Virus record (IMG/VR): IMGVR_UViG_3300042362_000221
Location: 1 to 35,369 of that record
Origin: a virus
Length of the DNA stretch: 35,369 nt
Direction: 5' to 3' (one strand)
Shown: piece by piece, positions 1 through 35,369 of the stretch
Layout: every line of letters starts with the position of its first letter
How positions within the stretch are numbered: the first letter of the stretch is position 1
Translations under genes and position numbers: made by a program
The notes under the pieces: model-generated
Seen by the model: only the letters and a program-made list of their open reading frames with translations
Database searches by the model: none
Told to the model about the DNA's origin: nothing

Positions 1-127
1 CACGCTTTCTGACTCAAATAGAACCGTTGCGGCAGCGGCCCCGTCTCCAAGACATCCGACAACGAACACACGGCGACGGCGCTGGGCCACTCCGAACCAT
101 TGTGCGTCCAGCACCCGGTAGGCCCAC
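1..127. repeat. Terminal direct repeat, left copy (circular overlap)
   Basis: Bases 1-127 are identical to 35243-35369. Exact identity over exactly 127 bases is what an assembler leaves when a circular molecule is reported as a linear contig with one k-mer of overlap. The repeat lies inside a methyltransferase reading frame that stays open across the join, which supports true circularity rather than a biological terminal repeat. The circle would be 35,242 bp. Confidence 0.93.
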
Positions 128-849
128 CCATACCCCAATGCCCCCAACGCCCCAAGGAAGGCTCCAAAATCCCTTCCTCCGTGGGATGACAGGACGCCGG
201 GCACATTTTCCCAGACAATCCATCGAGGCCGCTGACGTTGAGCGATCTCAAGAAATGTAAGCATGAGTCCACCTCGCGGGTCGTGGAGTCCCTTGCGGAG
301 TCCTGCGACACTGAAGGACTGACATGGCGTTCCTCCGACCAAAAGGTCGATTGCTCCCAAGTTCCATGATTCATGGCGCGTCATATCCCCCAAGTTCGGC
401 ACCTGCGGCCAGTGATGCGCCAAGACCGCGCTCGGAAACTTCTCCACCTCGGCAAAGGCCGCTGGCTCCCAGCCCAGCGGTTCCCATGCGACTGAGGCCG
501 CTTCGATGCCGCTGCATACGGAGAGGTAGCGCACTTTGCCCTCGTGCTGCGCGGCAATGCGCTTTCCGATCCACGCCATGCACGGCACGGCCATGCTGTT
601 GCCCAGCGCCTTGTAGCGCGGCCCATCCGGGCAGTCCTGCGGCGACTTGCCGCGCCACGGGATGAGCGTGTGATCGTCGGGAAATCCCTGCAATCGCTCG
701 CACTCTCGCGGGGTGAGTCTGCGGACGGCCATCCCCCCCCCCGCTACTGCCGCACGCTGGCGCACGGTCAGTCCGTCGTTCAGCGCCACGTTCCGCGCTC
801 GGTGCGGCAACTCGTCGGCCCTCGCGTTCGCGTTGAAGGCACAGATCAT
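1..849 (-). CDS. Circularly permuted DNA (cytosine-5) methyltransferase, N-terminal part (continues at 35242)
   Basis: Starts at ATG 849, directly after the stop of the HTH gene, and stays open to the window edge; it continues from 35242 to 34805, 428 residues in all. It should transfer methyl from S-adenosylmethionine to C5 of cytosine. Motif order is unusual. Residues 40-97 hold what is normally the C-terminus: RRLTPRECERLQGFP (motif IX region) and ALGNSMAVP (motif X). In the same frame follow SVCSGIEA (motif I), GGTPCQSF (motif IV, catalytic Cys176), ENV (motif VI, residue 215) and QRRRR (motif VIII, residue 256). A G10 run (733-742 on the plus strand) encodes Gly-Gly-Gly just before Met40, a possible internal start. 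Function is certain; the target sequence is not visible. Confidence 0.93.
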   Translation of the reverse strand, partial: MICAFNANARADELPHRARNVALNDGLTVRQRAAVAGGGMAVRRLTPRECERLQGFPDDHTLIPWRGKSPQDCPDGPRYKALGNSMAVPCMAWIGKRIAAQHEGKVRYLSVCSGIEAASVAWEPLGWEPAAFAEVEKFPSAVLAHHWPQVPNLGDMTRHESWNLGAIDLLVGGTPCQSFSVAGLRKGLHDPRGGLMLTFLEIAQRQRPRWIVWENVPGVLSSHGGRDFGAFLGALGALGYGWAYRVLDAQWFGVAQRRRRVFVVGCLGDGAAAATVLFESESV

Positions 850-1104
850 TCACGCCGCCCCTCCGATTGAATACTCAGCCACCCTCTTGCCGCCGCCCGT
901 CTCCACCATACGCTCGGCAATTTGCCAGCCTTGGTTGCGAAGCTCGTGAATCCGAGCCGCAAGGCGGAAGCATCCGAAGCGTTGCAGCGCATCCAGCGCC
1001 GTGAGTGCGTGGCCCGCCTGCAAATAGGCAAGGATCTTACCTGCTTGCGTTGGGCGGCGGTGCGTTTCGGGCGCACCGAAGGAAAGTTCGGGCTGCCAGG
1101 TCAT
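850..1104 (-). CDS. Small helix-turn-helix protein
   Basis: An 84-residue protein of the phage winged-helix type: the middle reads TQAGKILAYLQAGHALT followed by ALDALQRFGCFRLAARIHEL, the shape of a helix-turn-helix with a recognition helix, and a C-terminal wing ends in SIGGAA. The start at ATG 1104 overlaps the RecE-like stop (ATGA), which argues against a longer upstream start. Proteins of this kind commonly lie beside phage recombination or methylase genes, with unknown exact roles. The methyltransferase ATG follows its TGA with no gap, so the two are probably co-translated. Confidence 0.75.
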   Translation of the reverse strand: MTWQPELSFGAPETHRRPTQAGKILAYLQAGHALTALDALQRFGCFRLAARIHELRNQGWQIAERMVETGGGKRVAEYSIGGAA

Positions 1105-1949
1105 TGTGCCCCCTTCCCATAAACCCAACTCGGAAGGTTCAAGCACTGCACCTCTGGCGCATAGCCCGGCCACTCGCCCGCGTCCTCGCACTGCGCGATC
1201 AGTTCCAGCGCGTCATTCATCATGCCAACGCCCAAGTCCAGCGCGTCGGGGTGGATCTCGTAGACGGCCACCGCATAAGGCGGGGCCACTTCCACAGCGA
1301 TCCAGTAGAAGCGGCACGGCGGCAGGCCGTTTAGCCCCGCCAGATGGCAATACCAAGCCGCCGAAACGTGGTAGTTAAGCGATGCCGCTTGCCGCGAGAA
1401 GGTGCCGTAGTCGGCCCCTGCGCTCGTGGTCTTCACGTCCACAATGACGGCCTCGTTGTCCGACTCCACCTTCAGCGCATCGACGCGGCCCTTGATCCAA
1501 AGGCCGGTGCGATGCTCGGCAAACATCGCCACCTCGCTGTCGCACCCAGCCAGCAATGCCTTCGCCGCATCATGCGCGGCGATACTGTCGCGGATTCCCC
1601 GCACGGCGCGGGCCTCGTCGGCGTCGAGGATTGGCGTGGTTCCAACGCTGGCTTTCCACTCCTTGCCCTCCTTCGTGCGGAAGTCGCCTTCCTTGCCTTC
1701 GGGTTTCTCCACGAACGCGGTGTCCAGAAGTTGCGGCTGCAAGACGGCAACGTGCGAGACAACGCCGAGAGTCATGGCCTTGCTCGGCTCGCGCTTCAGT
1801 TCCCCCGCCATGTGCGCGGCGTAGTGCGCTGGCGTGAGCGGCGGCAGGATCTTCTTCGCGTCTGACCCAGCAATGGCCGTCTGGGCGCGATACTCCTGCT
1901 CGATCATGTCGTAGAACAGGCCAGCGGTTCCGTATTTCAAATTGCGCAT
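1101..1949 (-). CDS. RecE-like / PD-(D/E)XK exonuclease
   Basis: A 282-residue protein resembling the nuclease domain of exodeoxyribonuclease VIII (RecE) and other phage PDDEXK exonucleases. The catalytic core is visible as KGRVDAL (Asp157) and AVIVDVKTT (Asp171, Lys173), followed by a helical stretch with tyrosines (SLNYHVSAAWY) typical of the family. It would resect linear double-stranded DNA 5' to 3' to give a 3' overhang for the annealing protein encoded upstream at 2266-2811. It forms one cassette with the SSB-like and ERF genes, starts 2 bases after the SSB-like stop and overlaps the HTH gene by ATGA. Confidence 0.88.
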   Translation of the reverse strand: MRNLKYGTAGLFYDMIEQEYRAQTAIAGSDAKKILPPLTPAHYAAHMAGELKREPSKAMTLGVVSHVAVLQPQLLDTAFVEKPEGKEGDFRTKEGKEWKASVGTTPILDADEARAVRGIRDSIAAHDAAKALLAGCDSEVAMFAEHRTGLWIKGRVDALKVESDNEAVIVDVKTTSAGADYGTFSRQAASLNYHVSAAWYCHLAGLNGLPPCRFYWIAVEVAPPYAVAVYEIHPDALDLGVGMMNDALELIAQCEDAGEWPGYAPEVQCLNLPSWVYGKGAQ

Positions 1950-1951
1950 GG

Positions 1952-2233
1952 CTAGAACGGGATTTCGTCCGCCTCCGAGTCGTTGCTGGCCGGTGCCGCT
2001 TTGGGCGCATCCGACTTCTTCTCCATGTGCTTCCAGTTGCCGATGATCGGCCCGCGCTCGCCGGCATCGCGCTTCTCTTTGCTGATGCCCTGGGTGACGT
2101 AGCCATCGTCACCGTATTGACTCTGCCCGTCGCGGTTCTCCCAGAGGATCGCATCGAGGTAGAGCCCCTTCTTGCCCTGGTACAGGTCGGGTTTGCTGAT
2201 TTTCGTAACGTCGATTTTAAGTTGAATTGCCAT
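1952..2233 (-). CDS. SSB-like protein with acidic IPF tail
   Basis: A 93-residue protein. The body begins MAIQLKIDVTKI with short beta-rich segments (KKGLYLDAILWEN, YVTQGISKEKR), compatible with a small OB fold. The C-terminus is a flexible Ala/Pro/Asp linker ending in EADEIPF, closely like the acidic tip of bacterial single-stranded DNA-binding proteins (DDDIPF), which recruits partner enzymes. Lying between ERF and RecE genes strengthens the reading as a ssDNA-binding accessory factor. The fold is inferred; the tail is directly visible. There is no Shine-Dalgarno; the leader is a CA-rich 32-mer. Confidence 0.65.
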   Translation of the reverse strand: MAIQLKIDVTKISKPDLYQGKKGLYLDAILWENRDGQSQYGDDGYVTQGISKEKRDAGERGPIIGNWKHMEKKSDAPKAAPASNDSEADEIPF

Positions 2234-2265
2234 ATTGGTGTGTGTGTTGGTTGTTTGGTTGTTGG
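2234..2265 (-). promoter_or_regulatory. CA-rich, SD-less leader of the SSB-like gene
   Basis: The whole gap between the ERF stop and the SSB-like ATG reads, in the coding direction, as CCAAC/CCAAA/CACACA units with almost no G or T. It has no AGGAGG. A similar CCAACCAACA block precedes the gene starting at 31191, and ACACACACC precedes ERF. It may act as an unstructured ribosome-loading leader. Confidence 0.5.
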
Positions 2266-2811
2266 TTAGAAAGGAATGCGGTCATCGTCCTCTGCCACGG
2301 GAGCCGGCGCGGGTTTCGCCTTGGCCTTCGGCGCTTCGTCAGTCATGCGCGGTGCTGGTTTTGCGCTGGCCGTGTAGCCAAATTTAAGCGGTGTTCGTGG
2401 CGCAGACGCTGAGGCCGCGTGGCCGTCATCGTCTTCGGGCGCAAGACCGCACGCGGCCATAAGGCTGTAGCGGCGGGCGTAGGTCAGCGCCGAGCCGTAG
2501 CCCTGCGCGTCATTCTTGCTTGAGGGCACGAAGAGCTTGCCGAAGCTCAACTCCTCTCCGCTGTCGTGGAGCAGGATCGTCTCAACGCAAACGCCGCCGT
2601 CCGCGTGGTGCGTGTGCTGCGTCAGCGCAATGCCGTTGTCGTTCAACGCCTCAACCACGGCCTCGACGCAGGCCGACAGATCGGCGTAGCGGCTTTTGAA
2701 ATGCGGGTTCTGGCTGCTCTTCAGTGCCGGGCCAAAGCCTTTCTGGGCCTTGACCAGCGCGGCACATATCTGCTTGCGTGGTTTTGACACGCTCTCTGGG
2801 TTCGTCTCCAT
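2266..2811 (-). CDS. erf: ERF-family single-strand annealing protein
   Basis: A 181-residue recombinase of the ERF family, which anneals complementary single strands in phage recombination and genome circularization. The family pattern is clear: ALVKAQKGFGP near residue 20, NPHFKSRYADL, then a long helix, HDSGEELSF, and the hallmark GSALTYARRYSLMAACGL with EDDDGHA. After residue 130 comes a Lys/Ala/Pro-rich linker ending in DDDRIPF, an acidic tip like that of SSB and of the neighbouring SSB-like protein. It pairs functionally with the RecE-like exonuclease. The leader carries ACACACACC and no Shine-Dalgarno. Confidence 0.92.
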   Translation of the reverse strand: METNPESVSKPRKQICAALVKAQKGFGPALKSSQNPHFKSRYADLSACVEAVVEALNDNGIALTQHTHHADGGVCVETILLHDSGEELSFGKLFVPSSKNDAQGYGSALTYARRYSLMAACGLAPEDDDGHAASASAPRTPLKFGYTASAKPAPRMTDEAPKAKAKPAPAPVAEDDDRIPF

Positions 2812-2829
2812 TGGTGTGTGTTCAATTGC

Positions 2830-2855
2830 GGGTCAGGTGTTAGCGCACCTGGCCC
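2830..2855 (-). promoter_or_regulatory. Hairpin between RuvC-like and erf genes
   Basis: Arms GGGTCAGGTG (2830-2839) and CACCTGGCCC (2846-2855) pair over 10 positions with one mismatch around a 6-base loop. It fills the largest non-coding gap (2812-2869) of the early leftward operon. There is no U-run after it in the coding direction, so it is more likely an RNA processing, attenuation or stability element than an intrinsic terminator. Confidence 0.5.
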
Positions 2856-2869
2856 GTCTTGGTTTTCGT

Positions 2870-3433
2870 TCAGATGGGCGGGCCTGTGTGTTTGGTTGTC
2901 CGTCCGAAAAGTTGATCCCAGCCATACACGGCCACCGCGAGAGCGGCCCACTCGTGGCTCTTGATGCCGTAGGTCGGGCCCGGCGCTTTCTTCGTTCCCT
3001 GCGGGCCAAGTCGGTCAATAAGCGCCTGCCTCACGTTGCCGTCCTTGGCGCGGGGCGAGTTGCAAAGGTGCAATTTCACATCCTTGCGAAAGACTCGCGT
3101 GACGTTGCCGCCGCTCACGCTGGCGGTCTGGACGAAGCGACCGATCCACACGCACGTCTCAAACACTGATGCACCAACGGCCATGCCGTAGCTGGCGATC
3201 ATCTCGCAAAACACATGGCGGCGAGCCCACAGGCCGTGGCTCAAAAAATGCTCGTTCTCATAGATGCCGTGGCTAATGACTTCGCGCCCGTCGAAAATGG
3301 CGAACGCCGACTTGTCCGTTCCGGGATCGACGCCGACCACCACGTTGTCCACGCTCTCGGCGCAGTCGCCGCAGTCGGTCATGTCGGCGAAAATCGACTG
3401 CCCGCATTTGCAGTAATGGATCTCGCGGCTCAT
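2870..3433 (-). CDS. RuvC-like Holliday junction / RNase H-fold nuclease
   Basis: A 187-residue protein with two parts. Residues 1-28 hold a small zinc-ribbon-like element (CKC followed by CGDC). The rest opens with VVVGVDPGTDKSAFAIFDG, the first strand and catalytic Asp of the RuvC/RNase H fold, and near the C-terminus has HEWAALAVAVYGW, matching the last acidic helix. Phage enzymes of this kind resolve branched DNA before packaging, fitting its place beside ERF and RecE. The start at ATG 3433 is set by an ATGA overlap with the preceding gene; an upstream GTG or CTG start is less likely. The zinc ribbon is an uncommon addition. Confidence 0.7.
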   Translation of the reverse strand: MSREIHYCKCGQSIFADMTDCGDCAESVDNVVVGVDPGTDKSAFAIFDGREVISHGIYENEHFLSHGLWARRHVFCEMIASYGMAVGASVFETCVWIGRFVQTASVSGGNVTRVFRKDVKLHLCNSPRAKDGNVRQALIDRLGPQGTKKAPGPTYGIKSHEWAALAVAVYGWDQLFGRTTKHTGPPI

Positions 3434-3651
3434 ATATTCGCCCACCCTCCATCCGCCGCCGCCTTGTCGGCGCATTTGTAGCTGCAAAGCGTGTCGCGCA
3501 GCCCCTCGATCTCCGACTGCATCCGCTCAATTTGGTCACACGCATCATCAATCATCTGACCGATAACGCGCGGCGACGGCTGCTCAAGGCTGGTGTCGCC
3601 GCGCCGCCAGCGGTTGAGCGTGCGAAGGAAATTGACGGTTTCGTTGGTCAT
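3430..3651 (-). CDS. Small coiled-coil protein, unknown
   Basis: A 73-residue protein starting MTNETVNFLRTLNRW. The middle (IDDACDQIERMQSEIEGLRDTL) has heptad spacing of Ile/Met/Leu and is likely a coiled coil. A basic RRGD patch precedes it. Function unknown. It overlaps both neighbours by ATGA, so it is translated as part of the small-gene train 5058-3430. Confidence 0.7.
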   Translation of the reverse strand: MTNETVNFLRTLNRWRRGDTSLEQPSPRVIGQMIDDACDQIERMQSEIEGLRDTLCSYKCADKAAADGGWANI

Positions 3652-3881
3652 AGCTTCGCCCGCAAAATGTTTTGCTCCTCGCGCAACAGCGCCACCTCGG
3701 CGCGTAGCTCTTGGTTTTCCTGCTCTAGCCGAATAATCGACGCCGCCATTGAGTCTTCCGCAGACCACGCAGGCCCAAAGCCGATCTCACCGACTTGAAA
3801 TTGCGCCGAGGCGGCGTTGTTATGCCCCCCAAAGGCCACCGCCTCGGCTTTTTTCTGATGGTAACCCCCTTCAGAAGTCAT
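3648..3881 (-). CDS. Small protein with C-terminal coiled coil, unknown
   Basis: A 77-residue protein starting MTSEGGYHQKKAEAVAFGG. The N-terminal half is rich in Gly/Ala with aromatic residues; the last 30 residues (IIRLEQENQELRAEVALL) form a leucine-zipper-like coiled coil. The start at ATG 3881 overlaps the previous gene by ATGA. It may pair with the coiled-coil proteins on either side. Function unknown. Confidence 0.68.
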   Translation of the reverse strand: MTSEGGYHQKKAEAVAFGGHNNAASAQFQVGEIGFGPAWSAEDSMAASIIRLEQENQELRAEVALLREEQNILRAKL

Positions 3882-4138
3882 AGCTCGCAAGCCTCCCGCT
3901 CTGCTTGCCGCAGCTTTGAAAGTTGAATGTCCGCATCGGCCTCGTCCGCCCACGATTGCAGCTGCTTCCTGCACTCCTGCAAATCGCGCTTGAGCCGCAG
4001 GCTTTCGGCTAAAAGCAATTCGGACTCGCGCTCCTTGGCCTCGTTGTCTAGGCGCAGGCGTTGCAACTCCTCGCGCAGCGACCCGATCTCAGCCCGCAGC
4101 GGGCTGACGATATCTTCCATTTCGCCGTAAAAGCTCAT
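3878..4138 (-). CDS. Long coiled-coil protein, unknown
   Basis: An 86-residue, almost entirely helical, charged protein (IVSPLRAEIGSLREELQRL, then ESELLLAESLRLKRDL), a continuous predicted coiled coil. It is one of three adjacent coiled-coil proteins joined by ATGA overlaps. No enzyme motif. It could be a structural partner of its neighbours; function unknown. Confidence 0.7.
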   Translation of the reverse strand: MSFYGEMEDIVSPLRAEIGSLREELQRLRLDNEAKERESELLLAESLRLKRDLQECRKQLQSWADEADADIQLSKLRQAEREACEL

Positions 4139-4533
4139 TTTGCGTGGTGTTTAAGGATGCCCTTCCAGATGTCCGTGGCCGGGAGCTTGAAGCCGATTAG
4201 GTCGCACCAGTGTTGGCCCTGCGTAGGGTCCAGCCAAAACTCCCGCAACCGCGCGTGCTCAAGCACGTCTTTCATGCAAGCGATGGTCAGTGGCTCCCAG
4301 CGCACATAGCCGTCGCGGACGGTGCGCTTGCGCGGCCAATCGCGCAGGTCGCCTTCGCGGGTAAAGAGTCCGTAGCGAGCGAGAATGGTCGTGTCTTCGA
4401 CCGCTAATTCCAACATCGCCCATGCAATCAACTCCTCGGGCGTCCGCTCGGGCGACTTGCTGCCTGTGGCCGCACCCGGCCTGCCGTTGTGGGACCGCGC
4501 GCCCACGCCAACTTGGAAAAGGTCGGCAATCAT
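4135..4533 (-). CDS. Early-region protein of unknown function
   Basis: A 132-residue protein starting MIADLFQVGVGARSHN. The central part is acidic and helical (TPEELIAWAMLELAVEDT); the C-terminal part has many Trp residues (DGYVRWEPL, REFWLDPTQGQHWCDLIGF, IWKGILKHH). I do not recognise it. ATG 4533 overlaps the stop of the tiny membrane protein upstream (ATGA), so I prefer it to the in-frame ATG seven codons earlier. Confidence 0.65.
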   Translation of the reverse strand: MIADLFQVGVGARSHNGRPGAATGSKSPERTPEELIAWAMLELAVEDTTILARYGLFTREGDLRDWPRKRTVRDGYVRWEPLTIACMKDVLEHARLREFWLDPTQGQHWCDLIGFKLPATDIWKGILKHHAK

Positions 4534-4628
4534 TTCCAAAATTCCCAAACCCAAATTGCCACGAAGAAAACGCCGACTAGGACAAGCCCGGCGACAAGAG
4601 CCTCGTCGGGTGGCAAGTGCGGCGTCAC
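4530..4628 (-). CDS. 32-residue single-span membrane protein
   Basis: Starts at GTG 4628, overlapping the TGA of the 58-residue gene (GTGA). The sequence is a short acidic head (TPHLPPDE) followed by one hydrophobic span (ALVAGLVLVGVFFVAIWVW) and EFWK, then a stop overlapping the next ATG. The coupling at both ends and the clean membrane span make it likely real despite its size. Function unknown. Confidence 0.55.
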   Translation of the reverse strand: MTPHLPPDEALVAGLVLVGVFFVAIWVWEFWK

Positions 4629-4801
4629 GGGCGCGCGGCCTCCAGCCGGTCGATTGCGGTCCAAGGGTCGGGTTGAACCTTTGCGGGCTTGTGGCCCTTG
4701 GCCTTCTGCGCCTCGATCTTTTGCAAGATGCGCTTGAGCAAATGCGGCGGGACCATCGGCCGTTCGCCGCGTGTGTCGCGGTGCAGAGGCGCGATGCTCA
4801 A
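4625..4801 (-). CDS. Small basic protein, TTG start
   Basis: A 58-residue frame starting at TTG 4801, overlapping the TGA of the upstream gene (TTGA) and ended by a TGA that overlaps the next GTG. It reads SIAPLHRDTRGERPMVPPH, then a basic helix (LLKRILQKIEAQKAKGHK) and a tail with WTAIDRLEAARP. No known family. Support comes from the coupling pattern and from filling a gap that would otherwise hold only an implausible Pro/Arg-rich frame. Confidence 0.5.
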   Translation of the reverse strand: MSIAPLHRDTRGERPMVPPHLLKRILQKIEAQKAKGHKPAKVQPDPWTAIDRLEAARP

Positions 4802-5058
4802 GCGACAACCTCCCCTGGGAGTTTGCTGTTGAGGTAGCGTTTCCGACCAACCGTTTTCGGATCGACCTTGCGGTAGACGAGCCTCCTCGAGGGCCGCGAC
4901 TTGTTCACCGATTTCAATACGCCCTGCACTCGTTTGTCTGCGGCTGCGCGCTGCGCCTGTGCTTCAATGTGTCGGCCGTAGGCAAATGCCATTTGGCCGG
5001 TGGCGATGAGAAGGGCAAAGGCGAGAAACGCGATGCCGATTAGTTCAGTGGTTTCCAT
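4798..5058 (-). CDS. Small membrane-anchored basic protein
   Basis: An 86-residue protein starting METTELIG, followed by a hydrophobic span (IAFLAFALLIATGQMAFAY, residues ~9-27) and a basic cytoplasmic-type tail with many Lys/Arg (KSVNKSRPSRRLVYRKVD). GGAGAA lies 6-11 bases before the ATG, one of the few Shine-Dalgarno-like sequences in the early region. It overlaps the end of the excisionase-like gene by 14 bases. Function unknown; an early host-membrane effector is possible. Confidence 0.65.
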   Translation of the reverse strand: METTELIGIAFLAFALLIATGQMAFAYGRHIEAQAQRAAADKRVQGVLKSVNKSRPSRRLVYRKVDPKTVGRKRYLNSKLPGEVVA

Positions 5059-5221
5059 GTGTGTTCTCCTTCTTGCTCTCAATAAGCGCCTCAACATCGC
5101 GGATGTCGTAGCGCACGCCCTGCGCGGAGAGCCGCACGCGGGGCAAAAAGTTTTTCACCTTGCTGCGGCCAATGCGCAGCATTGCGGCGACTTCTTTTTC
5201 GGTGAGCAGGAGCTGAGTCAT
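5045..5221 (-). CDS. Excisionase-like HTH (MerR/AlpA-type) protein
   Basis: A 58-residue protein. TEKEVAAMLRIGRSKVKNFL followed by RVRL...GVRYDIRDVEALIE is the pattern of the small HTH_17/excisionase-like family: a helix-turn-helix and a short wing. Such proteins act as excisionases or transcription regulators in phages and islands. Place supports a regulatory or excision role: second gene of the leftward early operon, ATGA-coupled to the RHH regulator, and divergent from the integrase. Which role applies cannot be decided from sequence. Confidence 0.72.
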   Translation of the reverse strand: MTQLLLTEKEVAAMLRIGRSKVKNFLPRVRLSAQGVRYDIRDVEALIESKKENTHGNH

Positions 5222-5385
5222 GCTGCCTCCCCGTTCAATTTTTCAACAAGCAGCACGCGGACGTAGGACGAAAGGCTCATGCCTTTTTGAAACGCGGCCT
5301 TCCGCGCAACGCGGATCAAGTCCCCCGGTAGTGATATGCCTGCGGCCTTGGCTTTCTTGTTTTCCGCAACTGGTTTTCTCGCCAT
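5218..5385 (-). CDS. Ribbon-helix-helix regulator, leftward (Cro/Arc-like position)
   Basis: A 55-residue protein: basic N-terminus (ARKPVAENKKAKA), then GISLPGDLIRVARKAAF, a beta strand plus first helix of the ribbon-helix-helix fold, and MSLSSYVRVLLVEKL, the second helix. RHH dimers bind DNA through the strand, as in P22 Arc and Mnt. It is the first gene leftward of the control region and probably autoregulates it, opposing the divergent RHH protein at 5494. The start at ATG 5385 follows the CAAGGTCT half-site within 5 bases, so repression by occluding the promoter or the ribosome site is plausible. Confidence 0.75.
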   Translation of the reverse strand: MARKPVAENKKAKAAGISLPGDLIRVARKAAFQKGMSLSSYVRVLLVEKLNGEAA

Positions 5386-5458
5386 GCGCCAAGGTCTATC
5401 AAGTCTTGTCAGACCTTGTCAACGCATAAAATGGGGTGTTTTGCCCAACCCCCAAAAA
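5386..5458. promoter_or_regulatory. Divergent control region with operator-like repeats; leftward early promoter
   Basis: An 8-bp inverted repeat CAAGGTCT (5390-5397) / AGACCTTG (5411-5418) spans 13 bases. CTTGTCA occurs as direct repeats at 5405-5411 and 5415-5421, ten bases apart (one helical turn), and again inverted as TTGACAAG at 5459-5466. On the minus strand TTGACA (5416-5421) with a weak -10 (near 5394-5399) suits a promoter for the leftward genes; it overlaps the repeats, as expected for RHH operators. Confidence 0.6.
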
Positions 5459-5487
5459 TTGACAAGAATTGAACGCCGCCCTACGTT
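5459..5487 (+). promoter_or_regulatory. Rightward promoter candidate for the RHH-integrase side
   Basis: TTGACA (5459-5464), 17-base spacer, TACGTT (5482-5487; 4 of 6 to TATAAT). The expected start site is about 5494, which is itself the GTG chosen for the RHH gene, so the transcript may be leaderless. The -35 overlaps the inverted TTGACAAG operator half-site. Confidence 0.5.
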
Positions 5488-5493
5488 GTGGGC

Positions 5494-5724
5494 GTGGCTT
5501 ACCCGAAAAAAGACCCGAGCAAACTCTCGGTAAACGCGGGCGTCAGCTTGCCGGCGGACGTTAAAAAACGCGTCACCGCTTTGGCCGCTGCCGAAAACAA
5601 AAGCCTTACGCGATACGTCTACGAGTTAGTGCTCAAACAGCTTGAGAAAGCGGATGCAGCCCTTGAGAGGCAGACGAAGGCACACGCAGACAAGGCAAAG
5701 AGTTCCGTGAAAAAGCGCCGTTAA
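5494..5724 (+). CDS. Ribbon-helix-helix regulator, rightward (candidate repressor)
   Basis: A 76-residue protein from GTG 5494. KLSVNAGVSLPADVKKRVT then KSLTRYVYELVLKQL is the strand-helix-helix of the RHH fold, followed by a charged helical tail (KADAALERQTKAHADKAK). It faces the other RHH gene across the operator region and lies upstream of the integrase, the usual position of a lysogeny repressor. No CI-like HTH/peptidase repressor is found elsewhere. GTG 5488 is an alternative start, but the promoter geometry favours 5494 with little or no leader. Its identity as repressor is inference from position. Confidence 0.7.
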   Translation: MAYPKKDPSKLSVNAGVSLPADVKKRVTALAAAENKSLTRYVYELVLKQLEKADAALERQTKAHADKAKSSVKKRR

Positions 5725-5734
5725 GAGGTGAAGC

Positions 5735-5830
5735 ATGGTTTTCATTTCGCTGGGGTTTATATCGTCGGGCGTAGGACATCTGCGTATCTACCCCCCCCCC
5801 CCCCCCCGCAAATCAATAATTAGGGAATGA
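5735..5830 (+). CDS. Possible leader peptide coupled to integrase, containing a C17 tract
   Basis: A 31-codon frame from ATG 5735 (GAGGTGAAGC just upstream offers a ribosome site) reads MVFISLGFISSGVGHLRIY, then five prolines from the C-tract, and ends with a TGA overlapping the integrase ATG (ATGA at 5827-5830). The frame reaches that overlap only if the C-run is 17 (or differs by multiples of 3). It may be fortuitous; the support is the ribosome site and the ATGA coupling seen throughout this genome. Confidence 0.35.
   Translation: MVFISLGFISSGVGHLRIYPPPPPRKSIIRE
5791..5807 (+). repeat. Homopolymer tract C17
   Basis: Seventeen consecutive C residues, 20 bases before the integrase start. 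Such tracts mutate by slippage during replication and are also hard to sequence exactly. It is the longest homopolymer in the window. Confidence 0.85.
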
Positions 5831-6906
5831 AAACCGATACGGTCAAAGTGGGATCATTTTCAGCCCACCTTTGGCTGTCCTCTGACGGACGCTGGAAATG
5901 GCACACCCGGCGCTCTGGTCGGCGCGCCCTTTGCACCGCCGTTTCGCTCGATAAGGCTAGGGCTAAGGCCAAGGCGCAACTTAAAGCCTTGCGCGACGGC
6001 AAAACCGAGCTGGACAGCCTCAAGCCCGCCGTGCTGGCCGACTTTTTGCGCTGGCGCGACCAGCAAATAGCCAGCCCTAGGCTGGCCGATGCCGTCGAGG
6101 ACTACCTAGCCTTCCTGCACAAGCGCGGCGTCCGCGAGACGCGCATCATCGACGTGGACTTGACCAACTTTGCCAAGGCTCACCGCAAGCCGATTGTCGC
6201 CATCACGCCGGCCATGCTGACCGACTACCTTGACGGCCTTGCAGTCGGAGCTAGGCGCTGGAACAACGTCAGGGCGTCTATTGCGGGGCTGTTTCGCTGG
6301 GCTCGGACAATGGGCAAGTTGCCAGACACAATCACCGCTCCCGAAAAAGTTCATGCTCGGCGCGTTGAGGACAAGCCAGTTGGCATCTACACGCCCGAGC
6401 AATTTATGGCCCTGCTTGCTTGCACCGATGAGGACTTCCGGCTGGCCGTAGCCATCGGCGGGCTGGCAGGGCTGCGTAGCGAGGAGATTCATCAACTGCG
6501 CTGGGAAGACTTGAAGCTAGACCGCAACTTGATCGAGGTCCGCGCCGCCACGGTCAAAACGGGCAAGCGCCGTCTCGTCCCGATCCTACCCGCGTTGGCC
6601 GCGTGGATCGCCGTCAGCAAGCCGCAGGAGGGCAAAATGGTTGCGCCCAGGCTTTCTTTCTCGGTCCTGCAAAAGCGGCTGAAGCGGCATCACGGCATTA
6701 AGTGGACGCACAATGGCCTGCGGCATTCCTACGGCACATATCGGTGCGCCGTCCTCAAAGACATTGCCGCCGTGTCCTACGAAATGGGCAACTCGCCCAG
6801 CATGGTCAAAAAGCACTACCTTGAAATGCAGGACGAAGCCGCCGGAAAGGCGTGGTTCGATGTCATGCCTGGCATACGCACGTTTGAAAAAGCTACCACA
6901 AAGTAA
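5827..6906 (+). CDS. int: Tyrosine-family site-specific integrase
   Basis: A 359-residue recombinase that would insert the phage at its attachment site. Residues 1-60 form a basic arm-binding-like part, 85-165 the SAM-like core-binding domain (ADAVEDYLAFLHKRG), and 185-345 the catalytic domain. Visible residues: Arg217 in GLRSEEIHQLRW, Lys in TVKTGKRR, Arg299 in HNGLRHSYGT and the nucleophile Tyr331 in VKKHYLEM. The usual HxLR box reads NGLR and the usual GH of box III reads GN (MGNSPSM); both His positions are thus substituted, though a His lies on each side of the NGLR box. The attP-like site lies about 90 bases downstream. Confidence 0.93.
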   Translation: MKTDTVKVGSFSAHLWLSSDGRWKWHTRRSGRRALCTAVSLDKARAKAKAQLKALRDGKTELDSLKPAVLADFLRWRDQQIASPRLADAVEDYLAFLHKRGVRETRIIDVDLTNFAKAHRKPIVAITPAMLTDYLDGLAVGARRWNNVRASIAGLFRWARTMGKLPDTITAPEKVHARRVEDKPVGIYTPEQFMALLACTDEDFRLAVAIGGLAGLRSEEIHQLRWEDLKLDRNLIEVRAATVKTGKRRLVPILPALAAWIAVSKPQEGKMVAPRLSFSVLQKRLKRHHGIKWTHNGLRHSYGTYRCAVLKDIAAVSYEMGNSPSMVKKHYLEMQDEAAGKAWFDVMPGIRTFEKATTK

Positions 6907-7052
6907 CCAGTTTTGGACACTCGCCCACCGGTCAGTTTTATCAGATTCTTGCTTCAACCAATTCCAGCCATGCTCAGTTTGACTCATGGCCGAATTTTCA
7001 AATCCCACCAGCCCGACTCTGTTAAATCAGAGAAAAGCCACAAAAGTAACCA
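6896..7052 (+). other. attP: attP candidate: tRNA 3'-end core flanked by arm repeats
   Basis: At 6997-7018 the sequence TTCAAAT-CCCAC-CAGCCCG-A reads as the T-loop, 3' side of the T-stem, 3' side of the acceptor stem and discriminator base of a tRNA. Integrases of this family often use tRNA 3' ends as the core. The repeat CCACAAA(A)GTAACCA occurs at 6896-6909 (overlapping the integrase stop) and 7038-7052, flanking the core like arm-type binding sites. The acceptor arm would pair with a 5' CGGGCTG, most like tRNA-Pro. No full tRNA is encoded here. Confidence 0.7.
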
Positions 7053-7114
7053 AGAAGTCACCACTCCAAATCGCGGAGTATGACAGGAGGTTTTGACACC
7101 CCGTTCGCTCTTGC

Positions 7115-7855
7115 GTGGCAAGCAAGACCAAAGGCTGGACCCGGTATCTATGTTGTAGCTGCACGCATGGGTCCGAAGCCGACCCAAAAGCCCTCGACGC
7201 TATCCTCCGCTTGCGGGATGCATGGAAACCGCAGTTTGTCGCCCACCTCGGGGACGCCATAGACGCCCGCGCCCTGCGCGCTGGCGCACGGAAGGATACC
7301 GACAGCGCCGACCATGCCGCCGATCTGGCTGATGACCTCATGCAAGGGCTGGCTTTCCTCAAGCAACTAAAGCCAAACGTCTACCTTCTCGGAAACCATG
7401 AGGCGAGACTGAGCGAGTTGGTGCACTCGCCCAACGCGGTGCTCTCCTACGCCGCCGGCCACGTCATGGGCCGCATCGAGGACGAGATGGCGAAGCTCAA
7501 GTGCCGCATCATCCCTTATGCCGGCGTCCACAAGTCAGGGATGTTCATGCTTGGCGACACCGGCCTCACGCACGGTTCTGTTTACAACGTGTCTGCCGCC
7601 CGCGACATGGCCGAGATGTGCGGCCACTCCGTCATCTTCGGACATACTCACCGCGTGGCAATGGAAAGCGCCAGGACGCACGCCAAAGCCATCGGATATA
7701 ACATCGGGTGCGGCATCAAGCTGGACATCGGCTATTCGGCCCAGCGCCGGCAAAGCCTTGGATGGCGGCACGCGGCGGCATACGGGCATTTCAACGGCTC
7801 TCACTGCACGGTGAACATCGCGGTCTTTGATCCGCATTACCAGTTGCCGCTATGA
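7115..7855 (+). CDS. Calcineurin-like metallophosphoesterase
   Basis: A 246-residue protein from GTG 7115 with the ordered metal-binding motifs of the family: CTHG near residue 16 (where DxH is usual), HLGDAIDA near 43, LLGNHEARL near 93, THGSVYN near 152 and VIFGHTHR near 173. These bind two metal ions and hydrolyse phosphomono- or diesters; the substrate is unknown. The first motif Asp is replaced by Cys, so metal binding may differ. An in-frame TGA at 7094 excludes earlier starts; AGGAGG at 7085-7090 is too distant for the normal spacing. It lies right after attP, a usual place for accessory (lysogenic conversion) genes, and is ATGA-coupled to the next gene. Confidence 0.85.
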   Translation: MASKTKGWTRYLCCSCTHGSEADPKALDAILRLRDAWKPQFVAHLGDAIDARALRAGARKDTDSADHAADLADDLMQGLAFLKQLKPNVYLLGNHEARLSELVHSPNAVLSYAAGHVMGRIEDEMAKLKCRIIPYAGVHKSGMFMLGDTGLTHGSVYNVSAARDMAEMCGHSVIFGHTHRVAMESARTHAKAIGYNIGCGIKLDIGYSAQRRQSLGWRHAAAYGHFNGSHCTVNIAVFDPHYQLPL

Positions 7856-8106
7856 GCAAGCGCGCTGCCAGCCCCGACGCTGATCTCGCCAAATGGTGCG
7901 CGGCCCTCGCCTCGCCTTCCGTGACGGACGTTGTGCCGCCGGGCTGGTTCACTACAAAGCAACTTTCCGAAAAGCTCAACAAGCCTATTCCCACCATGAA
8001 CCGACTGCTGGCCGTGGCCGTGGCGGATGGCCGCTGTGAGGTTCAACGCTTTCGGGCGATTGCAGGGTCCGTCACTCGGCCAGTGCCGCACTACCGACCC
8101 AAATGA
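7852..8106 (+). CDS. Small winged-helix-like protein
   Basis: An 84-residue protein. PPGWFTTKQLSEKLNKPIPTMN followed by LLAVAVADGRCEVQRF looks like a helix-turn-helix with a wing, as in many small phage DNA-binding proteins. It may regulate the accessory trio 7115-8522, whose three genes all overlap by ATGA and are probably one transcript. No closer family identified. Confidence 0.6.
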   Translation: MSKRAASPDADLAKWCAALASPSVTDVVPPGWFTTKQLSEKLNKPIPTMNRLLAVAVADGRCEVQRFRAIAGSVTRPVPHYRPK

Positions 8107-8522
8107 CCTACCGCATTCAGCGTGAGTCCGTGCCTCTGGCGGTTCTGCCGCTAGACGAGCAGTGCTTTCCAAGCGACCACCGCCCAACGCTGGAAAACTC
8201 GCTGTGGTGGGTCGTATGGCGCGGGCGCGAGCCTGTCGCCTATGCTGGTCTGCGTGTCTGCGAAAGCTCATGCAATGCAGGACTCGGATTCCTGTCTCGC
8301 GCAGGTGTTGTCGCCAAGCATCGAGGGCGCGGGCTGCAACGGCGGCTGATCCGCGTTCGTGAGGCCGAGGCCAAGGCGATTGGCCTTAAAGAAGTCATCA
8401 CCTACGTCGCGCACTGGAATTGTCCGTCGCTCAATTCACTGGTGGCTTGCGGCTACCGTTTCTACAGGCCCGCGACAAAGTGGGGCGGGGCGGCTTCTGT
8501 GTATTTGCGTAAGCGTTTCTAA
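8103..8522 (+). CDS. GNAT-family N-acetyltransferase
   Basis: A 139-residue protein with the GNAT core: a strand with EPVAYAGLRV, then GVVAKHRGRGLQRRLIRV, the acetyl-CoA pyrophosphate-binding motif A (V-x-x-x-x-R-G-R-G-L), and NCPSLNSLVACGYRFY, motif B. It should transfer an acetyl group to an amine; the target is unknown. It is the last gene of the rightward accessory operon, and a hairpin with a short U-run follows about 30 bases later. Close phage GNATs have been found to modify host or phage proteins, but nothing here shows the substrate. Confidence 0.85.
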   Translation: MTYRIQRESVPLAVLPLDEQCFPSDHRPTLENSLWWVVWRGREPVAYAGLRVCESSCNAGLGFLSRAGVVAKHRGRGLQRRLIRVREAEAKAIGLKEVITYVAHWNCPSLNSLVACGYRFYRPATKWGGAASVYLRKRF

Positions 8523-8771
8523 TTCCATCGAACTCTAATCCCATCGAATAAGGGGGGTGACAAATTGCCCCCATCCTTTTGTTGCGTTGGATAGGCACTG
8601 ACGCCGTCACGTCCTAGCGAACGTCACAAAAACACTGCACAACTTGTGAACAAGTGATGCGTTTTCTATCCGAATCGTCTGCCTCATGCATGCGAATGAC
8701 TGCTTTTTCGACACGTTTCCGCGACGTGTCGATGGCATCGACATTTGGCAATAGTTCAAACCACGCTTGAA
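8523..8771. other. Convergent intergenic region with palindromes
   Basis: Lies between the ends of the rightward accessory operon and the leftward late operon. It holds a near-identical direct repeat AATTCCATCGAA / AATCCCATCGAA (8521-8532, 8537-8548), the terminator-like hairpin at 8552, a palindrome ACTTGT-GA-ACAAGT (8642-8655) and an 8-bp inverted repeat TCGACACG / CGTGTCGA (8708-8715, 8725-8732; 9-base loop). No convincing gene is present. Confidence 0.55.
8552..8580 (+). terminator. Hairpin terminator candidate after the accessory operon
   Basis: G-run (8552-8557) and CCCCC (8568-8572) form a 5-bp GC stem with a loop of about 10 bases, followed by ATCCTTTTG. It sits 30 bases after the GNAT stop, between convergent operons. 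The stem is short and the U-run is only four. Confidence 0.4.
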
Positions 8772-9422
8772 CTACTGCGCGTTTTGTATGCCGCTCGGCC
8801 GGATACGAATGAAGCAACGCGCCAACTTGCGCGGGCGGGTCTTCAAATAAACGCCATCGCCATCGCGGGAGCCAGCGCCATTCGTGTTGCCTTCGATGGC
8901 CTCAAACTTGTCGCCACGGGATTCTTTAACGATACCGATATGGCTGAAGTCGTAGACGACCAGATCGCCCGGCTGCGGCTCGGCGGTGTCGGGCAGGATA
9001 GCGCAAGTCGCAGGCCGAGCTTCGGCCCACTTGATGAACCCGTAGGCCAACGCCGTTTTCGGTCGCCACTTAGCAGGCGTGGTTGATTTGAGCGCCAGCC
9101 ATTGCACGTTCTCTGGGTCGGCCAGCCACTGCTCAAGCGCCCACGCGCAGAACGCCGCGCACCAAGGCCACGCACCGTGGTCAAGGTTGGTTGCGGCTTG
9201 GTATTTTCGGACGGCTGGCCCTTGGTTGCGGCCTTTAGTTTCCTTTCGCCCGATTTCTTTTTCCGCGATCTGCACCAGAAGCGCGATTCGCGGTTTCTCG
9301 GGCGTGCTCGGCGCGCTGGTCGAGGATGCCTTTGAGGGCGAGGAGGAGTTCGGCAATGTCGGCGCTGGGCCATTTTGCGATGCCGCGAATAAGCGATTTA
9401 ACCATTTGAATAGTGCTTTCAT
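8772..9422 (-). CDS. Endolysin, CHAP-domain peptidoglycan hydrolase
   Basis: A 216-residue protein. Residues 1-45 are a short hydrophobic start and a Ser/Pro-rich linker. The CHAP amidase/peptidase domain follows: AEKEIGRKETKGRNQGP, then the catalytic Cys88 in WPWCAAFCAWALEQW, later GDLVVYDFSHIGIV carrying the catalytic His, and AIEGNTN. CHAP enzymes cut peptide or amide bonds of peptidoglycan. The start at ATG 9422 is preferred to an upstream frame extension lacking conservation. It is the last gene of the late operon, 2 bases after the small 9425-9586 gene. The N-terminal stretch KALFKWLNRLFAA might be an amphipathic anchor. Confidence 0.87.
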   Translation of the reverse strand: MKALFKWLNRLFAASQNGPAPTLPNSSSPSKASSTSAPSTPEKPRIALLVQIAEKEIGRKETKGRNQGPAVRKYQAATNLDHGAWPWCAAFCAWALEQWLADPENVQWLALKSTTPAKWRPKTALAYGFIKWAEARPATCAILPDTAEPQPGDLVVYDFSHIGIVKESRGDKFEAIEGNTNGAGSRDGDGVYLKTRPRKLARCFIRIRPSGIQNAQ

Positions 9423-9424
9423 GT

Positions 9425-9586
9425 CTAGAAGTCCGTCCCGCCCCGAACGCCGATGTAGGTGATGCCTTTTTTCCACGAACCCTTCACGACGAGGCGGATC
9501 GAAGTGGCGAGGCGCGTAAGGAGGGGGCGCGTGTCAGACGGCGCGGGCCTAGGCGTGAACGCAGCGCGCATCCACCACGCCTTCAC
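9425..9586 (-). CDS. Small basic protein in the lysis cassette
   Basis: A 53-residue frame from GTG 9586, overlapping the lipoprotein stop (GTGA) and ending just before the endolysin. It is strongly basic (TRLATSIRLVVKGSWKKG) and ends ITYIGVRGGTDF. There is no clear membrane span. It could be a lysis regulator or a small virion part; I do not recognise it. The coupling and the lack of any other frame in the gap support it. Confidence 0.5.
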   Translation of the reverse strand: MKAWWMRAAFTPRPAPSDTRPLLTRLATSIRLVVKGSWKKGITYIGVRGGTDF

Positions 9587-9798
9587 GGAATAACGATCTT
9601 GTCGGCGGTGCTGGCGGCGTTCTTCTCAGCCGATCCCCACGGACGCCAGAAAAGAAGAAACCAAGCCTGCTTTTGAAGGTCAGCGCCCCCGGTCATGCGC
9701 CAGCCGCTTTTAGCCAGCGGCAAGCCGCCGTCTTCCATGTCGGGCATCGTGGCGCAGCCCGCGCAGAAAAGCGCCACAAGCGCGGCAACGTGGCGCAT
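9583..9798 (-). CDS. Small lipoprotein (possible outer spanin)
   Basis: A 71-residue protein with a lipoprotein signal peptide: MRHVAALVALFCAGC, with the lipobox FCAGC placing Cys at residue 15. The mature part is about 57 residues. Between holin and endolysin genes, a small lipoprotein suggests an Rz1-like outer spanin, which helps disrupt the outer membrane of a diderm host. It lacks the proline-rich make-up usual for Rz1, and no inner-membrane partner overlaps it, so the spanin assignment is tentative. Confidence 0.6.
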   Translation of the reverse strand: MRHVAALVALFCAGCATMPDMEDGGLPLAKSGWRMTGGADLQKQAWFLLFWRPWGSAEKNAASTADKIVIP

Positions 9799-9965
9799 TA
9801 CTTTTTCTCCCGGCGGAAGACTTCCCAGACGCCGACCAGTGCGAGGATGGCCGACACTACGGCGGCGCTCTGAGCGGGGTCTACGGAAAGACCGAATGCT
9901 CCTAACAAGGCAAGCAGACCTTTATAAGTGGACGGTTCCTTGAGGCGGGCGAGGACGTAAGTCAT
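9798..9965 (-). CDS. Holin-like small membrane protein
   Basis: A 55-residue protein. MTYVLARLKEPSTYKGLLAL, a hydrophobic span, SVDPAQSAAVVSAILALVG and a charged end FRREKK match the pattern of a family of small phage holins (RLKEPSTY-hydrophobic-charged tail). Holins open the cytoplasmic membrane at a set time so that the endolysin can reach peptidoglycan. It overlaps the lipoprotein start (TAATG). First gene of the lysis cassette. Confidence 0.75.
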   Translation of the reverse strand: MTYVLARLKEPSTYKGLLALLGAFGLSVDPAQSAAVVSAILALVGVWEVFRREKK

Positions 9966-10121
9966 GCCCCTGCCGTGGTGTCAAAGCCTGCCCCGTTCGC
10001 CATTCTTGAATGGAAAACGCGCGACGATTTCTTTGGAAAATGCGAGAGCCGCCCGGTGAGGAGCGGCCCTGCGTCCCGTGGTCGAAACCGGCGGGAGGAG
10101 ATTATACTGAAGTTTCGCGAT
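9966..10121 (-). promoter_or_regulatory. Gap before the lysis cassette: TATAAT box and hairpin
   Basis: Between the last tail gene and the holin. In the coding direction a perfect TATAAT lies at 10101-10106, with no recognisable -35. A GCCGC / GCGGC hairpin (10048-10052, 10063-10067) follows, with TTTTCC after it. A 13-codon frame (MANGAGFDTTAGA) overlaps the holin ATG and may be fortuitous. The arrangement could give the lysis genes separate control. Confidence 0.35.
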
Positions 10122-10550
10122 TTAGGGCTGGAGGCTAAGAACAGCCTCCCCACTCGCCTCCTCAAAGCTCGCCTGCGGCACGCCGAAAGACTCCGCTGGT
10201 GCGGGTGTCGGGTTTGCGGCCCATGAAAGCATGACGCCTTCAAGCCATGTCTTCGCGGCGTTCATCTTCGGGCCGAGGGGCTTGCCTGCTTGGAGCAGGG
10301 CCATTTCAAGGCGGCTGAGTGCGGCGATCTGGTAGGCGCTGAAATATTGGCTGACGGCTTGTTCGGCGGTGATCGTCGCCACAGGCGGCACACTCCACTG
10401 TCCATCTTGCCACACCGCATCCGCAGACGGCGCGGCAGGCTGCACGGCCCAATCATCAGCCTTCGGATTGCCAGCGGCCACCCACGCAGCCATCTGGTCG
10501 CCAAGGTCGCGGACATCGGAGGGGTCGGTGATGCGGTAGTAGTTAAGCAT
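10122..10550 (-). CDS. Tail-fibre-associated protein (assembly or adhesion accessory), unknown
   Basis: A 142-residue protein from ATG 10550, overlapping the LamG-like gene by 8 bases. It begins MLNYYRITDPSDVRDLGDQM and has a short WQDGQWSVPPVA segment, then helices (AYQIAALSRLEMALLQ, AAKTWLEGVML). It is the most distal gene of the tail cluster, the usual place of fibre tip or fibre chaperone genes. I do not recognise a family with confidence. Confidence 0.6.
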   Translation of the reverse strand: MLNYYRITDPSDVRDLGDQMAAWVAAGNPKADDWAVQPAAPSADAVWQDGQWSVPPVATITAEQAVSQYFSAYQIAALSRLEMALLQAGKPLGPKMNAAKTWLEGVMLSWAANPTPAPAESFGVPQASFEEASGEAVLSLQP

Positions 10551-11175
10551 AAACTCGCGGATGGTTGGCGACTGTCGCCGTGTTGTTGTTGGTGATGGTC
10601 AAGCCGCCGCGCACATCTTGGAGGTTGCGGATTAAGGGCGCGTAAAAGACAAGACTTTGCGGGCGCACTTTGTCGCAGGTTATGCCCCTGCTGAGAGAAA
10701 GAATTTCGTCCGCATTAAGCGCGGCTGACCACACGCCGACCTCGGCTATCGCCCCATTAAAATACAGGCCGATACCACCGCCACTATTACGCGCTCCAAC
10801 ATACAGCGAATTGATGCCACTCGGAGTTGAGCTTGCGGTGTTGGCCGTTCCTGCCACGCCGTCTAAATAGGCTACGCGGTTGTTGGACGCAGAAAACACT
10901 CCTGCCGCGTGGAGCCAGCTATTGGTCGGTGGCACAGCGCCAGCAGTGGCAGTGTTGGTTGATCCGCCCGCAACGGTCTGTGCTGCCACACCAGAGCTAC
11001 TGACATTTAGCGCAATCTGGAAACGATCCCCTGTCGTTGTATTGCCAATGGCTAAATACGCACTTGTGCCCGTGGCCGAAGGTCTGGCCATACAGGCAAT
11101 CGTCAATGGTGCAGCGGTTGCGGGGGCCGACGCGGTGGACAGGTATTGGTTGGAACCGTTGAGGTTGAAGGCCAT
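10543..11175 (-). CDS. LamG/concanavalin-like domain tail protein
   Basis: A 210-residue protein from ATG 11175. It starts MAFNLNGSNQYLSTAS (the F-x-L-x-G-S-x-Q-Y opening common to LamG-like jelly-roll domains), continues with beta-rich segments (HAAGVFSASNNRVAYLDGV, SLYVGARN, FNGAIAEVGVWSAALNADEI, the characteristic G-x-I-x-E-V-x-V-W block) and ends with LVFYAPLIRNLQDVRGG. LamG-like folds often bind glycans, so a receptor-binding or fibre-decoration role is likely. It lies directly after the main fibre gene. Confidence 0.8.
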   Translation of the reverse strand: MAFNLNGSNQYLSTASAPATAAPLTIACMARPSATGTSAYLAIGNTTTGDRFQIALNVSSSGVAAQTVAGGSTNTATAGAVPPTNSWLHAAGVFSASNNRVAYLDGVAGTANTASSTPSGINSLYVGARNSGGGIGLYFNGAIAEVGVWSAALNADEILSLSRGITCDKVRPQSLVFYAPLIRNLQDVRGGLTITNNNTATVANHPRVYA

Positions 11176-11176
11176 A

Positions 11177-12604
11177 TTAAGCCGCGCTCCTAATTTCGAC
11201 AGCGACCAACTCGGCATCGCCCGTCATGGTGTCTGCTGCATCTGCGCCCAGACGCTGAACGCGCAGGCGGAATAGGTCGCCAGCCGTGATGCCGTCGATG
11301 GCGGTGCAAGTGATGCTGCCAGCGGAAACAATGCCGCTTGTGCCAGAAGTAGCCGCTGTCGCCGCCGTGGCCGTATCAAAAGAATCCGAGTCGAGGTCGG
11401 TCGTGCAACGCTCAAAGGCCACGCTCCAGCGCACGTTGCCGCTCGTTGCGGTGGTCGCCATGAAGTCCAGATTGACGGTGAGGCCACTGCCGAGGGATGC
11501 AGCTTCGGGCATGATGCCAACGAAGACGGCGCTTTCGGTCGCGGCGTCATCGAAGTCGAGGACGGCAATGCTGTTGCGAGTGTCGAGGGTGGCGAAGCTG
11601 CTGGCCGTGGGCTGGTTGTCGCCTGCGGTGAAGACGGCGTAAGTTTTGGTGCCACCGCCGAGTTGAGAGGTCAGCGCAATAGTGCCAGAGGCATTCGGCA
11701 GCGAAATCGCCCGATCTGCTGTTGCTGTTCCTGTGAGTGTGGTGCGAGTGCCACTGACGCCGAGGCCGATGGAGCCTGTGCCGCGAGTGTTGATGGAGCC
11801 GCCGCCTTGAGACAGGTCAATGGAGCCTCCCGCTCCAGGCCCGGCACCACCGCTGCTGCCCGACAAATTAATACTTCCTCCCGCCGTGCCGCCGCCTCCT
11901 TGCTGGTCTCCAGCTCCACCGCTTAAATTTATTGACCCGCTCGCCCCTCCTGCGCCGCCGCCTCCCGCCGTGGGATGCGCCGCAGCCGCAGCTCCTCCGT
12001 TGAGTGAAATATTACCGGCAGCGCCCCCTGTAAACGCTCCTGCGTTCGTTCCGGTTTTGACCTGCACGTTTGCACCAGCTCCATCAATAAATCTGGCGTC
12101 TCCTTCGAGTGCAAAAGTGCCGTTAGTGTTTTGCGGGAAGTCTAACTCGCTTCCATTAACAGTCATAAAGCCTTCTTCGGCGTTTATGAGTAAGCCGAAC
12201 TCTGGAATACCGATTCCGGTTGGTCCGTTGATGGCTAAAGATGCTTGGCTAATTGAATTGAGAACCCCAGAGCCGAGGCTGCTGATCCGCCCATCATTCC
12301 CCTGGCACGCCGTGCCTGCTGTCGTTCCGTAGGACACATTGGCGGTGATCGTGCCGCTCGTCGTGACGGGCGAGCCGCTTATAGAAAGCCCGGTGCCAGC
12401 CAAAGCAACTGATGTGACCGATCCGCTGCCCGATCCTGCCGCAGCCCATTCGGTGTCGTAGTTGGTAGAACTGACCTTGCGGAGAACTTGACCCGTGCTG
12501 CCGCCGACCGGGACGCCTTGGCCCTGCGGTCCCTGCGGCCCCGCCTCGATGACCGTGATGACTTCGGTGGCCGCGCCCGTGCGAATTGTAATCGTCTCGG
12601 CCAT
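11177..12604 (-). CDS. Tail fibre with collagen-like and glycine-rich repeats
   Basis: A 475-residue protein. The N-terminus (ITIRTGAATEVITVIEAGPQ) joins a short collagen-like stretch GPQGPQGQG at about residues 22-30, then GGSTGQVLRKVSS, a common phage-fibre element. Residues 185-285 are very rich in glycine with repeated short strands of the form G-S-I-N/D-L at about 198, 224, 244, 261 and 270-280. The C-terminal 150 residues form a beta-rich domain (AVFVGIMPEAASLGSGL), likely the receptor-facing or trimerising part. The Gly-rich zone could form a polyglycine or beta-helical shaft. Confidence 0.8.
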   Translation of the reverse strand: MAETITIRTGAATEVITVIEAGPQGPQGQGVPVGGSTGQVLRKVSSTNYDTEWAAAGSGSGSVTSVALAGTGLSISGSPVTTSGTITANVSYGTTAGTACQGNDGRISSLGSGVLNSISQASLAINGPTGIGIPEFGLLINAEEGFMTVNGSELDFPQNTNGTFALEGDARFIDGAGANVQVKTGTNAGAFTGGAAGNISLNGGAAAAAHPTAGGGGAGGASGSINLSGGAGDQQGGGGTAGGSINLSGSSGGAGPGAGGSIDLSQGGGSINTRGTGSIGLGVSGTRTTLTGTATADRAISLPNASGTIALTSQLGGGTKTYAVFTAGDNQPTASSFATLDTRNSIAVLDFDDAATESAVFVGIMPEAASLGSGLTVNLDFMATTATSGNVRWSVAFERCTTDLDSDSFDTATAATAATSGTSGIVSAGSITCTAIDGITAGDLFRLRVQRLGADAADTMTGDAELVAVEIRSAA

Positions 12605-12605
12605 G

Positions 12606-12968
12606 TTAGCGGGTGATTTCGCGGCTGACGACAGCGCGGCCTTCCATGAGGCGGCGAACTGCGCCAGATGGGTTCACGACTTCGAGATCATAAAGGTAGG
12701 TCGCGGCAGTGATGGCGGCAGAGGAGACGGCAGAATAGGACAAACCAATCACGCCGCTGCTCAACGCCGTCATGGTGCTGGTAGCGGTAGAAAGCGACAC
12801 CGTGGGCGATGCGGCTTCTGCCGTGGTGCGCAGCATCATGCGCGCCGTCCAGCCGGTGAGGTTTACCGGGTCGCCGTCGGACTCCCAGAGCAGGGTGGTG
12901 TCCCATGTTTGGCCTTGGGGCAGACAGAGATCCACTTGCGCGGGACATTTGCCGTATAGATCGCTCAT
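12606..12968 (-). CDS. Baseplate/fibre-attachment protein (BppU N-terminal-like)
   Basis: A 120-residue protein. LPQGQTWDTTLLWESDGDP, VNLTGWTARMMLRTTAEA and the strand-rich end (TYLYDLEVVNPSGAVRRL) match the pattern of small beta-sandwich proteins that attach fibres to baseplates in siphophages. It precedes the fibre gene by one base and probably anchors it. Assignment by pattern and position. Confidence 0.6.
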   Translation of the reverse strand: MSDLYGKCPAQVDLCLPQGQTWDTTLLWESDGDPVNLTGWTARMMLRTTAEAASPTVSLSTATSTMTALSSGVIGLSYSAVSSAAITAATYLYDLEVVNPSGAVRRLMEGRAVVSREITR

Positions 12969-13165
12969 CGGTTCCCTCCCCTCCGATAGAAGTCCTGCTC
13001 CAGCATCTCCACGCGCGGCTGGAGTGCGTCGAGACGCTCGTCATGCTGCGAGACGTTGGCCTGTAGCGTTGCCGCCCACCACGTCATCGCGGCGGTTTGC
13101 GCGATCAAGACCAAAGCAAAGGATGCCAAGGCCACATTCACGGATTTGCGTTCGGCGTCGCTCAT
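12965..13165 (-). CDS. Small membrane/coiled-coil protein
   Basis: A 66-residue protein from ATG 13165: basic start (SDAERKSVN), one membrane span (VALASFALVLIAQTAAMTW), then a coiled-coil tail (QHDERLDALQPRVEMLEQDF). The topology resembles inner-membrane spanin or similar proteins, but it sits between tail genes and not in the lysis cassette. ATGA overlap with the next gene. A longer upstream frame exists but reads as a shadow of the gene before it. Confidence 0.6.
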   Translation of the reverse strand: MSDAERKSVNVALASFALVLIAQTAAMTWWAATLQANVSQHDERLDALQPRVEMLEQDFYRRGGNR

Positions 13166-13166
13166 A

Positions 13167-14138
13167 TTACGGGATGATGTCGGGGGCCAAGCTGCAGGCG
13201 GTTTGATAAGTTTGTTTTTTGCCGCTGCCGCTGACTTCGATTTCGAGCTTGGCGGTGGTGGAGCCAGAGGCAACCAGGGCGGCGATTTCGCTGGTGGCAA
13301 AATTGACGTTAGCTTGCAGCCCGGCCGGCGCGAGCAAGGTTGAGCCGACCACCGAGACGTTGGCGTAGTCGCGGTTTGCTGATCCGTTGGCAAAAGTGAG
13401 CAGGTATTTTTGACCAGGCGTGGCGGTGACCACAATTTGGTTGGCTGCGTTGATGGTAATTCCAGCCGCCACAAGCGCAGCTTGAACGGCGGCGGCGTCG
13501 GCGTTGTAGGCCAGCTGGCCGGTGGTCACCGCTGGCAGGGTGACCGTCCCCCCGCCGCTGGTCGTGAAGGCCGAAAGGCCAGTGGTGGACGATGCGGTGG
13601 AGGCCAAAGAGAAAGTGTCCTTGCTGTTGCGAATAACAAAATAGCTCGAACCGTTGGCGACCGCACTGTTGGTCAAGCTGAATGCGGTGAGCGATACGGA
13701 CTGACCGCTGTAAAGTCCGTGATCGGCGGCGGTGAAGACATTGGCCGAGACGCTGGAGACCGTCACGCTGCGGCTGGGGAGTTGTATAGAAAAGCCGCCA
13801 CTAACAGGCTGCGGCGAAAGACTGATCTGCTGCTGCGCGTTTGTCCCGCTGCCGCCGGTCACCAGTGAGGTGATCGAGGCCGCGACCGTTGTAGTCAGCG
13901 CCGTCCAGGATGTCTGGAGCGCGGCAGGAGTTGTCGTGCCAACGGCAAATTTGACGGTGTTTGCCGAGTAGTCGAGGAACTCGTAGGGCGGCGAGGTGCC
14001 GGTAGGCTTCAGAAAGTAAAGCTCGATTGCCTCAACATCCTCGTCAAAAAACGCTGGAGAACTCGCCTCCAGATTGGAAACAGGCGAAGAAACAAAGGCT
14101 CTTTTTTGTGTATCTAAGAAGAATTGCCTCGCCTGCAT
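13167..14138 (-). CDS. Distal tail structural protein, unknown
   Basis: A 323-residue protein starting MQARQFFLDTQKRAFVSS. It has a beta-rich, Ser/Thr/Ala-rich body (SVTVSSVSANVFTAADHGLY, YFVIRNSKDTFSLASTAS) with an inserted immunoglobulin-like or carbohydrate-module-like pattern, and ends LAPDIIP. Position after the tape measure and before fibres suggests a baseplate or tail-tip component. The repeated threonine-serine runs are typical of extracellular virion proteins. No precise family. Confidence 0.6.
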   Translation of the reverse strand: MQARQFFLDTQKRAFVSSPVSNLEASSPAFFDEDVEAIELYFLKPTGTSPPYEFLDYSANTVKFAVGTTTPAALQTSWTALTTTVAASITSLVTGGSGTNAQQQISLSPQPVSGGFSIQLPSRSVTVSSVSANVFTAADHGLYSGQSVSLTAFSLTNSAVANGSSYFVIRNSKDTFSLASTASSTTGLSAFTTSGGGTVTLPAVTTGQLAYNADAAAVQAALVAAGITINAANQIVVTATPGQKYLLTFANGSANRDYANVSVVGSTLLAPAGLQANVNFATSEIAALVASGSTTAKLEIEVSGSGKKQTYQTACSLAPDIIP

Positions 14139-14147
14139 TAAAGCAGG

Positions 14148-14432
14148 TCAAGTGTCAACAGCCTCGGTGCCCACCTTTTCAGCGAAGAATTTGTATTTTC
14201 TAGGCTGCCCGTTTTCGCACACATCGAAGATCATGGTCGGCTGCAAGAGCCAGCCGCTCTTGCTCGCCTTGATTTTGTAAGCGGCGTTTGACCCATCCTG
14301 CTTTAGCGGCAAACAGGCGACAAAGTTGCCGTCTAACGCTCGGCCAGAAATCGCGTTGGGCGCCTGGCCCGGACTGTCCGAGGTTTTTCTGGCATCCGCC
14401 TCGAAGGAATGCAGGTAGTCTGGAAGATTCAT
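14148..14432 (-). CDS. Small distal tail protein, unknown
   Basis: A 94-residue protein starting MNLPDYLHSFEADARKTSD. Mixed strands with SGWLLQPTMIFDVCENGQ and a C-terminal RKYKFFAEKVGTE. Encoded between two unassigned tail genes downstream of the tape measure. Its codon use and AT content are a little closer to background than the neighbours. Function unknown. Confidence 0.6.
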   Translation of the reverse strand: MNLPDYLHSFEADARKTSDSPGQAPNAISGRALDGNFVACLPLKQDGSNAAYKIKASKSGWLLQPTMIFDVCENGQPRKYKFFAEKVGTEAVDT

Positions 14433-14436
14433 GTCG

Positions 14437-15063
14437 CTACAACCTCCAGTCGGAGCCTGGGGTATCGTCCTGCTCTATCGAAATATCTGACGACACTTCA
14501 AGCTGTCGCACCATGCCAACAATCTTTTCTGAGACGGATTGATCGCGCTTCACAAAGGTGTCCACTAGCCCCCAGAATCCGCTTTTCTGGAAATTGAATC
14601 TGCGCCCAATTTGCGCAATTGGGTTTAACGTATATATCGAGCCTTTGAGCGTCATAATAGAATGCGTTGCAGAGAAAGTGACGTAATCAAAGGAAAGCGT
14701 GCCGACGTTGCCGTCTTTGTCTTCGGCTTGCCCGTTAAATGTTTTGGTAGCGGTTGCGTTTGTCACGATTAGTCGCGGAGGGTTGACCACCGAAACGTAG
14801 GTGGCAGAAATGTAGACCAGACCGTTTTTTCGGTTGATTGAGCGCGTGAGCAGAAACGGCCCGCCTTGCAACGATGGGAGGCCGGCGGGCAGGACCACGC
14901 TGGCCGGCCAACTGGCGTCGAGCTCAAAGCCGCTGGTCGATTGAGTGCTGGGCGCTAGGAACTCGGCGTTGACCGTGACCATGCCGTCCGTTGCCACGGA
15001 CGAAGAGCTTTCCAAAAGCACTAAGCCTGTTTTCTGCGCGGACCTGACAATCGTGGCGGCCAT
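14437..15063 (-). CDS. Distal tail protein, unknown
   Basis: A 208-residue protein directly after the tape measure. It is beta-rich (MVTVNAEFLAPSTQSTSGFE, LVYISATYVSVV, LSFDYVTFSATHSIMTLKGS) and ends with a charged helical part (DQSVSEKIVGMVRQLEVSSD). This is the usual place of the distal-tail (Dit-like) protein, but no motif allows a firm call. It resembles virion proteins in composition. Confidence 0.55.
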   Translation of the reverse strand: MAATIVRSAQKTGLVLLESSSSVATDGMVTVNAEFLAPSTQSTSGFELDASWPASVVLPAGLPSLQGGPFLLTRSINRKNGLVYISATYVSVVNPPRLIVTNATATKTFNGQAEDKDGNVGTLSFDYVTFSATHSIMTLKGSIYTLNPIAQIGRRFNFQKSGFWGLVDTFVKRDQSVSEKIVGMVRQLEVSSDISIEQDDTPGSDWRL

Positions 15064-15067
15064 AAAA

Positions 15068-17065
15068 TTAGGCGGCGAGCACCCGGATCGGGAGTCGTTC
15101 GGTCATGATGCGGATTATTGTGTCAAGCTTGCCATCGGGGCCATCGCCGCCACCGCCGCCACCGCCACCGCCAGAGTCTTGGTTTTCGTTGATAATGGGA
15201 TCGCCGCCCTTCCCTTTGTCCGCTTTGGCTTGGTCTTTCACCCAATCCTCGAAGGCTTTGCCGTCCCCTGGCAGCCTGCCTTCTTTTTGCATTTGGTCTC
15301 TATATTTTTGATAGGCTTCCCCCGTGTTGCTTGCCCCATCATAGTTCTCCTGCAAGTAGTCTTTGAGGTTGGCCCGGTCCATTTGCCGATCGAATGCGCG
15401 CTGGGCGCGGTTTTGCGCGCGGATAGCGGAGTCAGCCATTCCAGCCGCCTCAAGTTCGGCGGCGCGCAGGCGGGCGCGATCTGCGGACTTGTTGCCGCGT
15501 AGCTCGCCAACACGTTGGTTAAACGTCTTCTCTTGATCGGTCGATGAGCCGCCGCCCCTGCCTCTACCCCCGCCACCACGATCCTCGGTTGTATTAATCT
15601 CGACGGGCGCGCCCGGGCCGGCGGAGGTTGGAAAGTTTTCCGAGCCGGGATAGGGAAGCTTGAACGGGTCGCCATTGCCCTTGCCAAGATCAAAGCCGCG
15701 CATATCTGCCAGGGCTTTAGAAAGTGCGGCGCTGCCTGTGGAAAAGTTTTCCGACACGGCGGCGGAACTGTCTTTCATCCCGCCGGCCGCTGCTTCTGCG
15801 TTTGCCATGTGCTCGGCGGCTTTTTGCAAGTGCTGCTCCGCGCCAAAGGTGTCTTCGTAGACGTATTTTGAGGACGCCGTGGCATCGCTCCAGGCGTCTC
15901 TCATTTTCGCGGCAGAATCTTCCATCGCCATTTCGGCGGTGAGGCCAGCTTCTTTTATGTCGCCCGTTATGCTATCCAGCGCGTCCTTGGCAAGTCCGGT
16001 GAAGGGTTTCCACAGCGGGTTCCAATCCATTGCCGACAAGACAGACTTGATGCCGTCGGCCAGCAAGGTGGTGAAAGCCGCGCCCACCCTGGCGAAGCCT
16101 GCCTCAACGTAACCAAAGAAACCACTCCAGAAGCCTTCGTTCTGCATCAGTTCGTAGTAGACGTTGACCGCGTTCCGCATAGCGGCATCAAGGGCGTTGG
16201 CCGCTTTGAGAACGCCAGCGAGCAAGAACTCTCCAATCGCCATGACGTATTCCTGCGGTGCGGCAAATGCTGCGCGGATGGAGTTGCCTAGCTTTTCTCC
16301 AAAGCCAGCAGCGTCGATAGTGGCAAGGGCGCTTGCTAAGTCCTTTGCGCCTGTTGCGCCGGCCGTTAGACCAACGGCCAGCTCGGTCAATTTGCTGCCA
16401 ACGGCGTTTGTCAATTTGTCGCCCATCTCGTCAAGCGAGGCCGCGTTTTCGTCTAAGATGCGAGGCAGAGAACCAAGCTCGCCTTTGGCATTGGCAAGTT
16501 CTCCAGCAAAATCCGAGGCCAGTGGGACAATCTCCTTGCCCGCCTTTTTGAAGACATCTATCGCCATTGCCGTCCGCAGGGCCGGGTCTTGGATGCCGGC
16601 AATCGCCGCCATGAAGACTCGCATTTGCTCGATGGGAGATTTGCCAGCCAAGTCGGCCATGCTAAGGCCAAGTCGGTCCATCGTGGCGCTTGCGGTTTTG
16701 CTTCCCGCCTGGAAGTCCGTCATGAAGTTGGACATCGAGGCGATCGCCATGCCCATCTTCTCGCCCCCCACGCCCGCGTTATCGAAAGCGCGCTCAAGGA
16801 TGGCGAGGTTGCCCGCCGTCTCCCCTGTCGTTTTGGACAGATCGTTAAGACGCCCGCCCATATCCAAGGCGTTTTTCACCGAGTTAACCGCTGCGTAGAG
16901 GCCCACAAAGGGCGCGATGACCCCAGCGATGCTTGCGCCCATCGAGGCGAACGAAGCCGAAACCTTGCCGGATGTCGCGGCGGCGACTTGCTGCAACCGC
17001 GCCGCGCCAGAGTCAAACCCTGCCGTGTTCAGCGAGGCGTTAAACCTGATGGATTCTCCGGCCAT
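15068..17065 (-). CDS. Tail tape measure protein
   Basis: A 665-residue protein, the longest in the tail region. It has an Ala/Gly-rich helical N-terminus (LQQVAAATSGKVSASFASMG), a hydrophobic stretch (IAGVIAPFVGLYAAVNSV), the tape-measure-type block ALDMGGRLNDLSKTTGETAG, long amphipathic helices and a charged low-complexity C-terminus with poly-Gly. Tape measures set tail length at about 0.15 nm per residue, giving roughly 100 nm here, which fits a siphovirus. It follows the frameshifting chaperones with one gene between. Confidence 0.88.
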   Translation of the reverse strand: MAGESIRFNASLNTAGFDSGAARLQQVAAATSGKVSASFASMGASIAGVIAPFVGLYAAVNSVKNALDMGGRLNDLSKTTGETAGNLAILERAFDNAGVGGEKMGMAIASMSNFMTDFQAGSKTASATMDRLGLSMADLAGKSPIEQMRVFMAAIAGIQDPALRTAMAIDVFKKAGKEIVPLASDFAGELANAKGELGSLPRILDENAASLDEMGDKLTNAVGSKLTELAVGLTAGATGAKDLASALATIDAAGFGEKLGNSIRAAFAAPQEYVMAIGEFLLAGVLKAANALDAAMRNAVNVYYELMQNEGFWSGFFGYVEAGFARVGAAFTTLLADGIKSVLSAMDWNPLWKPFTGLAKDALDSITGDIKEAGLTAEMAMEDSAAKMRDAWSDATASSKYVYEDTFGAEQHLQKAAEHMANAEAAAGGMKDSSAAVSENFSTGSAALSKALADMRGFDLGKGNGDPFKLPYPGSENFPTSAGPGAPVEINTTEDRGGGGRGRGGGSSTDQEKTFNQRVGELRGNKSADRARLRAAELEAAGMADSAIRAQNRAQRAFDRQMDRANLKDYLQENYDGASNTGEAYQKYRDQMQKEGRLPGDGKAFEDWVKDQAKADKGKGGDPIINENQDSGGGGGGGGGDGPDGKLDTIIRIMTERLPIRVLAA

Positions 17066-17083
17066 TTGCTTTGCCCTCTAGTG

Positions 17084-17842
17084 TCAAGACATCTGCGCGA
17101 GTCCGGGGTAGCGGGCGAGCACGCTCTTAATCGTCCCAGCCGCCTTCAGTTCTACCGCCTTGCTGAAATACTTGGCGCGCGCGTTGAGCGCCCGGCGAAA
17201 AGCCGTGCCCGCCTGCGCCCAGCGGTTCATGTGCGTGAGGTTGTTAACGAAGCCGACCTCGTATTTGTCGCCGCTGCCCTTGCTGTGCACCTCAATCAAT
17301 TCGGTGAGCGGTCCTTTCTTGTGGTGCGCCGCTCCCCGCACATATCCAGGCGCTTCCACCGGGATGCCCAGCTTGTCGCCAATCTTGACGAACATTGAGG
17401 CCGCTAGACCGCGCGCTTTGCGGCGGTTAAGCAAACTGGCCTGGCGCTGTTCTTGAATTTGCTGCCAGAGCCAAGACGGGTAGCGTTTGGACTGATTGCT
17501 TGCGCCCAAATAATAGACCAGCCTGCCGCGCTTGCCCGACGCCCTGCGTTGAGCGGCTCGTTGGCGCAGGCGGGCCGCCTGGGCTTCGCTGTATTGTTTG
17601 CCCGTGCGGGTCTCGGGACCGGCGTATTCAAAGGCGTATTGCGAGCCAGGCTGTTTCTGCCAGTTGTTAAAGATGCTTTTGTCGGTGGCTTTCTTTGTCC
17701 CGCGCACGGCACCTTTCAACATGGCGCCGAGTTCATGCTTCATTACCGTCTCGAAGTCCTTGCCGCTGATCTTACGAATGTCGCGCATGGCCGCGTGGAA
17801 CCGCTGCGCGGCTTTCTGGTCGGGCGTGACGCTGACTTTCAC
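17084..17842 (-). CDS. Tail-region protein between chaperones and tape measure, unknown
   Basis: A 252-residue, very basic protein starting KVSVTPDQKAAQRFHAAMRD from GTG 17842. It contains Lys/Arg-rich helices (AQAARLRQRAAQRRASGKRG), then PSWLWQQIQEQRQASLL and a strand-rich end (EVGFVNNLTHMNRWAQAGTA). The pattern HMNRWAQ and the basic nature recall minor tail proteins of the HK97 gp10 family, normally encoded nearer the head-tail joint. Here it interrupts the usual chaperone-tape measure adjacency. Tentative. Confidence 0.5.
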   Translation of the reverse strand: MKVSVTPDQKAAQRFHAAMRDIRKISGKDFETVMKHELGAMLKGAVRGTKKATDKSIFNNWQKQPGSQYAFEYAGPETRTGKQYSEAQAARLRQRAAQRRASGKRGRLVYYLGASNQSKRYPSWLWQQIQEQRQASLLNRRKARGLAASMFVKIGDKLGIPVEAPGYVRGAAHHKKGPLTELIEVHSKGSGDKYEVGFVNNLTHMNRWAQAGTAFRRALNARAKYFSKAVELKAAGTIKSVLARYPGLAQMS

Positions 17843-17843
17843 A

Positions 17844-18466
17844 CTAAGCGGCGCCTGTCAGCGCATGGGTTAGCATGGCATCAATGCTCTGCGCGCCCTC
17901 GGTGCCGCTGTCGATCCAGCGCGCGGTGCGGCCATTGCATAGCTCATCCCACAGCACCATCTGGTTCAAGGCGGCCAGCGGCAAATGCCAGATGGCTTGC
18001 TCCAAACTGATGCCGTATTTAGCGACCCGTGCGGCAAGGCATAGCTGCCAAGCCGGGCGGGCCTTTAGGCTTTTGGGGCGAGCGGATCGGCTGGTTCGCT
18101 TGGCGGGCTTTGCGTGATCGTGGCGGCGACTTGCTCCATTTGGCTGGTGATCCAAGGCACATAAGCAAACACGCTGCCCACGGCCTGCGAGTCCATGAAT
18201 TGGTATATGTCCGCGCGCAAATCGTCGATTGTGGCGATGCGCTTGCGAATGTCACTGATCGGCCTGCTGTGGAGATAAACAAACGAATACACCGCAAAAG
18301 CGTAGTCGCCGTCTTGCTGACCGGTGACGAAGCCGTTCTTTAGCCGAGCCAACAGCGACCAGGTGGCTGCTGTGACGGGCCGAAGCTCTGCTCCCTCGAT
18401 CTCGTTTGTTGCACCTAACGCCGCTGCCTCAAGCAGCCCTTCTCTTTTTTCCGGGTCGATATCCAT
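17844..18466 (-). CDS. Tail assembly chaperone, -1 frameshift product (GT-like)
   Basis: Translation starts at ATG 18466, reads the upstream frame to the heptamer C CCA AAA (18077-18071), slips back one base and continues for 76 codons (SLKARPAWQLCLAARVAKYG ...) to 17844. The unshifted frame meets TAA only one codon after the slip site. A pair of small overlapping genes just before the tape measure that make a shared N-terminus and a -1 extension is the hallmark of siphophage tail chaperones (lambda G and GT). The downstream frame has no start codon placed after the overlap, which supports the shift. Confidence 0.8.
18065..18466 (-). CDS. Tail assembly chaperone, unshifted product (G-like)
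   Basis: A 133-residue acidic, helical protein starting MDIDPEKREGLLEAAALGA and ending QSPPSEPADPLAPKA. In siphophages this short form, present in excess over the frameshifted form, coats the tape measure during tail assembly and leaves before completion. Sequence similarity is not obvious; the assignment rests on the frameshift architecture and gene order. Confidence 0.78.
   Translation of the reverse strand: MDIDPEKREGLLEAAALGATNEIEGAELRPVTAATWSLLARLKNGFVTGQQDGDYAFAVYSFVYLHSRPISDIRKRIATIDDLRADIYQFMDSQAVGSVFAYVPWITSQMEQVAATITQSPPSEPADPLAPKA
18071..18077 (-). promoter_or_regulatory. Programmed -1 frameshift slippery heptamer
   Basis: CCCAAAA in frame C CCA AAA (X XXY YYZ), directly followed by GCC TAA in the zero frame. 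The -1 frame is open for 76 further codons. A GC-rich stretch (GGCCCGCCCGGC) lies shortly downstream and could provide a stimulatory structure. Confidence 0.8.
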
Positions 18467-18490
18467 ATCGACCGCGCGGAGGTGTCAAAA

Positions 18491-19150
18491 TCAGCCTGGG
18501 AACGGGCGCAGCTGCGCGCCAGTGGTGCTGTCGTAAATGGGGCCGCCGCCGTCCTCGGGGTCGTAGGGCCAGTATTCGGTGGCCTTCAAAGTGCCATTGA
18601 GCGACACAATTTCAAACAATTCCGGGGGCGGCGTCAGCGGAGACTCGCGGAATAGATCAACGGCGAAGTCCAACTTCAGCACCTGCACTGACAGTTCTCC
18701 AACTTTGTCGCCAGTCCCAGCGGGTCGCGCTCCAAGCATATCGTCTTGGTCAAAGTAACAATCAAAGCTTGGGCCAATGCGGACAAAGCTGTCGATAAAT
18801 ATGCCCGGGGCATCAATGACCCATGTGTGGTCCGCTGGCGTCCTGTATTGCTTGCCTTCTTCCTCGTCATAAATGACGCCAGCGCAGATTAGGTCTTTCT
18901 CGTTTTGAAAAGTTTCCGTGGTTACAGCGTTTTTTGGCAGGTCGGTGACATTGAAGTCGTTGGAAATGTTAAAGGTTGTGTTTTGTGGTGGGGCTGTGTT
19001 GGCCTGCTGAATAAATTCAACTTCAAGCCGCCATGTTTTGACGCGCCACCACATGGGCGCTGCTTTTTTAAGCAGTTCAATTCCCTTGAAATAAGCTTGC
19101 TCGGGATCGAAGCACCACGGAAACAGGCCTAAATGTGTGACTGTAGCCAT
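18491..19150 (-). CDS. Tail-region structural protein, unknown
   Basis: A 219-residue protein starting MATVTHLGLFPWCFDPEQAY. It carries WWRVKTWRLEVEF and a strand-rich middle (TTFNISNDFNVTDL), and an acidic, Pro/Gly-rich end (EYWPYDPEDGGGPIY). Located between the tail tube candidate and the tail chaperones. It may be a tail tube decoration or a minor tail protein. No family recognised. Confidence 0.6.
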   Translation of the reverse strand: MATVTHLGLFPWCFDPEQAYFKGIELLKKAAPMWWRVKTWRLEVEFIQQANTAPPQNTTFNISNDFNVTDLPKNAVTTETFQNEKDLICAGVIYDEEEGKQYRTPADHTWVIDAPGIFIDSFVRIGPSFDCYFDQDDMLGARPAGTGDKVGELSVQVLKLDFAVDLFRESPLTPPPELFEIVSLNGTLKATEYWPYDPEDGGGPIYDSTTGAQLRPFPG

Positions 19151-19153
19151 CGG

Positions 19154-19555
19154 CTACATTACCATCTGCGCCACTTGGCGCTTGGTCTCAGGGGAAAGTT
19201 TTTCGTCGGCCAGCATGATGCCGCCTTGCGGGAGGTTGACCATGACGAGGCGGCGGGTCTTTTTGAAAATCACATCGAGGAGGATCTCGCGGTTGTAGAG
19301 CGCGGCGCGGGCGCCAGGGAGGTCGGGCAGTTCGGCGCGGAGGTCTTCGCAGGCTTCTTGGCTGGTGAGGATGGCCTCGACAATTTTACCAGTGGCGATG
19401 CCGGCCGCGCCGTCGCAGCAAAACCAGTAGTGCACCGTCTCGCGGCCCTTCTGCACTACTCGGCTGATCGGGTCTTCCTGGCGGATTTGAACGCCAACCG
19501 TCAAAAGGACGGAGGCGACTTTAGTGTCGGTGGTGGCGTAGAAGCTCGCTTGCAT
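19154..19555 (-). CDS. Small virion-region protein, unknown
   Basis: A 133-residue protein starting MQASFYATTDTKVASVLLTV. An alternating strand pattern (GRETVHYWFCCDG), a charged helix (SQEACEDLRAELPDLPGARA) and RREL/RRLVMVNLP-like basic strands are seen. Lies between the tail tube candidate and the 219-residue protein. Function unknown. Confidence 0.6.
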   Translation of the reverse strand: MQASFYATTDTKVASVLLTVGVQIRQEDPISRVVQKGRETVHYWFCCDGAAGIATGKIVEAILTSQEACEDLRAELPDLPGARAALYNREILLDVIFKKTRRLVMVNLPQGGIMLADEKLSPETKRQVAQMVM

Positions 19556-19589
19556 ATCTGTATCTCTTGAGCGCCGTCAGGCGCGGGGC

Positions 19590-19937
19590 TTAGAAGCCGT
19601 GGTTGGAAGCGCCGATGGTGACTTGCTGGAAATCGTTCGGGGCGCGGTTGATGGCGACTGAATCCACGAAAAACGTGCCCGTGACACCGCCCAGGCCGCT
19701 GGTTGCGTTAGCCAAGGTGATGCTGGCTCCGATGGTTGGGGTCGTGCTCTTGAGAAAGCCGCTCATCGAGGCAACGCTCTTTTTGCCGTGGTAGGCAACG
19801 GCCACATGGTCGCCGTCCTCGTCGACCACGATGGTCTTGTCGGAGTCCGAGGTCTGCGAGAAAGAAGTGAAAACGGCGACGGTTTCAGCCGAGCCGCCAA
19901 AAGTGATAGAAGTGAGTCCGACAATCGTTGCTGCCAT
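19590..19937 (-). CDS. Major tail (tube) protein candidate
   Basis: A 115-residue beta-rich protein starting MAATIVGLTSITFGGSAET, with KTIVVDEDGDHVAVAYHG and VTGTFFVDSVAINRAPNDF. It is short for a tail tube protein, but its position (after head-tail completion genes, before the chaperones and tape measure), its strand pattern and a C-terminal part rich in Gly and Asn fit a tube subunit. Assignment is by position and fold pattern only. Confidence 0.5.
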   Translation of the reverse strand: MAATIVGLTSITFGGSAETVAVFTSFSQTSDSDKTIVVDEDGDHVAVAYHGKKSVASMSGFLKSTTPTIGASITLANATSGLGGVTGTFFVDSVAINRAPNDFQQVTIGASNHGF

Positions 19938-19964
19938 AATATCTAGGCAGCTTTGTCAACCAGC

Positions 19965-20180
19965 TCAGACCCGATAGATGCCCACCCGCTGCCCCGCCTT
20001 TTGCTCGTAGCCTTCGTAGGCCGTGTCCTTGATGGACTCGGCAACGTCCTTGTCGGCCAAGCAATCCGGCCAGTTAGCCAGGCGAATCTTGCCGCTGGAA
20101 ACTTTAGGCTGCTTGGAAGGCTTCGTTGACCCAGATACGGACGGGGATGGTTCGGCTGAAGGTTCTTTCGTTTTGCTCAT
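19965..20180 (-). CDS. Small lysine-rich protein overlapping its neighbour, unknown
   Basis: A 71-residue frame from ATG 20180: a Ser/Pro/Lys-rich disordered head (SKTKEPSAEPSPSVSG) then GKIRLANWPDCLADKDVAESI and a short basic end. The head part overlaps the preceding gene by 77 bases, unusual for this compact genome, so the start is uncertain. The compact second half lies outside the overlap and looks like real coding sequence. Confidence 0.5.
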   Translation of the reverse strand: MSKTKEPSAEPSPSVSGSTKPSKQPKVSSGKIRLANWPDCLADKDVAESIKDTAYEGYEQKAGQRVGIYRV

Positions 20181-20589
20181 ATTGAATCGGTTCAAATTCC
20201 AAGCCCCAGACGTAGGTGATGTCCGTTGCGTTGAGGCTGGTCTTGAAAGCGTCGGCGTCCACGGTGTCCATCAGCGCCTTCCAAAGCGTCTTGTAACCCG
20301 CAGCCCCGGTATCGTCATCGTCCGCATCGGGCAGCCGGCGCAGGTCTTTCTCACTCTGCGGCGTCTCGTCGGCGCTGCCCGTGAGCGTGATAGAAAGCCG
20401 CGCGTTCCATGTCTGCATCCCAAGCACAAGCTCATCAAGTTTCTCCGCGCGGACGTAGATGCACGGCAAAGTGTCCTCGTCGGACACATCAGCAGAGACA
20501 ACGCGGCAGGCGTTAAGGCCCGCTACGCCATCAAGCACAGTGACAGCCGCCAGTTCTAGTGATTCTTCCAATGAATAAAGTGCTGGCAT
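20104..20589 (-). CDS. Head-tail completion / tail terminator-like protein
   Basis: A 161-residue protein: SLEESLELAAVTVLDGVAGL, then TLPCIYVRAEKLDELV, a beta strand pair (ARLSITLTGSADE) and YVWGLEFEPIQYEQN with a C-terminal strand (FSRTIPVRIWVNEAFQ). Fold pattern (helix, then mixed sheet) and position between connector and tail tube suggest a tail terminator. No specific motif. Confidence 0.55.
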   Translation of the reverse strand: MPALYSLEESLELAAVTVLDGVAGLNACRVVSADVSDEDTLPCIYVRAEKLDELVLGMQTWNARLSITLTGSADETPQSEKDLRRLPDADDDDTGAAGYKTLWKALMDTVDADAFKTSLNATDITYVWGLEFEPIQYEQNERTFSRTIPVRIWVNEAFQAA

Positions 20590-20593
20590 GGAA

Positions 20594-20899
20594 TTACTTG
20601 CTGTCTGGAGATTGCAGGGTGAGGTCGATGCTGGCCTCGTCGGTGTCGATGCCGACGATGCGATAGCGCCGCCCGGCGTATTTCACGATGCCGCCCATGC
20701 GGAAAGTCGGCGCATTGGCTTTGAGCACCGTGGCAGTCAGGCCGCGCTGCGCCTCAAAGCCGCCTTCGCCGAGCGCGTTGCCATAGGTTTCCTCGCCGAC
20801 CACGGCATCGTAACAGCGTTCCAGATACTCGATCTGGTCGCGGATCGTGCCGACCGCTTCCGTGCAGCCGGCGGTATATGCCTGGGCAAACTGACTCAT
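20594..20899 (-). CDS. Head-tail connector (stopper)-like protein
   Basis: A 101-residue protein starting MSQFAQAYTAGCTEAVGTIR. The C-terminal half is beta-rich (PTFRMGGIVKYAGRRYRIVG, SIDLTLQS), typical of small head-tail joining proteins (gpFII/gp16-like) that have a ...Y..R.Y.I... element. It follows the glycosyltransferase genes and begins the head completion group. Position-based. Confidence 0.55.
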   Translation of the reverse strand: MSQFAQAYTAGCTEAVGTIRDQIEYLERCYDAVVGEETYGNALGEGGFEAQRGLTATVLKANAPTFRMGGIVKYAGRRYRIVGIDTDEASIDLTLQSPDSK

Positions 20900-20903
20900 T
20901 GGC

Positions 20904-21830
20904 TTACAGCGCCTTGTCAGCGGCGGCGAAGATCGAGCGCCACACTTCCATCGGGTTCATTCTGGCGCGGCAGAAGTCGCGGCCACGGCTGGCGGTATCT
21001 TGCCAATCAGGGAAGCGCAGATCGTCAACCCAGGCGCAGAGATCGTCGCCCGTAATGCCTTCGGGCAAGGCGAGCCGGTGGTGGCGGTCCTTGAACCACT
21101 CGCAGCCCTCGTCTAGCGGCTGCACCTCGGCAACCAAAGCTCCTGCGGCCATCGCCTCGTAGACGCGGATGCTGTGCCCCTTGCCGTTGGCGGGTGGGCA
21201 AAAGACTCCCGCGTAGGAGGCATAGGCTTGCGCGACTAAATGGGCCGTCTGGTCGTGGCGCGGAATGTTCAAAACATCCACCAGTCCGCGAGACTGCAAC
21301 GCGCCGAGGAGGCGGCGGCGCTCGCCGTAGATGCCGGGGTGGTAATCGGCGGTGTGGCCGACAAAACAAAACCTCTGGATGCGCTCTGCCAGCGCAGGGC
21401 CGGGCTGGAATAGATCCGTGGAAACCCACAGCGGCAGTGTCTCTGCCTTGCGGCCCATCTGGCGCATGATCTCGGTGTCGCTTGATGTCGCGCAAATATA
21501 GAAATCGGCCCACGACTGCATCTGCTCGAAGTCGCGGTAGCCAGGGAAGGCGTTGCCGAAAGTATACTCGCCAACGTAGCTAATGATGGGCTTGCCTATG
21601 GTGGTCAAATGGTCGTGGTGCGCGACCATAAACTGCCAGTATTGGTATGGCGAAAATAGGAGGATCGCATCCGCTGGCGAGTTCCGCAGAAGGCGCAGCA
21701 CTTGGTCGGCGTCCTGCGGCATCGGGATGACGTTGACCGCCATGCCTGCGGCTTGCAGTTGCTTGAAAGCCGCCGAGCAAAAGCTGGCTGGCTCGGCGTG
21801 GAAATAAAGAACGTCAGCGTTTTTTATCAT
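20904..21830 (-). CDS. Glycosyltransferase (GT-B type, CgeB-like)
   Basis: A 308-residue protein from ATG 21830 (ATGA-coupled to the upstream glycosyltransferase). Two Rossmann-like halves are visible: FKQLQAAGMAVNVIPMPQD and LLFSPYQYW in the N-terminal half; RIQRFCFVGHTADYHPGIYG, then ANGKGHSIRVYEAMAAGALV in the C-terminal half, the latter being the conserved nucleotide-sugar-binding region (R-x-x-E-x-x-A-x-G) of group 1 transferases. It should move a sugar from a nucleotide donor to an unknown acceptor. It lies inside the virion gene cluster and may glycosylate a capsid or tail protein, or a host surface molecule. Confidence 0.8.
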   Translation of the reverse strand: MIKNADVLYFHAEPASFCSAAFKQLQAAGMAVNVIPMPQDADQVLRLLRNSPADAILLFSPYQYWQFMVAHHDHLTTIGKPIISYVGEYTFGNAFPGYRDFEQMQSWADFYICATSSDTEIMRQMGRKAETLPLWVSTDLFQPGPALAERIQRFCFVGHTADYHPGIYGERRRLLGALQSRGLVDVLNIPRHDQTAHLVAQAYASYAGVFCPPANGKGHSIRVYEAMAAGALVAEVQPLDEGCEWFKDRHHRLALPEGITGDDLCAWVDDLRFPDWQDTASRGRDFCRARMNPMEVWRSIFAAADKAL

Positions 21831-23629
21831 TTGGCATCGGCGCACTTGGCAAACAGCGCCTCGGTTTCAGTAACGAAATTCGGGTTGGCCGTCAGGTAGT
21901 CAGGGTTGCGCTTGCAGAAGAGGTCAAACCCTTGGCGGTAGTTCTCCACGGAATTGCTGCGGGCCGTGGTTTCGTGGTTCTGCCCGCCCGCTGTTGGGTG
22001 CAGATGGCGGATAACAATGTCGGTTGGCACAACCCATTTGTTTTTGATGGCACGCCAGGTCAATTCTGTGTCGCAGAACATAGATCGGTAGCCGTCAAAA
22101 TATATGCCGCCTCCGTAGCCTAGGCGCTCTACGGCCTTTCGCGTGAGGCACGGAGTGCAGATAAGTTCGTCCTCGCGCACGCCGTCGCCAATGGCAACCA
22201 TCGCCGGGCGGTCCACCTTGCCCTCAAGGGCTTGCACAATGCGCTCGTCCCAATGCAAGGGCGGTGCGCCCAGATCGTCTTGCGCGTAGATTAGAATGTC
22301 GCCACAAGCGGCGCGGGCTGCGGCGTTGGTCGCGGAAACGCAGTTTGTTTGCGCAAGGTTGCCCGCTGGCGATGTGGCGTGGCGGAAGCGGCCCAAGAGG
22401 CCCAGATCCTCGCTGTCGGCCTCCATGCCGAATATGTGCTCGATGCGTTCGGGATTTTTGGCGTTGTCCAAAAACAGCTTGCGGATGCGGGCCGCTTGTT
22501 CGGGGCGTCCGCGCGTCGGGTGAATGATGGAGATAGTCGGCTCCTTCTGGGACTTTAGCCGAGCGCGCTCGATGTTGTCGGCTTTGTCTATGTCGCCGGC
22601 CATGCGGAGCCATTGCGTCCACAGGGTTTCTCCTGCCCATCCGTAGAGGCCGTCGCGGTGGGTCCACGGTTTATCTACCGGGCGCGGCAGGGCCATCATG
22701 GCGCGGATATAGGCTTCGGCGGTCACGAGGTCGCCGAGGTCGAGGTGCATAGCGCCGAGCAGGGCCAGGGCTTCGCGCCGGTTCGGCTGGGTGCGGTAGG
22801 CCGAATGGAGGGCCGTCATCATCGCTTTATATTCGGGCGAGCTTGTTTCCAGTATTTCGGGGCGGGCCAACTCGCAGATGTTGAGGCAGAGTTCGTAGCG
22901 TTCGGTGGCTTTGAGATCGGGATGCGCCAGCGCCTTCTTGGCTAACTCCATCGCTTCTGGCTTGCGGCCCTGCCCCATGTATTCGCCATGCAGATGGTAA
23001 ATCTCGGAGACGGTGCGCTCGGCTTCGGGGATGCTTTCGAGGATGGTCAGATTGCGGTTGCTGCCCTGCTTGGGCTCATCGTCGGGCAAATGGATCACGG
23101 TCGGCTCGTCGCACTTGGCAATGCGGGCATCGGCACCAAGCTGGAAATTCTCGTGGATGCGGTTCACCCACTTGCCTTTGTCGCGGCGGACGAGGCGCTC
23201 GCGGATATTGTGGGCGATGCCGCGCCCGGCGACATTGTGGAACAGGGCGAAGGCGTCGAAGTTCTCGCCGTGCTTTTCAAGGAGTTCGTGCAGGGCGGGT
23301 GCGAAGTTTGGCCCTGGCGTATCGTCCGCGTCCACCCACAGCGCCCAAGGTTTGCTGGCAAGGTCGAAGGACTTCTGGCGGGCGGCTCCGAAGTCGTCGA
23401 CGTGAGGCCATTCGTTGCCCGGGGCGTTGGCATAGACCTCATACTTAGCCCCGTGCTTCTGGCACACTTCGGCAATCTTGATGCTCTTGGCTTCGGCCCC
23501 GGTGGCGTGGACTACCACCATCTCGCTGACGGCGGGGGCAAATTGAGTCAAGCAACGGTCAAGCCGTTTGGGTTCGTTGCCGACAATGACGCAAAGCGCG
23601 ATTTGCTCGCGCGGGCTTTGTTTCTCCAT
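21827..23629 (-). CDS. Bifunctional glycosyltransferase: GT2 - TPR - GT2-like
   Basis: A 600-residue protein from ATG 23629. N-terminal part: IALCVIVGNEPKRLDRCL and LWVDADDTPGP (Asp-rich donor-binding motif), then VRRDKGKWVNRIHENFQ, a GT2 family layout as in SunS-like enzymes. Residues ~185-340 hold helical repeats of TPR type (AMELAKKALAHPDL, REALALLGAMHLDLGDL). The C-terminal part restarts with ISIIHPTRGRPEQAARIRKL and DILIYAQDDLGAP, a second GT-A-like domain. Two catalytic-type domains joined by TPRs suggest successive sugar additions to a protein. The TTTCTG-bearing hairpin 30 bases before its start separates it from the capsid gene. Confidence 0.82.
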   Translation of the reverse strand: MEKQSPREQIALCVIVGNEPKRLDRCLTQFAPAVSEMVVVHATGAEAKSIKIAEVCQKHGAKYEVYANAPGNEWPHVDDFGAARQKSFDLASKPWALWVDADDTPGPNFAPALHELLEKHGENFDAFALFHNVAGRGIAHNIRERLVRRDKGKWVNRIHENFQLGADARIAKCDEPTVIHLPDDEPKQGSNRNLTILESIPEAERTVSEIYHLHGEYMGQGRKPEAMELAKKALAHPDLKATERYELCLNICELARPEILETSSPEYKAMMTALHSAYRTQPNRREALALLGAMHLDLGDLVTAEAYIRAMMALPRPVDKPWTHRDGLYGWAGETLWTQWLRMAGDIDKADNIERARLKSQKEPTISIIHPTRGRPEQAARIRKLFLDNAKNPERIEHIFGMEADSEDLGLLGRFRHATSPAGNLAQTNCVSATNAAARAACGDILIYAQDDLGAPPLHWDERIVQALEGKVDRPAMVAIGDGVREDELICTPCLTRKAVERLGYGGGIYFDGYRSMFCDTELTWRAIKNKWVVPTDIVIRHLHPTAGGQNHETTARSNSVENYRQGFDLFCKRNPDYLTANPNFVTETEALFAKCADAK

Positions 23630-23655
23630 CTCGGCGGGAGATGGTTTGTCAACAA

Positions 23656-23682
23656 ACAGAAACCCCCGGCGTTGGCCGGGGG
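23656..23682 (-). terminator. Intrinsic terminator/attenuator after the capsid gene
   Basis: GCCGGGGG / CCCCCGGC arms (23675-23682, 23663-23670) form a perfect 8-bp GC stem around GTTG; on the minus strand TTTCTGTTTG follows. It lies 30 bases after the capsid stop. It would lower expression of the glycosyltransferases and later genes relative to capsid, a common arrangement after major capsid genes. Confidence 0.8.
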
Positions 23683-23711
23683 CTCCGTGTTGCGTATGAG
23701 ATGGAGACGAA

Positions 23712-24608
23712 CTACGCTCCGAGAGCCAATTTCGCGGCACCCGTGATCGCGCGGCTGCATCCGAAGACGCATTCGAACGAAACGTAGTGCTTGCCACTGG
23801 ACGGATTGTAGTGGCGGCGATAGCCGAGCGTCAGGCCGCTCTGCGGATCGTTGACCACGGTCGCGGCGAGATACTCGCTGGGAGCCTGCGGTTCAAGGGC
23901 GCGGACGGCGATGGCAGCGGCGTTCGGGTGAACGGCCATGGCAGCCAAGCTGATGCTGTTGGTCGGCAAGATGAGCGACTCGTAGGCGTTCATGCCCAAA
24001 ATGCGGGGCACGCGGCCTTCCGAGATCACGTCACGGGAACCGAAGGCGCTGGCATCCAACAGACCGCTCTGGGACAGGAGGCTGTCGTAGAGGGTGGTGT
24101 TGAGGATGAGGGCGCGGTCGGTCAACGGGGCTTTCTCGTCGCTCAACGCTTTGCGGAGGGCGCGGGCGTTGGTGATCGTGAAGGCCGAGAGGTTGGTGAG
24201 CGTGGCGCTGAACTGCGCGGCGCTGCCAGCCGTGGTGACGAAGAGGTTGTAGAAGGAAGTCAGCACCGACTGCGCGAGGGCTTTGCCCTGCTGGGTGGCG
24301 AACTTCGTGATCTCCGCAGCCGAGGATTTGGAATACTCGGTGTCGGACAGCGAAACGGTGACGATGCGGTGGGTGTCCACGTTGATCGTGACCTTGTTCA
24401 TCGTGCCGCCGTCTGCCTCGTAAGAGTCAGCGAAGGTGGTCGCGGTGAGGTTTGCGATGAGCGGAACCTCGACGGACGCGCCACGACGCACAACTTCGTT
24501 GGAATACGAGGTGGTGAAAATCGAGAGCGGCTCGAGGTCAGCGGTGAAAGACTCAAGCGCGGCTTGCGCGATGAGCTTGTCGTTTAGGGCTGAGTTGATG
24601 GTTGCCAT
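23712..24608 (-). CDS. Major capsid protein (HK97-type)
   Basis: A 298-residue protein starting MATINSALNDKLIAQAALES. It shows an early extended region (VEVPLIANLTATTFADSYE), a repeated strand-and-helix pattern (THRIVTVSLSDTEYSK, KFATQQGKALAQSVLTSFY), and an end with GLTLGYRRHYNPSSGKHYVSFECVFG. Its place right after the protease-scaffold gene and before head completion genes, and a following terminator, are those of an HK97-fold capsid gene. Direct sequence similarity was not tested. Confidence 0.82.
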   Translation of the reverse strand: MATINSALNDKLIAQAALESFTADLEPLSIFTTSYSNEVVRRGASVEVPLIANLTATTFADSYEADGGTMNKVTINVDTHRIVTVSLSDTEYSKSSAAEITKFATQQGKALAQSVLTSFYNLFVTTAGSAAQFSATLTNLSAFTITNARALRKALSDEKAPLTDRALILNTTLYDSLLSQSGLLDASAFGSRDVISEGRVPRILGMNAYESLILPTNSISLAAMAVHPNAAAIAVRALEPQAPSEYLAATVVNDPQSGLTLGYRRHYNPSSGKHYVSFECVFGCSRAITGAAKLALGA

Positions 24609-24612
24609 AAGA

Positions 24613-25704
24613 TTAGTAGACGGAGGCCATGATCTCCCGCTTGTTGTTGCGGTAGTATTCGACGGCTTCGGCGCCAGAAAGATTGTTGAAGATTTGGGCG
24701 GGGGTCAGTTCGGGCTCGGCCTGCATGACAGCCACGGGCTCAAGACCAACAGAAGCGACGATTGCCGCAGCCTGTTCGCCAGCACTTTTGGAGGCCGCGA
24801 GCAGCGCGGTGATCTCCTCGTCCTTGCTGGCCGACTCGGCGGTCAGGCGCTCGACTTCGGCTTTGAGGGTTTCAAGTTCCTTGGCGATGTCCTCGCTGGC
24901 TTGCGCCTGCGCGGCTTCGGCGGAGTTCTTCGCGTCAAGATCGGCTTGCAGGGCGTCAACTTTCGCTTGGAGGTCGGCGGTCATGTTAACTTCCGTGGAG
25001 ATGTCAACGGCTTCCTCGGCGACGGGGGCGTCGGTCACGCTGACAACCGGCTCCGCGACTTCGGGAGCGGCTTCTTCAGCTTTGATGTTTTTCGCGGATT
25101 TGCGGGCCATAGAGTTGGAAAAGGTGTCAAAGCGCGCGCGGGCGGCTTCGGGGGTGATGGAGGCGGCGGCTTCAATGCCGTCTTCGATGGCGTCGGCAAA
25201 ACCGAGGGCCACGGCTTCGGTGGCATCAAGCCACGTTTCGTCATCCATCATTTGCGCGACTTGCTCGGCTTCCATCCCGGTCTTGCGGACGTAAGCGTTG
25301 ACCAGGGTGGCCTTGAGCTTGTCGAGGATGTCGGCTTCTTTGCGGAGTTCGTCGGCATCGCCCATCGTCATGCCCCACGGGTTGTGGATCATCACGAGCG
25401 CGTTGTCGGCGATGAGGGTCTCGTCGCCAGCCATAGCGATGACCGAGGCCATCGAGGCCGCAAGTGCATCAATGTGAACGACTAAGCCGCCTTTGTGCCG
25501 ACGAAGTGCGTTGTAGATTGCGGCTCCTTCAACAACGGAACCGCCGACAGAATTGATGCGGAGGTGAACACGCTGGCCGGAAAGTTTTTTGAGTTCGGCA
25601 AGAAAGGATTTTGCGGTGACGCCACCAAAACCGATCTCATCATAAATGGACACTTCGGCTTCGCCGTCTGCGGTCTGTTGAATTGCATACCAATGGCGAC
25701 TCAT
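24613..25704 (-). CDS. ClpP-like head maturation protease fused to scaffold
   Basis: A 363-residue protein. Residues 1-200 form a Clp protease/S49-type domain: INSVGGSVVEGAAIYNAL (oxyanion region), IDALAASMASVIAMAG (nucleophile Ser84), LVMIHNPWG (His107) and DDETWLDATEAVALGFADAI (acidic residue and terminal helix). From ~215 on there is a Val/Ala/Glu-rich linker and a long coiled coil (AELETLKAEVERLTAESASK-like), the usual scaffold. Met at ADLQAKVD (TADLQAKVDAL) could be an internal start for a separate scaffold, as in lambda C/Nu3. It would cleave head proteins, including scaffold, during maturation. Confidence 0.88.
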   Translation of the reverse strand: MSRHWYAIQQTADGEAEVSIYDEIGFGGVTAKSFLAELKKLSGQRVHLRINSVGGSVVEGAAIYNALRRHKGGLVVHIDALAASMASVIAMAGDETLIADNALVMIHNPWGMTMGDADELRKEADILDKLKATLVNAYVRKTGMEAEQVAQMMDDETWLDATEAVALGFADAIEDGIEAAASITPEAARARFDTFSNSMARKSAKNIKAEEAAPEVAEPVVSVTDAPVAEEAVDISTEVNMTADLQAKVDALQADLDAKNSAEAAQAQASEDIAKELETLKAEVERLTAESASKDEEITALLAASKSAGEQAAAIVASVGLEPVAVMQAEPELTPAQIFNNLSGAEAVEYYRNNKREIMASVY

Positions 25705-27401
25705 TGCTGGCTGGCGTTTGTCAAAGGAACGCCGTCGCCGTCAGTGGCGGGTTGTTCTTCGGACGCTTGTAGTCCGCTGGAAAGCGTGATCGGGCTTCGC
25801 ACCGGGCTTTCGATCCAAGCCTCTTCAACTTGTGGCGGCACTTGTGGCAGGCGCATCTGCTCACGCACAGCCCTTTCGTCTTCCACGTTTGGCGTGATGA
25901 CGCCAGCGCGCACGGCCACGCCGTAGGTGTCGAGTTGGTCTTTCATCGGATTGGACGCAGGATTCGGGTTGAATGTGGCAATCTGGTCGGGGTGCAACTG
26001 GTATTCGTTGGCAAGGTCAGCAAGGAACTTGGCCTCGACGGCCCGCTGGCGAAGCTGGTCTTTCCACTCAAGGCCGCGCTCGCTGTAATCTTCGGAGTAA
26101 GTGCGGAGGCCGGCGCGGACATCGTTGAGGTTTGCTTGTGCTTCGCGTCCGTAGTCCACAGACGCAGCGGCCGGGCGCTGCCATTCGACGCGCCACCAGT
26201 TTTCGTTCTGCGGGAGGAGGCCGCGCTGCATTCCGAGCGTGATGACGTGCGCCCACACACGGGAGCACAGGCGGTCGATGAGCAGGGCTTGGCGCTGCTC
26301 AAAGGTGCGTTGCGCGCGAACCAACACGGCGCGCAGGGCGGCGCCGCCGGCATCGGCGGGACGCGCGGCAAATTCCCACGGCACGCCGATGTTGAGGCAG
26401 ACTTCGCGGAGGAGAAGGTCGCAGAAGTCGCGGAAGTTTTGCGTCGGGCGGTTCGATGTCCAAGAGATCAAGTCTTCGCCCATGCCGAGGCGCGGGATGG
26501 CGCCGCCTGCGTTGCCGAGGCTTTCGACGGTGACTTCGCTGTTGTCCTGACTGTTGACGCTGTGGGTCGCCTCGCCAAAGAAATCCGCGCCTTGCGGGTT
26601 GGAGGACTTGATGGCGAGGGCGATATAGGAGGAAATTTTGAGCGCCATCTTCTCAAAGCTGATGGCGTCCGACACATCGCGGAGGTGGTTGATGGACGGG
26701 GCCAGCGGCGTGACGTAGCGCAGTTCGTCGCCCTGGCTTGCCTCGCCAACGTGGATGAGTTGCTGCGCCGGGATGTCCTCAAAACGCTGCGCGGGGTCAA
26801 CGCCATCGCCGACCAGATGGCGGTAGAAGATCGGGCGAAGCTGCGGATTGACCACCACGCCGTCGATGATGTTTTGCGCGCCTTCGCGGGCGGTCGGGTT
26901 GCTCGGCTCGTAGATCGAGGAGCGCGCGTCACCGATGCGGTGGGCAAGGATGAGTTGCAACGCGGGATACCCGGTCGATTGCGCTGTGGCGCGGAAGAAC
27001 ACTTCGCCGTCGCGGTCGATAGCGACCGAGGCGATGCGCTGCATCTCGCGCCAAGTGTAGCGGCCTTGGATGTCGGCCACTCGGCTCCACTGTTCAAAGA
27101 AAGTTTCGGCGGCGTTGTCCCATGCCTCATCGCCGCTTCGGGCCTGCGGGCGAATGCCTGTGCCTGTGGCGTATCTGGCCTTCTCGCAAATCAGCCCACG
27201 GACAAAGGGCATATTGTTGTAAACCCAGCGGGAGAGCTTCATCAACCGCTCGCGGTCGGCGCCGGATACGTCGATGTGCGAGTCGGTCGCGGTCGCGTTG
27301 TAAGGGAATCGGCGCTGAATCGAAGGCCGCGCGGCATCGTAGCTTTGCGCCTTCGGGCTGAAGGCTTTGGTCACAAGTTTCCAGCGGTCGGCGAGTTTCA
27401 T
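25701..27401 (-). CDS. Portal protein (lambda gpB family)
   Basis: A 566-residue protein. NNMPFVRGLICEKARYATGTGI, then DRDGEVFFRATAQSTG, PALQLILAHRIGDARSS, GVVVNPQLRPIFYRHLVGDG, and the later block ISSYIALAIKSSNPQGADFF and WEFAARPADAGGAALRAVLV are the pattern of the lambda-type phage portal family. It forms the dodecameric ring at one capsid vertex through which DNA enters. It is followed by the protease-scaffold gene (ATGA overlap). Confidence 0.9.
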   Translation of the reverse strand: MKLADRWKLVTKAFSPKAQSYDAARPSIQRRFPYNATATDSHIDVSGADRERLMKLSRWVYNNMPFVRGLICEKARYATGTGIRPQARSGDEAWDNAAETFFEQWSRVADIQGRYTWREMQRIASVAIDRDGEVFFRATAQSTGYPALQLILAHRIGDARSSIYEPSNPTAREGAQNIIDGVVVNPQLRPIFYRHLVGDGVDPAQRFEDIPAQQLIHVGEASQGDELRYVTPLAPSINHLRDVSDAISFEKMALKISSYIALAIKSSNPQGADFFGEATHSVNSQDNSEVTVESLGNAGGAIPRLGMGEDLISWTSNRPTQNFRDFCDLLLREVCLNIGVPWEFAARPADAGGAALRAVLVRAQRTFEQRQALLIDRLCSRVWAHVITLGMQRGLLPQNENWWRVEWQRPAAASVDYGREAQANLNDVRAGLRTYSEDYSERGLEWKDQLRQRAVEAKFLADLANEYQLHPDQIATFNPNPASNPMKDQLDTYGVAVRAGVITPNVEDERAVREQMRLPQVPPQVEEAWIESPVRSPITLSSGLQASEEQPATDGDGVPLTNASQQ

Positions 27402-27721
27402 CAGTGCAGCGGGTAGTTGAAGGCCATGATGGCGGTCTTGCTGGTCTTGCGTGTCAGCCAGAGTTCCAAGTTGGCGGCGCTAAGATCCTTAATTTCTTTC
27501 CAGCAATAAAACGCCAGATCCGCAACGGTGCCTGCGGTCTGGTCGGGCGGGAGCGAGTAGGAGTAGCTCTTGCCCCCCATGCTGGCGCTGACGAGAACGC
27601 GCCCGCCCTCCTTGGCGACGGTGAAGTTGTTGGAGGCGATAGCCTCAAGCGCCGCGACTGTCTTTGTCGCGTCTTTGTTGTTGGCTACCCAGACTGAGAA
27701 AACAAAGGAGCGCGGAGACAT
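27401..27721 (-). CDS. Small head protein upstream of portal, unknown
   Basis: A 106-residue protein starting MSPRSFVFSVWVANNKDATK. It has strands (KEGGRVLVSASMGGKSYSYS) then a helix (TAGTVADLAFYCWKEIKDL) and ends AIMAFNYPLH. It sits where lambda places its small head-joining protein W, but the length and sequence do not match gpW. Its stop overlaps the portal ATG by one base. Possibly a head or portal accessory; function unknown. Confidence 0.6.
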   Translation of the reverse strand: MSPRSFVFSVWVANNKDATKTVAALEAIASNNFTVAKEGGRVLVSASMGGKSYSYSLPPDQTAGTVADLAFYCWKEIKDLSAANLELWLTRKTSKTAIMAFNYPLH

Positions 27722-27747
27722 TGCTCACGCTCGGACTTGTCAAAGAC

Positions 27748-29517
27748 TCAACCGACCGCCTGTGGCTTTTGCGCCTGCGTCTTAAAGACCCCGCCAAAGT
27801 CAGCCAGCGCCGTGACCATGCTTTCGCAGTCAAGAAGGTGATCGTCTCGCTTGCCAATGCGCGTCCAGAAAGCCGTCTCGCGCCCGGTCAGGTGGTTGCG
27901 CTTGACCACTTTTTTGTGCGCGTTGATTTGGCGCTGGTAGCTCTGGGACACATCTGCGGCCACCGTCCATTCCGGCCCTGCCCCGCTTCGCAGCCATTCC
28001 AAAATATCCTGCGTCAGTTGCGATGACCAAAGCATATGAATCCAGCCCTTGCGGAACGGGCGCACAATAGAGGCCGCTCGGCGAATCTCTTGGCCCAACT
28101 TGATCGGGTAATGCGCGCGCTCCTCGCCCTTGCAGGGAATCCAACGGTTTTGCATACAGCGGTCGTAGACCTCTTGCGCTCGGAAGCCGTAGTCCACGGC
28201 GACCAGCTTGGCGCGGATCGGCCCGACCTGACGCATCACATCCAGGCCAAGCTCGGCCACCTTGGATTCCACATCTTCCCAAAGTTGCAAGCGGCCTTCG
28301 TCCACAAGGCGGCTTGACCCGTCGCGGGCAAACGCGCGGCAGACAAACCAGTAGTGATCCATCTGAACGTCCACGCCCATCATTCGCACCTCGCCATCGC
28401 GCAACGCATCACGCAGCGCATACTCGCCAAAGGGAATCACCCGCTCCTCTTCGTTCATGGATTCTTCCCACGGCTCGGCAAGTTGCGACTGAATGAAGTC
28501 CATAAGGCCAAGCAGCCCGGCCTTGGCCGTAAGAAATTGCGCGGCCAGTTCGCCAAAGTCACAAGAGCGCCAAGGCGCATACAGGGAATTGAGGTGGTAG
28601 CTGCGGCGGTTCATCGGTGCGCCGGGGTTAGTCGCGCGCCACTCGCCTCGGCGGATCATTTCCATTTTTTGCCCACTGCTAATCGGTTGCTCGCACGATT
28701 CGCAGTAGTAACGCGCCGTCTCCTTGACCCTCTCAAGGTTCCACGTCTTGCCGTCTTCCAGCTTGGCATCGTCCGACCATCGAACGCGCGGCCACTGAAG
28801 GCGCTGCATATGCTGGCAGTGCGGACACGGGACGAAATAATAACGCTGGTCGCCCGACAGAAACGCTTTCCAGATTTGCCCCTCGGCGGTGGTCGGCGTG
28901 GAGACTTTGACCGTCAGGGAATTGGCAAAGGTTTTGGTGCGGTTTTGAGCCAGGGCAACGGCGTCGGCTTCTTTGGTTGATTCGCCAGCCAGCTTATCGA
29001 CTTCATCCAAAAGCAGCAGGCCAGCCGGACGCGAACTAAGTGACGATGGAGAGTTTGAGCCGACGAAGTTTAGGACGCATTGGTCAAAGGTTTGCTGAAG
29101 GTGCTTGAAGGCGTGGCGGTTTTTATCGACTTGCGACTTCAACACGGGCGACTCCTCGACAATCGGTTGCCAGCGCACCTCGGAAAAGCTGCGGGCCAGC
29201 GCCTCGTTGGGCATGACCCACACCACTGGCTGCGGGCGATTGACTACGCGCCACGCTGTTCCCATCTGAAGCAGGGTTGTCTTGCCTGTCTGCGTGCCAA
29301 AAACCATAGCAATCTCCGAAACGTCCACATCGGCAAAGCTCTCAAGCGGCTCCCTCATGTATGGAGTCATGGCCGTGGAAAATCGCCCCGGCATGGCCGT
29401 CCCGGTGCGCTCACTTAACCAGATTTCATCCTCGCACCACTCGACCACGGTGCGGTCATCGCTCACGCCGTAGACCGCCCGCAAGTCCTCGCGCAGTTGG
29501 TCGGCGGCGGGACTCAT
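27748..29517 (-). CDS. Terminase large subunit (GpA family)
   Basis: A 589-residue packaging motor. Walker A FGTQTGKTTL (Gly74-Thr81), Walker B LLLLDEVDKLAGES near 170, a CPHCQH...CESCEQ zinc-type insert, and the nuclease part with MGVDVQMDHYWFVCRAF and VAVDYGFRAQEVYD. The length and these features match the lambda GpA-type terminase, which packages from cos sites with cohesive ends. Cohesive ends would agree with a circular assembly. ATGA overlap with the small subunit gene. Confidence 0.92.
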   Translation of the reverse strand: MSPAADQLREDLRAVYGVSDDRTVVEWCEDEIWLSERTGTAMPGRFSTAMTPYMREPLESFADVDVSEIAMVFGTQTGKTTLLQMGTAWRVVNRPQPVVWVMPNEALARSFSEVRWQPIVEESPVLKSQVDKNRHAFKHLQQTFDQCVLNFVGSNSPSSLSSRPAGLLLLDEVDKLAGESTKEADAVALAQNRTKTFANSLTVKVSTPTTAEGQIWKAFLSGDQRYYFVPCPHCQHMQRLQWPRVRWSDDAKLEDGKTWNLERVKETARYYCESCEQPISSGQKMEMIRRGEWRATNPGAPMNRRSYHLNSLYAPWRSCDFGELAAQFLTAKAGLLGLMDFIQSQLAEPWEESMNEEERVIPFGEYALRDALRDGEVRMMGVDVQMDHYWFVCRAFARDGSSRLVDEGRLQLWEDVESKVAELGLDVMRQVGPIRAKLVAVDYGFRAQEVYDRCMQNRWIPCKGEERAHYPIKLGQEIRRAASIVRPFRKGWIHMLWSSQLTQDILEWLRSGAGPEWTVAADVSQSYQRQINAHKKVVKRNHLTGRETAFWTRIGKRDDHLLDCESMVTALADFGGVFKTQAQKPQAVG

Positions 29518-30134
29518 ATCTCGGCGCGCACGCCTTCCTTCAGCTTCTCAAAAAATATCTTCAGTTCGGTTTCGATCTCCTTCTTCGGCAGGCCGTGGAG
29601 CCTCGCGGCCAAGGTCTTCGGGGCCGCATCGAGTTGGCGGCGGATGGAGTTATGCGGGCGCAAGAAAATGTCGCGGGCCTCGGAGTAGTAAAGCGTGATC
29701 TTTTTCTCGCGGAGGTATTCGCGGCGGAATTGGTCGGCCCGCTGGCGCACGTTGGACGCCAGGGCAAAGTTGCTGTTGGCCTTGCGGTATTCCTCATGCG
29801 TTGCGCCGTTCTTGGCCGCGTGTTGCAGTCGCTCGTAAGCAATCTTCTCGGCGCGCTTGGCCCTGCGACTGTGTTCGATGGGGTCGCTGTTCTCCTCCTC
29901 GGCAATCAGCGCCTCGGCATCTACCACTTCTTCCTCTGGTAGTTCGTCCACGAATGACGGTTCGCCAATCGTCACAAGATCGGGCGTCTTGCGCTTTACG
30001 TTGCGCGGCTTGGCGTGGCGCGAGCGCCATGCGTTCATGGTATCCGTGTTGCCTTCTGGCATCCCGGCATTGAGCAAGTTGGCGGCTTGGCTTTTGGAAA
30101 TGCCAAGCTGGTCGGCTACGCTGCGAACGCTCAT
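29514..30134 (-). CDS. Terminase small subunit-like DNA-binding protein
   Basis: A 206-residue protein. It opens with a helix-turn-helix (SVRSVADQLGISKSQAANLL) suited to recognising a packaging site, then an acidic disordered stretch (DELPEEEVVDAEALIAEEEN) and a long charged helical region (SRRAKRAEKIAYERLQHAA, QRADQFRREYLREKKITLYY). It lies just upstream of the large terminase (ATGA overlap), so it is probably the cos-recognising subunit. First gene of the late operon. Confidence 0.75.
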   Translation of the reverse strand: MSVRSVADQLGISKSQAANLLNAGMPEGNTDTMNAWRSRHAKPRNVKRKTPDLVTIGEPSFVDELPEEEVVDAEALIAEEENSDPIEHSRRAKRAEKIAYERLQHAAKNGATHEEYRKANSNFALASNVRQRADQFRREYLREKKITLYYSEARDIFLRPHNSIRRQLDAAPKTLAARLHGLPKKEIETELKIFFEKLKEGVRAEI

Positions 30135-30148
30135 ATCTTTACTAAAGC

Positions 30149-30154
30149 AGTATA
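30149..30154 (-). promoter_or_regulatory. Late promoter -10 candidate
   Basis: TATACT 15 bases before the terminase small subunit ATG, in the gap between the HAD-gene terminator and the late operon. No clear TTGACA upstream at normal spacing. A late promoter here is expected from the layout; the box alone is weak evidence. Confidence 0.3.
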
Positions 30155-30196
30155 GTTAAGCAGGGCCAAAAACGGGTGATTTTGGCAAAAACCGAC

Positions 30197-30238
30197 CCCA
30201 CCGCATTTGCGCCAGAATGGCCTGTGGCGGGCTTTTTT
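30197..30238. terminator. Hairpin terminator between replication and late genes
   Basis: CCCACCGCA (30197-30205) and TGTGGCGGG (30223-30231) pair at 8 of 9 positions around a 17-base loop. A T6 run follows on the plus strand and a TTTTT run a few bases after the stem on the minus strand. It lies in the largest gap around the replication/late junction (30135-30284) and may insulate the terminase operon from early leftward transcription. Confidence 0.5.
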
Positions 30239-30284
30239 CTGATTGGGCCGTGGTGTTGCGCTCATGTCCATTTAACTCCGCCTG

Positions 30285-30707
30285 TCAGCCTTGCTGGACG
30301 TTTAAGCCACTACTGGACGCACGCAGGATCGACGGCCTCATCACGGGCACTTCCGTCGCGTGGTTTTGAAGAGAATCCTTACTGGGGGAGTCAAGATTTG
30401 CGCGGCCCTGGGTCCCTGTCGCCCGCACCACTCGCGTCCGCTTTATCCATCCCCAACCCTCGTCATCAAGTATGAATCCCGGCTTGCTCACGATGTAGTC
30501 AAACAACTCCAAGCATCCCATCTGCCCTGCAATCAATCGCGCGTGCTTCTCTCCGCGCATCGACCACAGCATGAGCGTAAAGCCCTCGGCCTTGCGCTTG
30601 TGCAGCCACGCAATCGCCTTGGTGTTCGGCTCGCCGCTTATGTGCAGCGTGCCGTCTACATCAACAGCGATGACGCGCGGAGGCGGAAGCTGTTTGTTAG
30701 CCTTCAA
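30285..30707 (-). CDS. HAD-superfamily hydrolase/phosphatase-like protein
   Basis: A 140-residue protein from TTG 30707. RVIAVDVDGTLH holds motif I (Asp16, Asp18), FTLMLWSMRGEK motif II (Ser), and KPGFILDDEGWGW motif III-IV (Lys, Asp-Asp). These are the residues for a Mg-dependent phosphoaspartyl reaction on a phosphomonoester such as a nucleotide. The catalytic part ends near residue 85 and a basic, Ser/Asn-rich tail of 55 residues follows with no clear domain. It overlaps the previous gene by 11 bases and ends the early leftward chain. Confidence 0.75.
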   Translation of the reverse strand: MKANKQLPPPRVIAVDVDGTLHISGEPNTKAIAWLHKRKAEGFTLMLWSMRGEKHARLIAGQMGCLELFDYIVSKPGFILDDEGWGWIKRTRVVRATGTQGRANLDSPSKDSLQNHATEVPVMRPSILRASSSGLNVQQG

Positions 30708-31191
30708 GCTCCTGCACCGCCTGTATCAGCGACCGCACTTGAGGTTCAGCCAAGAACCGCGCCCTTGGAAACGCCGAGTCCATCGGGTCAATGTTGAAGC
30801 GCACCGTGATCGTGTAAGCGGGCACATCGGCCACCTTCTCCGTCTCAGGCTTCGGCACAGTAGGAGCAAAGTCACGCAAAACCAGTTGCTTCACCGTTGC
30901 AGGATCAAACAGCGAGGCGCGATCCTTGTGCTTCTTTGCCAGCCGATAGTTGTCCCGCGCCAGATTCGGGTCGATGCCCTGCTCGCCGAGCCCGTCCACA
31001 AATGCGTCGAAGGCATCGCCAAGCTCCATCTCTGCTTGCACCAGCAAAAGTCCCTGCTCGTGCTTTAGTTCAAGCGCCTCCTTCATCGAGCCAATGGCCG
31101 ATGCCTTGGCCTCGTGGATCTTTTCCGATAGCGCGCGGATCTGCTCCACGCTGACGCTGCTTAGTTCTTTGCCGTTGTATGCTGTGCCCAT
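30697..31191 (-). CDS. Helical protein, DUF3102-like, unknown
   Basis: A 164-residue protein. Long helices (EQIRALSEKIHEAKASAIG, ELKHEQGLLLVQAEMELGDA) are followed by NLARDNYRLAKKHKDRASLF and PATVKQLVLRDFAP, a layout resembling the ParB/DUF3102-type phage proteins with a GLLLxxAE element. The C-terminus has a strand pair (AYTITVRFNIDPMD). The leader has CCTAACCAACCAACAG and no Shine-Dalgarno. Function unknown. Confidence 0.55.
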   Translation of the reverse strand: MGTAYNGKELSSVSVEQIRALSEKIHEAKASAIGSMKEALELKHEQGLLLVQAEMELGDAFDAFVDGLGEQGIDPNLARDNYRLAKKHKDRASLFDPATVKQLVLRDFAPTVPKPETEKVADVPAYTITVRFNIDPMDSAFPRARFLAEPQVRSLIQAVQELEG

Positions 31192-31754
31192 AGGTCGTTT
31201 GTCTCTTTCTGTTGGTTGGTTAGGTCTATTTTCTTTCTGGTTTGCCCGACGATCAGTTGTCGCAGGGCATAAGTCTTTCTCGCCTCGATGCTCTTCTGGC
31301 TTCGGGCAATAGTCGCCGGGTTAGCCGCCTTCCGTATTTCCACCACCCGCTTGCTGACCGCCGCCCGTGTGACGCCGAATTGCTTGGCGATACTGGTCTG
31401 CGTCTTGTCCTCGTCCTTGTCTTCAAGCTCAAAAGCCGCCTGCCAGGTAGCGACGAAGTATTGCAGATCGGGACAGGCCGACACTTCCCGCGCCTGTTGC
31501 AGAAAGCGCACGATAGCCTCCCGCTGCGCCAGCCTGTGCCCGTCCTTGTCGCTGGTCTTGAGGGTCTTGGTCAGCGCCGCCTTCCCGTGCGTTACAGCAT
31601 CAGGGCAAACCTTCACCTCCGAGGCCCGGCACATCTCCAGCCATTCGTCGGCCCAAATGTCTTCGGGCTTGTCCTCGTGTTCGGGCCAATAGCTGGCCTC
31701 TTTGCGGTCTGCGGGGTCGCCTCCGAGCATGGCTGCGCGTTTCATGTCAATCAT
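31161..31754 (-). CDS. Helix-turn-helix protein before the late genes (candidate late regulator)
   Basis: A 197-residue protein from ATG 31754 (ATGA-coupled to the small basic gene). Residues ~5-45 are charged with Trp-rich EASYWPEHEDKPEDIWADEW. Near the C-terminus KTQTSIAKQFGVTRAAVSKRVVEI is a clear helix-turn-helix, as in sigma-70 region 4 or related regulators, followed by a basic tail (RQLIVGQTRKKIDL). Its position, at the end of early genes and shortly upstream of the late operon, suggests a late-gene activator or antiterminator. Inference only. Confidence 0.65.
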   Translation of the reverse strand: MIDMKRAAMLGGDPADRKEASYWPEHEDKPEDIWADEWLEMCRASEVKVCPDAVTHGKAALTKTLKTSDKDGHRLAQREAIVRFLQQAREVSACPDLQYFVATWQAAFELEDKDEDKTQTSIAKQFGVTRAAVSKRVVEIRKAANPATIARSQKSIEARKTYALRQLIVGQTRKKIDLTNQQKETNDLWAQHTTAKN

Positions 31755-31921
31755 CTGCGGTTTCTCCGTCTGCTTTTGCTCTGCATAAGTCGTCGCGCCT
31801 TGGCCTTGGCCCGGTCGCGTTTGGTCTTTGTCCGCTTGCGCGCATATCGCGGCCCAACCGGGCGCACAGGGCTTCGCCCGTAATGCTGGCCGGCTTCGTC
31901 CATTGTTTTGGGAATGGTCAC
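31751..31921 (-). CDS. Very basic 56-residue protein
   Basis: Frame from GTG 31921, overlapping the upstream stop (GTGA) and ending in TGA overlapping the ATG at 31754. It starts TIPKTMDEAGQHYGRSPVR and continues with ARKRTKTKRDRAKAKARRL and a final RRRNRR: about a third Arg/Lys. It should bind nucleic acid. It could be an RNA-binding antitermination-like arginine-rich protein, as in lambda N, but this is only by composition and position. Confidence 0.5.
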   Translation of the reverse strand: MTIPKTMDEAGQHYGRSPVRPVGPRYARKRTKTKRDRAKAKARRLMQSKSRRRNRR

Positions 31922-32121
31922 GCCGCCCTCCTTGCCGTCTCATTGGCCCGCAAATGCCGCGTGTCGCGCTTTTCCAGCCAGCCAATACACTCGCCGCCGT
32001 TTCCGACATCGGCCACGCTCACGGCATTGTCGGAGATGACGCCGTTGTCTTGCAGTTCGTTCAGCACCAGCCGAGCGTCGAGGCCACGGGCGGCGATGTA
32101 AGCGCGCAAACTTTCGCTCAT
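31918..32121 (-). CDS. Small protein, unknown
   Basis: A 67-residue protein starting MSESLRAYIAARGLDARLVL, helical N-terminal half, then NAVSVADVGNGGECIGWLEK. ATGA/GTGA overlaps on both sides put it in the translationally coupled chain after the initiator gene. No family recognised. Confidence 0.6.
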   Translation of the reverse strand: MSESLRAYIAARGLDARLVLNELQDNGVISDNAVSVADVGNGGECIGWLEKRDTRHLRANETARRAA

Positions 32122-32378
32122 GCCGCCCCCTTCATGCAATTCGGGTGCGATGGAACAACAACGCCGAATCGCCCTGCGGACATAACGATGGCGGCAATGG
32201 TGCGCTCGCTGACGTTTCGCATTTTCCACAGCTTGTCGGCTTTCTCGACCAAGTCATGCGGGGCGTGGATGTCGTAGCGGGCAAAAACACTGAGCCAAAA
32301 GTTTTGCAACTTGGCCGTCCTTCCCATGCCGCGCACGGGCGCGATGATGTCCCGAAGGGAGAAGTCGCCGCCTTTCAC
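32118..32378 (-). CDS. Small protein after the replication initiator, unknown
   Basis: An 86-residue protein from GTG 32378 overlapping the initiator stop (GTGA). KGGDFSLRDIIAPVRGMGRT, then FWLSVFARYDIHAPHDLVEKA and a helical end (NVSERTIAAIVMSAGRFG). Position directly after the initiator is where many phages encode a helicase loader or accessory factor, but it has no AAA motif. Function unknown. Confidence 0.6.
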   Translation of the reverse strand: MKGGDFSLRDIIAPVRGMGRTAKLQNFWLSVFARYDIHAPHDLVEKADKLWKMRNVSERTIAAIVMSAGRFGVVVPSHPNCMKGAA

Positions 32379-33238
32379 GCTGCCACCTCCACGCCAGCCA
32401 ACCGCTGCCGCATTTCCGAAATCGACGCCTTCAACGCCTTCACCTTCGCCATCGGCTCGGCCCGCAGCCTGCGGTCGAACGAGTCGGGGACGGCCTCCTT
32501 GTTCGCCGGGTTCGCGCAGATGCGGTCTACCTCCTTCTGCGCGGCTTCGATTCTTTGCTGTAGCTGCCACACGCCTTCGGGCTTCGGGTTCCCGTTGTGG
32601 CCATTGACCGCACCGTTGCCGAATTGCTTCGGGCTGCGGTTGCTCTGCCACTTGCGCCAAAATCCCGACAGGTCATGCGGCATGGACGAGACGCGCCTTC
32701 CCTTGCCGTCCAGCCATCCCGCGCCCTCGCGGTCATCGTGGTAAGCCCGGCACACGTCTTCGGGGATGCTGGATCGCCTTCCTGCTTCAATGACTTCCTC
32801 GACCGCAAACCCCGCCTCGCCACCTACTGTGCTATATATACTCTTCTCTTCTCTTCTCTGGTAACGCTCTTGTAACGCTGGGAGCGTTACAGAATCGGCC
32901 CTTGTTTTTTCGACCCGATTCTTTGTAAGTGCCCGCTTCTTAGCTGTTTGGCCGTTGTGACGGTCAAAGTGCGGGAAGGACAAGTCGCCATCGCGGCCCT
33001 CCAACCAGCCCACCTTTCGCATCGCCTCGGCGAAACCCGGCGTGGTCGTGATGCGATCAAGCACATTTGCTGTAACGCTCACAGCGTTACAATCTGCGAT
33101 GTGCTGATCGGCCCACGCCCAGACCTTCCAGAGTCTTCCGACTACGGCAAGCTCGTCCATTTCCAACGCCGCCGCCATCTGGAACACCGCTGGGTCGGTG
33201 TCCAGATTGCAGCGCATTTTGATCCAATCGCCTGCCAT
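32375..33238 (-). CDS. Phage replication initiator (DnaT/O-like)
   Basis: A 287-residue protein from ATG 33238. The N-terminal ~105 residues (MAGDWIKMRCNLDTDPAVFQ, then ELAVVGRLWKVWAWADQHIA and GWLEGRDGDLSFPHFDRHNG) match the winged-helix domain at the start of many phage replisome organizer proteins. The middle is a charged linker (QERYQRREEKSIYS) and the C-terminal part contains FWRKWQSNRSP and a long coiled coil. Two 21-bp dyads lie inside the gene, at the codons for residues 50-56 and 116-122, like the lambda origin inside gene O. No helicase gene is seen, so the host helicase is probably recruited. Confidence 0.75.
   Translation of the reverse strand: MAGDWIKMRCNLDTDPAVFQMAAALEMDELAVVGRLWKVWAWADQHIADCNAVSVTANVLDRITTTPGFAEAMRKVGWLEGRDGDLSFPHFDRHNGQTAKKRALTKNRVEKTRADSVTLPALQERYQRREEKSIYSTVGGEAGFAVEEVIEAGRRSSIPEDVCRAYHDDREGAGWLDGKGRRVSSMPHDLSGFWRKWQSNRSPKQFGNGAVNGHNGNPKPEGVWQLQQRIEAAQKEVDRICANPANKEAVPDSFDRRLRAEPMAKVKALKASISEMRQRLAGVEVAA
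32831..32891. other. Replication origin candidate: dyad, half-site and AT/pyrimidine tract
   Basis: TGTAACGCT-GGG-AGCGTTACA (32871-32891) with an extra half-site GTAACGCT 11 bases to its left (32861-32868, one helical turn). Next to it lie GCTATATATA (32831-32840) and a CTCTT repeat (32841-32860), a plausible unwinding element. All of this is in the linker-coding part of the initiator gene. Confidence 0.6.
33071..33091. other. Second initiator-binding dyad
   Basis: TGTAACGCT-CAC-AGCGTTACA, the same 9+9 dyad with a 3-base spacer, exactly 200 bases from the first. It encodes Asn-Ala-Val-Ser-Val-Thr in the initiator's N-terminal domain. Confidence 0.55.
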
Positions 33239-33239
33239 T

Positions 33240-33818
33240 TTAAGCCTCGATCTCGGCGATGATGTTGGCAAGTTGGCGGGCCGTCAGTTCGCACGGCTGC
33301 ATAATGACCACCCGCTTGCCGCGCACTCGGTAAATCTCATGCGCTTGGCGAATAACGGGGGCGATCTCCTGCTCGGCCTTGCGTTCTTCAAGATACGCTC
33401 GCTGTGCTCCAACGCTGCGGATGTGTCCGTTGAACACTTGGCGGCATTGCTGCGGTGTGAGGTTTTCAACGGCGACCTTGAGCGTTGTCGGCGTTTTGCC
33501 CTCCAACACGAGAAGATCAAGGGGCTCGTCAATGGCTCGCTTTTGCTCTGAGTAGGGCAGGCGCACCAAGTGCCGCGCCGCAGGGTAGTCAGCAACGAGC
33601 AAGTTGGGCATGATCTGTTTGCGGCCCAACTGCTCAAAGCGCCGAACAACGTCTTCGGTTAGGTATTTGGAACGCTCGCAGATGTCTGCGGCGGTCATGT
33701 CGTGTTCGTCCATGAGTTGAACGATGATTTCGCCAGCCTTTTGCCAGCACTCGATGCCGTTGCCAATTAGACCGGCTACTTCGTCAATTAGCTTGGTTGA
33801 GGATTTTGTTAGTGTCAT
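33240..33818 (-). CDS. Putative DNA-binding protein, unknown
   Basis: A 192-residue protein starting MTLTKSSTKLIDEVAGLIGN. Helical throughout; MTAADICERSKYLTEDVVRR could be a helix-turn-helix, and FEQLGRKQIMPNLLVADYPAARHL with later ENLTPQQCRQVFNGHIRSVG resemble helical DNA-binding or regulatory domains. It ends 1 base before the initiator start, so it may act in replication control. No family recognised. Its start overlaps the end of the upstream gene by 35 bases. Confidence 0.55.
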   Translation of the reverse strand: MTLTKSSTKLIDEVAGLIGNGIECWQKAGEIIVQLMDEHDMTAADICERSKYLTEDVVRRFEQLGRKQIMPNLLVADYPAARHLVRLPYSEQKRAIDEPLDLLVLEGKTPTTLKVAVENLTPQQCRQVFNGHIRSVGAQRAYLEERKAEQEIAPVIRQAHEIYRVRGKRVVIMQPCELTARQLANIIAEIEA

Positions 33819-34815
33819 GTGTTCTATTGGTTGCCTTCAGTTCTTTTACTTGTGATGCCGCCAAATGCATGGAGAAGAAGGCAAGTTCTCCGCGACTTAG
33901 CGGTTTGATCCGCGCGCGCTTCTTTGCTTGCCGGAAAATGCTCGTTTTTACCTGCGCCTTGACCGCGAATTTGTCGGGCCAGATGGCCTCAAGGTTGGTC
34001 AAAAGTTTCTGAGAATCGCCGATTTCTTGCAAACGAAAGCTGTCTTTTGCTCGTTTATATAGAGCGTTCCACTTATCTAAAAACGACTGACCATCGCACC
34101 TGTTACACCGCTTAAACACGGCGCCATTATCAAACAGTTGCCCAGACAAGATTGCTTTTGCAGAAGAAAGCAGAGTTTCCATTTTGTAATGGTCGCCTCG
34201 CAATTTGTCCGGCCACTGCCAATCATTTCCGTATTCGCCATACTTAATTTTGACGCCAGAATTTTTCACGTCTCGGTGAACAATGCCGCAGATGGGACAA
34301 CATATAACCTGTTCATAAAAAAACACTCTGCCAACGTGTTCTTCTTGATACGCCCAACACTTTGTGCGGTCGAAAGGCTTAAACAGACATAACATTTCTT
34401 TGCTTGTCGGAATGTGCAGCCCCCGCTCCGCGTCAAAATAATTATTCCAATAGTATGGGTCGGCTTCTGCGTCTTCGCGCCTTGAACCCCCAAAAACGCC
34501 CGACATACTCCACCGCGAACTTGATCCACCCCATCCGCTGCTGCTTTCTCGATAAATAGAAAGCTGCTCAGAAAAAAACAACTGAGCCTCATTGGCGTGC
34601 AGCCAAGTATTCCCAAAATGGAAATCTATGATGACGGCGCACGGCCATGCTCCTATTGCCTCAAGCTGCGGTTGTAGCGACAGCAATTCGTCGCGCAGCG
34701 GCCTGCACTTGTCTTCCGATTCCTTGGCGTTAATTCGCTCAATCTCGGCCTCTAGTGCGTCTCGTTGCTCCTCAAGAGTCTTAAGGCGGTTTTCTGCTGT
34801 TGTCTCAAAGGTCAT
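33784..34815 (-). CDS. Zinc-motif protein of unknown function
   Basis: A 343-residue protein from ATG 34815, overlapping the methyltransferase stop. Residues 1-40 are a coiled coil (RLKTLEEQRDALEAEIERIN). A Trp/Ser/Gly-rich stretch (SSGWGGSSSRWSMSG) follows. CCPICGIVHRDV and KRCNRCDGQSFL give two CxxC pairs that could bind zinc. The C-terminal third is basic and helical (FRQAKKRARIKPLSRG). No catalytic motif recognised. Its base composition is visibly richer in A+T than the neighbours, suggesting later acquisition. Confidence 0.7.
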   Translation of the reverse strand: MTFETTAENRLKTLEEQRDALEAEIERINAKESEDKCRPLRDELLSLQPQLEAIGAWPCAVIIDFHFGNTWLHANEAQLFFSEQLSIYRESSSGWGGSSSRWSMSGVFGGSRREDAEADPYYWNNYFDAERGLHIPTSKEMLCLFKPFDRTKCWAYQEEHVGRVFFYEQVICCPICGIVHRDVKNSGVKIKYGEYGNDWQWPDKLRGDHYKMETLLSSAKAILSGQLFDNGAVFKRCNRCDGQSFLDKWNALYKRAKDSFRLQEIGDSQKLLTNLEAIWPDKFAVKAQVKTSIFRQAKKRARIKPLSRGELAFFSMHLAASQVKELKATNRTHDTNKILNQAN

Positions 34816-35369
34816 CACAGCCCTCCCCCTGGCACACAATCGCCGTCTGCCCCTCGTCCAAGGTCGTGTTGATCCCCTTGCCCATCCGCGCCGTCAGCGG
34901 GTTGGCGAGCGCAGGCGAATATTCGGCCCGTGTAGGCATCTTGTCCGTTAAGCCCCCCCCCTGGTGCGCGCCGTCTGAGAGGGTGCCGACTGTTTGCTCC
35001 TCTGGACACGGAACCAACTTAGAAAGTTGGTGCATATCGCCACGGTCAAAACCCTTTGAATCTCGTGCTGACAAGCTGCCAGCAATGGCCGATGTGTAAT
35101 CGCTCGGCCTCACGAAATTGTCTCCGTTCTGGCTGAAGATGGCTTGGTTGTCGTCTCCGATTCCGCCACTGCGCGCAGAGCCTCGGACAAGAGTGGCGGC
35201 AGTTCTTTCCCGCGCTTCTCTGCTCGGCGCAGGATTCCGGCGCACGCTTTCTGACTCAAATAGAACCGTTGCGGCAGCGGCCCCGTCTCCAAGACATCCG
35301 ACAACGAACACACGGCGACGGCGCTGGGCCACTCCGAACCATTGTGCGTCCAGCACCCGGTAGGCCCAC
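34805..35369 (-). CDS. Circularly permuted DNA (cytosine-5) methyltransferase, C-terminal part (target-recognition region)
   Basis: Continuation of the gene that enters from position 1. After motif VIII comes a long variable region, the expected position of the target-recognition domain, ending near LTARMGKGINTTLDEGQT and stopping at 34805 after CDDL. In the usual phage enzymes this segment leads straight into the RRLTPRE block, which here sits at the N-terminus, so the two gene ends correspond to one break in the normal order. A G9 run (34953-34961) encodes Gly-Gly-Gly inside the variable region. The stop overlaps the ATG of the next gene (34815), so the gene end looks natural and not truncated. 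Confidence 0.9.
   Translation of the reverse strand, partial: WAYRVLDAQWFGVAQRRRRVFVVGCLGDGAAAATVLFESESVRRNPAPSREARERTAATLVRGSARSGGIGDDNQAIFSQNGDNFVRPSDYTSAIAGSLSARDSKGFDRGDMHQLSKLVPCPEEQTVGTLSDGAHQGGGLTDKMPTRAEYSPALANPLTARMGKGINTTLDEGQTAIVCQGEGCDDL
35243..35369. repeat. Terminal direct repeat, right copy (circular overlap)
   Basis: Second copy of the 127-base overlap. Base 35242 is followed on the circle by base 1. It encodes the conserved stretch around motif VIII (QRRRR) of the methyltransferase. Confidence 0.93.

Follow-up and report, generated by a model that had tools for sequence, protein, structure and literature searches.

When a tyrosine integrase targets a tRNA gene, crossover takes place at the anticodon loop, the T-loop or the T/acceptor junction, and the gene that is entered gets its 3' end back from the element (PMC4383910; PMC8371274). 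Overlap regions of 7 bp located at tRNA loops are a known pattern among them (PMC8371274). Mycobacteriophages of Cluster K1 carry a 24-bp tmRNA core with paired arm sites (PMC3203893), and the tRNA islands of the Islander collection assigned to class T-loop/J have a crossover subsite in the T-loop/T-stem and a restored 3' end supplied by the element (PMC4383910).

This article describes a locus of the same kind in a metagenomic virus. The region 6896-7063 of the window (the whole 35,369-base virus record that was analysed) very probably serves as the attP with which a temperate phage of Verrucomicrobiota integrates into tRNA-Pro(CGG) and restores the 3' end of this gene. It would fit the T-loop crossover class. 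As in CrimD and the other Cluster K1 phages, a core of about 20-24 bp that starts at the T-arm is flanked by arm-type sites, the integrase gene (int) is adjacent, and the arm sites are presumably read by the integrase N-terminal domain (PMC3203893). The window differs from these phages in its target, tRNA-Pro(CGG) of Verrucomicrobiota, in having the attP 3' of int, and in the arm sites, which are direct repeats, the first one overlapping the int stop codon. From the Islander islands it differs in that no integrated copy of it is known. Among the nearest integrases in an annotated phage collection are those of the Akkermansia phages Moulinsart, Chantilly and Chambord, which are distant (29-31% identity). 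The attP is a sound and ordinary arrangement of a known type, in a little-known phage group. Its features and their surroundings are as follows.

Positions 5791-5807, plus strand: poly-C tract of 17 C, variable in length among relatives.
Positions 5827-6906, plus strand: int, tyrosine integrase of 359 aa (PHROG phrog_1, 5e-28; Pfam PF00589, 2e-7), apparently hybrid by domain identities and trees.
Positions 6896-6909, plus strand: int-proximal arm-type site, CCACAAAGTAACCA, which overlaps the stop codon of int; same position relative to this codon in relative L029.
Positions 6997-7016, plus strand: attP core, TTCAAATCCCACCAGCCCGA, exactly matching host tRNA-Pro(CGG) genes and the phage locus L015/L029.
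Positions 6997-7003, plus strand: T-loop TTCAAAT (7 nt), where strands are probably exchanged (overlap region).
Positions 7017-7025, plus strand: CTCTGTTAA, phage-side sequence adjoining the core, common to the window, L029 and the tRNA-Leu phage L034.
Positions 7038-7052, plus strand: first arm-type site beyond the core, CCACAAAAGTAACCA; same spacing in L029.
Positions 7055-7063, plus strand: second, degenerate arm-type site beyond the core, AAGTCACCA, 11 bp from the first; the 11-bp tandem spacing is also found in L029 and many tRNA-Leu relatives.
Positions 7115-7855, plus strand: metallophosphoesterase-like gene on the far flank of the attP (PHROG phrog_221, 8e-16; Pfam PF00149, 3e-6).

The core is identical in 20 of 20 nt to the T-loop, T-stem, acceptor and discriminator base of tRNA-Pro(CGG), so that it copies the last stretch of an actual host tRNA gene and ends where the tRNA ends. 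The preliminary description, made from the letters of the window, had read an attP here, with a tRNA match of 22 bases lying 90 bases after the integrase and CCACAAA-type repeats on both sides. The attP reading is upheld by the existence of the tRNA and by a relative that has kept core, arm sites and integrase together as a module; the spacing is confirmed, as int ends at 6906 and the core begins at 6997. The tRNA 3' end was correctly recognised, its length was not: identity covers 20 nt, and the CT at 7017-7018 is already phage sequence. No complete tRNA was detected in the window by ARAGORN or Rfam, as expected for an attP. The overlap is placed at TTCAAAT because the identity between phage and tRNA begins there and extends only toward the tRNA 3' end, and because 7-bp loop overlaps are an established pattern (PMC8371274). 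The possibility that CTCTGTTAA represents host flank was rejected, since 384 genomes are without it, no host genome was found to have it after the tRNA, and L034 carries it beside its own core. Phage-type genes flank the region on both sides, which makes it an intact attP and no prophage end.

The repeats reported earlier are indeed present on both sides of the core, and their spacing is kept in L029; the second far-side (P') site, 7055-7063, had been missed. Counted from the int stop, GTAACC stands at -4 and +139 in the window and L029 alike, and the second P' site lies at +150, as GTCACC in the window and GTAACC in L029. The arm sites of L029 (the same record as L015) are at -15, -4, +139 and +150, versus -4, +139 and +150 in the window. 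The motif AAAGTAACC has no further occurrence on either strand of the window. On its own, the 10-mer repeat says little (when the 200-bp stretch was Markov-shuffled 20,000 times, 912 shuffles contained a repeat of at least 10), and it is the perfect identity of the 20-mer with an actual tRNA gene, together with the same geometry in a relative whose integrase is 62% identical, that places the arrangement beyond chance.

Phages sometimes carry tRNA fragments, and the core could in principle be such a fragment, present by chance or by capture, as a recombination scar with no part in integration would be. This is highly improbable given that the site sits between arm sites and beside int, that the same slot is filled in relatives by a tRNA-Leu or tRNA-Ser-like tail, and that identity stops precisely at the discriminator base.

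The host side of the attP reading comes from bacterial genomes. Of 388 Verrucomicrobiota genomes drawn across the phylum, 3 contain the exact 20-mer, two of the three belonging to the same family; in that one family it is present in 48 of 81 genomes. The two genomes searched from another phylum gave no match. At each of the 35 host loci that were read, ARAGORN called a tRNA-Pro(CGG) gene; the genes displayed start with CGGGCTGTGGCTCAGC and end with GTGGGTTCAAATCCCACCAGCCCGA. The preliminary description had predicted a host tRNA beginning CGGGCTG and proposed to look for bacterial tRNAs with matching last bases as a way to name the host. Verrucomicrobiota tRNA-Pro(CGG) genes were found which start in this manner and end with the exact 20-mer, and the route to the host proved useful (48/81 genomes of one family versus 3/388 across the phylum draw). 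From these matches tRNA-Pro(CGG) can be proposed with high confidence as the target gene, and the tail marks a likely host group, mainly one family, within Verrucomicrobiota.

In the mechanism proposed here, the integrase N-terminal domain would bind the AAAGTAACC arm sites while the core-binding and catalytic domains would recognise the T-arm of tRNA-Pro(CGG). Strand exchange would take place in or next to the T-loop, joining the 5' part of the host tRNA to the phage copy of the 3' end and so restoring the gene, and the displaced host 3' end would become the far border of the prophage. In such a prophage, the metallophosphoesterase-like gene would adjoin the restored tRNA-Pro. Integration itself is what we infer, since no integrated copy was found: a prophage bounded by the core was encountered neither in the Verrucomicrobiota genomes searched nor in one genome-contig scan, and the phage flank and arm sites were absent from all 40 host tRNA-Pro tail copies inspected. 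Looking for int in the first 10 kb after tRNA-Pro is uninformative, because with this att orientation int would lie at the opposite prophage end. Sampling may have missed the true host. Distant relatives of the integrase do occur in Verrucomicrobiota genomes, just downstream of tmRNA or tRNA-Ser genes.

Six host loci (L086-L091, in genomes G746, G744, G711, G738, G726 and G754) contain a second copy of the tRNA-Pro(CGG) 3' end about 310 bp after the gene (389 in L087), in which the anticodon arm is replaced by the palindrome GGTCGCCGCGGCGAC; the core of L091 has one mismatch. Between the gene and the second tail lies an ORF of about 80 aa with a Pfam GIY-YIG match in five of these loci and a different sequence in L090, and in L104 a GIY-YIG ORF stands beside tRNA-Pro without an exact second tail. 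The arrangement in L086-L091 looks like a tiny nuclease element carrying a tRNA tail. The second tails, some 310-390 bp from tRNA-Pro, were considered as attL/attR pairs and rejected, as what lies between each pair is a GIY-YIG-like ORF, or what is left of one, and no phage.

The lack of a prophage would also suit a phage that no longer integrates, the tRNA-like stretch being a relic left after the integrase was silenced or its specificity moved on. The active site of the integrase bears on this point. The Arg, Lys, Arg and Tyr catalytic positions are present, and both pentad histidines are replaced by asparagine (N296 and N322), so that the canonical R-K-H-R-H/W-Y set is altered at the His of HxxR and at the later His/Trp; for this reason the enzyme is classed with a variant, non-canonical subfamily of tyrosine integrases. 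These substitutions could be taken for decay, and the poly-C tract upstream of int could keep the gene off in part of the population. Against this, Asn is found at position 296 in 33 of 34 and at 322 in all 34 integrases of the subfamily (the window and 33 relatives), which are diverse and apparently intact, so that these residues are a trait of the family and no sign of decay; in addition, the int frame is open and core and arms are exactly conserved with L029. A relic is accordingly judged very improbable, and a functional attP is the preferred reading.

The relatives place this attP in a wider series. Scanning IMG/VR with the 20-mer gave three loci: L015 (IMGVR_UViG_3300009155_005446), with an integrase 62% identical to that of the window and the same core on the same strand, and L016 and L017, phage contigs in which different integrases adjoin the same tRNA-Pro tail. 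Beyond these, 32 further integrase relatives were gathered. A tRNA-Leu 3' end follows int, on the opposite strand, in 29 of them (L002-L014, L030-L034, L036-L038 and L040-L047); in L035 the core is tRNA-Ser-like and on the same strand as int, and the distant L048 was assigned to no core type. In the 29 and in L035, arm-type repeats surround the tRNA 3' end. Identity to tRNA-Leu reaches into the anticodon loop, as far as the anticodon (CAA), in L011-L013 and their kin and begins at the T-loop in the others. The tRNA-Leu type shares with the window a homologous integrase, the GGTTACTTT/AAAGTAACC arm motif, the 11-bp tandem spacing, an att site after int and, in several cases, a phosphoesterase gene adjoining it (the order int-attP-phosphoesterase recurs in several relatives), but differs in its tRNA-Leu core and in the strand of this core relative to int. 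Seen from the tRNA, the arm repeats that flank the core point the same way in both forms, so that between Leu and Pro the entire att region is flipped with respect to int. A single host shared by both types was discarded, since the exact tRNA-Leu core tail occurs in none of the 81 genomes of the tRNA-Pro host family.

Two of the Leu relatives deserve mention on their own. Downstream of int, L034 carries arm sites GGTTCGATTT in place of GGTTACTTT, with an integrase about 50-60% identical to that of the window, and appears from its sequence to be a natural arm-specificity variant. In L039 (1-534), int is preceded by a tRNA-Leu core with an arm site, then by a small basic ORF and the poly-C tract; the contig begins at the core, and the blocks homologous to the window are reversed, as in a putative rearranged or integrated form.

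The integrase itself appears to be a hybrid, with an N-terminal domain nearest to tRNA-Leu phages and a catalytic domain nearest to the tRNA-Pro phage. Residues 1-65 are 72% identical to those of the Leu phage L002 and 51% to those of L029, whereas residues 271-345 are 53% identical to L002 and 80% to L029. The window and L029 are sisters in the catalytic-half tree (support 1.0), so that Pro specificity tracks the catalytic domain; they are not sisters in the N-terminal-half tree, where the exact place of the window has modest support. In the simplest reading of these comparisons, the half that determines specificity would have been swapped together with the core while the arm-binding half was kept.

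The poly-C tract is a recurrent companion of these integrases. Runs of C or G of at least 8 number 30 in 300 kb of 33 integrase loci, and 25 of them, 8-19 long, lie on the int strand no more than 60 nt upstream of int. Leaving out the distant L048, the tract is present in 25 of the 29 loci having sequence upstream of int, including loci with unrelated surrounding upstream sequence. The contigs of 12 relatives start between 89 nt upstream of int and int codon 29, as expected if the tract is polymorphic or hard to assemble. No consensus sigma-70 promoters were found near int, and a conserved region upstream of the tract was rejected as a small leader ORF because the frame is not kept in relatives. 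Among the titles listed by literature searches, none directly matched poly-C with integrases or Verrucomicrobia phage integration. Variation in tract length suggests a possible length-variable or phase-variable control of the integrase. A more speculative and rather doubtful extension is an integration cassette of exchangeable parts, in which arm-binding domain and arms are kept, catalytic domain and tRNA core are swapped with the att inverted relative to int, and use is perhaps switched stochastically by the hypervariable tract, giving phase-variable lysogeny.

Through this analysis an anonymous virus from a metagenome is linked with a definite target gene and with a family of Verrucomicrobiota. 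Together with its relatives, the window forms a natural series in which integrase specificity shifts among tRNA-Pro, tRNA-Leu and tRNA-Ser-like targets while the arm-site system is still recognisable, a series useful for learning how integrases change target. If the poly-C tract upstream of int controls expression, it would provide a testable on/off switch for lysogeny.
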